DNA of 51,522 nt. It comes from Bacteroidales bacterium. GTDB taxonomy: Bacteria > Bacteroidota > Bacteroidia > Bacteroidales > Bacteroidaceae. The notes beneath the pieces are model-generated. The model ran no database searches. It saw nothing but the letters and a program-made list of their open reading frames with translations, and was not told the origin of the DNA. Each line of letters starts with the position of its first letter. Within the stretch, counting starts at the first letter, position 1. Below are positions 1 through 51,522 of the stretch, piece by piece. The position numbers were made by a program, and so were the translations under genes. Location of the stretch: the NCBI GenBank assembly GCA_015060885.1, contig SUXO01000013.1, forward strand, positions 1-51,522, given 5' to 3'.

Positions 1-127
1 GCGCGACAAAGAACATCAAAGATATATTTCCAATGAGAGAATAACCGACAAATAACACCGAGAAGTCAAAAGCAAGAATGTTTAGTATCGTATATAGTGA
101 GTGCCCACACCTTTTTGCTACTGAGCC
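1..127 (+). repeat. Right end of MITE-like element (copy A, cut by window edge)
   Basis: These 127 bases match the right arm of the element at 6242-6712 with, by eye, a single base difference (gagaag here, gagatg there). The arm holds the conserved stretch from GCGCGACAAAGAAC to the terminal CTACTGAGCC. The left arm and left target-site copy lie outside the window, so the insertion cannot be delimited. The base after the terminus starts CTTTTTGC, which should recur to the left if an 8-bp duplication is present. It sits just downstream of the terminator of the leftward lpxK operon. Confidence 0.85.
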
Positions 128-134
128 CTTTTTG

Positions 135-180
135 CCTATTAAAAACCGATTGCGCAGATAGACTCTACACAATCGGTTTT
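135..180 (-). terminator. Terminator of the lpxK-punA-thiL-Imm17 operon
   Basis: An 11-bp inverted repeat (142-152 with 170-180, AAAACCGATTG / CAATCGGTTTT) lies 22 bases past the stop of the last leftward gene. Read on the minus strand the stem runs into TTTTTAATA. The loop is long (17 nt), so termination strength is uncertain. Confidence 0.6.
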
Positions 181-202
181 ATCTTTTCTTTGAAGCCGAA
201 AA

Positions 203-424
203 CTACTTTATAGCCTCTACCTTATAATAAAAGAAGACTGCGGCAGCAATGAACAGAACGCCTATCGCCCCATAGAGAATGCGGCTGCGCCCGCGCCCCA
301 GGTTCTTTACAATGAATTCGGCATTCCTTGCGGTGAAGAACCAGTCCCAGTCGAGCAGCGCAGCTGCAACGGCTGTCAAGCCTGCCACCACAAAGATTGT
401 CTGTATTATGTTGTGGAGTATCAT
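203..424 (-). CDS. Small two-helix membrane protein, Imm17 (immunity protein 17)-like
   Basis: A 73-residue protein with two hydrophobic segments (about residues 4-23 and 49-66) separated by a basic loop containing DWDWFF, then NLGRGRSRILYG. This arrangement resembles the Imm17 family, predicted from comparative genomics to be membrane immunity proteins for polymorphic toxins; that resemblance is from memory of the family. The start ATG overlaps the thiL stop by 3-4 bases, so it is translationally coupled as the last gene of the operon. No toxin gene is adjacent, so an immunity role is not supported by context here. It may simply be a conserved small inner-membrane protein. Confidence 0.6.
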   Translation of the reverse strand: MILHNIIQTIFVVAGLTAVAAALLDWDWFFTARNAEFIVKNLGRGRSRILYGAIGVLFIAAAVFFYYKVEAIK

Positions 425-1461
425 TTCTCTTCGGTGGTTACCCAGCCCTGTGCTTTAAGCTCCATTTCAACCCCATCGCGAGTGATGAGTGCAAGGCCCA
501 TACTCTCATCGACAATGTGGCCTATGATTCTCACATCCTTCATTGCGGCAACCTTTTCGTGGTCGGCAATGGGCACGGTGAACAGCAGCTCGTAATCCTC
601 GCCGCCATTCAGGGCACAGGTTATTACGTTGAGGTTCAGCTCCTCGGCCATTATTGCGGTCTGGTAATCGATGGGTATGCGCTCTTCGTATATGCGACAC
701 CCTCTCTTGCTCTGCTTGCAAATGTGCATAAGCTCCGACGAGAGGCCGTCGGAAATGTCAATCATTGCGCTGGGCATAATGTTCTCCTCGCGCAGCTTTT
801 CGATAATCTCCTTGCGGGCTTCGGGTTTGAGCTGGCGTTCCAGAATGTACTCCTTGCCGGCAAAGTCGGGCTGAACGTCTTTGTCGGCTGTTGCAATCTT
901 TTCGCGTTCAAGCAGTTGCAGGCCCATATAGGCTGCTCCCAGGTTGCCGCTCACGCAAATGAGGTCGGTAACCTTTGCTCCGTTGCGTTTTACCACGGTG
1001 CCCTTCGGCGCTGTGCCTATCACGGTGATGCTAATAGCAAGCCCGGTGACCGATGCGCTGGTGTCGCCACCCACAATGTCCACTCCGTGCTGTGCGCACG
1101 CGAGTTTAAGCCCGTCGTAAAAGTCTTCGAGGTCCTCTATGCAGAATTTCTTGCTCAAAGCAAGCGACACGGTGAGCTGCTTGGGGTTGCCGTTCATTGC
1201 GTAAATGTCGGAAAACCCTGCCATTGCTGCCTTGTAGCCCAAGTGTTTTAGCGGGAAGTATGTGAGGTCGAAATTGATGCCTTCCATCATAAGGTCGGTG
1301 CTCACAAGTACCTCTTCGTTGTTGTCGAAACGGAGTACGGCGGCATCGTCGCCCACCCCCGACAAACTCTCTTTGTTGCCGAGGGTGATGCCCGATGTAA
1401 GGTGTTTTATGAGGCCGAACTCTCCAAGAGTGGAGATTTCGGTGCGTTTGTTTGTGTTCAT
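421..1461 (-). CDS. thiL: Thiamine-monophosphate kinase
   Basis: This 346-residue protein phosphorylates thiamine monophosphate with ATP to give thiamine diphosphate, the last step of cofactor synthesis, in the cytoplasm. The AIR synthase/ThiL fold is recognisable from GVGDDAAV near residues 35-42 (Mg/ATP-binding acidic pair), STDLMMEG near 54-61, DIVGGDTS near 130, IDISDGLSSEL near 235 and GGEDYELLFTVP in the C-terminal half. Length is slightly above the usual 320-340. It lies 15 bases after punA and overlaps the following Imm17-like gene, so it belongs to the leftward lpxK operon. I see no TPP riboswitch in front of it; expression probably follows the operon promoter upstream of lpxK. Confidence 0.95.
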   Translation of the reverse strand: MNTNKRTEISTLGEFGLIKHLTSGITLGNKESLSGVGDDAAVLRFDNNEEVLVSTDLMMEGINFDLTYFPLKHLGYKAAMAGFSDIYAMNGNPKQLTVSLALSKKFCIEDLEDFYDGLKLACAQHGVDIVGGDTSASVTGLAISITVIGTAPKGTVVKRNGAKVTDLICVSGNLGAAYMGLQLLEREKIATADKDVQPDFAGKEYILERQLKPEARKEIIEKLREENIMPSAMIDISDGLSSELMHICKQSKRGCRIYEERIPIDYQTAIMAEELNLNVITCALNGGEDYELLFTVPIADHEKVAAMKDVRIIGHIVDESMGLALITRDGVEMELKAQGWVTTEEK

Positions 1462-1476
1462 AAAGGGTGTGAGGGG

Positions 1477-2286
1477 TTATGCTTTGTTTACAATCTCGCG
1501 GAAGATGGTTGTCATGCGGGGCTGTGCCTCGTCGGCAGCTTTCTGCACCTCTTCGTGACTCACCTCAACAACAATGCCTTCAACGCCCAGGTCGGTGATA
1601 ACCGAGATACCGAACACTCTTATGCCGCAGTGGCGTGCAACGATAACTTCGGGAACGGTTGACATACCCACAGCATCGCCGCCCATACGGTGGAACATAC
1701 GATACTCTGACGGTGTCTCGAATGTGGGGCCTTGTGTGCCCAGGTAGACACCCTCGACAACGCGTATGCCCTTTTCGGCAGCAATCTCTTTGGCCATAGC
1801 GATGAGTTCGCGGCTGTAAGCCTGGCTCATATCGGGGAAACGGTCGCCATAGGGGATGTTCTTGCCACGCAAGGGGTGTTCGGGGAACATATTTATGTGG
1901 TCGGTAATAATCATAAGGTCGCCGATGATGAAGTCGGGGTTCATACCGCCGGCTGCGTTCGACACAAAGAGAGTCTTTATGCCCAGCTCGCGCATAACGC
2001 GCACGGGGAATGTTACCTCTTTCATTGAGTAGCCCTCGTAGAAGTGGAAACGGCCCTGCATTGCCATAATGTCCTTGTTGCCGAGTTTACCGAAGATGAG
2101 TTTGCCCGAATGACCCTCGACGGTGGAGAGGGGGAAGTTGGGGATATCCTCGTATTTGATTTCGTACTTGTCGGTAATCTCGTTTACGAGGCTGCCGAGG
2201 CCTGTACCCAGAATGATTGCCGTTTCGGGAGCTGTTGTCATTTTAGACTTCAAAAACTCAGCTGTTTCTTGAATTTTCTGTAACAT
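1477..2286 (-). CDS. punA: Purine-nucleoside phosphorylase (trimeric, inosine/guanosine type)
   Basis: The protein (269 residues from the ATG at 2286) cleaves inosine and guanosine with phosphate to base plus ribose 1-phosphate, for purine salvage. Family motifs in order are ILGTGLGSL, VEGHSGKLIFG, MQGRFHFYEGYS, NAAGGMN, YLGTQGPTFETPSEYR, and GGDAVGMSTVPEVIVARH, the classic PNP signature of the trimeric class. A longer reading from a TTG at 2292 is possible, but the ATG gives the standard N-terminus. The gene starts inside the end of lpxK (29-base overlap), implying coupled translation. Nucleoside uptake (37.8 kb) and hpt (47.2 kb) elsewhere in the window belong to the same salvage pathway. 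Confidence 0.95.
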   Translation of the reverse strand: MLQKIQETAEFLKSKMTTAPETAIILGTGLGSLVNEITDKYEIKYEDIPNFPLSTVEGHSGKLIFGKLGNKDIMAMQGRFHFYEGYSMKEVTFPVRVMRELGIKTLFVSNAAGGMNPDFIIGDLMIITDHINMFPEHPLRGKNIPYGDRFPDMSQAYSRELIAMAKEIAAEKGIRVVEGVYLGTQGPTFETPSEYRMFHRMGGDAVGMSTVPEVIVARHCGIRVFGISVITDLGVEGIVVEVSHEEVQKAADEAQPRMTTIFREIVNKA

Positions 2287-3334
2287 AATCAATAATTATT
2301 TGGTTGAACAATTTTTCTTCGTCATTAAGTATCTTTACCTCTATGGGTATCACGTATATATTGCTTTTAATCTCCTGTGGCAGTTCTTTGATGCCACGCA
2401 AGCGGGTAGCGTCCTTTTCGGTTGTGAGTATAAGCCTGTTGCCGGGCAATGTGCCGAACTTCTCCGATATATTCTCAATGTCGCCGCTGCTGAAATTGTG
2501 GTGGTCGGGGTACTGCATAAGCGTTACGCCGGCTCCGCTCTGCTCAATCCTCTTCTTTAAAGGAGAGGGTTTTGCTATGCCTGTGAGCAGCAGTATATCG
2601 GTGCCTTTACCGGCACGGTACTCCTTGCTGCACGCATCGGGGAACAGGGGGTAGGGCGTTCCATACTCTACTGTTGAAAAAAACACCGGTGTTCCCTCTT
2701 TTGTTTGCAGACGGTCTTTGCACTCCTGCATCTGTGCGGGTGTAATATCCTTGCTGCACTTCGTGATTATTACCACATCGGCACGACGGGCACCGCCGGC
2801 ACTCTCCCGCATAAGCCCGAAGGGGAGTATGCAGTCGTTCCAGATGGGGCGGTTGCTGTCCACCAGCAGAATGTTGAGCCCTGCCTTTATGTGACGGTGC
2901 TGGTAGGCATCGTCAAGCAGTATCACTGTTGGTCTTTCGGGCTCTTTAAGAAGGCTTTCGGCACCCACAACACGCTTTTCGCACACGGCAACGGTTATGT
3001 CGGGGAACTTCTGCTTGATCTGGAATGGCTCGTCGCCGATTATCGGCATGGGGGTGTCGGCGGTTGCCTTTATGTAGCCTTTGCTTTTGCGCCCATATCC
3101 ACGGCTCAGCACGGCAACCCTCTCCTTCTCTTTCAGCAGCCTTATAAGGTACTCTGTGTGAGGAGTTTTGCCCGTGCCGCCCACGCTTATGTTGCCTATG
3201 CAGATGGTGGGTGTGCCGAAACTCCTGCTTTCGAGCAGGTTGCTGTCGAAAGCCTTGTTCCGTACTTTTGTTATCCACCCATAGGGGTTTATGAAGTCGG
3301 CTATTGTTCTCAATATGCCCTTGCCTTGTGACAT
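2258..3334 (-). CDS. lpxK: Tetraacyldisaccharide 4'-kinase
   Basis: LpxK phosphorylates the 4' position of the lipid A disaccharide at the inner-membrane face, a late step of lipid A synthesis. The 358-residue length fits the Bacteroidales form. GNISVGGTGKTPHTEYLIRL (about residues 46-65) is the P-loop with the family's GGTGKTP signature. VLSRGYGRKSKGY, GDEPFQIKQKF and ILLDDAYQHRHI (the DDxxQHR catalytic motif) follow in the expected order. It is the first gene of a leftward operon with punA, thiL and the Imm17-like gene. The C-terminal codons overlap the start of punA in a different frame. Only AT-rich DNA lies upstream, with a TAAATTTG box at 3366-3373. Confidence 0.95.
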   Translation of the reverse strand: MSQGKGILRTIADFINPYGWITKVRNKAFDSNLLESRSFGTPTICIGNISVGGTGKTPHTEYLIRLLKEKERVAVLSRGYGRKSKGYIKATADTPMPIIGDEPFQIKQKFPDITVAVCEKRVVGAESLLKEPERPTVILLDDAYQHRHIKAGLNILLVDSNRPIWNDCILPFGLMRESAGGARRADVVIITKCSKDITPAQMQECKDRLQTKEGTPVFFSTVEYGTPYPLFPDACSKEYRAGKGTDILLLTGIAKPSPLKKRIEQSGAGVTLMQYPDHHNFSSGDIENISEKFGTLPGNRLILTTEKDATRLRGIKELPQEIKSNIYVIPIEVKILNDEEKLFNQIIIDYVTENSRNS

Positions 3335-3365
3335 CTGTCCGAAGTTTTGAATAATCTTGTTAATG

Positions 3366-3373
3366 CAAATTTA
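3366..3373 (-). promoter_or_regulatory. Possible -7 box for the lpxK operon
   Basis: On the minus strand this reads TAAATTTG, a match to the Bacteroidetes -7 consensus TAnnTTTG, 32 bases before the lpxK start. I find no good TTTG 19-21 bases further upstream, so support is moderate. The rest of 3374-3510 is AT-rich with no other recognisable feature. Confidence 0.4.
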
Positions 3374-3519
3374 GTGAATATTTTTATAGTTTGAATAATT
3401 TATCTTTCATTTATCCGTTAATAAATATATAAAACAGCCCGAACTGCGGGATTTTGATGTTTTTAGCATTTTTTGGCAAAAGGTTTTTTGTAAATATTCA
3501 CGTATTCGAAAAAAAAAGT

Positions 3520-3527
3520 TACTTTTG
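3520..3527 (+). promoter_or_regulatory. Possible -7 box for tRNA-Ser / exb operon
   Basis: TACTTTTG matches the Bacteroidetes -7 consensus, about 70 bases before the tRNA. A weaker TATCTTGC lies at 3562-3569, closer to the tRNA. No separate promoter is evident in the 52 bases between the tRNA and the first exb gene. Confidence 0.4.
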
Positions 3528-3598
3528 CCGTGAAATAGAGTGCGGATTATGAAATTTTTCGTATCTTGCACCCGATTAGCGGGTTTGTGCTAATTTTT

Positions 3599-3686
3599 GG
3601 AAAGATGCTCGAGTGGTTGAAGAGGCACGCCTGGAAAGCGTGTATACGCCAAAAGCGTATCGGGGGTTCGAATCCCCCTCTTTCCG
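3599..3686 (+). tRNA. tRNA-Ser(GGA)
   Basis: The 88-base gene folds into a class II tRNA. The acceptor stem is GGAAAGA (3599-3605) with TCTTTCC (3679-3685), discriminator G at 3686. The anticodon arm is CACGC-CTGGAAA-GCGTG with anticodon GGA at 3633-3635. There is a long variable arm (TATACGCC...GGCGTAT-like, typical of serine tRNAs) and a T-arm GGGGG-TTCGAAT-CCCCC. CCA is not encoded. It is the only tRNA I find in the window and lies 52 bases upstream of the ExbB gene. Confidence 0.97.
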
Positions 3687-3738
3687 CGGTTTGGAGATAA
3701 TATTAACTTAAAATATCAATTCTTAAAAATTACACACA

Positions 3739-4563
3739 ATGAAAAAGCTTTTTGCAATTGTTGCAATGTTGGGTATGTTCACATTCGGTACCCAAATGGT
3801 TTATGCACAGGAAGAGGTTGCTCCTGTTGCTACTGAAGTTAGTGATTCTATTGCTACCGATTCAACAGCTGTTGCCGAAGAGGTTGCTGCCGAAGAGGCT
3901 CCCGCCGTTGTAGAGGAGGCAGAATCGGAAGGTTTCCACAAAATCCTCAAAACAAAGTTCATTGAGGGTGACGCAGCGTTCATGTCATTGGTTGCCATCG
4001 CTATGGTTATCGGTTTGGCATTCTGCATCGAGCGTATCATCTATTTGAGCCTTGCACAGGTTAACACAAAGAAACTTATGGAGGCTATTGCTGCTGCTTT
4101 GGAGGCAAAGGATGTTGAGAAGGCAAAAGACATTTGCCGTAACACAGCAGGTCCCGTTGCAGCTATCTGCTATCAGGGCTTGATGCGTATCGACGAGGGT
4201 CTCGACACAGTTGAGCGTTCGGTTGTTTCTTACGGTAGCGTTCAGAGCGGTCTCTTGGAGAAGGGTTGCTCTTGGATTACACTTCTCATTGCTATGGCTC
4301 CTTCACTCGGATTCTTGGGTACTGTGATCGGTATGGTTATGGCGTTCGACGAAATCCAGCGCGCAGGTGATATCTCTCCGACTATCGTTGCCGGCGGTAT
4401 GAAAGTGGCCTTGATTACCACAATCTACGGTATTATCGTTGCTCTTATCTTGCAGTTGTTCTATAACTACATCCTTGGCAAGATTGAGGCTCTTACAGCC
4501 GATATGGAGGATTCTTCAATCGTTCTCCTCGACTTGCTCACAAAGTACAACCTTAAAAAGTAA
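3739..4563 (+). CDS. exbB: MotA/TolQ/ExbB proton-channel family protein
   Basis: This 274-residue protein is the channel subunit of an ExbB-ExbD (or TolQ-TolR) motor that uses the proton gradient to power outer-membrane uptake or envelope maintenance. A signal-peptide-like N-terminus ends near YAQ (residues 22-24). About 45 Ala/Glu/Val-rich residues follow, predicted periplasmic. There are three membrane helices: about 75-95, about 170-195 (SWITLLIAMAPSLGFLGTVI, with the conserved small-residue LGFLGTV motif) and about 225-245. The MKVALITTIYGIIVALILQL segment is the family's pore helix. It opens an operon with an unknown membrane protein and two ExbD proteins. The extended N-terminus is common in Bacteroidetes ExbB. 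ExbB versus TolQ cannot be settled here, as no TonB or TolB gene is adjacent. Confidence 0.9.
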   Translation: MKKLFAIVAMLGMFTFGTQMVYAQEEVAPVATEVSDSIATDSTAVAEEVAAEEAPAVVEEAESEGFHKILKTKFIEGDAAFMSLVAIAMVIGLAFCIERIIYLSLAQVNTKKLMEAIAAALEAKDVEKAKDICRNTAGPVAAICYQGLMRIDEGLDTVERSVVSYGSVQSGLLEKGCSWITLLIAMAPSLGFLGTVIGMVMAFDEIQRAGDISPTIVAGGMKVALITTIYGIIVALILQLFYNYILGKIEALTADMEDSSIVLLDLLTKYNLKK

Positions 4564-4590
4564 TTTTAACAGCTCTAAATATCATAAATT

Positions 4591-5085
4591 ATGAAAGCTG
4601 AATTATATAGTAAAATATCATCATACATCTTCATCGTCTTGATGGTTGTAACCGCTGTTGTGCTTGTAATGTTCTACGGCGTTGGTTATGACAATCAGTC
4701 GGCTGTGACCGGTGGTGCTTATGTTACCGACCCCCAATACACCGACTTGCTGATGTACTGGATGTATGCATTGATGGCAATAACCATAATAAGTGTGGCA
4801 GTGTTCGGCCTTTTGCAGTTCGGTGCCAATATGGTTGCCAATCCTAAAAGCGCCATAAAGAGTCTTGGAGCCTTGTTGGCTATGGTAGCGTTGTTTGTTG
4901 TGGCATATGCTTTCTCTTCAACAGAGCCCATCCTTATCAATGGCGTAGTCTTTGAGGATACTACAATATTGCTCATCACCGACGTATGTCTTTATGTATT
5001 GTATATCCTGTTGGCTGTATCTCTTGCATCGGCAATATTCAGCCTTTTGGGCGTGTTTAAAATGTTTAATAAAGTAAAAGCATAA
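4591..5085 (+). CDS. Unknown four-helix membrane protein of the exbBD operon
   Basis: A 164-residue integral membrane protein with about four hydrophobic helices (residues roughly 10-28, 52-75, 88-108 and 132-157). The first loop is short and polar and carries no recognisable catalytic motif. It lies 27 bases after exbB and 5 bases before the first exbD, so it is almost certainly cotranscribed with the proton-channel genes. I recall similar small membrane proteins between exbB and exbD in other Bacteroidetes but no assigned function. An accessory subunit of the ExbBD motor is an inference from position only. Confidence 0.8.
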   Translation: MKAELYSKISSYIFIVLMVVTAVVLVMFYGVGYDNQSAVTGGAYVTDPQYTDLLMYWMYALMAITIISVAVFGLLQFGANMVANPKSAIKSLGALLAMVALFVVAYAFSSTEPILINGVVFEDTTILLITDVCLYVLYILLAVSLASAIFSLLGVFKMFNKVKA

Positions 5086-5090
5086 GACAA

Positions 5091-5687
5091 ATGGGTAAAA
5101 GAAAAGTTCCGGGAATTAACGCCAGCTCAACGGCCGACATCTCGTTCATCTTGCTCATATTCTTCTTGGTAACCACTTCAATGGATACCGACCGCGGTTT
5201 GCAGGTGCGTTTGCCCCAGCCTCCCGACGAAACACAGTTGCAGGATCCTCCCAAGATTCGTAAACGTAACAGCTTGATTGTTAACGTTAACATGAACAAT
5301 GAGATTCTTGTGACACAGGGAGAAAAGGCTCCTTATGTGATTGACGTTAAGGAGTTGCGTGCATTGGCAAAAGAGTTTATCGCCAACCCCGACAACCGTC
5401 CCGACTATCCCGAGAAGCATTCGGAAAAACTGCCCGACCCCTTCGGCGTGCAGATGGTTACCAACAAGCACGTAATATCATTGCAGACCGACCGTGCAAC
5501 AAACTACGACACCTATTTCCAGGTTGAGAACGAGTTGTATGGTGCCTACAACGAATTGCGTGACGAGTTGGCAAGAAAGACTTTCGGACGTCCGTTTGCT
5601 GAATGTAACGAAGACCAGCAGTTTGCTTGTCGTATGTACTATAAAACTATGATATCGGAGGCAGAACCCCGTACATATAACAAATAA
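5091..5687 (+). CDS. exbD: ExbD/TolR-family protein (first of two)
   Basis: This 198-residue member of the ExbD/TolR family has a short cytoplasmic N-terminus (MGKRKVPGINASSTADISF). One membrane helix (about residues 19-36) includes the Asp of STADISFILLIFFLVTTSM, which carries the proton in this family. A periplasmic domain follows. The helix is followed by TDRGLQVRLPQPP, typical of Bacteroidetes ExbD. The protein is longer than E. coli ExbD (141) because of an insertion with NPDNRPDYPEKHSEKLPDPF and a C-terminal extension. It sits between the unknown membrane protein and a second exbD (6-base gap). Confidence 0.92.
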   Translation: MGKRKVPGINASSTADISFILLIFFLVTTSMDTDRGLQVRLPQPPDETQLQDPPKIRKRNSLIVNVNMNNEILVTQGEKAPYVIDVKELRALAKEFIANPDNRPDYPEKHSEKLPDPFGVQMVTNKHVISLQTDRATNYDTYFQVENELYGAYNELRDELARKTFGRPFAECNEDQQFACRMYYKTMISEAEPRTYNK

Positions 5688-5693
5688 GGAATT

Positions 5694-6155
5694 ATGAGTA
5701 AGTTCGGAAAAAAAGAGAAGGCAGAAATGCCTGAATTGAACACCTCGTCATTGCCCGACTTGATATTCTCTATCCTCTTCTTCTTTATGATTGTAACATC
5801 AATGCGTGAAGTGGAGCTTAAAGTGGAATTCAAGATACCCCAGGGTACCGAGTTGGAGAAACTCGAGCGTAAGTCTTTGGTATCAAATATCTACATTGGT
5901 AAACCCACACGCGATTATCGCGCGAAATTGGGTCTTGCAAGCCGCATTCAGTTGAATGACAAGTTTGCCGATGTATCACACATCCGTGAGTATGTACAGG
6001 ACGAGCGCGAGAGCTTGGCAGAGCGTGACAAGCCCTTTATGAAGATTTCCATCAAAGCCGACGTTAATACCGAAATGGGTATTATCACCGACGTTAAAAT
6101 GGAACTCCGTAAGGCTTGGGCTTTGAGTATTGTTTACTCTTCGTCACAACGCTAA
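5694..6155 (+). CDS. exbD: ExbD/TolR-family protein (second of two)
   Basis: A second, shorter ExbD (153 residues) with an N-terminal KKEKAEMPELNTSSLPDLIF segment and a single membrane helix (about 22-40, SLPDLIFSILFFFMIVTSM) carrying the conserved Asp. Its periplasmic domain begins REVELKVEFKIPQG. Two different ExbD subunits after one ExbB are usual in Bacteroidetes and suggest a hetero-oligomeric periplasmic part. It is the last gene of the operon; a strong terminator follows at 6190-6228. Confidence 0.92.
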   Translation: MSKFGKKEKAEMPELNTSSLPDLIFSILFFFMIVTSMREVELKVEFKIPQGTELEKLERKSLVSNIYIGKPTRDYRAKLGLASRIQLNDKFADVSHIREYVQDERESLAERDKPFMKISIKADVNTEMGIITDVKMELRKAWALSIVYSSSQR

Positions 6156-6189
6156 AAGAGATTTTTCCCGCAAGGGATACTGATAATAA

Positions 6190-6228
6190 ACATCGGCCGT
6201 GTCGCAGACACGGCCGATGTTGTTTTTT
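6190..6228 (+). terminator. Rho-independent terminator of the exb operon
   Basis: A perfect 13-bp stem (6190-6202 with 6208-6220, ACATCGGCCGTGT / ACACGGCCGATGT) and 5-base loop are followed by TGTTTTTTGT. It stands 34 bases after the second exbD. Confidence 0.9.
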
Positions 6229-6233
6229 GTGCA

Positions 6234-6241
6234 GGAACAAC
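6234..6241 (+). repeat. Left 8-bp target-site duplication of MITE copy B
   Basis: GGAACAAC immediately precedes the element and is repeated exactly at 6713-6720 immediately after it, as expected from a staggered-cut insertion. Confidence 0.85.
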
Positions 6242-6712
6242 GGTTCAGTAGAAATTTAGTGTGGACAAATTGATTCTTTAATAAGTTGTGCTCCCTCGCG
6301 CTGCCCTTTGTATAACGAATTATCTCCTGCAATGGTAATTCTAAAAAGAAACCGGCACCGTTAAAATCATAGTGTTTATCCGAGCATTTGCAGGAGAGAG
6401 TGCGAGGAATGTTTGCCCGTGAGTTAGGTGCCGCAAGGCGACTAACTGAGGAAGTCCCGCAGCACCCTGCAAATGTGAGAAAGATAAACACGGCAAGGGA
6501 GGTTCGACTGAGGGTTCGCCTTTTGGCGACGTGAACAAAGAACCGAGCGACTGATTTTTCTCGCGTGCCGGGCGTTTGGTTCTTTGCGCGACAAAGAACA
6601 TCAAAGATATATTTCCAATGAGAGAATAACCGACAAATAACACCGAGATGTCAAAAGCAAGAATGTTTAGTATCGTATATAGTGAGTGCCCACACCTTTT
6701 TGCTACTGAGCC
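6242..6712 (+). mobile_element. MITE-like non-autonomous element, copy B (471 bp)
   Basis: The element begins GGTTCAGTAG and ends CTACTGAGCC. The first 26 bases and the reverse complement of the last 26 agree at 19 positions, giving imperfect terminal inverted repeats of the form GGYTCAGTAG...GTGTGGRCA. Perfect 8-bp duplications GGAACAAC flank it. About 125 bases on the left and 150 on the right are nearly identical in the other copies, while the centre differs. The right arm carries a hairpin GTTCTTTG-CGCGA-CAAAGAAC (6579-6599). No open frame resembles a transposase, so it must be moved in trans if it is active. It lies between the convergent 3' ends of the exb operon and folA, so no gene is broken. 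Confidence 0.85.
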
Positions 6713-6720
6713 GGAACAAC
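6713..6720 (+). repeat. Right 8-bp target-site duplication of MITE copy B
   Basis: GGAACAAC, an exact copy of 6234-6241, directly follows the element terminus CTACTGAGCC. Confidence 0.85.
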
Positions 6721-6724
6721 TCCT

Positions 6725-7219
6725 TTACTTCCTTCTTATGTATGTAACGAACTTGTAGTTATGCGCGTGCTTCTCGTCGGTGCCAAAACTCATTTGTTCC
6801 ACCACTTCCCACTCTCTCTTGTCGAATTGCGGGAAGAATGCATCGGCCTCTTCGGGAGTGTCTTCAACCTCGGTAAGGCACAGAATATCGGCAATGGGCA
6901 TTGCGTGCTTGTATAGCTGCTCGCCGCCAATTATATATACGATATCCTCGTCGGTACAGTTGGCCAGTGCCTCTTCGAGCGAGGTGAAATGCTCGGCTCC
7001 GGGGAAGTTGCTCTCCTTGCGCGACAACACTATGTTGCGGCGGTTGGGCAGGGCACCTTTGGGCAACGAGCGGAATGTGTTGCTGCCCATAATTATCGTG
7101 TGCCCGGTCGTGAGTTCCTTGAAACGTTTAAGGTCGTTGGGCAACCAATATATGAGCTTGTTGCAATGCCCTATGGCATTGTTCTCGGCTATTGCGGCAA
7201 TAAGTGCTAATCTGTACAT
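6725..7219 (-). CDS. folA: Dihydrofolate reductase
   Basis: This 164-residue enzyme reduces dihydrofolate to tetrahydrofolate with NADPH and is the trimethoprim target. AENNAIGHCNKLIYWLPNDL (near residues 11-30) contains the AIG and WxxPxDL signatures. In ordinary DHFR the second residue pair is LPW; here the loop reads LIYWLPND, keeping the W and the catalytic acidic residue in LPNDLKRF. TIIMGSNTFRSLP (NADPH phosphate region) and VYIIGGEQLY follow in order. It is 18 bases downstream of thyA, the enzyme that produces dihydrofolate, so the two are cotranscribed. Its 3' end is 5 bases from the right target duplication of the MITE. Confidence 0.95.
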   Translation of the reverse strand: MYRLALIAAIAENNAIGHCNKLIYWLPNDLKRFKELTTGHTIIMGSNTFRSLPKGALPNRRNIVLSRKESNFPGAEHFTSLEEALANCTDEDIVYIIGGEQLYKHAMPIADILCLTEVEDTPEEADAFFPQFDKREWEVVEQMSFGTDEKHAHNYKFVTYIRRK

Positions 7220-7237
7220 ATAGATGTGGTTTTTTTG

Positions 7238-8032
7238 TTACACGGCAACTACTCCCTTTATGTGCGGGTGTGCGTCGTAGTCCTCCAATGAGAAGTCCTC
7301 GAATTTGAACCCGAAAATGTCCTTTACATCGGGGTTTATTACCATTCGGGGGAGTTTCTTGGGCTCGCGTGTCAGTTGCAGCTTGGCCTGCTCTATGTGG
7401 TTAAGATAGAGGTGCGCATCGCCCAGAGTGTGTATGAATTCCCCGGCTTTAAGCCCGGTCACCTGTGCCATCATCATAAGAAGCAGGGCGTATGATGCAA
7501 TGTTGAAGGGCACGCCCAGGAAGCAGTCGGCACTGCGCTGGTAGAGTTGCAGGCTCAAACGGCCATCGGCCACATAGAACTGGAACATCGCGTGGCAAGG
7601 AGGCAGGTTCATATTCTTTATGTCGCCCACATTCCAGGCGTTTACTATTATTCGGCGTGAGTCGGGGTTGTTTTTCAGTGTCTCCACAACCTCTTTTATC
7701 TGGTCGATATGTTCGCCGTCATATCCGGGCCACGACCTCCACTGGTAGCCGTAAATATGTCCTAAATCGCCCTTTTCATCGGCCCATTCGTTCCATATTC
7801 TCACACCGTTGTCCTGCAAGTATTTTACATTGGTGTCGCCGTTCAGGAACCACAGCAGTTCGTGTATTATGGATTTGAGGTGCAGTTTCTTGGTGGTGAG
7901 GCAGGGGAAGCCTTCTTCGAGGTTGAAACGCATCTGGTGGCCGAACACGCTTAATGTGCCTGTTCCTGTGCGGTCGTCTTTCTTTGCTCCTTCGGTGAGT
8001 ATCCTGTCGAGCAGGTCTAAATATTGTTTCAT
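7238..8032 (-). CDS. thyA: Thymidylate synthase
   Basis: ThyA methylates dUMP to dTMP using methylene-tetrahydrofolate and releases dihydrofolate. The 264-residue length matches E. coli Thy[19 protein letters not shown] (19-36) binds dUMP phosphate. The catalytic cysteine is Cys146 in [32 protein letters not shown] and the C-terminal PHIKGVVAV complete the active site. It is the first gene of the leftward thyA-folA pair. The upstream gap (8033-8267) is shared with the divergent RNA methyltransferase gene and has a TATCTTCG box on the minus strand at 8060-8067. Confidence 0.97.
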
Positions 8033-8059
8033 TTCCGGGGATTTTTTAGTGTAACACTG

Positions 8060-8067
8060 CGAAGATA
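8060..8067 (-). promoter_or_regulatory. Possible -7 box for thyA-folA
   Basis: The minus strand reads TATCTTCG, one base from TAnnTTTG, 28 bases before thyA. The same variant occurs before the DUF4831 gene (47031-47038). No clear -33 TTTG accompanies it. Confidence 0.35.
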
Positions 8068-8177
8068 CAATTTATTTTCCGACAATGAAATTTTATCGGG
8101 ATAATTGATTGTGCGTATTTGCATTTGGTTGGCAAGGCATCAAAATGGCGCTTGTGACATAAATATGGTTGCAGCGC

Positions 8178-8208
8178 TTGTGTCGCTCTTATATTTTCAT
8201 TACTTTTG
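8178..8208 (+). promoter_or_regulatory. Bacteroidetes-type promoter for the 8.3-16 kb operon
   Basis: TTG at 8178-8180 is separated by 20 bases from TACTTTTG at 8201-8208, fitting the -33/-7 pattern of this phylum. Transcription would begin about 50 bases before the ATG at 8268. Confidence 0.6.
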
Positions 8209-8267
8209 CAATGAATTGCAAAAGAATTTCCACCGCATTCATCGTGAAACGGTTATAAAGTTTTTGA

Positions 8268-9626
8268 ATGGAACTTAACAGCGATTTTGTGGCTCGCACC
8301 CGTTCCCTGTTTGGCGAGGAACGGTATTCGCGTTTCGTGTCGGCTCTCAGTGAGGAGCCGGTGGTGAGTGTGCGCCTTAACAACCGCAAGCCGGCATCCT
8401 TGTTCGAGGGCTGTGCGGTTCCCTGGGCTCCCGAAGGTGTCTATCTGCCCTCGCGCCCTGTTTTTACGGCCGACCCCCATTTCCACGCAGGCTGCTATTA
8501 TGTCCAGGAGGCATCGTCAATGTTCCTGGGGCAGGTTGTAGAGCAGTTCGTGAAAGGGCCGGTACGCGCACTCGACCTTTGCGCTGCTCCCGGTGGCAAG
8601 AGTACACATCTGTTGCAGGCTTTGCCCGCCGGCAGCCTGCTTGTGTCGAATGAGCCTATGCCGTTGCGTGCGCAGGTACTTGCCGAAAATGTTATAAAGT
8701 GGGGCCGCGCTGCGGCTGTGGTGACAAAGAACGAGCCTGCCGATTTCTCCTCCTTCCGTAACTTCTTCGACCTTGTGGTTGTCGATGCGCCCTGTTCTGG
8801 CGAAGGAATGTTTCGCAAGGACTCTTTTGCGGTAGAGCAGTGGAGCCCTTCGGTGGTAAAGCAGTGTGTGGAGTGTCAGGAAAAAATCCTTTCCGATATC
8901 TGGGGCTGTTTGCGTCCAGGAGGACTGCTTGTTTACAGCACCTGTACCTTCAATGCTTGCGAGGATGAGAACCGCGTGGAGTGGATAGCCGAGGAACTCG
9001 GTGCCGAGCCTCTTGCGGTAGCCATCGATGCTTCGTGGAACATAACCGGCTCATTGACAAGTGAAGGGCTGCCTGTGTATCGCTTTATTCCGGGCTACAC
9101 CCGTGGCGAGGGGCTCTTTATGGCGGTATTGCGCAAGAACGGCGATGAACCGCTTGCCCGTCCCCGCTCTGTGAAAGTTCAGCCCGCAACTGCGAAGGTG
9201 AGAAACGAGGTGGAAAAATGGCTTAAAACTCCCGCAGATTACGATTTCATAATGCAGGGCGACGTTGTGTCGGCTCTGCCCAAAGAGCACTCTGCCGCTA
9301 TCACCGCCTTGCAACAGAAATTACGGGTGCTTCACGCAGGAATCCCGATGGCAACCACTGTCAAGAACGGGAAACTGATACCGCTGCACCCATTGGCAAT
9401 GAGTTGCGAGCTCGACACATCGGCTTTCAGCACCGTGGAGGTGGAACGCGACCGCGCATTGGCCTATCTGCACCGTGAGACGCTCGATTTGTCGGCCGCT
9501 CCTTTGGGCCTCCTTCTTGTCACATACAAAGGTGTTCCTTTGGGATTTGTGAAGAATGTGGGCAACCGCGCCAACAATATGTACCCCCAGGAGTGGAAAA
9601 TACGGAAGAATCCTGTTGAATTATAA
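8268..9626 (+). CDS. NOL1/NOP2/Sun-family RNA (cytosine-C5) methyltransferase, RsmF-like
   Basis: This 452-residue SAM-dependent enzyme is predicted to methylate cytosine C5 in rRNA. Motif I is ALDLCAAPGGKSTHLLQAL (about residues 100-118). Motif IV VVDAPCSGEGMFRKD (about 165-180) and motif VI VYSTCTFNACEDE (about 222-235) carry the two cysteines used in this family: the TC cysteine as nucleophile and the PC cysteine for release. The C-terminal 160 residues resemble the RsmF C-terminal RNA-binding region (NRANNMYPQEW near the end). RsmF (m5C1407 of 16S rRNA) is the best guess over RsmB because there is no NusB-like N-terminal domain. The stop codon is immediately followed by the next ATG. Confidence 0.88.
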   Translation: MELNSDFVARTRSLFGEERYSRFVSALSEEPVVSVRLNNRKPASLFEGCAVPWAPEGVYLPSRPVFTADPHFHAGCYYVQEASSMFLGQVVEQFVKGPVRALDLCAAPGGKSTHLLQALPAGSLLVSNEPMPLRAQVLAENVIKWGRAAAVVTKNEPADFSSFRNFFDLVVVDAPCSGEGMFRKDSFAVEQWSPSVVKQCVECQEKILSDIWGCLRPGGLLVYSTCTFNACEDENRVEWIAEELGAEPLAVAIDASWNITGSLTSEGLPVYRFIPGYTRGEGLFMAVLRKNGDEPLARPRSVKVQPATAKVRNEVEKWLKTPADYDFIMQGDVVSALPKEHSAAITALQQKLRVLHAGIPMATTVKNGKLIPLHPLAMSCELDTSAFSTVEVERDRALAYLHRETLDLSAAPLGLLLVTYKGVPLGFVKNVGNRANNMYPQEWKIRKNPVEL

Positions 9627-9638
9627 ATGGAACACTAT

Positions 9639-11627
9639 ATGAAGAAATTAACATTATCACTGTTATTCTCGCTTATAAGCCTGATTGCCTTTGCGCAGAT
9701 GTTCAATCCTGTGGAGATTGAACAGAAACTCACCGTGAAGGGAGCCGAGGGCGAACTCCTCTTTACTGCATTCATAGAAGAGGGGTGGCATCTTTATGCC
9801 ACAGATATACCGGCCGGCGGCCCCACAGCGGCAACTATCACCTTTGAAACAATCGAGGGTGCCGAGGCTGTCGGTTCATTGCAGTCGGGTGCAGGTGCGA
9901 TAGAGAGTATGGACCCAATCTTCGGTATGCGCGTAAGCTACTTCGAGGGCGAGGGTAGCTTTATGCAGAAACTGAATTTCACAGGAGGTGCCTATCGCTT
10001 GCAGGGCTATCTTGAATATGGCTCTTGCAACGACGAGAACTGTATGCCTCCCACAAAGTATGAGTTTGACATAAGAGGCGAGGCTGCCGTGCCGGGTGCA
10101 CCGCAGCAACAGGCAAAAGCACCGGCGACCTCTGCCGTTGAAGAGGAACCTGCTGCCGAGGCCGGTGAGAAAACCGCAACAGAACTCTTTTCGCCCTTGT
10201 GGGCTCCTGTTACCGGCACTATGGCATCGCTTGGCAGTGAGGGAACAACCGGTGCCCGTTCATTGTGGGTAACATTCATACTTGGTTTCGGCGGAGGCTT
10301 GCTTGCCCTGCTCACTCCCTGCGTGTGGCCCATAATTCCAATGACTGTGAGTTTCTTCCTCAAACGCTCGAAGAGCCGTCGCAAGGCAATAGGCGAGGCA
10401 GCCTTCTATGGCGTTTCCATTGTGGTGATATATCTTGTGCTTGGCTTGGCGGTAACTGCAATCTTCGGCGCAAGTGCACTCAATGCCCTTTCGACAAATG
10501 CGCTGTTCAATATATTCTTCTGCGCCCTTCTGCTGCTCTTCGGAGCATCGTTCCTCGGCGGGTTTGAGATTACGCTTCCTTCGTCGTGGACCAACAAGGT
10601 CGACGAAAAGGCAAGCAGCACCACAGGCTTTTTGAGCATATTCCTTATGGCCTTTACACTCACCCTGGTGTCGTTCTCCTGCACAGGTCCCATCATTGGC
10701 TTCCTGCTTGTCGAGGTTTCGGTGGCAGGCTCGCTCTTCGGCCCTGCAATAGGTATGCTTGGCTTTGCTTTGGCACTTGCGCTCCCTTTCACGCTCTTCG
10801 CCCTCTTCCCCGCGTTGCTCAAACAGGCACCCCGTTCGGGTGGCTGGATGAACACCATCAAGGTGGTGCTTGGCTTTGTGGAGATAGCATTTGCGCTTAA
10901 ATTTTTCTCGGTAGCCGACCTGGCTTACGGCTGGCGTATGCTCGACCGCGAAACATTCCTGGCAATATGGATAGTGCTCTTTGCGTTCCTCGGCCTTTAT
11001 CTGCTCAATATCATACGCTTCCCTCACGACGACCCCGACGAGAAGCAGACCTCGGTGCCCAAGTTCTTTGCCGCGCTCTTCTCATTGGCCTTTGCGGTTT
11101 ATATGATACCCGGTCTTTGGGGAGCTCCCTGTAAGGCGGTAAGTGCATTTGCACCACCTATGTGGACACAGGATTTCAATCTCTACGAAAACGAGGTTCA
11201 CCCTGCCAGCACCGACTACGAAGAGGGTATGGCTCTGGCTCGCCGTTTGGGCAAGCCGGCATTGCTCGACTTCACAGGCTATGGTTGTGTGAACTGCCGC
11301 AATATGGAGTCGGCAGTGTGGAGCGACAGCCGCGTTGCCGCTCTTCTGAACGACGATTATGTGCTTGTGTCGCTTTTTGTCGATGACAAGACGGCACTCG
11401 ACACCCCCATTGAAATAGAAGAGCAGGGTGCGACACGCAGGCTGCGTACCGTGGGCGATTTGTGGAGCTATCTGCAACGTTACAAGTTCGGTGCCAATGC
11501 ACAACCCTTCTATGTACCGGTTGACAGCGACGGAAACCCTTTGGCGGGTTCCTACTCGTTCGACCTCGATGCCGATGCTTTTGTAAAGTTCCTGGAACAG
11601 GGGCTGGCTAACTACAATAAAAAGTAA
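9639..11627 (+). CDS. dsbD: Thiol:disulfide interchange protein DsbD
   Basis: DsbD moves electrons from cytoplasmic thioredoxin across the inner membrane to periplasmic substrates. A signal peptide (MKKLTLSLLFSLISLIAFAQ) precedes an N-terminal immunoglobulin-like domain with a cysteine pair in SCNDENCMPP. The multi-helix core holds Cys residues in LLALLTPCVWPIIPM and TLVSFSCTGPIIG. The C-terminal thioredoxin-like domain carries GYGCVNCRNME (CxxC). All three pairs needed for relay are present, so the protein looks functional. The start at 9639 is preferred because it gives a proper signal peptide; an in-frame ATG at 9627 adds MEHY and abuts the upstream stop. The 662-residue length is slightly above E. 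coli DsbD. Confidence 0.93.
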   Translation: MKKLTLSLLFSLISLIAFAQMFNPVEIEQKLTVKGAEGELLFTAFIEEGWHLYATDIPAGGPTAATITFETIEGAEAVGSLQSGAGAIESMDPIFGMRVSYFEGEGSFMQKLNFTGGAYRLQGYLEYGSCNDENCMPPTKYEFDIRGEAAVPGAPQQQAKAPATSAVEEEPAAEAGEKTATELFSPLWAPVTGTMASLGSEGTTGARSLWVTFILGFGGGLLALLTPCVWPIIPMTVSFFLKRSKSRRKAIGEAAFYGVSIVVIYLVLGLAVTAIFGASALNALSTNALFNIFFCALLLLFGASFLGGFEITLPSSWTNKVDEKASSTTGFLSIFLMAFTLTLVSFSCTGPIIGFLLVEVSVAGSLFGPAIGMLGFALALALPFTLFALFPALLKQAPRSGGWMNTIKVVLGFVEIAFALKFFSVADLAYGWRMLDRETFLAIWIVLFAFLGLYLLNIIRFPHDDPDEKQTSVPKFFAALFSLAFAVYMIPGLWGAPCKAVSAFAPPMWTQDFNLYENEVHPASTDYEEGMALARRLGKPALLDFTGYGCVNCRNMESAVWSDSRVAALLNDDYVLVSLFVDDKTALDTPIEIEEQGATRRLRTVGDLWSYLQRYKFGANAQPFYVPVDSDGNPLAGSYSFDLDADAFVKFLEQGLANYNKK

Positions 11628-11718
11628 TTCGTTATAATAGAAAAGTTTATAACCCCTGCTGCAAGCAGGGAATAGCAAATACAAGATGCCCGGTTGCAGC
11701 AGATGCAACTACAAGACT

Positions 11719-13227
11719 ATGAACGAAACATCGATAATGAGAGCCGTTTTCGGCAGTAGAGTAAAAAAGATTGAGAAGTATGCCACCGATGCCGAAGGCA
11801 TACAGCGTCGTGTTCTTTCCCGTCTGGTGTCGGCAGCAGCCGGTACCGAGTGGGGTATAAAGCATAACTACTCATCGTCAATGAACTATGAACAGTTTGT
11901 GGCAAGTGTGGAGGTCCAGAACTACGAAACCCTCAAAGGCTACATCGACCGTATGCGCCACGGTGAAAAGGATGTCTTGTGGAAAGGACGTTGCAGGTGG
12001 TATGCAAAATCTTCGGGTACCACCAACGACAAGAGCAAGTTCATTCCCGTGACACCGGCCGGCTTGCAGAACGCACACTACAAGGGTGGTGCCGATGTTG
12101 TAGCTCTCTATCTTGCCAACAATCCGCAGAGCCGTATGTTCTCGGGCCGTGGCCTTATACTCGGTGGCAGCCACGCATCGAACTACAATCTCCCCGGCAG
12201 CCTTGTGGGCGATTTGAGTGCGATACTCATTGAGAACTGTAACCCGTTGGTGAATATGGTGCGCGTGCCCGACAAGTCGATAGCTCTTTTAAGCGACTTT
12301 GAGGAGAAGATGGACAAGATTGCCCGTGCAACCTGCAACAAGAACGTGACCAACCTTTCCGGTGTTCCTTCGTGGATGATGGCCGTGCTGAAACATATGC
12401 TCGAAATAACAGGCAAAAAGAGTGTCGAGGAGGTGTGGCCCAATCTCGAAGTATTCTTCCACGGCGGTGTGGCATTTACCCCTTACCGCGAGCAGTATTT
12501 GCAGCTGATACGCAAGCCCGATATGAAATATATGGAGACATATAATGCCAGCGAAGGTTTCTTCGGTATCCAGAACGACCCCAACGATTCGGCAATGCTC
12601 CTAATGATAGACTACGATGTATTCTACGAATTTATCCCGTTCGAGGAGATCGACTCGCCCAATCCGCGTGTACTCCCTCTTTGGGAGGTCGAAGTGGGCA
12701 AGAACTATGCAATGCTCATAAGTACCTCCTGCGGTCTTTGGCGTTATATGATAGGTGACACAGTGCGTTTTATGAGCAAAGACCCCTACAAAATTGTTAT
12801 ATCGGGACGTACCAAACACTTTATCAATGCCTTTGGCGAGGAACTCATTGTGGATAATGCCGAAAAGGGACTGAAAAAGGCGTGTGAGGTGACTGGTGCA
12901 CAGGTGTCGGAATATACCGCGGCTCCGGTGTTTATGGATGCAAATGCACAGTGCCGTCACCAGTGGCTCATTGAGTTCTCGAAGGAGCCATCGTCGATAG
13001 AGCAGTTTGCCGAGATTCTCGACACCACCTTGCAGCAGATAAACTCCGATTACGAGGCAAAGCGATACAAGAATATCACTTTGCAGCCTTTGGAAATTGT
13101 TGTGGCCCGCAAGAACCTTTTCAACGACTGGCTCAAAAGCAAGGGCAAGCTGGGTGGTCAGCACAAGGTGCCCCGTTTGAGCAACAGCCGTCAATATATT
13201 GAGGAAATGATGTCATTTAATGGATAG
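11719..13227 (+). CDS. GH3 auxin-responsive promoter family protein (acyl-adenylate-forming superfamily)
   Basis: This 502-residue protein belongs to the family annotated GH3, whose plant members conjugate amino acids to acyl hormones through an adenylate. Bacterial members are common in Bacteroidetes and have no settled substrate. The adenylation loop is visible as KSSGTTNDKSKFIPVTP (about residues 97-113). Further family blocks are GGVAFTPYREQY, MKYMETYNASEGFFGIQ (the YxASEG motif) and YMIGDTVRF (GD motif). No signal peptide is seen. The start at 11719 is chosen over 11686 because the extra 11 residues (MPGCSRCNYKT) do not look conserved. It follows dsbD by about 90 bases and is 3 bases from the next gene. 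Confidence 0.85.
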   Translation: MNETSIMRAVFGSRVKKIEKYATDAEGIQRRVLSRLVSAAAGTEWGIKHNYSSSMNYEQFVASVEVQNYETLKGYIDRMRHGEKDVLWKGRCRWYAKSSGTTNDKSKFIPVTPAGLQNAHYKGGADVVALYLANNPQSRMFSGRGLILGGSHASNYNLPGSLVGDLSAILIENCNPLVNMVRVPDKSIALLSDFEEKMDKIARATCNKNVTNLSGVPSWMMAVLKHMLEITGKKSVEEVWPNLEVFFHGGVAFTPYREQYLQLIRKPDMKYMETYNASEGFFGIQNDPNDSAMLLMIDYDVFYEFIPFEEIDSPNPRVLPLWEVEVGKNYAMLISTSCGLWRYMIGDTVRFMSKDPYKIVISGRTKHFINAFGEELIVDNAEKGLKKACEVTGAQVSEYTAAPVFMDANAQCRHQWLIEFSKEPSSIEQFAEILDTTLQQINSDYEAKRYKNITLQPLEIVVARKNLFNDWLKSKGKLGGQHKVPRLSNSRQYIEEMMSFNG

Positions 13228-13230
13228 TAT

Positions 13231-15153
13231 ATGTCGATAAAAGAGTTTATATTTTCGTTGTCGGTAGTGGGTATGCTTGCAGGCTGTGCAAGTATGGGAA
13301 CCCCCGACGGCGGTCCTTTTGACGAGGAACCTCCCGTGTTCATAGGCGGTTCTCCGGCAATGAACGCATTGAATGTGACCGACAAACGTATAACCATCGA
13401 TTTCAACGAGAACATACGTTTGCAGAATGCATTCGAGAAGGTGGTAATATCTCCCCCACAAAAGGAACAGCCGCAAATAAGATACAACGGCAAGCGGGTG
13501 ACTGTGCAGCTCGAAGACTCGCTCATTCCCAATGTCACATACTCCATCGACTTCAACGATGCGATAGTGGACAACAACGAAGGAAATCCTTTGGAGGGCT
13601 TTGCCTATGTATTCTCCACGGGTGAAAAAATAGACACTCTGGGAATTTCGGGAACGGTGCTCAATGCCCAGGACCTAGAACCCATAAAGGGCATAATGGT
13701 TGGTGTGCACTCGCTCCTCGACGATTCGGCATTCACTACAAAACCTTTTGACAGGGTATCGCGTACCGACAGCCGCGGCCGTTTCGTAATCAAAGGTATG
13801 GCTCCCGGCAAGTACAGGGTATATGCTCTTGCCGATGCCAACGGCAACTATCTTTTCGACCAGAAGAGCGAGGCAATAGCCTTTTACGATACCGAGGTGT
13901 CGCCATCGGCATCGCAGGCGGTGCGCTACGATACCATTTGGCGCGATGTGGAAACCATTGACACAATACGTGCGGTGGAGTATACCCGTTATGGTTCCGA
14001 GGATATAGCCCTGCGTGCATTCAAGGAGGAATTCCATACACAGTATCTTGTGAAGTATCCCCGTCAGGAACATACCAATTTTACAATGTATTTCGCTGCC
14101 CCCAACAAGGAACTTCCCGTTATCGAGGGGCTGAACTTCGATGCCAAAGATGCCTATGTGCTCCAATCGAATGCCACACAGGATACCTTGCGCTATTGGT
14201 TCAAGGACCCGCAGGTATATAATATGGACACATTGCAGATAGTTGTCACATATAATGTACTCGACTCAATGTTGCAGACAGTGCCCCGCAGCGATACTCT
14301 CTATGTGGCTTCGAGGAAACGCTACGAAACCGTGCTCAAAGAGCGTGAAGAGAAATTCGAAAAGGATAAGAAACGCTTCCTTAAAAAGGCCCGTAAGTCG
14401 GGCGGGTACAGCGAGGACAGCCTGCCCGAATATATACCGCCCACTCCTCTTTTGGAGATAAAAAGTACAGGCGGTTCTGTAATGGATTTCAATGAGGAGC
14501 TGCAAATCTATTTTGCCGAGCCTGTTGCAAGCATCGACACTTCGTTCATCCATCTGTCGCAGATGGTCGATACAGTGGCTAAACCCATTCCTTTTGTTTT
14601 CAAGCAGAACGAGGATGATATACGTTACTATACCATTTACGCCGAGTGGAGGCCCGAACAGACATACTATCTGCAAATAGACTCGGCCGCCTTTAAGGGG
14701 CTGTATGGTGGTGTCTCCGAACTTTTCGAGCAGACAATGACATTCCGCTCGCTCGACTCTTATGCGGTGCTTTATCTGACAATCCCCCACACGGGGAACG
14801 ATGCTGTTGTGCAGTTGCTGTCAGCCAACGACAAGGTAGCGGCAGAGCAGCGTACATCCAACAATAAATGTTCGTTCTTCTTTATAAAGCCTGGCAAATA
14901 CTCATTGCGCCTGTTTATGGACAAGAACGGCAACGGCAAGTGGGATACAGGCTCTTATGAGAAGAGGATGCAACCCGAGGAGTGTTATTACTACCCACGT
15001 GTGCTCGACCTGCGCGCCCTCTTCGAGTACCAGCAGGACGATTGGGATATAAACTACCCATTGGAGAAACAGAAACCGTTGGAGGTTACAAAGCAGAAAC
15101 CCGAAGTGGAGAAGGTTAAAATAAGCCGTAACCTTATGAGGCAGTTCAAATAA
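13231..15153 (+). CDS. Ig-like domain lipoprotein
   Basis: A 640-residue predicted outer-membrane or periplasmic lipoprotein. The N-terminus has a lipobox VGMLAGC with the cysteine near residue 19, followed by ASMGTPDGGPFDEEPP. Residues about 30-130 form an SbsA-type Ig-like domain (PPVFIGGSPAMNALN, ITIDFNENI, FAYVFSTG). A carboxypeptidase-regulatory-like segment follows (ISGTVLNAQDLEPIKGIMVG, then KYRVYALADANGNYLFD), and a basic coiled stretch near 365-385 (KEREEKFEKDKKRFLKKARK). The C-terminus repeats a Ca-site-like FMDKNGNGKWDTG. This architecture is frequent in Bacteroidetes (annotated only as Ig-like domain-containing protein). Its place between the GH3 and DUF3108 genes suggests an envelope role. 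Confidence 0.8.
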   Translation: MSIKEFIFSLSVVGMLAGCASMGTPDGGPFDEEPPVFIGGSPAMNALNVTDKRITIDFNENIRLQNAFEKVVISPPQKEQPQIRYNGKRVTVQLEDSLIPNVTYSIDFNDAIVDNNEGNPLEGFAYVFSTGEKIDTLGISGTVLNAQDLEPIKGIMVGVHSLLDDSAFTTKPFDRVSRTDSRGRFVIKGMAPGKYRVYALADANGNYLFDQKSEAIAFYDTEVSPSASQAVRYDTIWRDVETIDTIRAVEYTRYGSEDIALRAFKEEFHTQYLVKYPRQEHTNFTMYFAAPNKELPVIEGLNFDAKDAYVLQSNATQDTLRYWFKDPQVYNMDTLQIVVTYNVLDSMLQTVPRSDTLYVASRKRYETVLKEREEKFEKDKKRFLKKARKSGGYSEDSLPEYIPPTPLLEIKSTGGSVMDFNEELQIYFAEPVASIDTSFIHLSQMVDTVAKPIPFVFKQNEDDIRYYTIYAEWRPEQTYYLQIDSAAFKGLYGGVSELFEQTMTFRSLDSYAVLYLTIPHTGNDAVVQLLSANDKVAAEQRTSNNKCSFFFIKPGKYSLRLFMDKNGNGKWDTGSYEKRMQPEECYYYPRVLDLRALFEYQQDDWDINYPLEKQKPLEVTKQKPEVEKVKISRNLMRQFK

Positions 15154-15161
15154 ACGGGAGA

Positions 15162-15974
15162 ATGATGATTAGGAAACTATTGCTTGCAGTATCGCTGATT
15201 GCCGTGCTGTCGGCCGGTGCAACCGAAATAAAAAGAAAGCCGGCATACAGGTCGGGTGAGACGTTGGAGTGTGTCTTTTACTTCAACTGGAAATTTGTGT
15301 GGGTGAAGGCCGGTGGTGCCAAACTCATAATACGTGATACCATATACAACAACCGCAAGGTGCAGTATATGTCGTTGTTGAGTTCCACAAACGAGAAGGC
15401 CGACGCTTTTTTCAAGATGCGTGACACGCTCACCACAATCTTCACACCGGGTGATGTGCGCCCCCTTTATTACCGCAAGGCATCGGTGCAGGGCCGTCAC
15501 GTATATCTCAACGAGGTAAAATATGATTATATGGCCGACGGGCGTATAAACCTGCATCAGCTATATCGTCGCGACGGGGTGCTTCGCGTGTTCCGCAACG
15601 ATACCTGTGACAATGCCGTTTACGATATGATGAGTATGCTGGCCTATGCCCGTACATTCGATTTTTCGGGCTTCAAACCGGGGCAACGCATATCCTATCC
15701 CATAGCCACAGGAAAGAGGCTCGAAAACCAGAGCCTCATCTATCGTGGCATTACCAAGATAACGGCCAACGACAATCTTACATACGAGTGTCTTAAAATA
15801 TCGCTTGTGGCACTCGACGAGGATAATAATGAGAAGACCATTGTAAATTTCTTTATTACCAACGACGACAACCACTTGCCAATTCTGCTCGACCTGGCAC
15901 TGAACTTCGGAACGGCAAAGGCCCGTCTTTCCCAGAGAAAAGGGCTGCTCTATCCGCTGGTGCCGTTGAAGTAA
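15162..15974 (+). CDS. DUF3108 domain-containing exported protein
   Basis: A 270-residue protein with a signal peptide (MMIRKLLLAVSLIAVLSAG, cut near residue 20). Its single domain matches DUF3108 in layout: YRSGETLECVFYFNWKFVWVKAG at the start, STNEKADAFFKMRDT, and VNFFITNDDNHLPILLDL at the end. The family is periplasmic with no known activity. A GGGAG Shine-Dalgarno sequence sits 5 bases before the ATG, unusually clear for this organism. It is the last gene of the operon begun at 8268 and is followed by a bidirectional terminator. Confidence 0.85.
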   Translation: MMIRKLLLAVSLIAVLSAGATEIKRKPAYRSGETLECVFYFNWKFVWVKAGGAKLIIRDTIYNNRKVQYMSLLSSTNEKADAFFKMRDTLTTIFTPGDVRPLYYRKASVQGRHVYLNEVKYDYMADGRINLHQLYRRDGVLRVFRNDTCDNAVYDMMSMLAYARTFDFSGFKPGQRISYPIATGKRLENQSLIYRGITKITANDNLTYECLKISLVALDEDNNEKTIVNFFITNDDNHLPILLDLALNFGTAKARLSQRKGLLYPLVPLK

Positions 15975-15985
15975 GTCATTCCAAC

Positions 15986-16030
15986 ACACAAAAAAGCCAT
16001 CACCTCATAGAGGTGATGGCTTTTTTGTGT
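15986..16030. terminator. Bidirectional terminator between convergent operons
   Basis: A near-perfect 20-bp inverted repeat (ACACAAAAAAGCCATCACCT with its complement around a CATAG loop region) gives A-tract, stem and T-tract in both directions. It serves the rightward DUF3108 operon and the leftward thrA. Confidence 0.9.
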
Positions 16031-16049
16031 ATATATAGGTATATGCCCG

Positions 16050-18488
16050 TCAGATATTGGCAATACGCATAATGTCGGCAAATACACCGGCAGCTGTAAC
16101 GCTTGCACCGGCACCGTAGCCCTTGATGAGCATGGGGTACTCCTTGTAACGCTCGGTGGTGAGCATTATGATGTTGTTGCTGCCTTCGAGGTTATAGAAG
16201 GGGTGCTTGTCATCGACCTTGCACAATGAAACGCTACCCTTGCCTTCTTCGAATTTGGCAATGAAACGCCAATGCATATTCTCGGCTTCCAATTTCTTGC
16301 GCTCTTCCTCAAATTCGGTATCGAGTTCGGGGAGTTTTGCCCAGAAATTCTCCTGTGAGCCTTCGAACAGTTCGTCGGGGATAAATAGGTTGGCTTTCAC
16401 ATCCTCCTGTTCAATGGTGTATCCCGCCTCACGTGCCAGAATAACAAGCTTGCGAATCACATCCTTTCCGCAGAGGTCGATGCGGGGGTCGGGTTCACTG
16501 TAACCCTTCTCCTTTGCCAAGCGCACAGCCTCGCTCATCGGAACATCCTTGCCAAGCACGTTGAATATGAAGTTCAGCGTGCCGCTGAGTACGGCTTCAA
16601 TCTTCAAAATCTTGTCGCCGCTGTTTATGAGGTCGTTTATGGTGCTTATCACAGGAAGGCCTGCGCCCACATTCGTTTCGAAAAGGTATTTTATATTGCG
16701 TTGGCGCGCAATGTATTTCAGGTTGCTGTATGTTGCATAGTCCGACGATGCTGCAATCTTGTTGGCTGCCACAACCGATATGTTGTGCGACAACAGGTCG
16801 GGGTAGAGCGATGCCACCTCGCCGTTTGCCGTACAGTCCACAAACACCGAGTTGAAAATGTTCATATCGATAATCTCCTCGCGCAGTTTGTATATGTCGC
16901 TCTCCTTGCTTGCGGCAAGAGCCTCGCGGTAGTTGGTGAGGTCGAGTCCCTCACGGTCGAATATGGCGTGACGGCTGTTGGCAATGCCCACAACGTTTAT
17001 TTGCAGGCTGTGTTCCTTTTTGAGTGTCTCCTGCTGCGATGCAATCTGCTCTATGAGGCTACTGCCTACTGTGCCTATTCCGCAGAGGAAGAGGTTGAGC
17101 ACCTTGTATTCCGAAAGGAAGAATGAGTCGTGGATTACATTAAGGGTCTTGCGCAGCGACTCGTTCTTCACCACAAACGAAACGTTTGTCTCCTGTGCAC
17201 CCTGGGCACAAGCCACCACATTGATACCGTTGCGGCCGAGTGTCTGGAACAGTTTACCGATGATACCCGGTGTGTGACGCATATTCTCGCCTACTATGGC
17301 AACGGTCGAGAGGTCGGTCTTTGCTGTTACAGCCTCCATAAGTCCCATTGCAATCTCCTTCCTGAACTCCTCGTTGAGCACCTTGCAGGCTTTGTCGGCA
17401 TCCTGGTGGCGGAGTCCGAGTGAAGTACTGTTCTCCGACGATGCCTGCGCAACGAAGAATACGCTGATATCGGCATCGGCAAGCGCGCGGAATATACGGT
17501 GGTTCACGCCCACAACACCCACCATGCCGAGTCCTTGAACGGTGAGCAGGTCGGTGTCGGCAATGCTCGATATACCCTTGATTATACGCTCGCTCTTGCC
17601 GCAGTCGGTACTTATTATGGTACCTTCACCATCGGGGTTGAATGTGTTGCGTATCTTTATGGGAATGTTTGCCTTGAATACGGGGTATATTGTAGGGGGG
17701 TACACAACCTTCGCTCCGAAGTTGCAGAGCTCGGTAGCTTCCACATAACTCAGTTTGTCAATTGTGTAGGCCGAATTTATCACCCTGGGGTCGGCAGTCA
17801 TAAAACCGTCCACATCGGTCCATATTTCGAGCATATTGGCGTTGAGCGCGGCGGCAAGTATAGCCGCTGTGTAGTCCGAGCCTCCACGGCCCAGGTTGGT
17901 TGTCTCGCCGCTCTCCTTGTCCGAAGAGATAAAGCCGGGAGCCACTACTATGCGGTCATTGCTCTGCGAGAAGTATTCGTGAATGAGCCTGTCGGTCTCC
18001 TCGTCGGCAAGGATGTATTTCTGATGCTTGGTCTCGGTCTTTATATATTTACGTGAGTTGAAACGCACGGCACCGTCGATGAGCGCGGTAACAATGCGGC
18101 TCGACAATCTCTCGCCATAACTTACTATTGTGGCCTCGGTCTTGGGTGTGGTGTTGTTTATGAGTGAAAGACCGAGATAGATGTTCTGCAACTGGTTGAG
18201 CAGCATATCGACCTCCTGCAATAGGGGCTTACGCTTCTCCTCGTCGTTTATTATTGCATATATCATATCGTGATGCCTTGCAACGATAGCCTGGAATTCG
18301 TCGTTGAATTTCTCATCGCCGGCAACGGCCATATTGGATATCTTTATAAGCTTGTCTGTCACTCCTCCAAGAGCCGAAACCACCACAATCACGGGTTCGC
18401 TCTTTGCGGCATCTTCCACGATGCTCTTCAAGTTAAGGATGCTGTTTACGGAACCAACCGAGGTTCCGCCGAATTTCATTACTTTCAT
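16050..18488 (-). CDS. thrA: Bifunctional aspartokinase / homoserine dehydrogenase
   Basis: This 812-residue fusion catalyses the first and third steps from aspartate to homoserine, feeding threonine and methionine. The N-terminal kinase starts MKVMKFGGTSVGS with the KFGGTSV signature and includes TTNLGRGGSDYTAAILAAAL. Two ACT regulatory domains follow (about 310-460, with VGVVGVNHRIFRALADADIS). The homoserine dehydrogenase part begins near residue 465 with NLFLCGIGTVGSSLIEQI (NAD(P)-binding) and has GLPVISTINDLINSGD and VLSGTLNFIFN. The ACT domains make feedback inhibition by threonine likely. It stands alone with its own promoter. The window's metA (28.1 kb) acts on its product. Confidence 0.96.
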   Translation of the reverse strand: MKVMKFGGTSVGSVNSILNLKSIVEDAAKSEPVIVVVSALGGVTDKLIKISNMAVAGDEKFNDEFQAIVARHHDMIYAIINDEEKRKPLLQEVDMLLNQLQNIYLGLSLINNTTPKTEATIVSYGERLSSRIVTALIDGAVRFNSRKYIKTETKHQKYILADEETDRLIHEYFSQSNDRIVVAPGFISSDKESGETTNLGRGGSDYTAAILAAALNANMLEIWTDVDGFMTADPRVINSAYTIDKLSYVEATELCNFGAKVVYPPTIYPVFKANIPIKIRNTFNPDGEGTIISTDCGKSERIIKGISSIADTDLLTVQGLGMVGVVGVNHRIFRALADADISVFFVAQASSENSTSLGLRHQDADKACKVLNEEFRKEIAMGLMEAVTAKTDLSTVAIVGENMRHTPGIIGKLFQTLGRNGINVVACAQGAQETNVSFVVKNESLRKTLNVIHDSFFLSEYKVLNLFLCGIGTVGSSLIEQIASQQETLKKEHSLQINVVGIANSRHAIFDREGLDLTNYREALAASKESDIYKLREEIIDMNIFNSVFVDCTANGEVASLYPDLLSHNISVVAANKIAASSDYATYSNLKYIARQRNIKYLFETNVGAGLPVISTINDLINSGDKILKIEAVLSGTLNFIFNVLGKDVPMSEAVRLAKEKGYSEPDPRIDLCGKDVIRKLVILAREAGYTIEQEDVKANLFIPDELFEGSQENFWAKLPELDTEFEEERKKLEAENMHWRFIAKFEEGKGSVSLCKVDDKHPFYNLEGSNNIIMLTTERYKEYPMLIKGYGAGASVTAAGVFADIMRIANI

Positions 18489-18554
18489 TTTCTCTTAGTT
18501 CTGTATGAAATATGTATGTGTCAAGGTACAAAATTGCCTTGCGGAAATAAAGTG

Positions 18555-18585
18555 CAAAGTTATGAACTTTGTTGTAAATGGGCAA
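18555..18585 (-). promoter_or_regulatory. Bacteroidetes-type promoter for thrA
   Basis: On the minus strand TTG (18583-18585) and TAACTTTG (18555-18562) are 20 bases apart, matching the phylum consensus. The leader would be about 60 bases. I find no attenuator hairpin between this promoter and the thrA start. Confidence 0.65.
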
Positions 18586-18613
18586 GAATTTCGGGCAAAA
18601 TGGTGTGAATTAA

Positions 18614-18649
18614 AGAATAACCCGAACGCTCTCGCGTTCGGGTTATTCT
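18614..18649 (-). terminator. Terminator of the sugar aminotransferase operon
   Basis: A 15-bp perfect stem (AGAATAACCCGAACG and complement) with a 6-base loop lies 24 bases past the aminotransferase stop and upstream of the thrA promoter. On the minus strand it is followed by TTTAATTC. Confidence 0.75.
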
Positions 18650-18672
18650 GTCAGCAGTATCAAAGCCGTTGT

Positions 18673-19824
18673 TTATGGTTTGAAGAATTTATAAATACAT
18701 TCGCAGATGTAGTAGATATTCTCGTTGCTCAATTCATAATAGAGCGGCAGGCGAAGCAGGGTGTCGGCAAAGCGGTCGCAGTTGGGCAGTTCGCCACCCC
18801 AATGGCTATCCTTGTAGAACTCGCTCTTGTGCAGCGAGAGGTAGTGCGACACGGCAAGAATATTATTCTCTTTCAAGTGCTTGATGAGTGCTGTGCGCTC
18901 TTCGAGCGAGTTACACACAATGTAGAACATATGGGCATTGTTCTCGGCATAAGCGGGAATCTGTGGCATTTTGAAGTATCCCTCCTGTGCAAGCGGAGCA
19001 ATGTTCTTGTGGTATATATCCCATATCTCCTTGCGGCGCGACTGTATGGTGTCAATGTGTTCGAATTGTGCCCATAGGAATGCTGCAATCACTTCCGAAG
19101 GGAGGAACGAACTTCCGCAATCTACCCAACCGTATTTGTTAACCTCGCCTCTGAAAAATTCGGCCCTGTTGGTTCCTTTCTCCCAGATTATTTCGGAGCG
19201 GCGTATGAATTGTTCATCGTTTATACCCAAAAGGCCGCCTTCGCCTGCAATGATGTTCTTTGTTTCGTGGAACGAGAAGGCCGACAGCTCACCGATGGTT
19301 CCCAAAGGCTCTTTCTTGCCTGTTTCGGGGTTTATGTAGTGCGAATCCACAGCCTGTGCAGCATCTTCTATGAGCAGGAGGTTGTGTTTGCGGGCAATTC
19401 TGCGCAGTTCGTTCATGTCGCAGGCAACGCCGGCATAGTGTACAGGCACTATGGCTTTGGTGCGCTCTGTTATAAGCTGTTCCACTTTGGAGGCATCGAT
19501 GTTGGGATTGTCCTCCTGGCTGTCGGCAAAAATTATCTTTGCTCCCTCGCGCACAAATGCCAATGCTGTGGATACAAATGTGTATGAAGGAATTATGACT
19601 TCGTCACCGGGTTTTATGTCGGCAAGCATTGCGCACATCTCCAAAGCATCGGTGCACGATGTTGTCAACAAGGTCTTCTTGAACCCGTATCTCTCCCTGT
19701 ACCATTTCTGGCATCTTTGCGTGAACTCGCCATTGCCCGACAACTTGCCGTTTTTCACAGCCTGTTCTATATATTTTGTTTCGTCGCCGGTAAGGAATGG
19801 CTTGTTGAAAGGTATCTTTTCCAT
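18673..19824 (-). CDS. rffA: dTDP-4-amino-4,6-dideoxygalactose transaminase-like sugar aminotransferase (RffA/WecE type)
   Basis: This 383-residue DegT/DnrJ/EryC1-family PLP enzyme is most like RffA/WecE, which aminates dTDP-4-keto-6-deoxyglucose to dTDP-4-amino-4,6-dideoxygalactose. The start IPFNKPFLTGDETKYIEQAV and SCTDALEMCAMLADIKPGDE are typical of that subgroup. IPSYTFVSTALAFVREGA, LLIEDAAQAVDSHY and FSFHETKNI (PLP lysine in the last) follow in order. The partner GNAT gene two genes upstream resembles WecD/RffC, which acetylates that product. The substrate assignment rests on similarity alone. It is 10 bases after the glycosyltransferase gene and followed by a terminator. Confidence 0.88.
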   Translation of the reverse strand: MEKIPFNKPFLTGDETKYIEQAVKNGKLSGNGEFTQRCQKWYRERYGFKKTLLTTSCTDALEMCAMLADIKPGDEVIIPSYTFVSTALAFVREGAKIIFADSQEDNPNIDASKVEQLITERTKAIVPVHYAGVACDMNELRRIARKHNLLLIEDAAQAVDSHYINPETGKKEPLGTIGELSAFSFHETKNIIAGEGGLLGINDEQFIRRSEIIWEKGTNRAEFFRGEVNKYGWVDCGSSFLPSEVIAAFLWAQFEHIDTIQSRRKEIWDIYHKNIAPLAQEGYFKMPQIPAYAENNAHMFYIVCNSLEERTALIKHLKENNILAVSHYLSLHKSEFYKDSHWGGELPNCDRFADTLLRLPLYYELSNENIYYICECIYKFFKP

Positions 19825-19834
19825 AATTATGGTA

Positions 19835-21130
19835 TTATTTGGTTGTTCTCTCGTTTATAATACGTTCGAGTTGTGCGAGTGGCGACATTTCGCGGCTTTG
19901 CTGTTCGAATGTCTGCAAACATCCGGTCTTGAAATCCCTGTCGCTTTTCAGCAACTCAATTATCTTGTCGCTCAAAGTATCGCAGTCGAAGAGTTCTGCT
20001 TTTGCGCCGGTCTTGCCATCCTTTACAAGGTCTTCGGCAACACCTATCCCGAATGCAGCCACCGGCGTTCCCATTGCTATTGCCTGGTTTACCATCAATG
20101 GGCCCGAATCCTCTATCGATGTGCTCACGAAGAGGTCGCACATCTTGAACACTTTCATCAGTTCTTTCAATGGTATGAACCCCAGCTTCATTACATTGTA
20201 CCCGAGATGTTCAAAAATCCGTGAGTTCTGCTCACCGACCACTACAAGTGAAACCTCTTCCGGCAGTTCGGGTGCACGCTCTTTTATCAGTGTGAGTATT
20301 GAGGTGAGGTATTCAAACCCTTTGCGGTTGTCAACACCGTTGAAGGATGTGCAGCCAAGCAACACAAGTTTCCTGTTTCTCTTTATGCCATACTCTTCCC
20401 TTATTTCTTCCTTGCTTGCCGTGGGTAGCAACTCTGTATTTATGGGAAACAGTATCGGGGTTATCTTGCGGTTCTGTCCGGGCAGTGATTTTTCGGCCCG
20501 TCGGCAGTCGGTTGTAGTGCCCCACATCTCCATATCTTCCGGGAAAGAGGCAATCTTCCTTTGCATAATCTCGGCCGGGAGCGAAGTCTTTGCCTTGAAC
20601 ATAGGGCACTCCTTGCAGCCCGTGGTGTAGCCCTCGCAGTCGAACGGGTAGTGGCAACCGCCTGTAAATATGGCGTTGTCCATCATTATTCCAACAATTC
20701 GGGCATTTGTGAGCTTGTGGAGTTCTGCAATAATTTCGGGTGTTATGAAATTGTTTGTCCAGTGGAGGAATATTATGTCGGGGGTAAAGCCTGCCTGCTT
20801 TATAATATCGCGGGCAGTGGCCATACTCTTCTGGTCGTCGAAAGCAACCCTTGTCGAATATGAATTGGCCCTGAACAGCTCATTCCACCTTTGTGTGTCG
20901 CTCTTGTATTTCTGTTTCAGCTGCCGGTACCTGAAGAAAGAGAAACCGCCCTTCTTTATTTTGTATTGTATGACACCGGGGGTATTCCCGTTTGTGTTGA
21001 GTGCAAGTATTACGGAGTGGTAGCCTGCATCCCTCAAATAGTTGTTGAATATTACGGTTGCAGTGCCGGCACCACCGTGTGAGTAGGTGGCAAGGTGTAG
21101 AATCTTTATTTTCTCTTTCTCTATACCCAT
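19835..21130 (-). CDS. GT4-type glycosyltransferase
   Basis: A 431-residue GT-B fold glycosyltransferase of the GT4 type, probably extending a surface polysaccharide or glycoprotein glycan from the cytoplasmic face. The N-terminal domain has HLATYSHGGAGTATVIFNNY (acceptor side). A Cys-containing block, HYPFDCEGYTTGCKECP, is seen in several Bacteroidetes glycan-cluster GTs. The C-terminal domain includes KLVLLGCTSFNGVDNRKGF, VVVGEQNS, LFVSTSIEDSGPLMVNQAIA (E-x7-E donor motif region) and GTPVAAFGIG. The donor could be the Fuc4NAc-like sugar implied by its neighbours, but this is inference. The start overlaps the GNAT stop by 10 bases. Confidence 0.88.
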   Translation of the reverse strand: MGIEKEKIKILHLATYSHGGAGTATVIFNNYLRDAGYHSVILALNTNGNTPGVIQYKIKKGGFSFFRYRQLKQKYKSDTQRWNELFRANSYSTRVAFDDQKSMATARDIIKQAGFTPDIIFLHWTNNFITPEIIAELHKLTNARIVGIMMDNAIFTGGCHYPFDCEGYTTGCKECPMFKAKTSLPAEIMQRKIASFPEDMEMWGTTTDCRRAEKSLPGQNRKITPILFPINTELLPTASKEEIREEYGIKRNRKLVLLGCTSFNGVDNRKGFEYLTSILTLIKERAPELPEEVSLVVVGEQNSRIFEHLGYNVMKLGFIPLKELMKVFKMCDLFVSTSIEDSGPLMVNQAIAMGTPVAAFGIGVAEDLVKDGKTGAKAELFDCDTLSDKIIELLKSDRDFKTGCLQTFEQQSREMSPLAQLERIINERTTK

Positions 21131-21801
21131 AAGTGATAAATATATGTAGTGTCGGTTACTTTAAAACCTTTCTTCTCATAAAAGGCGCAGGCCTCAACGT
21201 TGTGTTTCTGGGTGGGTACGGCTATATTTCTTGCACCGTGGTCAAACGCTTCCCTAAATGCACTCTCCATAAGTGCCGAGCCAATGCCTCGTCGCCCATA
21301 CTTTTCATCTACGGCAAGTAGCCCAATGTTGGTGGTTTCTCCGTATGAGATGGTTATGAACCCGGCTTCTTTGCCGTCAATTTCATATTTGAGTACCTTG
21401 TCGGCACTCGTTCCTGCCAGCGAGTTGTCCATCCAACGCTTATACATTCTTTCGAAAGCCTCTCTGCCAATACCCTCATCGAGGCGGAAACGTGAATATT
21501 TCCCGCTGCGAAAGGCCAGGGAGTAAAGTGTGTCGGTAGCTTTGGTTGCTTGTGGCAAAAGCGGGTAACCGGAATCGGCCGCTGTGATTTCTCTTGAATA
21601 AACAACCTTGATGTCTATTGGCGGGATGTTGATGTCGAGCGCCTTTTTTGAAAAGATATATACAAGCCTGTATCCTTCTGTCCGGCTCTCTTCTTTCAGC
21701 TTTTCGATATTGAAATCATCCTCTCCCCCGACAAGAAATCGTCCGATTCTGTATCCGAAGAAGTCTGAATCCCAAGCAAGATATTCGATGGTTCTTTTCA
21801 T
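21121..21801 (-). CDS. GNAT N-acetyltransferase, WecD/RffC-like
   Basis: A 226-residue acetyltransferase. WecD/RffC in enterobacteria (224 residues) acetylates dTDP-4-amino-4,6-dideoxygalactose, and the N-terminal MKRTIEYLAWDSDFFGYRIG matches the DSxxFGxRIG-like opening of that subgroup. The acetyl-CoA loop is KYGRRGIGSALMESAF (about residues 170-185). The C-terminal VEACAFYEKKGFKVTDTTYIYHLW is standard GNAT. The open frame extends upstream to 21999, but that part runs through a repeat and lies upstream of a near-perfect promoter at 21832-21863, so the ATG at 21801 is chosen. First gene of the three-gene glycan operon. Confidence 0.85.
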   Translation of the reverse strand: MKRTIEYLAWDSDFFGYRIGRFLVGGEDDFNIEKLKEESRTEGYRLVYIFSKKALDINIPPIDIKVVYSREITAADSGYPLLPQATKATDTLYSLAFRSGKYSRFRLDEGIGREAFERMYKRWMDNSLAGTSADKVLKYEIDGKEAGFITISYGETTNIGLLAVDEKYGRRGIGSALMESAFREAFDHGARNIAVPTQKHNVEACAFYEKKGFKVTDTTYIYHLWV

Positions 21802-21831
21802 AGAGTTGGAATTTGAGGCCTTGCCTAAATG

Positions 21832-21863
21832 CAAAGATAGTGACACTGAATGTAATGCCCAAA
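21832..21863 (-). promoter_or_regulatory. Consensus promoter for the GNAT-GT-aminotransferase operon
   Basis: Minus strand TTTG (21860-21863), 20 bases, then TATCTTTG (21832-21839): an exact Bacteroidetes housekeeping promoter. It fixes the GNAT start at 21801 with a leader of about 25 bases. Confidence 0.75.
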
Positions 21864-21883
21864 GTTTTTCTTTGCTTTTTTGC

Positions 21884-22035
21884 CGCTTTAAAAAATATTG
21901 AAGCAATATTGAAGCAAGCTTCATATTTCTTGCTCGTTTGTTGTATCTTTGAGTTACCTCGAAGATAGTCCGCACTCGCTTTAAAAAATATTGAAGCAAG
22001 CTTCATAATTTCTTGCTCGTTTGTTGTATCTTTGA
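21884..22035 (+). repeat. Tandem duplication of the menA upstream region
   Basis: Copy 1 (21884-21952) and copy 2 (21977-22035) share the stretch from CGCTTTAAAAAATATTGAAG through TTTCTTGCTCGTTTGTTG to TATCTTTGA with few differences. Copy 1 has an extra 11-bp tandem unit (AATATTGAAGC twice). Each copy contains the inverted repeat TGAAGC-AA-GCTTCA and a TATCTTTG box (21944-21951 and 22027-22034), so the promoter of menA is effectively doubled. Neither box has a clear TTTG at the standard -33 spacing. Confidence 0.7.
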
Positions 22036-22055
22036 CACAGAAAAGATACACAAAA

Positions 22056-22949
22056 ATGAAAGGACACTCACTGAAAGCATGGTTTTTGGCTACAAGGCCC
22101 TGGTCGTTTCCGGCATCGGCAATGCCTGTGTTCGTTACATTGGCCTATCTGCAATGGTTGCAACGCGATGTCGATTGGCTTGTGGGCTTGTGGGCTTTGG
22201 CAAATGTTGTACTGTTTCACGCGGCTGCCAATACTTGGAGCGATTATTTCGATTTTAAAAAGGGGGTAGACAGGGAAGATACCGTTGGCGGCACATCCCT
22301 CACAAGTGGCGAGTTCCGTCCGAAAGAGATTTTCACTCTTGCAACAGTGCTTATGGCGTTATCGGTTGCTTCGGGTGTGCTGCTGTTGCTATGTACTGGG
22401 TTGCCTACGCTCTATATCGGTTTGGCGGGCTGCCTGTTTATCCTGCTCTATCCGTGGCTCAAATATCACGCTCTTGGCGATGTCGACATCTTTATCACAT
22501 ACTCGATATTGCCCATTCTGGGAACTTCGTATGTTGCCACAGGGTATTTCTTCTTGGAGGTTATGTGGCTCACCATTCCTGTGGGGCTCATAACGGTGGG
22601 CATACTGCACATAAACAACACCCGCGATATTGAACACGACAGGCGTGCCGGCATAACTACATTTGCAATGCTTGCAGGCGGCACGTTGTCGGTGCTGTTC
22701 TACTTCTTCGAAATTCTTTTTCCCTTTGTGTGGGTGGTGTACAACATTGTATATGGTTTCTTCCCGTGGTGGTCGTTGCTGGTGCTGATAGCATTGGTCC
22801 CTGCAATTGCCTGCCTGGTGAGGGCGGTGCGTTTCCTGTCGGGCGGTGCCGAAGAACTTTATGGTGTCGATGAAATGACAGCAAAACTGCAACTCGTGTT
22901 CAGCCTGCTGTTCACAATATCATTCCTTGTAGCAGGCTTTTTAGGATGA
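22056..22949 (+). CDS. menA: 1,4-dihydroxy-2-naphthoate polyprenyltransferase
   Basis: MenA attaches the polyprenyl chain to 1,4-dihydroxy-2-naphthoate in menaquinone synthesis. The 297-residue UbiA-family protein has about eight or nine membrane helices. It has the first Asp-rich prenyl-diphosphate motif in NTWSDYFDFKKGVDRED (about residues 60-76) and the second in NNTRDIEHDRRAG (about 188-200). SLKAWFLATRPWSFPASAMP is the usual MenA N-terminus, and the ATG at 22056 places it at residue 5; a TTG at 22032 is an unlikely alternative. The stop overlaps the next start by four bases (ATGA). The rest of the men pathway is not in the window. Confidence 0.93.
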   Translation: MKGHSLKAWFLATRPWSFPASAMPVFVTLAYLQWLQRDVDWLVGLWALANVVLFHAAANTWSDYFDFKKGVDREDTVGGTSLTSGEFRPKEIFTLATVLMALSVASGVLLLLCTGLPTLYIGLAGCLFILLYPWLKYHALGDVDIFITYSILPILGTSYVATGYFFLEVMWLTIPVGLITVGILHINNTRDIEHDRRAGITTFAMLAGGTLSVLFYFFEILFPFVWVVYNIVYGFFPWWSLLVLIALVPAIACLVRAVRFLSGGAEELYGVDEMTAKLQLVFSLLFTISFLVAGFLG

Positions 22950-23563
22950 AACAGGTGGTATTGTCAATAGCGGTGGCCTTCTTCTTGTGGACGGTGATGT
23001 TTTCACCTCTCACTGCGCCATATCTCAATTTCTGGTGGGCAATGACCGCTTCGGCCGTTATGCTCACAACGCTTGCTACACTTTTTGCACCACGTTGGTG
23101 GGAGCGTATTCGTTTTTCTTTGACCGATATTCTGCTTGGCGTGGCAATAGCTGTGGCTTTGTGGTCCTTCTTTTGGGTGGGCGACAAGTTGTCGCAACTG
23201 ATGTTCGATTTTGCAAGGCCGCAGGTCGATACCATATATGGAATGAAGGAGGGCACCTCTTCGCTTCTGCTCACATTCCTGCTGTTGTTCATAATAGGTC
23301 CGGCCGAAGAGATATTCTGGCGCGGGTATGTGCAGGATTCTCTGTCGAGACGTTGGGGTGCCGACAGGGGTTTTCTTGCCGCCACGGCTGTTTATGCTCT
23401 TGTACACATAGGTTCAATGAATTTTATGCTCGTAATGGCTGCACTTGTGGCAGGTGTTGTATGGGGCTTGCTATACAGGTTCTTTCCGGGCAGGTTTGCT
23501 GCTATAATAATTTCACACGCATTGTGGGATGTGGCTGTCTTTGTGTGGTTTCCCATAATGTAA
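22946..23563 (+). CDS. CPBP-family intramembrane metalloprotease
   Basis: A 205-residue membrane protein of the CPBP (Rce1/Abi) family of glutamate-type intramembrane proteases. Motif 1 is EEIFWRGYVQ (EExxxR, about residues 130-139). Motif 2 is ALVHIGSMNFMLV with the catalytic-site histidine and the Phe/Asn region. Motif 3 is ISHALWDV. There are about five or six hydrophobic helices. It is coupled by overlap to menA and stands 13 bases before radA, with an AGGAC sequence before the radA start. The substrate is unknown; family members have been linked to peptide maturation, bacteriocin immunity and prenyl-protein processing, and none of these can be chosen here. Confidence 0.85.
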   Translation: MKQVVLSIAVAFFLWTVMFSPLTAPYLNFWWAMTASAVMLTTLATLFAPRWWERIRFSLTDILLGVAIAVALWSFFWVGDKLSQLMFDFARPQVDTIYGMKEGTSSLLLTFLLLFIIGPAEEIFWRGYVQDSLSRRWGADRGFLAATAVYALVHIGSMNFMLVMAALVAGVVWGLLYRFFPGRFAAIIISHALWDVAVFVWFPIM

Positions 23564-23576
23564 AGTTTTTAGGACG

Positions 23577-24944
23577 ATGGCAAAAGATAAAATAGTTTTT
23601 TTATGTAACGATTGCGGTTACGAGTCGCCGAAGTGGTCGGGTAAATGTCCCGCGTGCGGTGCCTGGAACACGCTTGTCGAGAAGGTGGTGCGTGCATCGG
23701 CCCCTTCGCGGGTGTCGTTGCCGGCAATGGAAAAGGTGCAGTCGCAACCGGTGCTGATAGACGATGTTGCGGCCGACAAATTGCCCCGTATCGATATGGG
23801 CGATGCCGAACTCAACCGTGTGCTTGGCGGTGGTCTTGTTCCAGGTTCGTTGGTGTTGCTTGGCGGTGAGCCGGGAATAGGTAAATCTACTTTGGTGTTG
23901 CAGACAATACTCGGCTTGCCGTCGTGCCGTGTGCTTTATGTGTCGGGCGAGGAGAGCGTGCAGCAGATAAAACTGCGTGCCGACCGCATTGCCCACACTC
24001 GTGGCGAGTGTCATATTGTTTGTGAAACTGTGCTCGAAACAATCTTCACCCACATAAAGAATGTCAACCCCGAATTGTTGGTGATTGACTCCATACAGAC
24101 AATGAGTACCGAGGCTGTCGACTCCTCACCGGGCAGTATGTCGCAGGTGCGTGAGTGCACGGCTCTGTTGCTGAAATTTGCCAAAGAGAATAATGTGCCG
24201 GTAATACTAATAGGTCACATAACGAAGGACGGTGCCATTGCCGGTCCTAAAATTCTGGAACATATTGTCGATGTGGTGATACAGTTCGAAGGCGACCAGC
24301 ACTACCTCTACCGTGTGCTACGTTCCATAAAGAACCGTTTCGGCAGCACAGCCGAGCTTGGAATCTACGAAATGCGTCGCGAAGGATTACGCCAGGTGAG
24401 CAACCCCTCGGAGCTCCTTTTGAGCGACCGGCATAAGGGGATGAGCGGAACAGCCATTGCGTCGGCAATAGAGGGCGTGAGCCCCTTCCTCATAGAGGCA
24501 CAGGCACTTGTGAGCACGGCGGCCTACGGAACCCCGCAACGCTCGGCAACAGGGTTCGATATACGTCGTATGAATATGTTGCTTGCTGTGCTCGAAAAGC
24601 GTGTAGGCTTTAAGCTTGCACAGAAGGATGTCTATCTCAATATCGCAGGAGGCTTGCGCGTGAACGACCCGGCGATAGACCTTGCCGTGATAAGCGCAAT
24701 ACTTTCGAGCAATATGGATGTGGAGATAGAACCCACCGTATGTATGTCGGGCGAAGTGGGCTTGTCGGGTGAGATACGCCCCGTAAACCGTATAGAACAA
24801 CGTATTGCCGAGGCCGCGAAACTCGGCTTCAAGCAGATAATAATTCCAAAATCCAATATGAAGGGGCTCGACACCTCACGCTTTGCCATTGAGGTGTTGC
24901 CTGTGAATAAAGTGGAGGAGGCTTTCCGCCTCGTATTCGGGTAA
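23577..24944 (+). CDS. radA: DNA repair protein RadA
   Basis: RadA is a RecA-like ATPase that drives branch migration during recombination. All parts are present in the 455 residues: the N-terminal C4 zinc finger (CNDCGYESPKWSGKCPACG, about 9-28), Walker A GGEPGIGKSTL (about 98-108), Walker B LLVIDSIQTM, the RadA-specific KNRFGSTAELGIYEM motif, and a C-terminal Lon-like domain (VYLNIAGGLRVNDPAIDLAV). Length matches the usual 450-460. It lies between the CPBP protease gene and the FAD oxidoreductase gene (6-base gap). Confidence 0.97.
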   Translation: MAKDKIVFLCNDCGYESPKWSGKCPACGAWNTLVEKVVRASAPSRVSLPAMEKVQSQPVLIDDVAADKLPRIDMGDAELNRVLGGGLVPGSLVLLGGEPGIGKSTLVLQTILGLPSCRVLYVSGEESVQQIKLRADRIAHTRGECHIVCETVLETIFTHIKNVNPELLVIDSIQTMSTEAVDSSPGSMSQVRECTALLLKFAKENNVPVILIGHITKDGAIAGPKILEHIVDVVIQFEGDQHYLYRVLRSIKNRFGSTAELGIYEMRREGLRQVSNPSELLLSDRHKGMSGTAIASAIEGVSPFLIEAQALVSTAAYGTPQRSATGFDIRRMNMLLAVLEKRVGFKLAQKDVYLNIAGGLRVNDPAIDLAVISAILSSNMDVEIEPTVCMSGEVGLSGEIRPVNRIEQRIAEAAKLGFKQIIIPKSNMKGLDTSRFAIEVLPVNKVEEAFRLVFG

Positions 24945-24950
24945 ACAGCT

Positions 24951-26552
24951 ATGGTAAGTGAATTTCAGACAAGAGCATTGCCGCACCAGGCGGTGAACGA
25001 GCAGTCGCTCAAACGTTTTGTCGCGGGCCTGAAAGGGTGGGATATACGCACCATAAATGCGGTGCGTGTGTTGCGCCGCAGCATCGATGCCCGCCAGCGC
25101 ACAATATATATAAACCTGTCGTTGCGTGTGTTTGTAAACGAGCAGCCCGCAAACGATGAATATGTGAGCCGTGAATATGGCAATGTCGAGGGCAGGCAGC
25201 CTGTGATTGTAGTGGGTGCAGGCCCCGCGGGCCTTTTTGCTGCGCTAAAACTCATAGAGAACGGCTTGCGTCCCATTGTAGTGGAGCGAGGCCGTGATGT
25301 CCGCACCCGCAAGGTCGACCTTGCAAACATTTCACGTACCCACAAGGTCAATCCCGAATCGAACTACTGTTTCGGCGAGGGCGGTGCCGGGGCCTATTCC
25401 GACGGAAAACTCTATACCCGCAGCAAGAAGCGTGGCAATATCGAGGGGGTGCTAAATATCTTCTGCCAGCACGGAGCGAGCCCCACAATCCTTGCCGATG
25501 CTCATCCGCACATAGGTACCGATAAATTGCCGCGCGTTATTGAGAATATGCGCAACACCATAATAGGTTGTGGAGGCGAGGTGCGCTTCGAAACCCGTAT
25601 GGAAGAGCTTCTTGTGCGCGCAGGCAAGGTTTGCGGCATACGCACCGACAAAGGAGAGATAGCAGCCGGGGCCGTTATTCTTGCGACAGGGCACTCGGCA
25701 AAGGATGTTTACCGCACGTTGCACGCCACGGGTATAACTCTTGAAAGTAAAGGCTTTGCAGTGGGAGTGCGTCTGGAACATCCCTCTGCGCTCATCGACA
25801 GTATACAATACCACAATCCCAACGGGCGTGGGAAATACCTGCCTGCTGCCGAATACAGTTTTACCACACAGGTCGATGGGCGCGGTGTGTACAGTTTCTG
25901 TATGTGTCCCGGCGGTGTGATAATCCCGTCGGCATCGGCCGAAAAGGAGCTCCTTGTAAATGGAATGTCGCCCTCGCATCGCGGTGGCGCGTGGAGCAAT
26001 TCGGGTATGGTGGTGCAGGTGAACCCCGAAGATGTTTTCTTGCCCGGAATGCAGATAGATGTCGATGGCGTGGAGCCTGTTGCCGAGGGTTCACCTCTTT
26101 GTGTGATGAACTTCCAGGAGAAGCTCGAAAGGCTCTGTTGGTCGATGGGCAACTATCGCCAGAGTGCGCCCGCACAGCGTATGGGCGATTTTGTTGCGCG
26201 CAAATTAAGCTACGACCTCCCAAAAAGTTCCTATGCTCCGGGGCTAATATCTTCGCCCTTGCACTTTTGGATGCCCGAATTTATATCCTCGCGACTGAAA
26301 CGTGGTTTCGAACAGTTCGGCAAGATGTCGCGCGGCTTTCTCACCAACGAGGCGGTGATGATTGGTGTGGAAACACGCACCTCCTCACCGGTGCGCATTG
26401 TACGCGATGCTGAAACTCTTCAACACGTCGATATTGAGGGCCTCTTCCCTTGTGGCGAGGGAGCAGGTTATGCCGGTGGCATTGTGTCGGCAGCCGTCGA
26501 TGGCGAGCGTTGTGCCGTTTCGGCCTGTGAGTATGTGACACGCCTTGATTAA
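24951..26552 (+). CDS. FAD-dependent oxidoreductase (COG2509-type dehydrogenase)
   Basis: A 533-residue flavoprotein. The FAD-binding Rossmann motif is VIVVGAGPAGLFAALKLIEN (about residues 83-102) followed by VVERG. The first about 75 residues form a separate small domain (LKRFVAGLKGWDIRTINAVR) typical of this group. NYCFGEGGAGAYSDGKLYTR (about 143-162), ATGHSAKDVYRTLHATGI and the C-terminal GLFPCGEGAGYAGGIVSAAVDG are hallmark blocks of the widespread uncharacterised family. The physiological substrate is unknown. The gene ends 2 bases before the left target duplication of MITE copy C, so the insertion spared the coding region narrowly. Confidence 0.85.
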   Translation: MVSEFQTRALPHQAVNEQSLKRFVAGLKGWDIRTINAVRVLRRSIDARQRTIYINLSLRVFVNEQPANDEYVSREYGNVEGRQPVIVVGAGPAGLFAALKLIENGLRPIVVERGRDVRTRKVDLANISRTHKVNPESNYCFGEGGAGAYSDGKLYTRSKKRGNIEGVLNIFCQHGASPTILADAHPHIGTDKLPRVIENMRNTIIGCGGEVRFETRMEELLVRAGKVCGIRTDKGEIAAGAVILATGHSAKDVYRTLHATGITLESKGFAVGVRLEHPSALIDSIQYHNPNGRGKYLPAAEYSFTTQVDGRGVYSFCMCPGGVIIPSASAEKELLVNGMSPSHRGGAWSNSGMVVQVNPEDVFLPGMQIDVDGVEPVAEGSPLCVMNFQEKLERLCWSMGNYRQSAPAQRMGDFVARKLSYDLPKSSYAPGLISSPLHFWMPEFISSRLKRGFEQFGKMSRGFLTNEAVMIGVETRTSSPVRIVRDAETLQHVDIEGLFPCGEGAGYAGGIVSAAVDGERCAVSACEYVTRLD

Positions 26553-26554
26553 GC

Positions 26555-26562
26555 AATATAAC
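26555..26562 (+). repeat. Left 8-bp target-site duplication of MITE copy C
   Basis: AATATAAC directly before the element, repeated exactly at 27156-27163. Confidence 0.85.
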
Positions 26563-27155
26563 GGTTCAGTAGAAATTTAGTGTGGACAAATTGATTCTTT
26601 AATAAGTTGTGCTCCCTCACGCTGCCCTTTGTATAACGAATTATCTCCTGCAATGGTAATTCTCAAAAAAGGAACCGGCACCGTTAAAATCATAGCGAAA
26701 AGGCCTGTTGACGACAGGCCATTGTGCGAAAGCTCGTGCAAATGAGCGAGTGAAAGTTTGCTTGCACGCAAAGCGAATGCAGCCGAGGTTGCGCGAAGCG
26801 AGTACTGTCTGACATAAGTTGACAATGCTTGCTGTTCGCATCCCGCACTACGTGCGACTAATTGCTGCAAGCATTGTCTATTAAATTACATTTAATTCCA
26901 CAGCACCCTGCAAACGGCAGATAGGCTTGCAGCGGCAAGCGAGGAACGAACGAGTTATATTGTGCAACAATTCACGAGTCGAGGCGTGAGCGACTGATTT
27001 TACTCGCGTGCCGGGCGTTTGGTTCTTTGCGCGACAAAGAACGTCAAAGATATATTTCCAATGAGAGAATAACCGACAAATAACACCGAGAAGTCAAAAG
27101 CAAGAATGTTTGGTATCGTATATAGTGAGTGCCCACACCTTTTTGCTACTGAGCC
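26563..27155 (+). mobile_element. MITE-like non-autonomous element, copy C (593 bp)
   Basis: Same termini and arms as copy B (GGTTCAGTAG ... CTACTGAGCC) in the same orientation, flanked by a perfect AATATAAC duplication. The left arm to about 26690 and right arm from about 27000 are almost identical to copy B. The centre is longer and shares CAGCACCCTGCAAACGGCAG and GGCTTGCAGCGGCAAGCGAG with copy D rather than B. A 58-base hairpin unit (GACAATGCTTGC at 26821-26832, GCAAGCATTGTC at 26867-26878, then ATTAAAT-TAC-ATTTAAT) appears inserted in the centre. No coding capacity. It lies between the convergent 3' ends of the FAD oxidoreductase and HTH genes. Confidence 0.85.
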
Positions 27156-27163
27156 AATATAAC
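27156..27163 (+). repeat. Right 8-bp target-site duplication of MITE copy C
   Basis: AATATAAC, exact copy of 26555-26562, directly after CTACTGAGCC. Confidence 0.85.
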
Positions 27164-27172
27164 TACAAGATA

Positions 27173-27204
27173 AAAGCCGGGCAACCAATTGGTTGCCCGG
27201 CTTT
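27173..27204. terminator. Perfect palindrome, terminator of the HTH operon
   Basis: A 32-bp perfect palindrome (AAAGCCGGGCAACCAA and its complement) lies 15 bases past the HTH gene's stop; on the minus strand it is followed by TATC after a TTTT run. It probably works in both directions between convergent genes. Confidence 0.75.
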
Positions 27205-27219
27205 GCCATAGAACGGAAT

Positions 27220-27420
27220 TTAATCCTCTTCCTCCAACAGGAATATCTCTTCCACTTTGCAGTTGAATATTCTCGCCATTTTAAGTGCGAGCACAGTCGA
27301 TGGCACGAACTTGCCGCTCTCTATCGAATTTATAGTCTGGCGACTGACTCCGACTGCGTCGGCAAGCTGTTGTTGTGTTATGTTCTGTCCGGCTCGAGCT
27401 ACCTTAATCCTGTTCTTCAT
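27220..27420 (-). CDS. Xre/Cro-type HTH transcriptional regulator
   Basis: A 66-residue single-domain regulator. NITQQQLADAVGVSRQTINSI (about residues 14-34) is the helix-turn-helix, followed by ESGKFVPSTVLALKMARIFN and an acidic tail VEEIFLLEEED. Such short Xre proteins resemble YgzD/HipB-type regulators. Its start overlaps the end of the membrane-protein gene by 17 bases, so the two are translated together. A palindromic operator candidate overlaps the shared promoter at 27937-27967, suggesting autoregulation. Confidence 0.9.
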   Translation of the reverse strand: MKNRIKVARAGQNITQQQLADAVGVSRQTINSIESGKFVPSTVLALKMARIFNCKVEEIFLLEEED

Positions 27421-27844
27421 CTTTCTGCTCTTTTTCTATTTGCCATATCCTCCAACGGAAAACAATCATAAAGATAATGATTATTGTGAACATTCCGTAC
27501 AGCATCACGTTCAAAAAGTCCAAATCATAAACCAGCAGCGATGCAACCACTATGAGTGCATAGTGTATGTAGAGCGCGGTGAGCAACGAAGTGAGCCTTA
27601 TGCTGCTTATCATTTCGTCTTCGACACTCTCTTTTGAGCATGTTGCAAGTATGCCGCCAACTATAATGCCTATTATAGCGATGTTGTTTACTGCGTAACC
27701 ATACTCTCCAAGCAACGATGCAACCGCTTCCGGCAGTACTCCTAAATAGTCCTGCAACATGATTGCGCCCCCAAGTGTTGCTGACAGGGCGAAGATAATC
27801 CAGCCTGCTTTCTGGAAACTGTGTGGAAAAAGCATTGTTTTCAT
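27404..27844 (-). CDS. Four-helix membrane protein paired with the HTH regulator
   Basis: A 146-residue protein with about four membrane helices (residues roughly 11-33, 50-66, 84-104 and 112-131) and a charged C-terminal tail (RWRIWQIEKEQKDEEQD). The loop CSKESVEDEMISSIRLTS between helices 2 and 3 recalls DUF2178-like proteins that accompany short Xre regulators in Firmicutes and Bacteroidetes (KEDEMI-like, ERxxxI). I recognise no enzymatic motif. The pairing suggests a membrane-sensor/regulator couple, but this is inference. Confidence 0.75.
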   Translation of the reverse strand: MKTMLFPHSFQKAGWIIFALSATLGGAIMLQDYLGVLPEAVASLLGEYGYAVNNIAIIGIIVGGILATCSKESVEDEMISSIRLTSLLTALYIHYALIVVASLLVYDLDFLNVMLYGMFTIIIIFMIVFRWRIWQIEKEQKDEEQD

Positions 27845-27936
27845 AATCTTTCTTTTTTTGTGAAGTACCGGCCAACTTCTGTGCGCGGTTGTCCGTTACC
27901 TCCGGTTAAACTTTCTGTTTTTTTGTGATCACGTTG

Positions 27937-27967
27937 CAAATGTAAAATAAACTTTACACATAGACAA
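27937..27967 (-). promoter_or_regulatory. Promoter of the membrane protein-HTH operon
   Basis: On the minus strand TTG (27965-27967), 20 bases, then TACATTTG (27937-27944), matching the phylum consensus. The leader would be about 85 bases to the ATG at 27844. Confidence 0.65.
27941..27958. promoter_or_regulatory. Palindromic operator candidate
   Basis: TGTAAA-ATAAAC-TTTACA is a perfect 6-bp inverted repeat with 6-base spacer. It covers part of the -7 box and the spacer of the promoter for the HTH operon, where a bound repressor would block transcription. The HTH protein encoded by the same operon is the likely binder. Confidence 0.5.
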
Positions 27968-28064
27968 GTGAAGTTGACAAAAAGTCGCGTAAACTATGAA
28001 TTTAGCGAGAAAGAATATGTTGGGAGCGTTTGGTTTCCTTGTTTATATATACATAAGAATTATG

Positions 28065-28958
28065 TCAGATTATGCAACTCTGTTTAGTTGCGTAGTATCG
28101 CAACCAGTTGTCGAACAGCTTGTGGGCTGTCGACTGCCAGTAGTTGAGCGGCGGTTGCGAGGGGTCGTCGTTAAAGTAGTAGTTTATGGGTATGTCTATC
28201 GGCAACCCTTTGTGCACATCGCGTTTGTGCTCCTTGTCGAGAGTGTAAAGCGCATACTCGCTGTGGCCCGTGATAAAGAAGTTCCTTGTTCCTTTCTCCT
28301 GCATTATGTACACTCCCGATTCGGTCGACTCCGACAGCAGTTCCAGGCACGGCTCGGCAACAACGTCCTCGCGGTGTATGTTGGTGTGTCGGCTGTGGGG
28401 AACATATATTATGTGGTCGAAGTCGGTGAGCAACGGGTGTTCGGGGGTCGGTTGTGTATGTGGGAATACGCCGAACATCTTTTTGGGCAACAGGTATTTC
28501 TGAATGCCGAACTTATGGTATAACCCGGCCTGTGCAGCCCAGCATATAAAGAGTGTCGATGTAACATTGCTTTTTGCCCATTCAAATATCTCGCACAGTT
28601 CGGGCCAGTAGGTAACCTCTTCAAAGGCTATCTTCTCAATAGGCGCACCTGTGATTATGAGCCCGTCGAAGTGCTCTCCCTTCAACTCGCCGAATCCCTT
28701 GTAATAGCGTTGCATATGTTCGGGAGTGGCGTGCTTGGGAGTGTGCGTGTCCAGTTTCATCAGGACAATCTCCACCTCCTCTTTGGTTGTGGAAAGCACT
28801 CTTATGAAGTCGGCCTCGGTGTCCTCCTTCATAGGCATAAGGTTCAGCAGAGCTATTTTAAGGGTTCTGTCAGTCGGGGTGGTGAATACCTCGAATTCGT
28901 TTCCCTCGTCGAGCACTGCTTGTAGTGCGGGTAGTCCTGTCGGTACTTTTATAGGCAT
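28065..28958 (-). CDS. metA: Homoserine O-acyltransferase, MetA family (predicted acetyl-CoA user)
   Basis: MetA acylates homoserine, the first committed step of methionine synthesis. The 297 residues show the catalytic cysteine Cys139 in LFICWAAQAGLYHKFGI, the His of FITGHSEYALYTLDKE, and the N-terminal MPIKVPTGLPALQAV. At the position that sets acyl-donor choice in studied MetA enzymes (Gly in E. coli succinyltransferase, Glu in Bacillus acetyltransferase) this protein has Glu108 (GAPIEKIAFEEV). It is therefore more likely a homoserine O-acetyltransferase despite the usual succinyltransferase label. It follows the M13 peptidase gene by 45 bases with no riboswitch between. Confidence 0.93.
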   Translation of the reverse strand: MPIKVPTGLPALQAVLDEGNEFEVFTTPTDRTLKIALLNLMPMKEDTEADFIRVLSTTKEEVEIVLMKLDTHTPKHATPEHMQRYYKGFGELKGEHFDGLIITGAPIEKIAFEEVTYWPELCEIFEWAKSNVTSTLFICWAAQAGLYHKFGIQKYLLPKKMFGVFPHTQPTPEHPLLTDFDHIIYVPHSRHTNIHREDVVAEPCLELLSESTESGVYIMQEKGTRNFFITGHSEYALYTLDKEHKRDVHKGLPIDIPINYYFNDDPSQPPLNYWQSTAHKLFDNWLRYYATKQSCII

Positions 28959-29003
28959 AATTGCAAGGTTGTAATGGGTTGTTATAAGTGCTTCTGTTGT
29001 GTT

Positions 29004-31031
29004 TTACCAGATATCGAGTCGTTCCTCTTTGGGTACAAACAGCGGGTCATTCTCTGTAATGCCGAATGCGGTGTACCAGTCGTCGATATGTGGCAGGGTG
29101 CCGTTCACGCGCCAACGCATAAGCGAGTGGGGGTCGGTCTTGGTGAGGTTGCGTATCTCTTCGTCGCGTACATTGCCGGCCCACACATTCGAGTAGGCGA
29201 GGTAGAAACGCTGTTCGGGAGTAAAGCCCTCCTCTGTGGGCAGGGGATTCTCTCTTGTAGCGTTCTTGAATGCCTGCATAGCAATCATAAGTCCGCCGTG
29301 GTCGGCGATGTTCTCGCCCACGGTGAGCTTGCCGTTGGCATTGAGGCCGGGGAGAACCTCTATCTTGTCAAAGAAATCGATTATCACTTTCGTGCGCTCG
29401 TTGAAGCTCTTTGCATCCTCCTCGCTCCACCAGTTGGCAAAATTGCCGTCTTTGTTGAACTGTCGTCCCTGGTCGTCGAACCCGTGTGTCATTTCGTGGC
29501 CTATAACCACTCCTATGGCACCATAGTTGAAGGCATCGTCGGCACGCATATCAAAGAAGGGGTATTGCAGAATGGCGGCAGGGAAGCATATCTCGTTGGT
29601 TACCGGGCTGTAATATGCGTTCACGGTCTGGGGTGAAATGTGCCACTCGCTGCGGTCAACAGGCTTGTTGAAGTTCTTTTCAACGTGGTCGTCCCAACCG
29701 AATGCCGATATGTCGCGGCACACCTCGCTGTAACTCTTCTGCGGGTCAATTGTGAGTTTGCTATAATCCTGCCATTTGTCGGGGTAGCCGATCTTTACGG
29801 TGAAGGCGCTTAACTTTTCGTGTGCGGCAGCCTTTGTGCTGTCGCTCATCCAACTCTGTGCGTCAATGCGCTCGCCAAGCGCGGTTTGCAGGTTCTTTAC
29901 AAGTTCCACCATACGCTCTTTTGCTTCGGGCGGGAAGAATTTTGCAACGTACAGCTGTCCGATAATCTCGCTCAATGATCCGTCGGTTGCTGCAAGAGCG
30001 CGCTTCCAACGTGGCTGTTGAGCCTTTTTGCCACTCATTGTACGGCCATAGAAATCGAATGCAAGGTCGCCAATCTCGTCGCTCAATTCCGATGATGTGG
30101 AATTGATTATACGCCACTGCATATAGGCGATGATGTCGCTCACGGGTACGTTGTTTATGATGTTGCTAACCTCGGCAATGGCAGCGGGCTGTCCCACGTT
30201 TATCTCCTTTATGCCTGTAAGTCCCAGCGGTGCGAAGAATTTATCCCACTCTATTGCCGGGAACTCTTTCTTCACATCATCGTAGCTCATAGGGTGGTAG
30301 TTGTTCATTGGGTTGCGGCGTTCCACGCGGCTCAACGACTTGTCGGCAATGCGTGTTTCAATCTTCATCACCGCCTCCATATTGGCTTTTGCCTTCTCTT
30401 CGTCGAAGCCTTGCAGCTTGAACATTGCTACAACGTACTCCTTGAACTTGTTGCGTATGTTTGTGGTGGCTTCGTCGGTGTCGCTGTAATAGCTCTTTTC
30501 GGGCAACGAAAGGCCGCCTTGCGCTATGGTGAGTATATTCTTGTTGCTGTCCATAATGTCGCTGCCGATGCCTGTGGCAAAGAAGCCTCCAATGCCCAAG
30601 CGGTAGTTCTTGGCAACGAGGGGCAGTATGTCGGCACGGTCGGTGAGCTGTGCCACTTCGTCGAGCAGGGGTTTTATGGGGCTGTTGCCAAGAGCATTGC
30701 GGCGTGTACTGTCCATTGCAAGGTTGTAGAGGTCGCCTACCTTCTGTCCGTTGCTGCCGGGTGCGTTCTCCTGTGCGGCAAGTTCAAGGACAAGCTCCTG
30801 CAACTGCTCTTTGCTCTTTTCGCGCAGGGCATCGAACTGCCCGTAACGTGCATATTCGTCGGTAAGCGGGTTTCTCTTTGCCCACCCGCCTGTGGCGTAC
30901 TCGTAAAAATCGGTTCCGGGGCACTTTGTAGTGTCCATATTTGTAAAATCAATCATTGACTCCATCTTCTTTTCGGTTGTACAAGCGGCTACGCCCATAA
31001 ACATTGCCGCATAAATTAAAAATCGTTTCAT
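29004..31031 (-). CDS. pepO: M13-family zinc metallopeptidase lipoprotein (PepO/neprilysin-like)
   Basis: A 675-residue M13 endopeptidase, predicted to be lipid-anchored. The lipobox is FMGVAAC with the cysteine near residue 17. The zinc site is VIGHEMTHGFDDQGRQF (HExxH, about residue 517). The third ligand is the Glu of ENIADHGGL (ENIADNGG in most relatives, with His replacing Asn here). NAYYSPVTNEICFPAAILQ provides the substrate-binding NAYY motif. The C-terminal LVFVPKEERLDIW-like end (PLFVPKEERLDIW) is close to the usual CxxW terminus but lacks the Cys. The start at 31031 gives the signal peptide MKRFLIYAAMFMG. It lies 8 bases after the ABC-F gene. Confidence 0.93.
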   Translation of the reverse strand: MKRFLIYAAMFMGVAACTTEKKMESMIDFTNMDTTKCPGTDFYEYATGGWAKRNPLTDEYARYGQFDALREKSKEQLQELVLELAAQENAPGSNGQKVGDLYNLAMDSTRRNALGNSPIKPLLDEVAQLTDRADILPLVAKNYRLGIGGFFATGIGSDIMDSNKNILTIAQGGLSLPEKSYYSDTDEATTNIRNKFKEYVVAMFKLQGFDEEKAKANMEAVMKIETRIADKSLSRVERRNPMNNYHPMSYDDVKKEFPAIEWDKFFAPLGLTGIKEINVGQPAAIAEVSNIINNVPVSDIIAYMQWRIINSTSSELSDEIGDLAFDFYGRTMSGKKAQQPRWKRALAATDGSLSEIIGQLYVAKFFPPEAKERMVELVKNLQTALGERIDAQSWMSDSTKAAAHEKLSAFTVKIGYPDKWQDYSKLTIDPQKSYSEVCRDISAFGWDDHVEKNFNKPVDRSEWHISPQTVNAYYSPVTNEICFPAAILQYPFFDMRADDAFNYGAIGVVIGHEMTHGFDDQGRQFNKDGNFANWWSEEDAKSFNERTKVIIDFFDKIEVLPGLNANGKLTVGENIADHGGLMIAMQAFKNATRENPLPTEEGFTPEQRFYLAYSNVWAGNVRDEEIRNLTKTDPHSLMRWRVNGTLPHIDDWYTAFGITENDPLFVPKEERLDIW

Positions 31032-31039
31032 TATATATA

Positions 31040-32965
31040 TCAATTCAAATTTTCCAGTTCTTCCATTCTCTTTTCCCAGTCGTTCATTGCGTCGGCGAGC
31101 TGTTTTTTCAGTGAAGCATACTTGGTGAAGTTCTGCTGCGTGCTGCCCTCTATGGTGCTCATCAGCTCCTCCATTGCCGCGATGGCCGCTTCCAACTCGT
31201 TCACCGCGCTCTCGCTCTCCTCAACCAGGCGTTCGAGTTTGCGGCGCTGTTTCTGCAACTGTTTCTCGGCCTCGTAGCTCAGCCTGTTCTCGTTCACGCT
31301 CTTTGTGGCATCGCCGGGCGTTGCTGCTTTTGCGGTCTGCAACGCCTCGTTTATGTTTGCTGCGTTCTTTGTCGCAAGGTAATCGTATATTCCGCCCAAG
31401 TGCTCGCGCACTTTGCCGTCGCCGAATTCATACACTTTCGTTACAAGCCCGTCGAGGAACTGGCGGTCGTGGCTCACCACAATTACTGTGCCGTCGAAAT
31501 CGCGTATTGCCTCTTTCAGTACATCCTTCGACTGCATATCGAGGTGGTTGGTTGGCTCGTCGAGTATGAGCAGGTTCATCTGCTGCAAAAGCAGGCGTAT
31601 CATTGCCAAACGGCTGCGCTCACCGCCCGACAGCACTTTCACCGGTTTGTCCGATGCTTCGCCGCCGAACATGAATGCTCCCAGAATATCGCGTATGCGC
31701 AAGCGAATGTCGCCCGTTGCCACGTTGTCAATAGTCTGGAATACCGTGAGCCTCTCGTCGAGCAACTGTGCCTGGTGCTGTGCGAAATAGCCTATCTGTA
31801 CATTGTGGCCTATGGTAATCTCTCCCTCGTGCTCAATCTCTTTGAGTATGCAGCGTACCAGTGTTGTCTTTCCCTCGCCGTTGCGCCCCACAAAGGCAAC
31901 CTTCTCTCCGCGGTTTATCGTGAAGTTCACGTTGTCGAACACCGTGTGGTTGCCGAAACTCTTTTTTGCTCCGTTGCAGATGATGGGGTAGTTGCCGCTG
32001 CGTGTTGCCGGGGCAAACCGCAACCGCAGGCGGCTTGTATCCTCCTCGTCAATCTCAATGGGCACCATCTTTTCGAGCTGCTTTATACGGCTCTGTACCT
32101 GTACGGCCTTTGTGGGTTTGTAACGGAACTTTTCAATGAACTCCTTTGTGTCGGCTATCTCCTTCTGCTGGTTCTCGTAGGCGCGTATCTGCTGTTCGCG
32201 GCGCTCCTTGCGCGTTTCAACGAACTTGTCATACGACAGTTTGTAGTCATATATGCGCCCGCACGATATCTCTATGGTGCGGTTGGTAACGGCATTAAGG
32301 AAGGCACGGTCGTGGCTCACAAGCAGCACCGAACTGCTGCTGCGTGCCAGGAACTGTTCGAGCCACTGTATGCTTTCAATATCGAGGTGGTTGGTGGGCT
32401 CGTCGAGCAACAAAATGTCGGGGTGCTGCAACAGCAACTTCGCAAGCTCTATTCTCATTCTCCATCCGCCGCTGAATTCGTTTGTGGCACGCTCGAAATC
32501 GCTGCGGCGGAACCCAAGTCCCTGCAATGTCTTTTCAATCTCGGCCTCATAGTGGCTGCCGCCCATCATTGTATACAGCTCGTTGAGGTGGGTATATTCC
32601 TCAATGAGTTGCTTGTACTCCTCGCTTTCGTAGTCGGTGCGCTCGGCAAGCTCGTTGTTCATAGCGGCCAGGCGTGCCTCCATCTCGTGTATGTGCTCAA
32701 ATGCGAGTTCGGCCTCCTGGAACACGGTACGCCCGTCGGTGTGGTTCATTACCTGTGGCAGGTAACCAACCGTGTAGTCACGCGGCTTCGACACCGCTCC
32801 CTCTGTGGGTTGTTGGAAACCGGCGATAATCTTCAAAAGCGTACTCTTTCCGGCTCCGTTCTTCCCGACGAGAGCTATACGGTCCCTCTTGTTCACAATG
32901 AAACTGACATCGTGAAAAAGATTTCTCCCTCCAAAATCAACTCTTATGTTATCGACCGACAGCAA
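31040..32965 (-). CDS. ABC-F family ATPase
   Basis: A soluble twin-ATPase of the ABC-F family (ribosome-associated translation factors; some give antibiotic resistance). Walker A sites are ALVGKNGAGKSTLLKI and AFVGRNGEGKTTLVRC. Signatures are EFSGGWRMRIELAKLLL and VLSGGERSRLAMIRLLL. Walker B motifs are DILLLDEPTNHLD and NLLILDEPTNHLD. The interdomain linker is basic (RYKPTKAVQVQSRIKQLEKM) and the C-terminal 90 residues form a coiled coil. I take the start as TTG at 32965: it has AAGGAG seven bases upstream and gives LSVDNIRVDFGG, the family's usual N-terminus. The reading from 33025 also begins with TTG and has no ribosome-binding site. Length 641 residues fits the Uup/YheS-like group. Confidence 0.93.
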   Translation of the reverse strand: MLSVDNIRVDFGGRNLFHDVSFIVNKRDRIALVGKNGAGKSTLLKIIAGFQQPTEGAVSKPRDYTVGYLPQVMNHTDGRTVFQEAELAFEHIHEMEARLAAMNNELAERTDYESEEYKQLIEEYTHLNELYTMMGGSHYEAEIEKTLQGLGFRRSDFERATNEFSGGWRMRIELAKLLLQHPDILLLDEPTNHLDIESIQWLEQFLARSSSSVLLVSHDRAFLNAVTNRTIEISCGRIYDYKLSYDKFVETRKERREQQIRAYENQQKEIADTKEFIEKFRYKPTKAVQVQSRIKQLEKMVPIEIDEEDTSRLRLRFAPATRSGNYPIICNGAKKSFGNHTVFDNVNFTINRGEKVAFVGRNGEGKTTLVRCILKEIEHEGEITIGHNVQIGYFAQHQAQLLDERLTVFQTIDNVATGDIRLRIRDILGAFMFGGEASDKPVKVLSGGERSRLAMIRLLLQQMNLLILDEPTNHLDMQSKDVLKEAIRDFDGTVIVVSHDRQFLDGLVTKVYEFGDGKVREHLGGIYDYLATKNAANINEALQTAKAATPGDATKSVNENRLSYEAEKQLQKQRRKLERLVEESESAVNELEAAIAAMEELMSTIEGSTQQNFTKYASLKKQLADAMNDWEKRMEELENLN

Positions 32966-33106
32966 TGCGTTCTCCTTTTTATCCGTTATTACGGCAAAGT
33001 TAAACCATTGGAGTGATAAATGCAAGGTTACACCTCTTAATAAAAAGCACTAAAACGGGCTTTTTAAAAAAAAAATCGATAAAAAACGAAAAAAGTTCTC
33101 AAAAAA

Positions 33107-33139
33107 TTTGGAAGTAATTATAAAACGATTTTATATTTG
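33107..33139 (+). promoter_or_regulatory. Promoter of the PerR/Fur regulator
   Basis: TTTG (33107-33110) and TATATTTG (33132-33139) are 21 bases apart, matching the Bacteroidetes consensus. It lies 50 bases before the ATG at 33189 and excludes the longer frame from 33108. Confidence 0.75.
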
Positions 33140-33188
33140 CAATGATTTCAAAAATAAAGTCGCCAAAAACCCAAAAACAGAGAGTAAA

Positions 33189-33608
33189 ATGATACCCCGT
33201 TCCGAGTTAAAAAATGAGTTGATGAATGCAGGCATACGCCCATCGGTGCAGCGTCTGGCGATTTACGAATTTGTAAAGAACCACCCTGTTCACCCCACAG
33301 CCGATGTCGTTTACGCTGCGCTCCGCGACGAACTCGGTTCTCTCTCGCTCACAACGGTCTATAACACCTTGAAACTCTTTGTCGATGCAGGGCTTGTGCA
33401 GATGCTTACAATAGACGACACCTTGCGCTGCTTCGACGGTGACACATCCTCGCACGCACATTTCCGTTGCGACAACTGCGGCAAGATAGTGGACCTTAAA
33501 ATAAAGAACGAGTTTCTCACAATGGTCGATGGCCTTGCAGGGTTCGAGGTAAAGGAGGCACAGCTCTATTTGAAAGGTATTTGCCCGCTGTGCAGAAATA
33601 AAAAATGA
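33189..33608 (+). CDS. perR: Fur-family transcriptional regulator, PerR-like
   Basis: A 139-residue metal-dependent repressor. The winged-helix region is GIRPSVQRLAIYEFVKNHPVHPTADVVYAAL, then SLTTVYNTLKLFVDAG (recognition helix). The dimer domain has HAHFRCDNCGKIVDL and the C-terminal CPLCRNKK, forming the structural Cys4 zinc site. DxxSHAHF supplies residues of the sensing metal site. PerR (peroxide sensor) is favoured over Fur because the next gene is a rubrerythrin, a usual PerR target in anaerobes, and because of the short length. The ATG at 33189 is chosen because the promoter overlaps the longer reading. Confidence 0.88.
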   Translation: MIPRSELKNELMNAGIRPSVQRLAIYEFVKNHPVHPTADVVYAALRDELGSLSLTTVYNTLKLFVDAGLVQMLTIDDTLRCFDGDTSSHAHFRCDNCGKIVDLKIKNEFLTMVDGLAGFEVKEAQLYLKGICPLCRNKK

Positions 33609-33651
33609 GAAAAAGATAATTAGGATAATAACAATTTAAAATTTTACGATT

Positions 33652-34200
33652 ATGAAAAAGTACATTTGTTCAGTATGTGGTTATATTCACGAAGGAGAGT
33701 CAGCACCCGAGCGTTGCCCCATGTGTAAAGTTCCTTCGGAGCGTTTCAACGAACTTGTTGAGAATGGCAAGTTGGAGTTTGTTCAGGAGCACGTTATTGG
33801 TGTTGCAAAAGGTTGCGACAGCGAAATGATAAAGGACCTCAACGACCACTTTATGGGTGAGTGCACCGAGGTAGGTATGTACCTTGCAATGAGCCGCCAG
33901 GCCGACCGTGAGGGTTATCCCGAAATTGCCGAGGCTTTCAAGCGTTACGCTTGGGAGGAGGCAGAACACGCTGCAAAGTTCGCCGAGCTTCTTGGTGATG
34001 TCGTTTGGGATACAAAGACAAACCTCGACAAGCGTATGAACGCAGAGTCAGGTGCTTGCGCCGACAAATTCCGCATCGCAAAACGTGCGAAAGAGCTTAA
34101 CCTCGATGCTATCCACGACACAGTTCACGAAATGGCAAAGGATGAGGCTCGCCACGGTAAAGGTTTCGAAGGCCTTTTCCACCGCTACTTCGGCAAGTAA
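33652..34200 (+). CDS. rbr: Rubrerythrin with N-terminal rubredoxin domain (reverse rubrerythrin)
   Basis: This 182-residue protein reduces hydrogen peroxide in the cytoplasm of anaerobes. The rubredoxin domain is at the N-terminus ([20 protein letters not shown], about residues 5-25), the reverse of classical rubrerythrin. The diiron four-helix bundle follows, with ligands in [29 protein letters not shown] and [16 protein letters not shown] clear AAAAAG/AATTTAAAATTT leader without Shine-Dalgarno precedes it. It lies 43 bases after perR and probably is both cotranscribed with and controlled by it. A terminator follows. Confidence 0.95.
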
Positions 34201-34224
34201 TAGTAATTATTGGAAATAAACAAG

Positions 34225-34258
34225 ACCCGCCGGTTCCAAGCAGAACCGGCGGGTTGCC
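34225..34258. terminator. Bidirectional terminator after rubrerythrin
   Basis: A perfect 12-bp stem (ACCCGCCGGTTC / GAACCGGCGGGT) with a 6-base loop is followed by TGCCTTTT. It separates the rightward rubrerythrin gene from the leftward gene ending at 34273. Confidence 0.85.
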
Positions 34259-34272
34259 TTTTATATGCTTTC

Positions 34273-34584
34273 TCACTCATACGAAACCTCAATTCTCTCG
34301 CTTACGGGGAAATCCTCTTTCCACCCCTCCCACGAGGAGTAAACAATCTCCAACCCCCTGTAATAGGCCGACAAGGTTAAACGCTCGACCTTTTCCCACG
34401 TCGGCTCGCCATACTCGCTCGACGCACCGTTGAGCAAAAGCCTGTGCGACATATAGTCGAGTTCGTAGAACCCGCCACCCAGGCATCTCTCTCCCGGCCG
34501 CAAAAGCTCGCAATGCCTGTTTACGGTGCCCAAGCGCAGCCTTCCTTCGCCTGTTATTATGAATTTCGGTTGTCTGTTGTTCAA
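34273..34584 (-). CDS. Small conserved protein of unknown function downstream of ribH
   Basis: A 103-residue soluble protein, rich in aromatic and charged residues, with no signal peptide or membrane helix. KFIITGEGRLRLGTVNRHCELL, then CLGGGFYELDY and a tryptophan-rich C-terminus (YSSWEGWKEDFPVSERIEVSYE) stand out; I have a memory of similar small Bacteroidales proteins but no function. The apparent start is TTG at 34584, 9 bases after ribH, with ACAGGA just upstream at an unusually short distance. Cotranscription with ribH is likely. A role in flavin metabolism would be a guess from position only. Confidence 0.7.
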   Translation of the reverse strand: MNNRQPKFIITGEGRLRLGTVNRHCELLRPGERCLGGGFYELDYMSHRLLLNGASSEYGEPTWEKVERLTLSAYYRGLEIVYSSWEGWKEDFPVSERIEVSYE

Positions 34585-34593
34585 TCCTGTTGT

Positions 34594-35076
34594 CTATTTG
34601 AATGTTGCCATCATCTGCAATGCTGTCACGGCGCACTCGTCGCCCTTGTTGCCCAGTCGGCCACCGCTGCGCTCCTGTGCCTGCAACAGGTTGTTTGTGG
34701 TGATGAGGCCGAAGATAACGGGAACATCGTACTCCACATTCAGTTTCGAGAGCCCGGCTGTAACCCCCTCGCAAATGTAGTCAAAGTGAGGAGTGTCGCC
34801 TCTTATCACACATCCAATGGCTATAACGCTGTCATACTTGCCGCTTTTTACCATCTGTGCGGCTCCGAATATCAGTTCCCAGCTGCCGGGAACGCTCTTT
34901 ACATCGATATCCTCGCTGTTTACTCCGTTGTCTATAAGTGTCTTTACAGCGCCATCCCTTAAAGCGTATGTTATCTCGCTGTTCCACTCGGCATAAAGTA
35001 TGCCAACTTTTCTTCCTTTACCGTCTGCTACCACGCTCGCATCGTAAGCAGAGAGGTTATGCATTTCTGTTGCCAT
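34594..35076 (-). CDS. ribH: 6,7-dimethyl-8-ribityllumazine synthase
   Basis: RibH condenses the ribityl-diaminouracil with dihydroxybutanone phosphate, the penultimate step of riboflavin synthesis, forming icosahedral or pentameric shells. Motifs in order are GILYAEWNSEIT (substrate N-terminus), SVPGSWELIFGAAQMV, VIAIGCVIRGDTPHFDYIC (with the catalytic His in TPHFDY) and VPVIFGLITTNNLLQAQERSGG. The 160-residue length is typical. There is no recognisable FMN riboswitch in the 290-base upstream gap. That gap instead carries a 17-bp inverted repeat and a direct repeat. Confidence 0.96.
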   Translation of the reverse strand: MATEMHNLSAYDASVVADGKGRKVGILYAEWNSEITYALRDGAVKTLIDNGVNSEDIDVKSVPGSWELIFGAAQMVKSGKYDSVIAIGCVIRGDTPHFDYICEGVTAGLSKLNVEYDVPVIFGLITTNNLLQAQERSGGRLGNKGDECAVTALQMMATFK

Positions 35077-35316
35077 AAAATTGATTAAAAAAGTAATCTA
35101 CTGCGTTGTCGCTTGCTTTCTCGTCGGTCATTTACGTGACAGTAAAATCCCTTCACGGCAGCTTCGCCAGCTTTGTATCTCCTCTTTTTTAATCAATTTT
35201 CAAATATGAGGAGCCGGCTTCTCGCTGCCTTATTGTATTAAAAAAGTAATCTACTGAGTTGTCGCTTGCTTTTTCGCAACTTCGCGGCTTTGTTGATACC
35301 CGCGCTCTATCTACTA
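35077..35316. repeat. Repeat-rich gap upstream of ribH
   Basis: The gap has a perfect 17-bp inverted repeat (35077-35093 AAAATTGATTAAAAAAG with 35184-35200). It also has a 40-base direct repeat with two mismatches (35084-35123 and 35237-35276, starting ATTAAAAAAGTAATCTACTG). Nothing in it codes for protein. On the minus strand it would form the ribH leader. Confidence 0.7.
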
Positions 35317-35347
35317 AAAGAGCAGCCTGCACCGCAGGCTGCTCTTT
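35317..35347 (-). terminator. Terminator of the TPR protein gene
   Basis: A perfect 14-bp stem (AAAGAGCAGCCTGC / GCAGGCTGCTCTTT, loop ACC) lies 20 bases past the TPR gene's stop. Read leftward it ends in TTTTAGTAG. Confidence 0.85.
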
Positions 35348-35367
35348 ATTATTGTTTCCTCCGGTAA

Positions 35368-36036
35368 TTATTTTACACGGTTGATGTATTTGTCAATCTC
35401 CATCGACAGGGGCGAAGCTGCGTACTTGCTCTTAATCTCCTGGTAGAGCTCTGCTGCCTCCTCCTTGTCGCCCTGCAACTCGCACATTATGCCGGCCTGC
35501 AACAGATAGGTGGGGCTGATGGTTGTGTTGTTTGCCATTTTTGCAGCCTTCTTATAGTTGCTTATCGCAGCATCTGCATCACCGGTCTGTGCATAGCAGC
35601 TGCCGAGTGTGCCGTAAACGGCGGGAGCTACCATCTTGTCGTCGCCGTCAAATGCTTTGAGGTAGTCGATAGCCTCCTCGTAGCGTTCGAGCTGTGCGAG
35701 TGCCATGCCTGCATATGCGTTGGCGATGTTGCCGGCTGCTGTGCCGCTGTAATCTTCGGCAATCTGAATGAAACCGAGGTTTACGCCATCACCATTGAGG
35801 GCCTTCTCAAAGTCCTGTGCTGCAAAAAGGTTCTCCGCGGTGAAGATAGCCTCTGCTGCCTCTTGCTCTTTGGGTTCTGCAACGTATGTGTTGTAGCAGG
35901 TGTAGCCCAGAATTATTATTACAATTGCTGCAATGATTGCCACAATGGGCTTTTTGTATTGGATAATCAGTGCTTCTGATTTTGAAAGAACCTCATCGGC
36001 TGCGATGGGTGCTTCGTTTGTGTTTTTGTTACTCAT
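35368..36036 (-). CDS. Tetratricopeptide-repeat membrane protein (YfgM-like)
   Basis: A 222-residue protein with a short cytoplasmic N-terminus, one membrane helix (KPIVAIIAAIVIIILGYTCYN, about residues 30-49) and a TPR-rich extracytoplasmic part. Repeats are visible as NIANAYAGMALAQLERYEEAIDYL, APAVYGTLGSCYAQTGDADAAISNYKKAAK and PTYLLQAGIMCELQGDKEEAAELYQEI. The layout resembles YfgM/BamD-like TPR scaffolds; the exact partner is unknown. The start at 36036 is chosen over the longer frame to 36303 because a TACTTTTG box lies at 36075-36082 and the extra sequence lacks family character. Confidence 0.82.
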   Translation of the reverse strand: MSNKNTNEAPIAADEVLSKSEALIIQYKKPIVAIIAAIVIIILGYTCYNTYVAEPKEQEAAEAIFTAENLFAAQDFEKALNGDGVNLGFIQIAEDYSGTAAGNIANAYAGMALAQLERYEEAIDYLKAFDGDDKMVAPAVYGTLGSCYAQTGDADAAISNYKKAAKMANNTTISPTYLLQAGIMCELQGDKEEAAELYQEIKSKYAASPLSMEIDKYINRVK

Positions 36037-36074
36037 AATTATATATTTTTTGCTATTTTCCCAATTTTCAACCG

Positions 36075-36082
36075 CAAAAGTA
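36075..36082 (-). promoter_or_regulatory. Possible -7 box for the TPR gene
   Basis: Minus strand TACTTTTG, exact match to TAnnTTTG, 39 bases before the ATG. The -33 element is not clear. Confidence 0.5.
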
Positions 36083-36157
36083 ATCAATTTATGTTTAGCA
36101 TAAAAATTATAGCACTTTTTTTTGCTTTTTAATGGATTATTCTTCCATTTAATTAGG

Positions 36158-36165
36158 TATCTTTG
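36158..36165 (+). promoter_or_regulatory. Possible -7 box for recF
   Basis: TATCTTTG matches the Bacteroidetes -7 consensus about 110 bases before recF; no clear TTTG is found at -33 spacing. Confidence 0.45.
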
Positions 36166-36274
36166 CGATAGTAAACCACTGCTGTGGCCATAGATGGCCT
36201 GCGCTTGCCAAACAGGTATTGCTGCAATAGAGCGTGTACAACCGTCACAGCGTGTGTGAATGAAACTTAAATAT

Positions 36275-37381
36275 ATGAGAATAAACAATATATCGATACT
36301 CAATTACAGGAACCTGGCCGATGTGGATGTTGCTCTTTCTCCCAAAATCAACTGCTTTATAGGCAGCAACGGAATGGGAAAGACCAATCTGCTCGATGCC
36401 GTTTACTATCTCTCCTTCTGCAAGAGCGCGGTAACGGTGTCCGATAACCAGAACATTATGCACGATGCTCCTTTTTTTATGTTGCAGGGTGCATATTGCA
36501 GCGACAGCGGCATAGACGAAGAGGTCTCCTGTGGTTTCAAGCGTGGCGACAAAAAGCAGTTCAAACGCAACAAAAAGAGTTATGAACGCCTCTCCGACCA
36601 CATTGGCACCGTGCCTCTTGTTATGATTTCCCCTGCCGACAACGAACTCATTGCCGGCGGCAGCGAGGAGCGTCGCCGTTTTATGGATGTGGTAATATCG
36701 CAGTACGACAAGGAGTACCTGAATGCGCTCATACGTTACAACCGTGCATTACAGCAGCGTAATGTGCTGTTGCGTGGCGAGCGTGAGCCCGACTCCGAAA
36801 TGCTCTCGCTCATAGAGGATATGATGGTGGTCGAGGCCTTGCGCATAAATGCCGGCCGCAAGCAGTTCATTGAAGAACTTGTGCCGGTCTTTGCCGATTT
36901 CCATACTGCCATAACAGGTGGCGGCGAGAGCGTGAGCCTGCGTTACCGCAGCGACCTTAACGAGGGTGACCTGTCGGCTCTGTTGCGCGATTCCCGTGCC
37001 GATGACCGCCGCTTGGGGCACACAACAAGGGGCTGCCACCGCGACGACCTTGTTATGCAACTCAACGGTTACGCCATAAAGAAGGAGGGCTCGCAGGGGC
37101 AGAACAAGAGTTATCTTGTCGCGCTTAAACTTGCACAGTTCCACTTCCTGCGTTGCAAGGGCGGGGAGACACCCCTGTTGCTTCTCGATGATATTTTCGA
37201 CAAGCTCGACTCCTCGCGCGTGGAACAGATTGTAAACCTTGTGTCGGGCGAGCGTTTCGGGCAGATATTCATAACCGATGTGAACCGTGAACACATCGAC
37301 AGCATCCTGGAATGTATCAACGGGGAGTATAAGCTCTTCGAGGTAGTTACGGGTGGTGTGGAACTTATAAAAGAGCGATGA
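36275..37381 (+). CDS. recF: DNA replication and repair protein RecF
   Basis: RecF binds DNA gaps and helps load RecA. The 368-residue SMC-like ATPase has Walker A FIGSNGMGKTNLLDAVYYLS (about residues 29-48), followed by FCKSA, the signature region SQGQNKSYLVALKLAQF and Walker B TPLLLLDDIFDKLDSSR. The start at 36275 (MRINNISILNYRNL) is the standard RecF opening; ATG at 36260 would add five residues. The stop overlaps the start of the DUF721 gene (ATGA). dnaA and dnaN are not neighbours here. Confidence 0.95.
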   Translation: MRINNISILNYRNLADVDVALSPKINCFIGSNGMGKTNLLDAVYYLSFCKSAVTVSDNQNIMHDAPFFMLQGAYCSDSGIDEEVSCGFKRGDKKQFKRNKKSYERLSDHIGTVPLVMISPADNELIAGGSEERRRFMDVVISQYDKEYLNALIRYNRALQQRNVLLRGEREPDSEMLSLIEDMMVVEALRINAGRKQFIEELVPVFADFHTAITGGGESVSLRYRSDLNEGDLSALLRDSRADDRRLGHTTRGCHRDDLVMQLNGYAIKKEGSQGQNKSYLVALKLAQFHFLRCKGGETPLLLLDDIFDKLDSSRVEQIVNLVSGERFGQIFITDVNREHIDSILECINGEYKLFEVVTGGVELIKER

Positions 37382-37668
37382 AAAGGGGAGAAACCAAATC
37401 GATAGCCGAGCTTGTGAGGGCTATGTGCCGTGAAGAGGGGCTCGAAACCCCGCTCAACGAATACCGCATTATGAACGCGTGGGGCGAAGTGCTTGGAGCC
37501 GCTGTACAGTCCTACACAAAGGAGCTGCGCATATATAACCAGGTGCTTTATGTGACGCTCACCTCGTCGGTGTTGCGTCACGAACTGTTTATGAACCGCA
37601 AGTCGATAGTGCGCAGGCTCAACGATTATGTGAAGGCACAGGTGATAACCGACATCATACTGCGATGA
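37378..37668 (+). CDS. DUF721 / DciA-like protein
   Basis: A 96-residue protein with the DUF721 signature: SIAELVRAMCREEGLETPLNEYRIMNAW at the start, GAAVQSYTKELRIYNQVLYVTLTSSVLRHELFMNRKSIVRRLN in the middle. DciA proteins of this family act as replicative-helicase operators in many bacteria without DnaC. Adjacency to recF is common for the family and supports a role in replication. Whether this short form loads helicase is untested. Confidence 0.88.
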   Translation: MKRGETKSIAELVRAMCREEGLETPLNEYRIMNAWGEVLGAAVQSYTKELRIYNQVLYVTLTSSVLRHELFMNRKSIVRRLNDYVKAQVITDIILR

Positions 37669-37727
37669 TTTTTTTGGTGCGAGTGAACTTATCTCCTCTC
37701 CTGTGGTTACCTTTTTAAGAAAAAGAG

Positions 37728-37735
37728 TATTTTTG
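37728..37735 (+). promoter_or_regulatory. Possible -7 box for the nucleoside transporter operon
   Basis: TATTTTTG matches TAnnTTTG, 48 bases before the ATG at 37783. The -33 element is unclear. Confidence 0.45.
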
Positions 37736-37782
37736 CAAGTAATAATTGTAACTGAATATCAAAAAATAAAAATTATAAGATT

Positions 37783-39039
37783 ATGCAAGGATTTGGAACA
37801 AAGGCGAGGCTCGTGGTTTTGAGCTTCTTGCAATTCGCAGTCTGGGGTGCTTATCTCACCTCTATGGGACGTTATTTGGGAAGTGTAGGTCTTGGTGAGT
37901 ACATCGGTTGGTTCTATGCTGTCCAGGGTATCGTATCTATTTTTATGCCGGCCATCATCGGCATTATCGCCGACCGCTGGGTGCCTGCACAACGTATGCT
38001 TGCCATCTGTCACGCCCTCTCGGCCCTCTTTATGATACTTACAGGTTATATGGGCCTCACAAAGGGCGATGCTGTTTCGTTCAACGACCTCTTTTGGCTC
38101 TACACGGCGGGTGTTGCCTTCTATATGCCCACACTCGCTCTTTCGAACTCGGTATCCTATACCGTGCTCGATATGGCAAAACTCGACACCGTGAAGGCTT
38201 TCCCGCCTATCCGTGTGTTCGGTACCGTAGGTTTCATTATTTCAATGTGGATAGTTGACTACACGGGCTTCCAGGGCGACTTTAACCAGTACTTCATATC
38301 GGCAGCGTGGGGCCTTTTGCTTGCTGTCTACTGTTTTACACTGCCTAACTGTCCTGTTGGCAAGGGTGGCGAGAACAAGTCGATAGCCGAGGCATTGGGG
38401 CTTGATGCTTTCAAACTCTTCGGCCGCAAACGTATGGCAATATTCTTCATCTTCTCGATGCTGCTTGGCGGTGCATTGCAGATATCAAACGGTTATGCCA
38501 ACGGCTTTATTGCCGGTTTCGGTGCCCTGCCGCAGTATGCCGACACGTTTGCCGTGCAGCACACCAATATGCTCATATCCCTGTCGCAGATTTCCGAAAC
38601 CCTCTGCATTCTGCTCATTCCCTTCTTTTTGAGCAAGTTCGGCATTAAGCGCGTTATGCTTATGGCTATGCTTGCCTGGGTGTTGCGTTTCGGTTTCTTT
38701 GCGATAGGCGACCCCGGAATGCCCGGCGTTCTCTTCTTCGTAGCATCTATGATTGTGTATGGTGCAGCATTCGACTTCTTCAATATCTCCGGTTCGCTGT
38801 TTGTCGACAAGGAGGTTCCCGAAAACCAACGTTCGAGCGCACAGGGCCTTTTTATGCTAATGACCAACGGCCTCGGAGCCTCTATGGGTGTCATTGCGGC
38901 CCAGGAGGTAGTGAACCACTTCACACAGAACGGTGCCAACTTTGCCGGCTGGCCCACTGCCTGGTACATATTTGCTGCCTATGCTCTCATTGTGGCAATA
39001 ATCTTTGCCGTGGTATTTAAAGAACGCAAAGAGGCATGA
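37783..39039 (+). CDS. nupG: Nucleoside permease of the MFS superfamily (NupG/nucleoside:H+ symporter type)
   Basis: A 418-residue transporter with about 12 membrane helices. The N-terminal LVVLSFLQFAVWGAYLTSMGRYL and the loop IIGIIADRWVPAQRMLAICH (MFS motif A-like, with DRW) match the nucleoside:H+ symporter family. QTLCILLIPFFLSKFGIKRVM-type second motif A is present in the C-terminal half (ISETLCILLIPFFLSKFGIK). DFFNISGSLFVDKEVPENQRSSAQGLF is a family-specific block. It probably imports purine or pyrimidine nucleosides for salvage by PunA and Hpt. The stop overlaps the next start. Confidence 0.88.
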   Translation: MQGFGTKARLVVLSFLQFAVWGAYLTSMGRYLGSVGLGEYIGWFYAVQGIVSIFMPAIIGIIADRWVPAQRMLAICHALSALFMILTGYMGLTKGDAVSFNDLFWLYTAGVAFYMPTLALSNSVSYTVLDMAKLDTVKAFPPIRVFGTVGFIISMWIVDYTGFQGDFNQYFISAAWGLLLAVYCFTLPNCPVGKGGENKSIAEALGLDAFKLFGRKRMAIFFIFSMLLGGALQISNGYANGFIAGFGALPQYADTFAVQHTNMLISLSQISETLCILLIPFFLSKFGIKRVMLMAMLAWVLRFGFFAIGDPGMPGVLFFVASMIVYGAAFDFFNISGSLFVDKEVPENQRSSAQGLFMLMTNGLGASMGVIAAQEVVNHFTQNGANFAGWPTAWYIFAAYALIVAIIFAVVFKERKEA

Positions 39040-39593
39040 TTATGATAGAGTTGGTTGTTACCGACATATTGACAAGAAGCAACGACCATCGCGCCCATAT
39101 GCTTATGCTGCGTGAGCGCGATGGCCTGCGCAGGATAGTGCTTGCTATGGGCTTGTACGAAGCACAGGCGATAGCCGCAGTCATTCGCCCCACGCCCCAT
39201 CCGCGTCCTATGCCTCACGACCTGCTCACATCGTTCGCATCCGTTTTCGGTATCAAGATGCTCTATTCACTCATAAGCAATATTTCCAACGGGGTTTATT
39301 GCTCACAGATATTCTTTGAGCAGAACGGCTCGGTAAAGGCTCTCGATGCCCGCACCACCGATGCAATAGCATTGGCTCTGCGCACAGGAGCACCTATATA
39401 CATAACCGATGACCTGCTCGACAGAATGTGCATAACCGACCAGAAAAACGGGGCAATATCCATCCCCATAACAGCTGTCGACGACAAGACATTGCAGATG
39501 GCATTGGATGCAGCCGTAAAAGAGGAGAATTACGAACTTGCTATAAAGCTGAAAGAGGAGATGGACTCCCGTCAGAAACACGATAAACAATAG
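39036..39593 (+). CDS. Bifunctional nuclease family protein (DUF151 plus UVR motif)
   Basis: A 185-residue protein with an N-terminal DUF151/BFN domain (GLRRIVLAMGLYEAQAIAAVI, HDLLTSFASVFG, LDARTTDAIALALRTGAPIYI). It also has a C-terminal UvrB/UvrC helical motif (LDAAVKEENYELAIKLKEEM). DUF151 proteins have been reported as DNase/RNase enzymes in plants and thermophiles; the bacterial role is unsettled. The ATG overlaps the transporter stop and the stop is 4 bases before rsmE. Confidence 0.88.
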   Translation: MIMIELVVTDILTRSNDHRAHMLMLRERDGLRRIVLAMGLYEAQAIAAVIRPTPHPRPMPHDLLTSFASVFGIKMLYSLISNISNGVYCSQIFFEQNGSVKALDARTTDAIALALRTGAPIYITDDLLDRMCITDQKNGAISIPITAVDDKTLQMALDAAVKEENYELAIKLKEEMDSRQKHDKQ

Positions 39594-39597
39594 AACT

Positions 39598-40302
39598 ATG
39601 GCACTGTTTTATGTACCCGACATAGCCGAAGGGTGGGAGCTCCCCGAAGAGGAGGCCGCACATTGCTTGCGGGTTTTGCGCCTTTCGGCAGGCGACGAGT
39701 TGGAGATAACCGACGGCAAAGGAAACCTTTACAAGGCCGAAATTGCATCGATACAAGGCAAGCACTGTTATGTGCAGGCACGCGAGGTGTTGTCAGTGCC
39801 CAAGAGTTGGCGCGGGAACATACATATAGCCATTGCCCCCACCAAGAACATCGACCGCATAGAGTGGCTTGCCGAAAAGGCCACGGAGATAGGGCTCGAC
39901 GCACTTACTTTCCTCAACTGCCGTTTTTCGGAGCGCAAGGTTGTGAAGACCGACCGCATAGAACGCATCGTGGTGTCGGCGATGAAGCAGTCGCTTAAAT
40001 ATACAAAGCCTGTTGTGGGTGCGATGGTCGACTTCAAACAGTTCGTTGCCGAACCCCGCGAAGGAGCGAAGTACATAGCCCATTGTTACGACGACAGCGA
40101 GCGTGTCCTGCTCAAAGATGTGTTGCGCGAGGGCGAGGATGCCACCGTACTCATTGGGCCGGAGGGCGATTTCAGCCCCCAGGAGGTGGAGCTCGCTGTA
40201 AAAGCGGGGTACATACCTGTGAGTCTGGGGAGTTCACGTTTGAGAACCGAAACCGCCGGCCTTGCCGCCTGTCACACATTCATACTGAAAAACGAAATTT
40301 AA
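39598..40302 (+). CDS. rsmE: 16S rRNA (uracil-1498-N3) methyltransferase
   Basis: This 234-residue SPOUT-fold enzyme methylates U1498 in the decoding region. The N-terminal PUA-like domain starts MALFYVPDIAEGWELPEEEAAHCLRVLRL. APTKNIDRIEWLAEKATEIGLD is the start of the catalytic domain. The C-terminal knot has VLIGPEGDFSPQEV (GPEGGxS variant), VSLGSSRLRTETAGLAA, the SAM-binding signature. Length is normal. It is 4 bases after the DUF151 gene and 13 before truA. Confidence 0.95.
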   Translation: MALFYVPDIAEGWELPEEEAAHCLRVLRLSAGDELEITDGKGNLYKAEIASIQGKHCYVQAREVLSVPKSWRGNIHIAIAPTKNIDRIEWLAEKATEIGLDALTFLNCRFSERKVVKTDRIERIVVSAMKQSLKYTKPVVGAMVDFKQFVAEPREGAKYIAHCYDDSERVLLKDVLREGEDATVLIGPEGDFSPQEVELAVKAGYIPVSLGSSRLRTETAGLAACHTFILKNEI

Positions 40303-40315
40303 GCAGCTTTCCGAA

Positions 40316-41065
40316 ATGCCACGCTACTTCATCTATCTCTCATACGACGGAGCATCGTACCACGGTTGGCAGGTGCAGCCCAACGCTGTAACCGTGCAAC
40401 AGAAAATGGAGGAGGCTCTCTCTACACTTATGCGCACGCCTATGCAGGTTGTGGGCGCAGGCCGTACCGATGCCGGTGTGAATGCTGCGCTTATGGTGGC
40501 ACACGCCGACTTTCCCTCCGAGATAGATGTCCCTCACCTTGTATATAAACTGAACCGTCTGCTGCCGCCCGATATTGCTGTAAGTACCTTGCGCCGTGTA
40601 AAGGACGACGCACACGCCCGTTTCGATGCGTTGTCGCGCACCTATTACTACCGCGTGGTTACCGGTAAGTCGCCTTTCTTGCGCCGTTACGCCTGTCGCG
40701 TGCAGCCCGGCATTGATTTTGAGCTTATGAACCGTGCCGCGGAATTGCTTTATGAGTATACCGACTTCACAAGTTTCAGCAAGCTGCACACCGATGTCAA
40801 GACAAACAACTGCAAGGTCACACGTGCCGTGTGGCTCGACAAGGGCGACGGCGAGTGGTGTTTTGAAATAAAGGCCGACCGCTTTCTCCGCAATATGGTG
40901 CGTGCAATCGTGGGTACGCTCTTGCAGGTGGGGCGCGGGCGTATGTCGCTCGACGGTTTCCGTGCTGTAATAGAGAACAAGGCGCGCAGCGAGGCCGGTG
41001 ACTCTGCAATGGGCGAGGCTCTCTTCCTTGTCGGTGTCGAATACCCTTCCGATATATTCCTATGA
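40316..41065 (+). CDS. truA: tRNA pseudouridine(38-40) synthase
   Basis: TruA isomerises uridines 38-40 in the anticodon arm of many tRNAs. The 249-residue protein has IYLSYDGASYHGWQVQPNAVTVQ, the catalytic Asp in VVGAGRTDAGVNAALMVAH (GRTDAGVHA in most relatives; Asn here replaces His after the catalytic loop), YYRVVTGKSPF, and FLRNMVRAIVGTLLQVG near the end. The His-to-Asn change is next to, not at, the catalytic Asp. Its stop overlaps the start of the EamA transporter. Confidence 0.95.
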   Translation: MPRYFIYLSYDGASYHGWQVQPNAVTVQQKMEEALSTLMRTPMQVVGAGRTDAGVNAALMVAHADFPSEIDVPHLVYKLNRLLPPDIAVSTLRRVKDDAHARFDALSRTYYYRVVTGKSPFLRRYACRVQPGIDFELMNRAAELLYEYTDFTSFSKLHTDVKTNNCKVTRAVWLDKGDGEWCFEIKADRFLRNMVRAIVGTLLQVGRGRMSLDGFRAVIENKARSEAGDSAMGEALFLVGVEYPSDIFL

Positions 41066-41961
41066 TGTGGGCTCTCCTTGCATTCGTGTCGGCAGCCCTT
41101 CTCGGCTGTTACGACTTTTTCAAGAAGGTGTCGCTAAAAGGCAACTCCGTAGTGGGTGTGCTCTTTCTCAACACCCTCTTTTCGGCAATAATATTCTTCC
41201 CCTTCATTGTGCTGTCGCACAGCGGTGTAATAACCGAAGGCTCTCTCTTTGTGCCGTCGGCCCCTTTGGGCACTCACCTGCTTCTGTTGCTTAAAGCGGT
41301 GATAGTACTCTCGTCGTGGCTGTGTGGCTATATAGGCATAAAACACCTGCCGATAACAATTGTGTCGCCCATACAGTCTACCCGTCCGGTGCTTGTGCTG
41401 CTTGGCGCGTTGCTGCTCTTTGGCGAGCAGCTGAACCTCTATCAGTGGGTGGGCGTGCTCATAGCTATCCTCTCTCTCTTTCTGCTCGGCAGGAGCGGCA
41501 AGCGCGAGGGAATAGTGTTCATACACAACAAATGGATTCTTTTTGTGGCACTTGCTGCGCTCTTCGGTGCCGTGAGTGCATTGTACGACAAGTATCTTAT
41601 GCGCACTCTTGAACCGGTGCTTGTGCAGGGCTGGTTCAACATATATCAGTGCCTGCTTATGGGTTGTCTGCTCCTGGTGCTGAACCTGCTATCGCCTGTG
41701 CAACGCTCCAAAAAGCTATATTGGCGTTGGAGCATACCAATGATATCGCTCTTCCTTGCTGCTGCCGACTTTTGCTATTTCACGGCACTTGCACAGGAGG
41801 ATGCTCTCATTGCTGTTGTTTCAATGATTCGCCGCGGCAGTGTGGTGGTGGCCTTCCTCTTCGGTGCCTTGCTGCTGCACGAAAAGAACCTTAAAAGCAA
41901 GGCTTTTGACATTTTATTGATACTTATTGGATTGTTCTTCCTATATTTGGGTTCGAAATGA
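41062..41961 (+). CDS. EamA/DMT-family transporter
   Basis: A 299-residue membrane protein with ten predicted helices in two EamA repeats (about residues 1-140 and 150-299). The first repeat ends with HLPITIVSPIQSTRPVLVLLGALLLFGEQL and YQWVGVLIAILSLFLLG, and the second has LIAVVSMIRRGSVVVAFLFGALLLHEKNL and FDILLILIGLFFLYLG. Both are the helix 4/5 signatures of the family. Substrate unknown; DMT exporters often carry metabolites or amino acids. Overlaps truA and the DUF3256 gene at both ends (ATGA). Confidence 0.88.
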   Translation: MMWALLAFVSAALLGCYDFFKKVSLKGNSVVGVLFLNTLFSAIIFFPFIVLSHSGVITEGSLFVPSAPLGTHLLLLLKAVIVLSSWLCGYIGIKHLPITIVSPIQSTRPVLVLLGALLLFGEQLNLYQWVGVLIAILSLFLLGRSGKREGIVFIHNKWILFVALAALFGAVSALYDKYLMRTLEPVLVQGWFNIYQCLLMGCLLLVLNLLSPVQRSKKLYWRWSIPMISLFLAAADFCYFTALAQEDALIAVVSMIRRGSVVVAFLFGALLLHEKNLKSKAFDILLILIGLFFLYLGSK

Positions 41962-42572
41962 GAAATTTGAATATTATAATATTGTTTGTTGCACTCCTTC
42001 TTGCAGGCGGTGCCGTGGCACAGGATATGCGTGCCCTCTTTCTTGATGCTCCCGACAGCATTATGCCGTTGCTCACCCCCAACAATCGTGCCGACTGTGT
42101 CGATTTCCTCGATGCCGGTATGCGTGCAAGGGTAACCAACCGTTTCGAGGGACATTCGGAACTGCTTGCAATCTCCCGCGATTATATGGAATTGCGCAGC
42201 AGCGAAAGTTCTGCTATGCAGATGAAACTGTTGCCTTTTAAGGGCGATACCATTATTGCTGTTGTCAGGAGTGTGTGTGCCGAGTCGTGTGACAGCCGCA
42301 TAACATTCTATAACCGTGACTGGACTATGGCCGGAATCTCATTCTCGCGCCCTTCGATAGAGGAGTTCTTTGCCGTGCCCGACTCGGCGGGCCATCTTAT
42401 CGACCGTTGCGACATATATCTGGTGCAGTTGAGGCTCTCACCGGCCGACAACAGCCTGCAAGCCGAATACACGATGCCGCATTATATGAACAAAGCCGAC
42501 TCGGCTCTTGTCGCCCCCAGGCTGCGCACTCTGCGTTACCGTTGGGAGAGCGGGGCTTTCGTCAGGGAGTAA
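41958..42572 (+). CDS. DUF3256 family exported protein
   Basis: A 204-residue protein with a signal peptide (MRNLNIIILFVALLLAGGAVA, cut before QDMRAL). The mature part begins MRALFLDAPDSIMPLLTPNNRADCVDFLDAGM and contains VCAESCDSRITFYNRDW, which match the Bacteroidetes-restricted family DUF3256. No function is known. It ends the rightward operon begun at 37783. Its 3' end overlaps that of capA on the other strand by 11 bases (42562-42572), leaving no room for a terminator between them. Confidence 0.85.
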   Translation: MRNLNIIILFVALLLAGGAVAQDMRALFLDAPDSIMPLLTPNNRADCVDFLDAGMRARVTNRFEGHSELLAISRDYMELRSSESSAMQMKLLPFKGDTIIAVVRSVCAESCDSRITFYNRDWTMAGISFSRPSIEEFFAVPDSAGHLIDRCDIYLVQLRLSPADNSLQAEYTMPHYMNKADSALVAPRLRTLRYRWESGAFVRE

Positions 42573-43665
42573 TCATATACTCCTCGGCTCCTCTGTTGTG
42601 TTTCCTGAAAAGTCTCCTGCTGTCCTCAATGAACTGTTGCATCTTCTCCCTTGTTGCTGCATTCTTATGAACGAGGGAGGTGTCGGCAGGCATAATGGTG
42701 AAGTTCGCAACTCCGTCGCGCCCGGGGCGCGCAACCCAGGTAAGGGCATATTTCAACGCCGACAACCAGCACAGGTCATATACTCTTGTGAGTTCCACGC
42801 GGGCAAGCAGCCCGCCATCGCGACCGCGTGCGTACATTCCCGAAACAAGGTTCCCCAGTGAATATACTATGGCATTGCGCTTTGCCGTGGTTGAATCGTT
42901 GCGCACCTCAATAGGCTGTACAACGTGAGGGTGGTTGCCTATTATGTGGTCTACACCTTGCTCCACAAGCCATTGGGCAAGTTCTTTTATATGCTTGGGT
43001 GGCAGGCTTACATACTCGTCGCCCCAATGCATGCAGGCGATTATGCAGTGTGGTTTCATCTTCTTCGCCCGTTCTATGTCCTTTGCCATCACCTCTTTGT
43101 CTATGAGGTTTACCACGAGCGGTGCCGGAACGGGAATTCCGTTAAGCCCGTATGTGTAGTTGAGAATGGCAATTCTTGTACCCTTCCTTTCCACTATCAA
43201 TGGGTAGCGTTGTGCACGGTCGGTGCTGTCGCGGTAGACACCACAGTGGATAATGCCAAGCGAATCCATCATCTGCATAGTGCGCAGGGCTCCCCGCTTG
43301 CCGCGGTCGAGGCAGTGGTTGTTGGCAAACAGCAGAATGTCGAACCCGGCACCCATTGCCGCGTATAGAAAACTGTCGGGGGCACAGAAAGAGGGATAGC
43401 CGCCGAAACGGTTGCTGCCGATGGTGGTTTCAAGGTTGGCAATGGCAATATCGGCACCCTTTACCTCCTTTTCAATATATTTGTAGCAGGGCGAGAAACT
43501 GTACCTCCCGTCGGCAGTACGTGCAGCGTTGAGCTGGCTTTCGTGCTGCATAAGGTCGCCGGCAAAGAGCAGGCTTGTACGTGAAAAAGGATTGACAACC
43601 ATTTGCGCCGTTGCTGTTGTAACGGTGCATACGATTGCCAATGTTATGATGTATATTAACCTCAA
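42562..43665 (-). CDS. CapA-family protein (metallophosphoesterase-like)
   Basis: A 367-residue exported protein with signal peptide MRLIYIITLAIVCTVTTATA. The CapA/PgsA domain shows LLFAGDLMQHESQL (metal-binding Asp), IAIANLETTIG (ANLE motif), LLFANNHCLDRGKRGAL (NNH), CIIACMHWGDEY (HWG) and IIGNHPHVVQPIEV (GxHPH), all of the family's metal-ligand blocks. CapA proteins take part in poly-gamma-glutamate capsule synthesis in Bacillus. In Bacteroidales single copies in housekeeping operons have no known substrate. It follows folD by 6 bases. Confidence 0.88.
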   Translation of the reverse strand: MRLIYIITLAIVCTVTTATAQMVVNPFSRTSLLFAGDLMQHESQLNAARTADGRYSFSPCYKYIEKEVKGADIAIANLETTIGSNRFGGYPSFCAPDSFLYAAMGAGFDILLFANNHCLDRGKRGALRTMQMMDSLGIIHCGVYRDSTDRAQRYPLIVERKGTRIAILNYTYGLNGIPVPAPLVVNLIDKEVMAKDIERAKKMKPHCIIACMHWGDEYVSLPPKHIKELAQWLVEQGVDHIIGNHPHVVQPIEVRNDSTTAKRNAIVYSLGNLVSGMYARGRDGGLLARVELTRVYDLCWLSALKYALTWVARPGRDGVANFTIMPADTSLVHKNAATREKMQQFIEDSRRLFRKHNRGAEEYMITP

Positions 43666-43671
43666 TGGTGG

Positions 43672-44553
43672 TTATTTATATATCTTGTGGGTTGCAGCCA
43701 ACAGTGTGTTCTTCATAAGCGACACTATGGTCATGGGGCCAACACCGCCGGGTACGGGGGTTATAAAGGAGCATTTGGGCGCAACATTCTCAAAGTCGAC
43801 ATCGCCGCACAGGCGGAACCCCTGCTTGCGTGTTGTGTCGGGCACGCGTGTGGTGCCCACATCTATTACCACAGCACCCTCTTTTACCATTTCGGCCTTT
43901 ACAAAGTGGGGTTGCCCCAGGGCCGCAATTATTATGTCGGCCTTCCGGCACTCTTCGGCAATGTCCTGTGTGTGGCTGTGGCAGACGGTGACTGTTGCAT
44001 CGCCCGGTATCTGTTTCTGCATCATAAGGCTTGCCACGGGCTTGCCCACAATGTTGCTGCGGCCGAGAACAACACATTTCTTGCCCTTTGTGTCAATGTT
44101 GTAACGGCGCAGCAGTTCTATTATGCCGTTGGGCGTTGCCGAAAGGAAGCAGGGCAACCCTATGGCAAGGCGGCCGGCGTTCACCGGGTGGAACCCGTCG
44201 ACATCCTTGCGGTAGTCGATGGCTTCGGTTATCTTCTGCTCGTCGATGTGCTTGGGAAGGGGCAACTGCACAATGAACCCGTCCACATCGCTGTCGTTGT
44301 TCAGTTCGTCAATCTTTGCAAGGAGCTGCGCCTCGGTCACGTCGTCTTCGTAGCGTATGAGTGTCGATGTGAAGCCGCACTCTTCGCAGGCACGCACCTT
44401 GTTGGCAACGTATGTTTCGCTGCCGCCGTCGTGTCCCACGAGTATTGCGGCAAGGTGCGGGCGTTTGCCACCCTCGGCAATAATCTTTTCGACCTCCTGT
44501 GCTATCTCCTTTTTTATGGTAGCTGCTATGGCCTTTCCGTCTATAAGTTGCAT
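43672..44553 (-). CDS. folD: Bifunctional methylenetetrahydrofolate dehydrogenase / cyclohydrolase
   Basis: FolD interconverts methylene-, methenyl- and 10-formyl-tetrahydrofolate. The 293-residue protein has [21 protein letters not shown] (with the catalytic YxxxK: Y and K of TYVANK), [37 protein letters not shown] (NADP-binding), VIDVGTTRV and [14 protein letters not shown]. It lies between ffh and capA in a leftward operon. It works with ThyA and FolA (6.7-8.0 kb) in the same one-carbon cycle. Confidence 0.97.
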
Positions 44554-44575
44554 TGTGTTGTCGGTGTTTTTGGTA

Positions 44576-45898
44576 TTACATCTTGAAACGCGACATAAGG
44601 TTGCCCATCTTGCCGCCTGCTACGCTCTTCATAGCCTTGCGTATCTGCTCGAACTGTTTCATAAGGCGATTCACCTCTTGCAGGGTGGTGCCGCTGCCGC
44701 GTGCAATACGCTCTTTGCGCGATGCGTTTATGATATCGGGGTTGGCACGCTCTTTGGGTGTCATCGAACGTATTATGGCTTCGACACTCTTGAATGCGTT
44801 ATCATCTATGTCTATGTCTTTTATGGCTTTTCCCACACCGGGTATCATACCCATAAGGTCTTTTATGTTACCCATCTTCTTTATTTGCTCTATCTGTGTG
44901 AGGAAGTCGTTGAAGTCGAACTGGTTGCGTGCAAGCTTGCGTTGCAGTTTCTTTGCCTCCTCCTCGTCGAACTGCTCTTGTGCGCGTTCGACAAGCGAAA
45001 CAACGTCGCCCATTCCCAGTATGCGGTCGGCCATACGGTTGGGGTGGAACTGGTCGATGGCCTCCATCTTTTCGCCTGTACCAATGAACTTGATGGGCTT
45101 GTCCACAACGGTGCGTATCGAAAGAGCAGCACCACCACGGGTGTCACCGTCGAGCTTGGTGAGAATGACTCCGGTGAAGTCGAGGCGGTCGTTGAACTCT
45201 TTTGCTGTGTTCACGGCATCCTGGCCGGTCATTGAGTCGACAACAAAAAGTGTCTCGGTGGGGTTTACGGCCTCTTTTATGGCTGCAATCTCCTGCATCA
45301 TCGCTTCGTCGACTGCCAGGCGGCCGGCGGTATCTATGATAACAAGGTTGTATCCGTTGTGTTTTGCCTCTTTAATGGCGTTCTGTGCAATTTCAACAGG
45401 GTTTTTGCTGTCGGGTTCGCTATACACGGGGATACCTATCTGCTCGCCAAGCACTTTAAGCTGGTCGATGGCTGCGGGGCGGTAAACGTCGCAGGCAACG
45501 AGCAAGGGGTTGCGGTTCTTCTTCTTTTTTAGGAAGTTGGCAAGTTTCGACGAGAATGTTGTCTTACCCGAACCCTGTAAACCCGACATAAGAATTATCG
45601 CGGGGTGTCCTTCGTAGTTTATTTCGGCAGTCTGCCCGCCCATAAGGGTGGTGAGTTCGTCGTGTACAATCTTAATCATCAGCTGGCTGGGACGTATCGA
45701 TGTGAGTACGTTCTGGCCGATAGCCTTGTTCTTTACGGTGTCGGTGAAGGTCTTTGCCACCTTGTAGTTCACGTCGGCATCGAGCAGTGCCTTGCGCACG
45801 TCTTTAAGCGTTTCGGCGACGTTCACTTCGGTGATTCTTCCCTCGCCTTTAAGTATTTTAAATGAGCGTTCAAGGCGCTCGCTTAGGTTTTCAAACAT
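44576..45898 (-). CDS. ffh: Signal recognition particle protein Ffh
   Basis: Ffh binds 4.5S RNA and signal sequences and delivers ribosomes to FtsY at the membrane. The 440-residue GTPase has the N domain, G1 [20 protein letters not shown] (about 104-123), [48 protein letters not shown], and the methionine-rich M domain from about 300 ([17 protein letters not shown], then [16 protein letters not shown]). The C-terminus ends soon after FKM. No ffs RNA gene is apparent nearby. Confidence 0.97.
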
Positions 45899-45915
45899 AT
45901 TGCTGTTATATTAAG

Positions 45916-46968
45916 TTATTGTTTTTCAATATTTATAATGGTTCCCGTTGCTGTGTCGAAGGTGACCTTCGTGCGTGCATCTTTGTTGAAGAGAGCCTTT
46001 GATAGTATCTCTGTTGTGCCCAGCTGTGCTATGGGTAACTCGCTGTTGTACAGTGTTTTTATAGTTGTGTATATCCTGAACTCGGCTTTGCCGGGCACGT
46101 TGTAGCAGATTCCCTCCTTCTTCAAAGGCTTCTTGACCTCGTCGGGGAGCGGAATGTAGACGCTGTTGAGGTTGCGGAAGTCGTAATATACGGGGGCACC
46201 TGCAAGGTTCTCGTTGTCGACAACACCCAGCTTGCGTGAGAAACGGAAAAGAGTGCTCTTCACCGTGTCGCTTTCGGCAGTGGGGGTGAAATATATCTTG
46301 CGGCTGACGCTGGTGGTGTCGGTTGTGCCGGTGAAGAGGGCAAGGTAGGCCTTCTCCTGTTTGTCGAGTTCGTCGAGTACAAGCTGCATCGACACACCGT
46401 CCTGGGGCATATTCTCGGCCTGCCCCTTTACAATGGCAAGTTTGCTTTCCCTTATAGAGTAGATCTCCTTTGCCACAAGTTCGGCCATCTTGGCTGTGGA
46501 CGTTGCTTGCAGTATCTCCTCGGTCATATATTGCCTTGCATCGATACTCTTTCTCTTTGCAGCAGCAACAAGGGGGGCTGTTTCTTCTTTGTGATTGTCG
46601 GTATTTATGCCGGCGAGGATGCCCTCCTCGGTGAGTTGCAGGTTACTCGCAGTGCTGTTGTTCAGTTTCACGGTGAACATCTTTTGCGGGTCGGCCTTCC
46701 CGGTAAGTTCCACATTGACATTTTGCAGTTCCCAGTATTTTTCTTCGGCCGAAATAACGTTGTTAAGTCGCAGGAACTTGTCGGCATAGCGGTGAAACTC
46801 ACCCGGTGTGCGTTTTACGCAAATGGCATCGACAGTAATTTCAATGGTTGTTGCAGGGAGACTGTAAACGGCACCCTCTGCTGTTCCCGAAAGAAACGAA
46901 CTCACATCGGTCTGTGCCAGGCAGGGCAGTGCGGCGAGTGAGAATATAAGAAATGCAATCTGTTTCAT
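45916..46968 (-). CDS. DUF4831 family exported protein
   Basis: A 350-residue protein with signal peptide MKQIAFLIFSLAALPCLAQ, chosen at 46968 because the longer reading to 47016 adds 16 non-secretory residues. The mature part has EGAVYSLPATTIEITVDA (the family's opening), KYWELQNVNVELTGKADP, EEILQATSTAKMAELVAKEIYSIRESKLAIVKGQAENMP and the C-terminal IAQLGTTEILSKALFNKDARTKVTFDTATGTI. This matches DUF4831, a Bacteroidales-type family of unknown function. It is the first gene of the leftward operon with ffh, folD and capA. Confidence 0.85.
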   Translation of the reverse strand: MKQIAFLIFSLAALPCLAQTDVSSFLSGTAEGAVYSLPATTIEITVDAICVKRTPGEFHRYADKFLRLNNVISAEEKYWELQNVNVELTGKADPQKMFTVKLNNSTASNLQLTEEGILAGINTDNHKEETAPLVAAAKRKSIDARQYMTEEILQATSTAKMAELVAKEIYSIRESKLAIVKGQAENMPQDGVSMQLVLDELDKQEKAYLALFTGTTDTTSVSRKIYFTPTAESDTVKSTLFRFSRKLGVVDNENLAGAPVYYDFRNLNSVYIPLPDEVKKPLKKEGICYNVPGKAEFRIYTTIKTLYNSELPIAQLGTTEILSKALFNKDARTKVTFDTATGTIINIEKQ

Positions 46969-47030
46969 AAACGGCGTATTGTTACGGGTTGCCTCTCCGT
47001 TTTGTGCAGGGAGCAACCGCTATTTCTGTG

Positions 47031-47038
47031 CGAAGATA
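47031..47038 (-). promoter_or_regulatory. Possible -7 box for the DUF4831-ffh operon
   Basis: Minus strand TATCTTCG, 62 bases before the DUF4831 start; the same octamer precedes thyA. A CAA (TTG) lies 16 bases further up, slightly short of the usual 19-21 spacing. Confidence 0.4.
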
Positions 47039-47184
47039 GTAAATAGTTTTGAGGCAACTTCTATAAATTATGCAAAAAGTTGCGGTTTGCCGTTTTACAA
47101 GGCAAAATGGAGCGGTTTGTGTGGCGTATCATATTTTTTTTAAAAGAATTTTTAACACCCACTTCATTTTTCGGAAGTTTATAC

Positions 47185-47192
47185 TACTTTTG
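47185..47192 (+). promoter_or_regulatory. Possible -7 box for hpt-adk
   Basis: TACTTTTG matches TAnnTTTG, 37 bases before the hpt ATG; the -33 element is not clear. Confidence 0.5.
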
Positions 47193-47228
47193 TAGGGTTG
47201 TTACAATAAACTAATAAGGGTATTTAAT

Positions 47229-47768
47229 ATGTCACGAATAAAAATTCACGATAAATACTTTGAAACTTCAATTCCTCACGAGGAGATAGTTGCGGCCATA
47301 AAGCGCGTGGCGGCCGATATTAACAAGGACTATGCCGGCAAACGTCCTATTCTGCTTGGTGTGCTTAATGGTTGCTTTATGTTTGCCGCCGAACTTATGC
47401 GTAATCTCGAAATAGAGTGTGAAATATCATTCGTGAAGTTATCCTCTTATCAGGGAACCACAACCACCGGTGTGATACGCGAAGTGTTGGGCCTCACCGA
47501 GAACCTTGCAGGCCGCGATGTGATAATAGTAGAAGATATTGTTGATACCGGCCTTACAATGCAGCGTATGATGGAGAGTCTGGGCACACGTGGTCCTGCG
47601 TCGGTGCAGATAGCATCGTTGTTCGTGAAACCCGCCCGTCTTCAAGTTCCTGTCGATGTGAAATACGGTGTCTTCACCATTCCCGACAGGTTCATTGTGG
47701 GCTATGGACTCGATTACGACGGCTTGGGCCGCAACTTGCAGGATGTGTACGATGTAGTTGAAGATTAA
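47229..47768 (+). CDS. hpt: Hypoxanthine phosphoribosyltransferase
   Basis: Hpt converts hypoxanthine or guanine with PRPP to IMP or GMP. The 179-residue protein has the PRPP-binding VIIVEDIVDTGLTMQRMMESL (about 99-119). Its N-terminal half has RPILLGVLNGCFMFAAELMR, and the flexible loop SFVKLSSYQGTTTTG carries the SY pair. PDRFIVGYGLDYDG holds the base-binding aromatic and Asp residues. All typical of the enterobacterial/Gram-positive Hpt size class. It lies 20 bases before adk in the same operon and uses the bases released by PunA. Confidence 0.95.
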   Translation: MSRIKIHDKYFETSIPHEEIVAAIKRVAADINKDYAGKRPILLGVLNGCFMFAAELMRNLEIECEISFVKLSSYQGTTTTGVIREVLGLTENLAGRDVIIVEDIVDTGLTMQRMMESLGTRGPASVQIASLFVKPARLQVPVDVKYGVFTIPDRFIVGYGLDYDGLGRNLQDVYDVVED

Positions 47769-47788
47769 CTCGAAAACAGTATAGAACA

Positions 47789-48361
47789 ATGCTTAATATA
47801 GTAATATTCGGTGCGCCCGGTTCGGGAAAAGGCACCCAGAGCGAGAGAATAGTAGAGAAGTACGGTATTGACCATATTTCAACCGGCGATGTGTTGCGTG
47901 CCGAAATAAAGGCCGGCACCGAATTGGGCTGTATGGCCAAGAAACTCATTGACAACGGCCAGCTTATACCCGATGCGCTTATGCTCGACATCTTGTCGGC
48001 AAAGTTAGATACTCTTGTCGGCAGCAAGGGCGTTATTTTCGATGGTTTTCCCCGCACTATTGCACAGGCCGAGGCTCTTAAAGAGATGCTCGCTGCAAGA
48101 GAGCAGGAGGTAACAGCAATGATTGAACTCGATGTTCCCGAAGAGGAACTTATGACACGCCTCATAAAGCGTGGCCAGGAGTCGGGACGTGCCGACGACA
48201 ATGAAGTGACCATAAAGAAACGCCTTGTTGTTTACCACGACCAGACAGCCCCATTGAAAGAGTGGTACGAGAAGGAGGGCAAGCGTTGCTACATAAACGG
48301 CCTCGGTGAACTCGACCGCATATTTGCCGACATTGTTGCGGCCATCGATGCACGAATTTGA
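47789..48361 (+). CDS. adk: Adenylate kinase
   Basis: Adk interconverts ATP, ADP and AMP. The 190-residue protein is the short type without the large lid insert. Its P-loop is IFGAPGSGKGTQSERIVEKYG (starts near residue 6), followed by HISTGDVLR, VIFDGFPRTIAQAEAL and RLIKRGQESGRADDNEVTIKKRL (lid region with two conserved Arg). Length equals other Bacteroidetes adenylate kinases. A strong terminator follows. Confidence 0.97.
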   Translation: MLNIVIFGAPGSGKGTQSERIVEKYGIDHISTGDVLRAEIKAGTELGCMAKKLIDNGQLIPDALMLDILSAKLDTLVGSKGVIFDGFPRTIAQAEALKEMLAAREQEVTAMIELDVPEEELMTRLIKRGQESGRADDNEVTIKKRLVVYHDQTAPLKEWYEKEGKRCYINGLGELDRIFADIVAAIDARI

Positions 48362-48377
48362 TAACAGGCTTGGTTAT

Positions 48378-48413
48378 GAGGTGCGTGCGGAGTGGCACGC
48401 CCTCTTTTTTTTG
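48378..48413 (+). terminator. Terminator of hpt-adk
   Basis: An imperfect stem GAGGTGCGTGC / GCACGCCCTC with loop GGAGTG is followed by eight Ts (48405-48412), 16 bases after adk. Confidence 0.85.
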
Positions 48414-48497
48414 TATATGATGCTATAATTCTTCCTCTTTTAAATTGAGGAGTTTTAAAGACAGAAGTACATAAAGACAAAAGACACGAAAATTAAA

Positions 48498-48523
48498 GGG
48501 CGCACACGCTGGTGCGCCCCTAC
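48498..48523 (-). repeat. Short palindromic repeat, GCACC type
   Basis: Minus strand GTAGGGGCGCACC-AGC-GTGTGCGCCC: an imperfect palindrome of the same family as 50912-50937 and 49951-49974. Noncoding gap between adk and obg. Confidence 0.75.
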
Positions 48524-48545
48524 GGGAAAAACGTGCAACCGCAAT

Positions 48546-48571
48546 GTAGGGGCAGACCAATGTGTCTGCCC
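48546..48571 (+). repeat. Short palindromic repeat, GCAGACC type
   Basis: GTAGGGGCAGACC-AATG-TGTCTGCCC form; near-identical copies at 50106-50131 and (inverted) 50962-50987. The rest of 48572-48707 is repeat-like (CTCACCCCGCGGGGAACTCC) and leads into obg without a clear TAnnTTTG box. Confidence 0.75.
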
Positions 48572-48707
48572 AAAAGACAAAAACAAGCAAAGCGACAGCA
48601 CAATCTCCTCACCCCGCGGGGAACTCCCCTTCCACGAGAGCTCAAAAAGAGGGTGAGGGAAATAGAACGAAAAATAGAGTAAATTGTTTATAAGTAAACG
48701 TTGATAT

Positions 48708-49865
48708 ATGGCAGAATCCAATTTTATAGATTATGTTAAGATAGTATGTCGTTCGGGGCGTGGAGGCCGTGGAATGGCCCATCTGCATCGTGCAAAATAT
48801 ATCCCTAATGGCGGTCCCGACGGTGGCGACGGAGGCAAGGGCGGCGATATAATACTACGCGGAAACCGCAACTATTGGACTCTGCTCCACCTAAAATACC
48901 AACGCCACGTGTTTGCCGGCAACGGGCAGAACGGCGGCATAAACAAGAGTACAGGTGCCGACGGCGAAAGCAAAATCATTGATGTGCCCTGTGGTACCGT
49001 AGCATATAACGCCGAAACAGGAGAGTTCCTTTGCGATGTTATGGAGGACGGCCAGCTTGTCACTCTGCTCAAAGGCGGCCGCGGAGGCTTGGGCAATGTT
49101 CACTTTGCAACCCCAACGCGCCAGGCACCACGCTTTGCGCAGCCCGGCGAGCCGATGCGTGAGATGACCGTTACCCTTGAACTCAAACTCCTTGCCGACG
49201 TGGGCCTTGTCGGCTTTCCCAATGCCGGAAAGTCTACCTTGCTCTCAACGGTGTCGGCAGCCAAGCCCAAGATAGCCAACTATCCCTTTACCACTATGGA
49301 GCCGCAGCTCGGCATTGTGTCGCACCGCGATAACAAATCGTTCGTTATGGCCGATATTCCCGGTATCATTGAGGGCGCAAGCCAGGGTAGGGGCCTGGGG
49401 CTCCGTTTCCTTCGTCACATAGAGCGCAACTCCCTGTTGCTCTTTATGGTGCCTGCCGATACCGATGATATTAAACGTGAATACGAAATATTGCTTAATG
49501 AGCTTGCAACCTTCAACCCCGAAATGCTCGACAAGCAGCGCGTGCTTGCCGTTACCAAGTGCGACCTTATTGACGAAGAACTGAAAGAGATGCTTCTTCC
49601 CACACTTCCTGAGGGCGTTCCCACAGTCTTTATATCGGCACCCACAGGCGAGGGCATACAGGAACTCAAAGACCTCCTGTGGAACTCTCTGAACAGTGAG
49701 GAGAACCGTATGGCTGCTGTGAAGCGTGAGGAACTCGTGCACCGCAATTACGATGCCCGTATGCTTGCCAATGACTTTGCCGACTGGGAGAGCGACTTTG
49801 TTGACGAGGACGAGGATGACAGCGATGATTTCAACTACGAAGAGTTCGATTTCGACGAAGAGTAA
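48708..49865 (+). CDS. obg: GTPase Obg
   Basis: Obg (ObgE/CgtA) is an essential GTPase of 50S ribosome assembly and stress response. The 385-residue protein has the glycine-rich Obg domain (about 1-158: CRSGRGGRGMAHL, GGDGGKGGDIIL, GNGQNGG). The G domain from about 160 has VGFPNAGKSTLLSTVSAAKP (G1), YPFTTMEPQLGIV, DIPGIIEGASQGRGLG (G3) and TKCDLIDEE (G4). The C-terminus is a very acidic tail (VDEDEDDSDDFNYEEFDFDEE, about 365-385), typical of Bacteroidetes Obg. It appears monocistronic. Confidence 0.97.
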   Translation: MAESNFIDYVKIVCRSGRGGRGMAHLHRAKYIPNGGPDGGDGGKGGDIILRGNRNYWTLLHLKYQRHVFAGNGQNGGINKSTGADGESKIIDVPCGTVAYNAETGEFLCDVMEDGQLVTLLKGGRGGLGNVHFATPTRQAPRFAQPGEPMREMTVTLELKLLADVGLVGFPNAGKSTLLSTVSAAKPKIANYPFTTMEPQLGIVSHRDNKSFVMADIPGIIEGASQGRGLGLRFLRHIERNSLLLFMVPADTDDIKREYEILLNELATFNPEMLDKQRVLAVTKCDLIDEELKEMLLPTLPEGVPTVFISAPTGEGIQELKDLLWNSLNSEENRMAAVKREELVHRNYDARMLANDFADWESDFVDEDEDDSDDFNYEEFDFDEE

Positions 49866-49950
49866 TGCTTGTTACATACATTTCTTGTAATGCAGGATAG
49901 AAGGGGCAGAACAGTGTTTCTGTTCCTTTTTTGTTGTTCTGTGTTTTTTT

Positions 49951-49974
49951 GCGCACACACCTGTGCGCCCCTAC
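49951..49974 (-). repeat. Short palindromic repeat, GCACC type (shortened)
   Basis: Minus strand GTAGGGGCGCACAGGTGTGTGCGC (split as GTAGGGGCGCAC / AGGTGTGTGCGC): the same palindrome as 50912-50937 with two bases missing in the middle. Confidence 0.7.
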
Positions 49975-50105
49975 ATTATCTTCTGTTCTTTTGTCTTTTT
50001 TATTACATAGTTCCTGTATATCGAGCGTATGCGAGATATCTCAAAATGCCACTGAATGGTGAGATTTCTCACACAAGGTTCGAAATGAAATCTGTTTTAT
50101 TTCCC

Positions 50106-50131
50106 GTAGGGGCAGACCGATGTGTCTGCCC
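50106..50131 (+). repeat. Short palindromic repeat, GCAGACC type
   Basis: GTAGGGGCAGACC followed by GATGTGTCTGCCC. Differs from 48546-48571 by one base. Confidence 0.75.
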
Positions 50132-50196
50132 GAATGAAAGCATTGCGCATTGGTTGTGCGCACATACCGGTAGCACCCCTACTATAAGATAATAGT

Positions 50197-50679
50197 GGCT
50201 CAGTCGCAAAAAGGTGTGAGCACTCACTATATACGATACTAAACATTCTTTCTTTTGACTTCTCGGTGTTATTTGTCGGTTATTCTCTCATTGGAAATAT
50301 ATCTTTGACGTTCTTTGTCGCGCAAAGAACCAAACGCCCGGCACACGGGGCGTTCAAGTCGCTCCTGTCTCTGCTCGTGAATTGCTTAAAGCAATATAAC
50401 TCGTTCGACACTCGCTTGCCGCTGCAAGCCTTTCTGCCGTTTGCAGGGTGCTGCGTAACTCGCTTCGTGCGGCTATATAAGATAAATTATACCCGCACTG
50501 CGCTCAAACAGTACTCGCACAATGGCCTGCCCTCGGCAGGGCTCTCCGCTGTCTCTCTTACGGTGCCGGTTTCTTTTTAGAATTACCATTGCAGGAGTTA
50601 TTTCGTTATACAAAGGGCAGCGTGAGGGAGCACAACTTATTAAAGAATCAATTTGTCCACACTAAATTTCTACTGAACC
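50197..50679 (-). mobile_element. MITE-like non-autonomous element, copy D (483 bp, inverted)
   Basis: This is the same element as copies B and C in the opposite orientation: read on the minus strand it begins GGTTCAGTAG and ends CGACTGAGCC. Arms are slightly diverged (GCGACTGAGCC for GCTACTGAGCC; GTGCTCACACC for GTGCCCACACC). The centre shares GCAGGCCATTGTGCGA and CAGCACCCTGCAAACGGCAG with copy C. No flanking duplication is present (ATAATAGT on one side, CTGTTTCG on the other), suggesting an older insertion or one whose flank was rearranged. No coding capacity. Confidence 0.8.
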
Positions 50680-50705
50680 CTGTTTCGCCGTCAGTCAGTC
50701 ACATA

Positions 50706-50737
50706 CAAAAATAGTGTCGTTTCACAACGACACTATT
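50706..50737 (-). terminator. Leftward terminator candidate
   Basis: A perfect 12-bp stem (50710-50721 AATAGTGTCGTT with 50726-50737) and 4-base loop; on the minus strand it is followed by TTTTTGTATG. It could end transcripts coming leftward from the peptide gene at 51469. Confidence 0.6.
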
Positions 50738-50911
50738 CCCTGCCGAACGCTTTCGGCTTTAACTATTTACTTAATATTAACTTACCTTTCGATAAGTCAG
50801 CGTGTAAGTAGCCCCAGGCTACATTCTTTTTAGTAGCGCAAAGCGGTAATCAGCCGCTTTGCGCTGTTAATGCGCACCGCGTGGCATTTCTGCGTTGCGG
50901 TTGTGTTTGTT

Positions 50912-50937
50912 GTAGGGGCGCACCGGTGTGTGCGCCC
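50912..50937 (+). repeat. Short palindromic repeat, GCACC type
   Basis: GTAGGGGCGCACC followed by GGTGTGTGCGCCC: near-perfect palindrome, 24 bases from an inverted GCAGACC-type copy. Confidence 0.75.
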
Positions 50938-50961
50938 GGCTATTGCGTTGAACTTTCATTT

Positions 50962-50987
50962 GGGCAGACACATCGGTCTGCCCCTAC
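50962..50987 (-). repeat. Short palindromic repeat, GCAGACC type (inverted)
   Basis: Minus strand GTAGGGGCAGACCGATGTGT, then CTGCCC: identical to 50106-50131 in inverse orientation. Confidence 0.75.
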
Positions 50988-51067
50988 GGTAAAATATTGC
51001 GCCTTGCACAAGCCTTCACCTTCGGCTCGTGGGGCAAAGTCTTATTACTTGTTCCACAAGGTTTATT

Positions 51068-51204
51068 CCATTGACAATGCTCGCTTGGCGCCACCCGTGC
51101 GGCGCGACTTTGCCGCGCTACGCCCGACCATTGGCTGCTCGCATTGTCGATGGGGAAATTTATTTACCCCACAAATTTCCCCATTGATAAAATTTCATTT
51201 TATC
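51068..51204. repeat. Three consecutive hairpins related to the insert in MITE copy C
   Basis: Arms CCATTGACAATGC (51068-51080) and GCATTGTCGATGG (51141-51153) pair at 12 of 13 positions. They are followed by ATGGGGAAATTT / AAATTTCCCCAT (51150-51161, 51173-51184) and GATAAAAT-TTC-ATTTTATC (51186-51204). The first hairpin followed by an AT-rich hairpin repeats the arrangement at 26821-26896 inside MITE copy C. Confidence 0.6.
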
Positions 51205-51295
51205 GAGCCTTGGCTACGCTCGTTGCGTGAGTGAATGAATTCCCTCCCACTCGCTTGCACAAGCCTTCACCTTCGGCTCGTGGGGCAAAGTCTTA

Positions 51296-51469
51296 TTACT
51301 TACCCCAAAGGTTGCCCCACTCGCCGCGGTTGGTGTTGCCGAGCTGTGTGCCAGGTGTCGAAGTGTCAACTGTTGTGTCGCTATCGCCCATCTGAATTGA
51401 TGCTGCAATCATGTTCTCAGTCGCTACGTTTACCTCTGCTGTAAGAGGTGATACATAAGTTTTCTTCAT
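51296..51469 (-). CDS. 57-residue peptide of the Bacteroidales MKKTYVxP-type small-protein family
   Basis: The reading from ATG (51469) to TAA (51296) gives 57 residues. It starts MKKTYVSPLTAEVNVATENM and continues IAASIQMGDSDTTVDTSTPG, with a Gly/Asn/Trp-rich end (NRGEWGNLWGK). This layout (basic MKKxYxxP start, Val/Glu segment, a MIAAS-like hydrophobic box, then a polar Asp/Gly tail) is one I recognise from many unannotated small genes in Bacteroides and Prevotella genomes. Their function is unknown to me. It is not a classical signal peptide because the hydrophobic box is short. Composition is consistent with a real peptide gene. The stop codon falls in a 48-base direct repeat. Confidence 0.65.
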   Translation of the reverse strand: MKKTYVSPLTAEVNVATENMIAASIQMGDSDTTVDTSTPGTQLGNTNRGEWGNLWGK

Positions 51470-51522
51470 ATCATTTTAATGGCCCCCTCCTTCTCCCCCG
51501 GAGGGGAGAGTTTGGAGGACTT

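Follow-up and report, generated by a model that had tools for sequence, protein, structure and literature searches.

The short repeats in the window (the whole stretch of DNA that was analysed: 51,522 nucleotides, contig SUXO01000013.1 of a Bacteroidales bacterium) are very probably non-autonomous ISL3 elements. Judging from sequence, we believe that ISL3 mobilizes them in trans, because of the matches between their ends and those of ISL3 elements and because of their 8-bp duplications. The centre of such an element is one unit, or two head-to-head units, of ~255 nt each, with a fold that is conserved on one strand. In related genomes, the unit is found between three types of ISL3 ends and two other types of ends, in both orientations, so we infer an independent module that is mobile or selected. 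Our account as a whole, including the ISL3 ends, the conserved fold, the exchange of ends, and a REP-like hitchhiking step, is probably correct.

Elements in the window and their copies

The first-pass annotation described a 471-bp element with 8-bp duplications and imperfect inverted ends, and our measurements gave the same values. The additional copies that it listed are real, and the ends and duplications that we found support its description of a non-autonomous transposable element family with 8-bp duplications. The features are (+ or - strand where one applies):

6234..6241: target duplication GGAACAAC, left copy, identical in sequence to the right copy
6242-6712: element of 471 bp, with 19/26 positions alike between its inverted ends and GGAACAAC on both sides
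6242..6267, +: left terminal repeat, which corresponds to the tnp-3' end of ISL3 elements (20/24 for L238, 21/24 for L144, 22/24 for L163, and 26/27 for the remnant in L062)
6349..6602, +: folding unit of the 471-bp element, full length to covariance model R1 (206.9 bits)
6352..6358, +: closing helix P1, 5' side (CCGGCAC), from the consensus fold
6565..6571, +: closing helix P1, 3' side (GTGCCGG), from the consensus fold
6578..6599, +: A/T-rich hairpin after P1 (GGTTCTTTGCGCGACAAAGAAC), from the fold
6687..6712, -: right terminal repeat, 24/24 identical to the tnp-5' ends of the ISL3 elements in L238 and L248
6713..6720: target duplication GGAACAAC, right copy, an exact match to the left copy
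26555..26562: target duplication AATATAAC, left copy, 2 bp past the stop codon of the ORF at 24951-26552
26563..27155, +: second complete element, 593 bp, with an insertion within the unit and exact AATATAAC duplications
26672..27045, +: folding unit of the second element (120.2 bits, model R1)
27156..27163: target duplication AATATAAC, right copy, an exact match to the left copy
50197..50679, -: third complete element, 483 bp, whose flanks are unlike each other, with no duplication (comparison of ends and flanks)
50307..50572, -: folding unit of the third element (198.7 bits, model R1)
1..127, +: fourth element, right arm only, cut by the contig start (the window is the whole of contig C40)

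Another type of intergenic repeat, the palindromic GTAGGGGCG..CGCCC, occurs at 50107-50135 of the window as well as at L013 and L027.

The 2.24-Mb draft genome contains 84 exact sites for GGYTCAGTAG and just 1 site for the reversed control pattern, so the recurrence of this motif is not due to chance. A search of the whole genome with the two arms, as the first-pass annotation had proposed, gave at least 40 matches for the left arm (the best 40 of 77 candidates) and at least 40 for the right arm (the best 40 of 102). If these best 40 matches for each arm and the GGYTCAGTAG sites are merged at 700 bp, then ends or arms of the element lie at 87 places on 57 of the 64 contigs. The elements are mosaic and are shared through amplification.

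Among 15 complete type-1 copies in the loci that we examined, 6 have an exact 8-bp duplication, one (L019) has a duplication with a single mismatch, and 8 have none, which counts against our account. Around the folding units, we found exact 8-bp duplications with matching GG..CC ends in 9 of 37 clusters from the draft genome and in 8 of 52 other clusters. The 52 include at least one pair, L243 and L283, that looks like a single locus in two records. When right flanks were swapped as a control, there were no such cases (0/740 for the draft genome's clusters and 0/1040 for the others, or 0/1780 in total). Where duplications are missing, the copies may have recombined, may be old, or may be chimeric joins in the draft assembly. 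Three copies in the draft genome (L011, L035, and L038) have a common right flank (TATTTTAGCACT), so duplication or chimeric assembly is suspected.

We rejected carriage by phages or plasmids: there were no matches for the window element among phages, for the second element among plasmids, for a unit of genome G114 among plasmids and phages, or for a unit of genome G700 among plasmids, and the long core pattern had 0 hits in viral contigs.

ISL3 as the probable source of the transposase

The first-pass annotation left the choice between ISL3 and IS1595 open. It is settled in favor of ISL3 by matches at transposase genes for both ends and by five duplicated copies in genome G051. The right end of the 471-bp element is identical (24/24) to the tnp-5' end of the ISL3 genes in L238 and L248, and the left end matches ISL3 tnp-3' ends (L238, L144, L163, and L062) at 20-23 of 24 positions. 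Thus, the window element keeps both of the unequal ends of ISL3. In L144, the end GGCTCAGTAGAAATTTACTGTGGG lies directly 3' of the ISL3 gene, and L163 and L062 contain remnants of the 3' part of an ISL3 gene with the same end. The proteins of L238, L144, and L147 score as DDE_Tnp_ISL3 (E = 1e-51 to 1e-52), and the type-1 ends belong to an ISL3 transposase of 333 residues. The five copies in G051 (L146-L149 and L159; four of 1423 bp and one of 1561 bp) have inverted ends that match at 24/24 positions and exact 8-bp duplications.

The first-pass annotation suggested looking for an insertion sequence with matching ends; ISL3 elements with such an end were found in other records (L238 and L248) and not in the draft genome itself. 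The ISL3 element of L238 is 1423 bp, with no duplication seen, and the one in L248 is cut by the contig end; both start with the right end of the window element. In L248 (JAFTQC010000004.1, labelled Clostridia), the type-1 ISL3 element starts within an array at 6600-6803 that looks by eye like a CRISPR, with the repeat GTCTAATAAGACATTTTAATTTCTACTATTGTAGAT, which may be a Cas12a-like CRISPR repeat.

We propose that an ISL3 transposase from elsewhere would cut and insert the window elements, duplicating 8 bp, and that the folding unit would have taken the place of the transposase gene. PF01610 (ISL3) matches 36 of 101 genomes at E = 1e-3, including 19 of the 44 genomes in the genus, but there were 0 matches in the draft genome at this threshold, and this argues against our account. 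The draft is 88.5% complete, so the absence makes a cognate transposase in this genome less likely without excluding one; the ISL3 gene could have been lost from an assembly that breaks at repeats. An autonomous copy in the draft genome was also sought among pairs of GGYTCAGTAG sites, but by eye the list of exact sites contains no pair that is 1-2.5 kb apart, so we rejected this candidate.

IS1595 and IS6-type families also duplicate 8 bp, and some of their members begin with GG. It is extremely unlikely that transposases of either type mobilize the elements, and the ISL3 ends weaken this reading. PF12762 (IS1595) is found in 17 of 101 genomes, with 0 matches in the genome that contains the window. 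Among 30 IS1595 loci from relatives (L084-L113), ends with an 8-bp duplication were recognizable in 4, and none of these start with GGYTCAG; GGTTCAGCAG is present in 5 IS1595 loci, but there it is inside the transposase-coding stretch. We considered the IS6 type because the type-2 ends resemble GGCTCTGTTGCAAA, which we take to be an IS6100-like start. PF13610 (IS6-type) matched 4 of 101 genomes, with just 2 above the cut-off, and the matching proteins from the genus look by eye like the IS3 type. We therefore rejected both sources, with the IS1595 ends being resolved for 4 of 30 loci.

A conserved fold in the centre of the elements

The first-pass annotation described the centre of the element as variable and without a transposase. 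There is indeed no transposase gene inside, but the remark about variability overlooked a conserved fold. P1 is the helix that closes the fold. Of two further arms, the first is long and contains the internal motif with the highest conservation, and an A/T-rich hairpin follows P1. With a profile from nine cores, we located 153 places in the loci examined at that stage, of which 58 were nearly full, and we aligned 22 of 25 representatives (under 85% identity; three with long insertions were left out).

The fold of the unit is conserved on one strand, as shown by covariation relative to shuffles that ignore the relatedness of the sequences. The consensus fold has 44 pairs, of which 42 have double compensatory changes. 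In an alignment that was built from sequence alone, 90.6% of the cells are paired, with 240 double-changed cells as compared to 71 after shuffling. The covariation score is 0.668 versus 0.213 for shuffled alignments and was reached in 0 of 500 shuffles, while slid versions of the structure gave at most 0.126; the counts of pairs and of pair types are also above those in all 500 shuffles. The predicted fold of a single sequence (L228, 87 pairs) gives a similar result, with 70.7% of cells paired and 310 double-changed cells versus 138 shuffled (0/500), and its pair types were reached in 1 of 500 shuffles. That shuffling leaves the relatedness of the sequences in place is a weakness of our account.

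The energies of the folds also point to one strand. The z-scores for single folds are -5.82 (L228) and -4.05 (the window's unit). The consensus energy is -24.1 with 44 pairs for the forward strand and -17.6 with 20 pairs for the reverse complement, as compared to about 0 for shuffled columns, and in 17 of 22 single sequences, the forward strand is the one that folds better. This polarity fits RNA or single-stranded DNA alike.

At the gathering score, the unit has no match in Rfam 15. The single match in the window at the gathering score is a tRNA at 3599-3686; the best match for the element is HOXA11-AS1_6, with 15.3 of 50 bits (E = 0.48); and in six loci that contain units, there were three matches under the gathering score, none of which were on a unit. 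The first-pass annotation would be refuted if the arms lay within a conserved non-coding RNA that has the same flanks elsewhere. There is a conserved structure inside the element, which is half of that case, but as far as we have seen the flanks in other species are not the same, and mobility is not refuted. In some distant copies (L364 and L369), the loop of the trailing hairpin repeats the 5' strand of P1 (CTTGAT..ATCAAG and CCTTGAC..GTCAAGG), and a pseudoknot or a switch is possible.

The unit lies between different ends

Units with exact duplications are found between type-1 ends (GGYTCAGTAG) and between type-2 ends (GGCTCACCTGCAAA). Type-2 ends also belong to ISL3 elements of ~1430 bp with exact 8-bp duplications (L119, L120, and L127). 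Type-3 ends (GGCTCAACGTAAAA) surround units in L322 and L323, again with exact duplications, and are like the ends of the ISL3 element L145. Two other types were seen: TTATGGNGATTGAGG (type 4) around units of genome G025, with both ends seen in L327 to L330; and TGTCCGGTWAA (type 5) around units of genome G021, with both ends seen in L333 and L334, while L332 is mixed. L063 and L071, from different species and with different types of ends, have cores that are 86% identical over 707 nt and lie in opposite orientations. We suggest that the unit would acquire new ends via recombination between repeats. Some clusters fit less well: in 37 clusters of units that have no duplication, ISL3-like ends flank both sides in 14, one side in 10, and neither side in 13, and these 13 (4 of which have type-4 ends on one or both sides) count against our account.

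Distribution of the unit

Covariance model R1, with at most ~20 candidates scored per genome, has matches in 53 of 101 genomes. Within the genus, it matches 43 of 44 genomes (including weak matches in G009, E = 7.6e-5, and G015, E = 3.1e-6); outside the genus, it matches 10 of 57, and these matches are weak (E = 5e-9 at best). In a family-wide set, R1 matches 52 of 301 genomes, and is strong in the genus only (the best E outside is 3.1e-11). The left arm matches 29 of 101 genomes, all within the genus. G029 and G021 contain a shorter form of 178 nt, and sister genera have related short forms that keep P1, the core hairpin, and the trailing hairpin.

Across the phylum, the exact core pattern has 19 sites in 6 of 395 genomes, whereas the reversed control has 4, in 4 genomes. 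When R1 was run on places preselected by the core pattern, sites from G451, G431, G673, G700, and G657 had E = 1.7e-6 to 1e-3, and none of the places from G114 were significant (best E = 0.14), with copies that look similar by eye. Given these modest scores and the result for G114, our claim is weaker for the phylum than for the genus. We put it forward tentatively: the unit would represent a family of structured nucleic acids of this phylum (~180-260 nt, with a closing helix, the core GAGGACUGUUUGAGCG..GCGAGUUCCGCAGC, and a trailing A/T hairpin) that has no entry in Rfam 15 and that wears ends from several transposons that are unrelated to each other, namely three types of ISL3 and at least two further types. 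One fold would exploit many transposases, and it would be selected for its own function, as RNA or as single-stranded DNA.

Two distant loci have arrangements of their own. L364 (from G114) contains seven unit-like places in one orientation within 20 kb, among genes that look accessory, with one gene occurring twice between units; we considered a cassette array and rejected it, as the genes between the units are mixed in strand and kind. L369, from a relative at the class level, has a head-to-head pair of unit-like places (752-1191 and 1343, minus) with different stem sequences.

Relation to known systems

The window element shares with ISL3 insertion sequences the unequal ends that start with GG (20-24 of 24 positions), the 8-bp duplications, and the presence of a PF01610 transposase in carriers of such ends. 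It differs in lacking a transposase gene and in containing a conserved folding unit that is unrelated to that gene. In the literature that we searched, with partial coverage, we found no description of an ISL3 MITE of this kind or of this element.

Like bacterial MITEs and the mosaic, Tn3-derived TIMEs, the elements are short, multicopy, and intergenic, with terminal repeats, no transposase, and mosaics made by recombination (PMC4133298). In the part of that work available to us, TIMEs are Tn3-derived and mostly single copy (PMC4133298), whereas here there are dozens of copies, with ends that are swapped around one conserved core.

There is also a likeness to REP, BIME, and REPIN elements and their TnpA-REP (RAYT) proteins, which share one-strand folding, intergenic location, high copy number, head-to-head dimers, and occurrence in the same phylum (PMC6006769 and PMC3733652, as far as seen). 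The portions consulted describe head-to-head dimers as the common arrangement of REPs (PMC3733652), and in our data 20 of 22 multi-unit clusters are head to head, with the 5' ends adjacent, as is characteristic of intergenic palindromic units of the REP type. Typical REPs are 20-40 bp (PMC3733652, in part), while our unit is ~180-260 nt with a multi-helix fold. TnpA-REP subclass 2.6 of Bacteroidetes is described, in the sections seen, as having "atypical secondary structures" on its flanks, of which the genome contains further copies, and as lacking a consensus for a GTAG/GTGG-type guide tetranucleotide (PMC6006769). Our unit could be one of these structures.

A motif search found no RAYT genes beside units in 370 loci, which is a point against our account, although this search is weak, as it missed the known Y1 protein of L366. 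We also rejected a RAYT between neighboring units: the ORFs listed there for L316, L322, and L371 are, by eye, other genes. At 938-2215 of L366, an IS200-type Y1 transposase gene (PF01797, E = 6.9e-34) lies between two unit-like places. Candidate structured RNAs from human microbiomes include palindromic candidates in Bacteroidetes, but the lengths given in the excerpt consulted are 40-132 bp (PMC8040213).

What is the unit?

For the unit, we favor a large REP-like hitchhiking element, with a non-coding RNA as a close rival. In the REP-like step, a structured element would have multiplied in intergenic DNA, would be recognized as a single strand, and would now be riding several transposases.

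In the rival reading, the unit encodes a structured non-coding RNA, as one gene or as a family, whose action is in trans or on the transposons themselves, and the ends do no more than spread it; we consider this possible, if rather doubtful. Long-range compensatory helices persist at a mean column identity of 60%, and the fold has polarity, with 32 cells of the G-U type and 15 of A-C (in a structure that was predicted with G-U allowed). G-T wobbles in single-stranded DNA would give equal polarity, however, and the dozens of near-identical copies per genome count against an RNA gene. The neighboring genes bear on this question as well. Among the 60 of 70 clusters that could be assessed (rough ORF calls on both sides), the neighbors are convergent for 25 and divergent for 4; they are co-directional for the rest, with the unit in the same sense for 11, against it for 14, and a dimer between them for 6. 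This indifference to orientation fits an RNA that acts in trans.

The convergent genes could instead point to a cis-acting 3' element (a terminator, an insulator, or a stabilizer of mRNA) that renders insertion behind genes harmless, and several species have a T-run after P1. We think that this is unlikely. The sense of the upstream gene is not preferred, the same placement is expected of any insertion that is selected against in promoters, and the gene calls are rough, with a background in the window of 12 gaps. Promoters are avoided while the sense of the unit does not matter, which speaks against a simple role in the 3' end of the mRNA.

Finally, it is very unlikely that the centre is neutral filler with covariation as a by-product of palindrome-forming mutations or of a few amplified master copies: the elements are mosaic and amplified, and the shuffles are blind to relatedness, but the two strands of P1 have changed in concert in several lineages although more than 200 nt separate them, the slid controls stay at or below 0.126, and the pair and type counts are above those of all 500 shuffles.

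Implications

In the usual view, MITEs are what a deletion has left, and their centres have no meaning. In these elements, it is the centre that is conserved, and the ends are exchanged. If our account is true, then this repeat accounts for the breakage of drafts of these gut genomes at one kind of repeat, and a conserved fold can be a selfish unit that parasitizes several transposases. Alternatively, if the unit is an RNA, then it would be a dispersed family that was overlooked because it breaks draft assemblies. The model and the covariance profile provide a concrete basis for testing for a REP-like or an RNA function in Bacteroidales.
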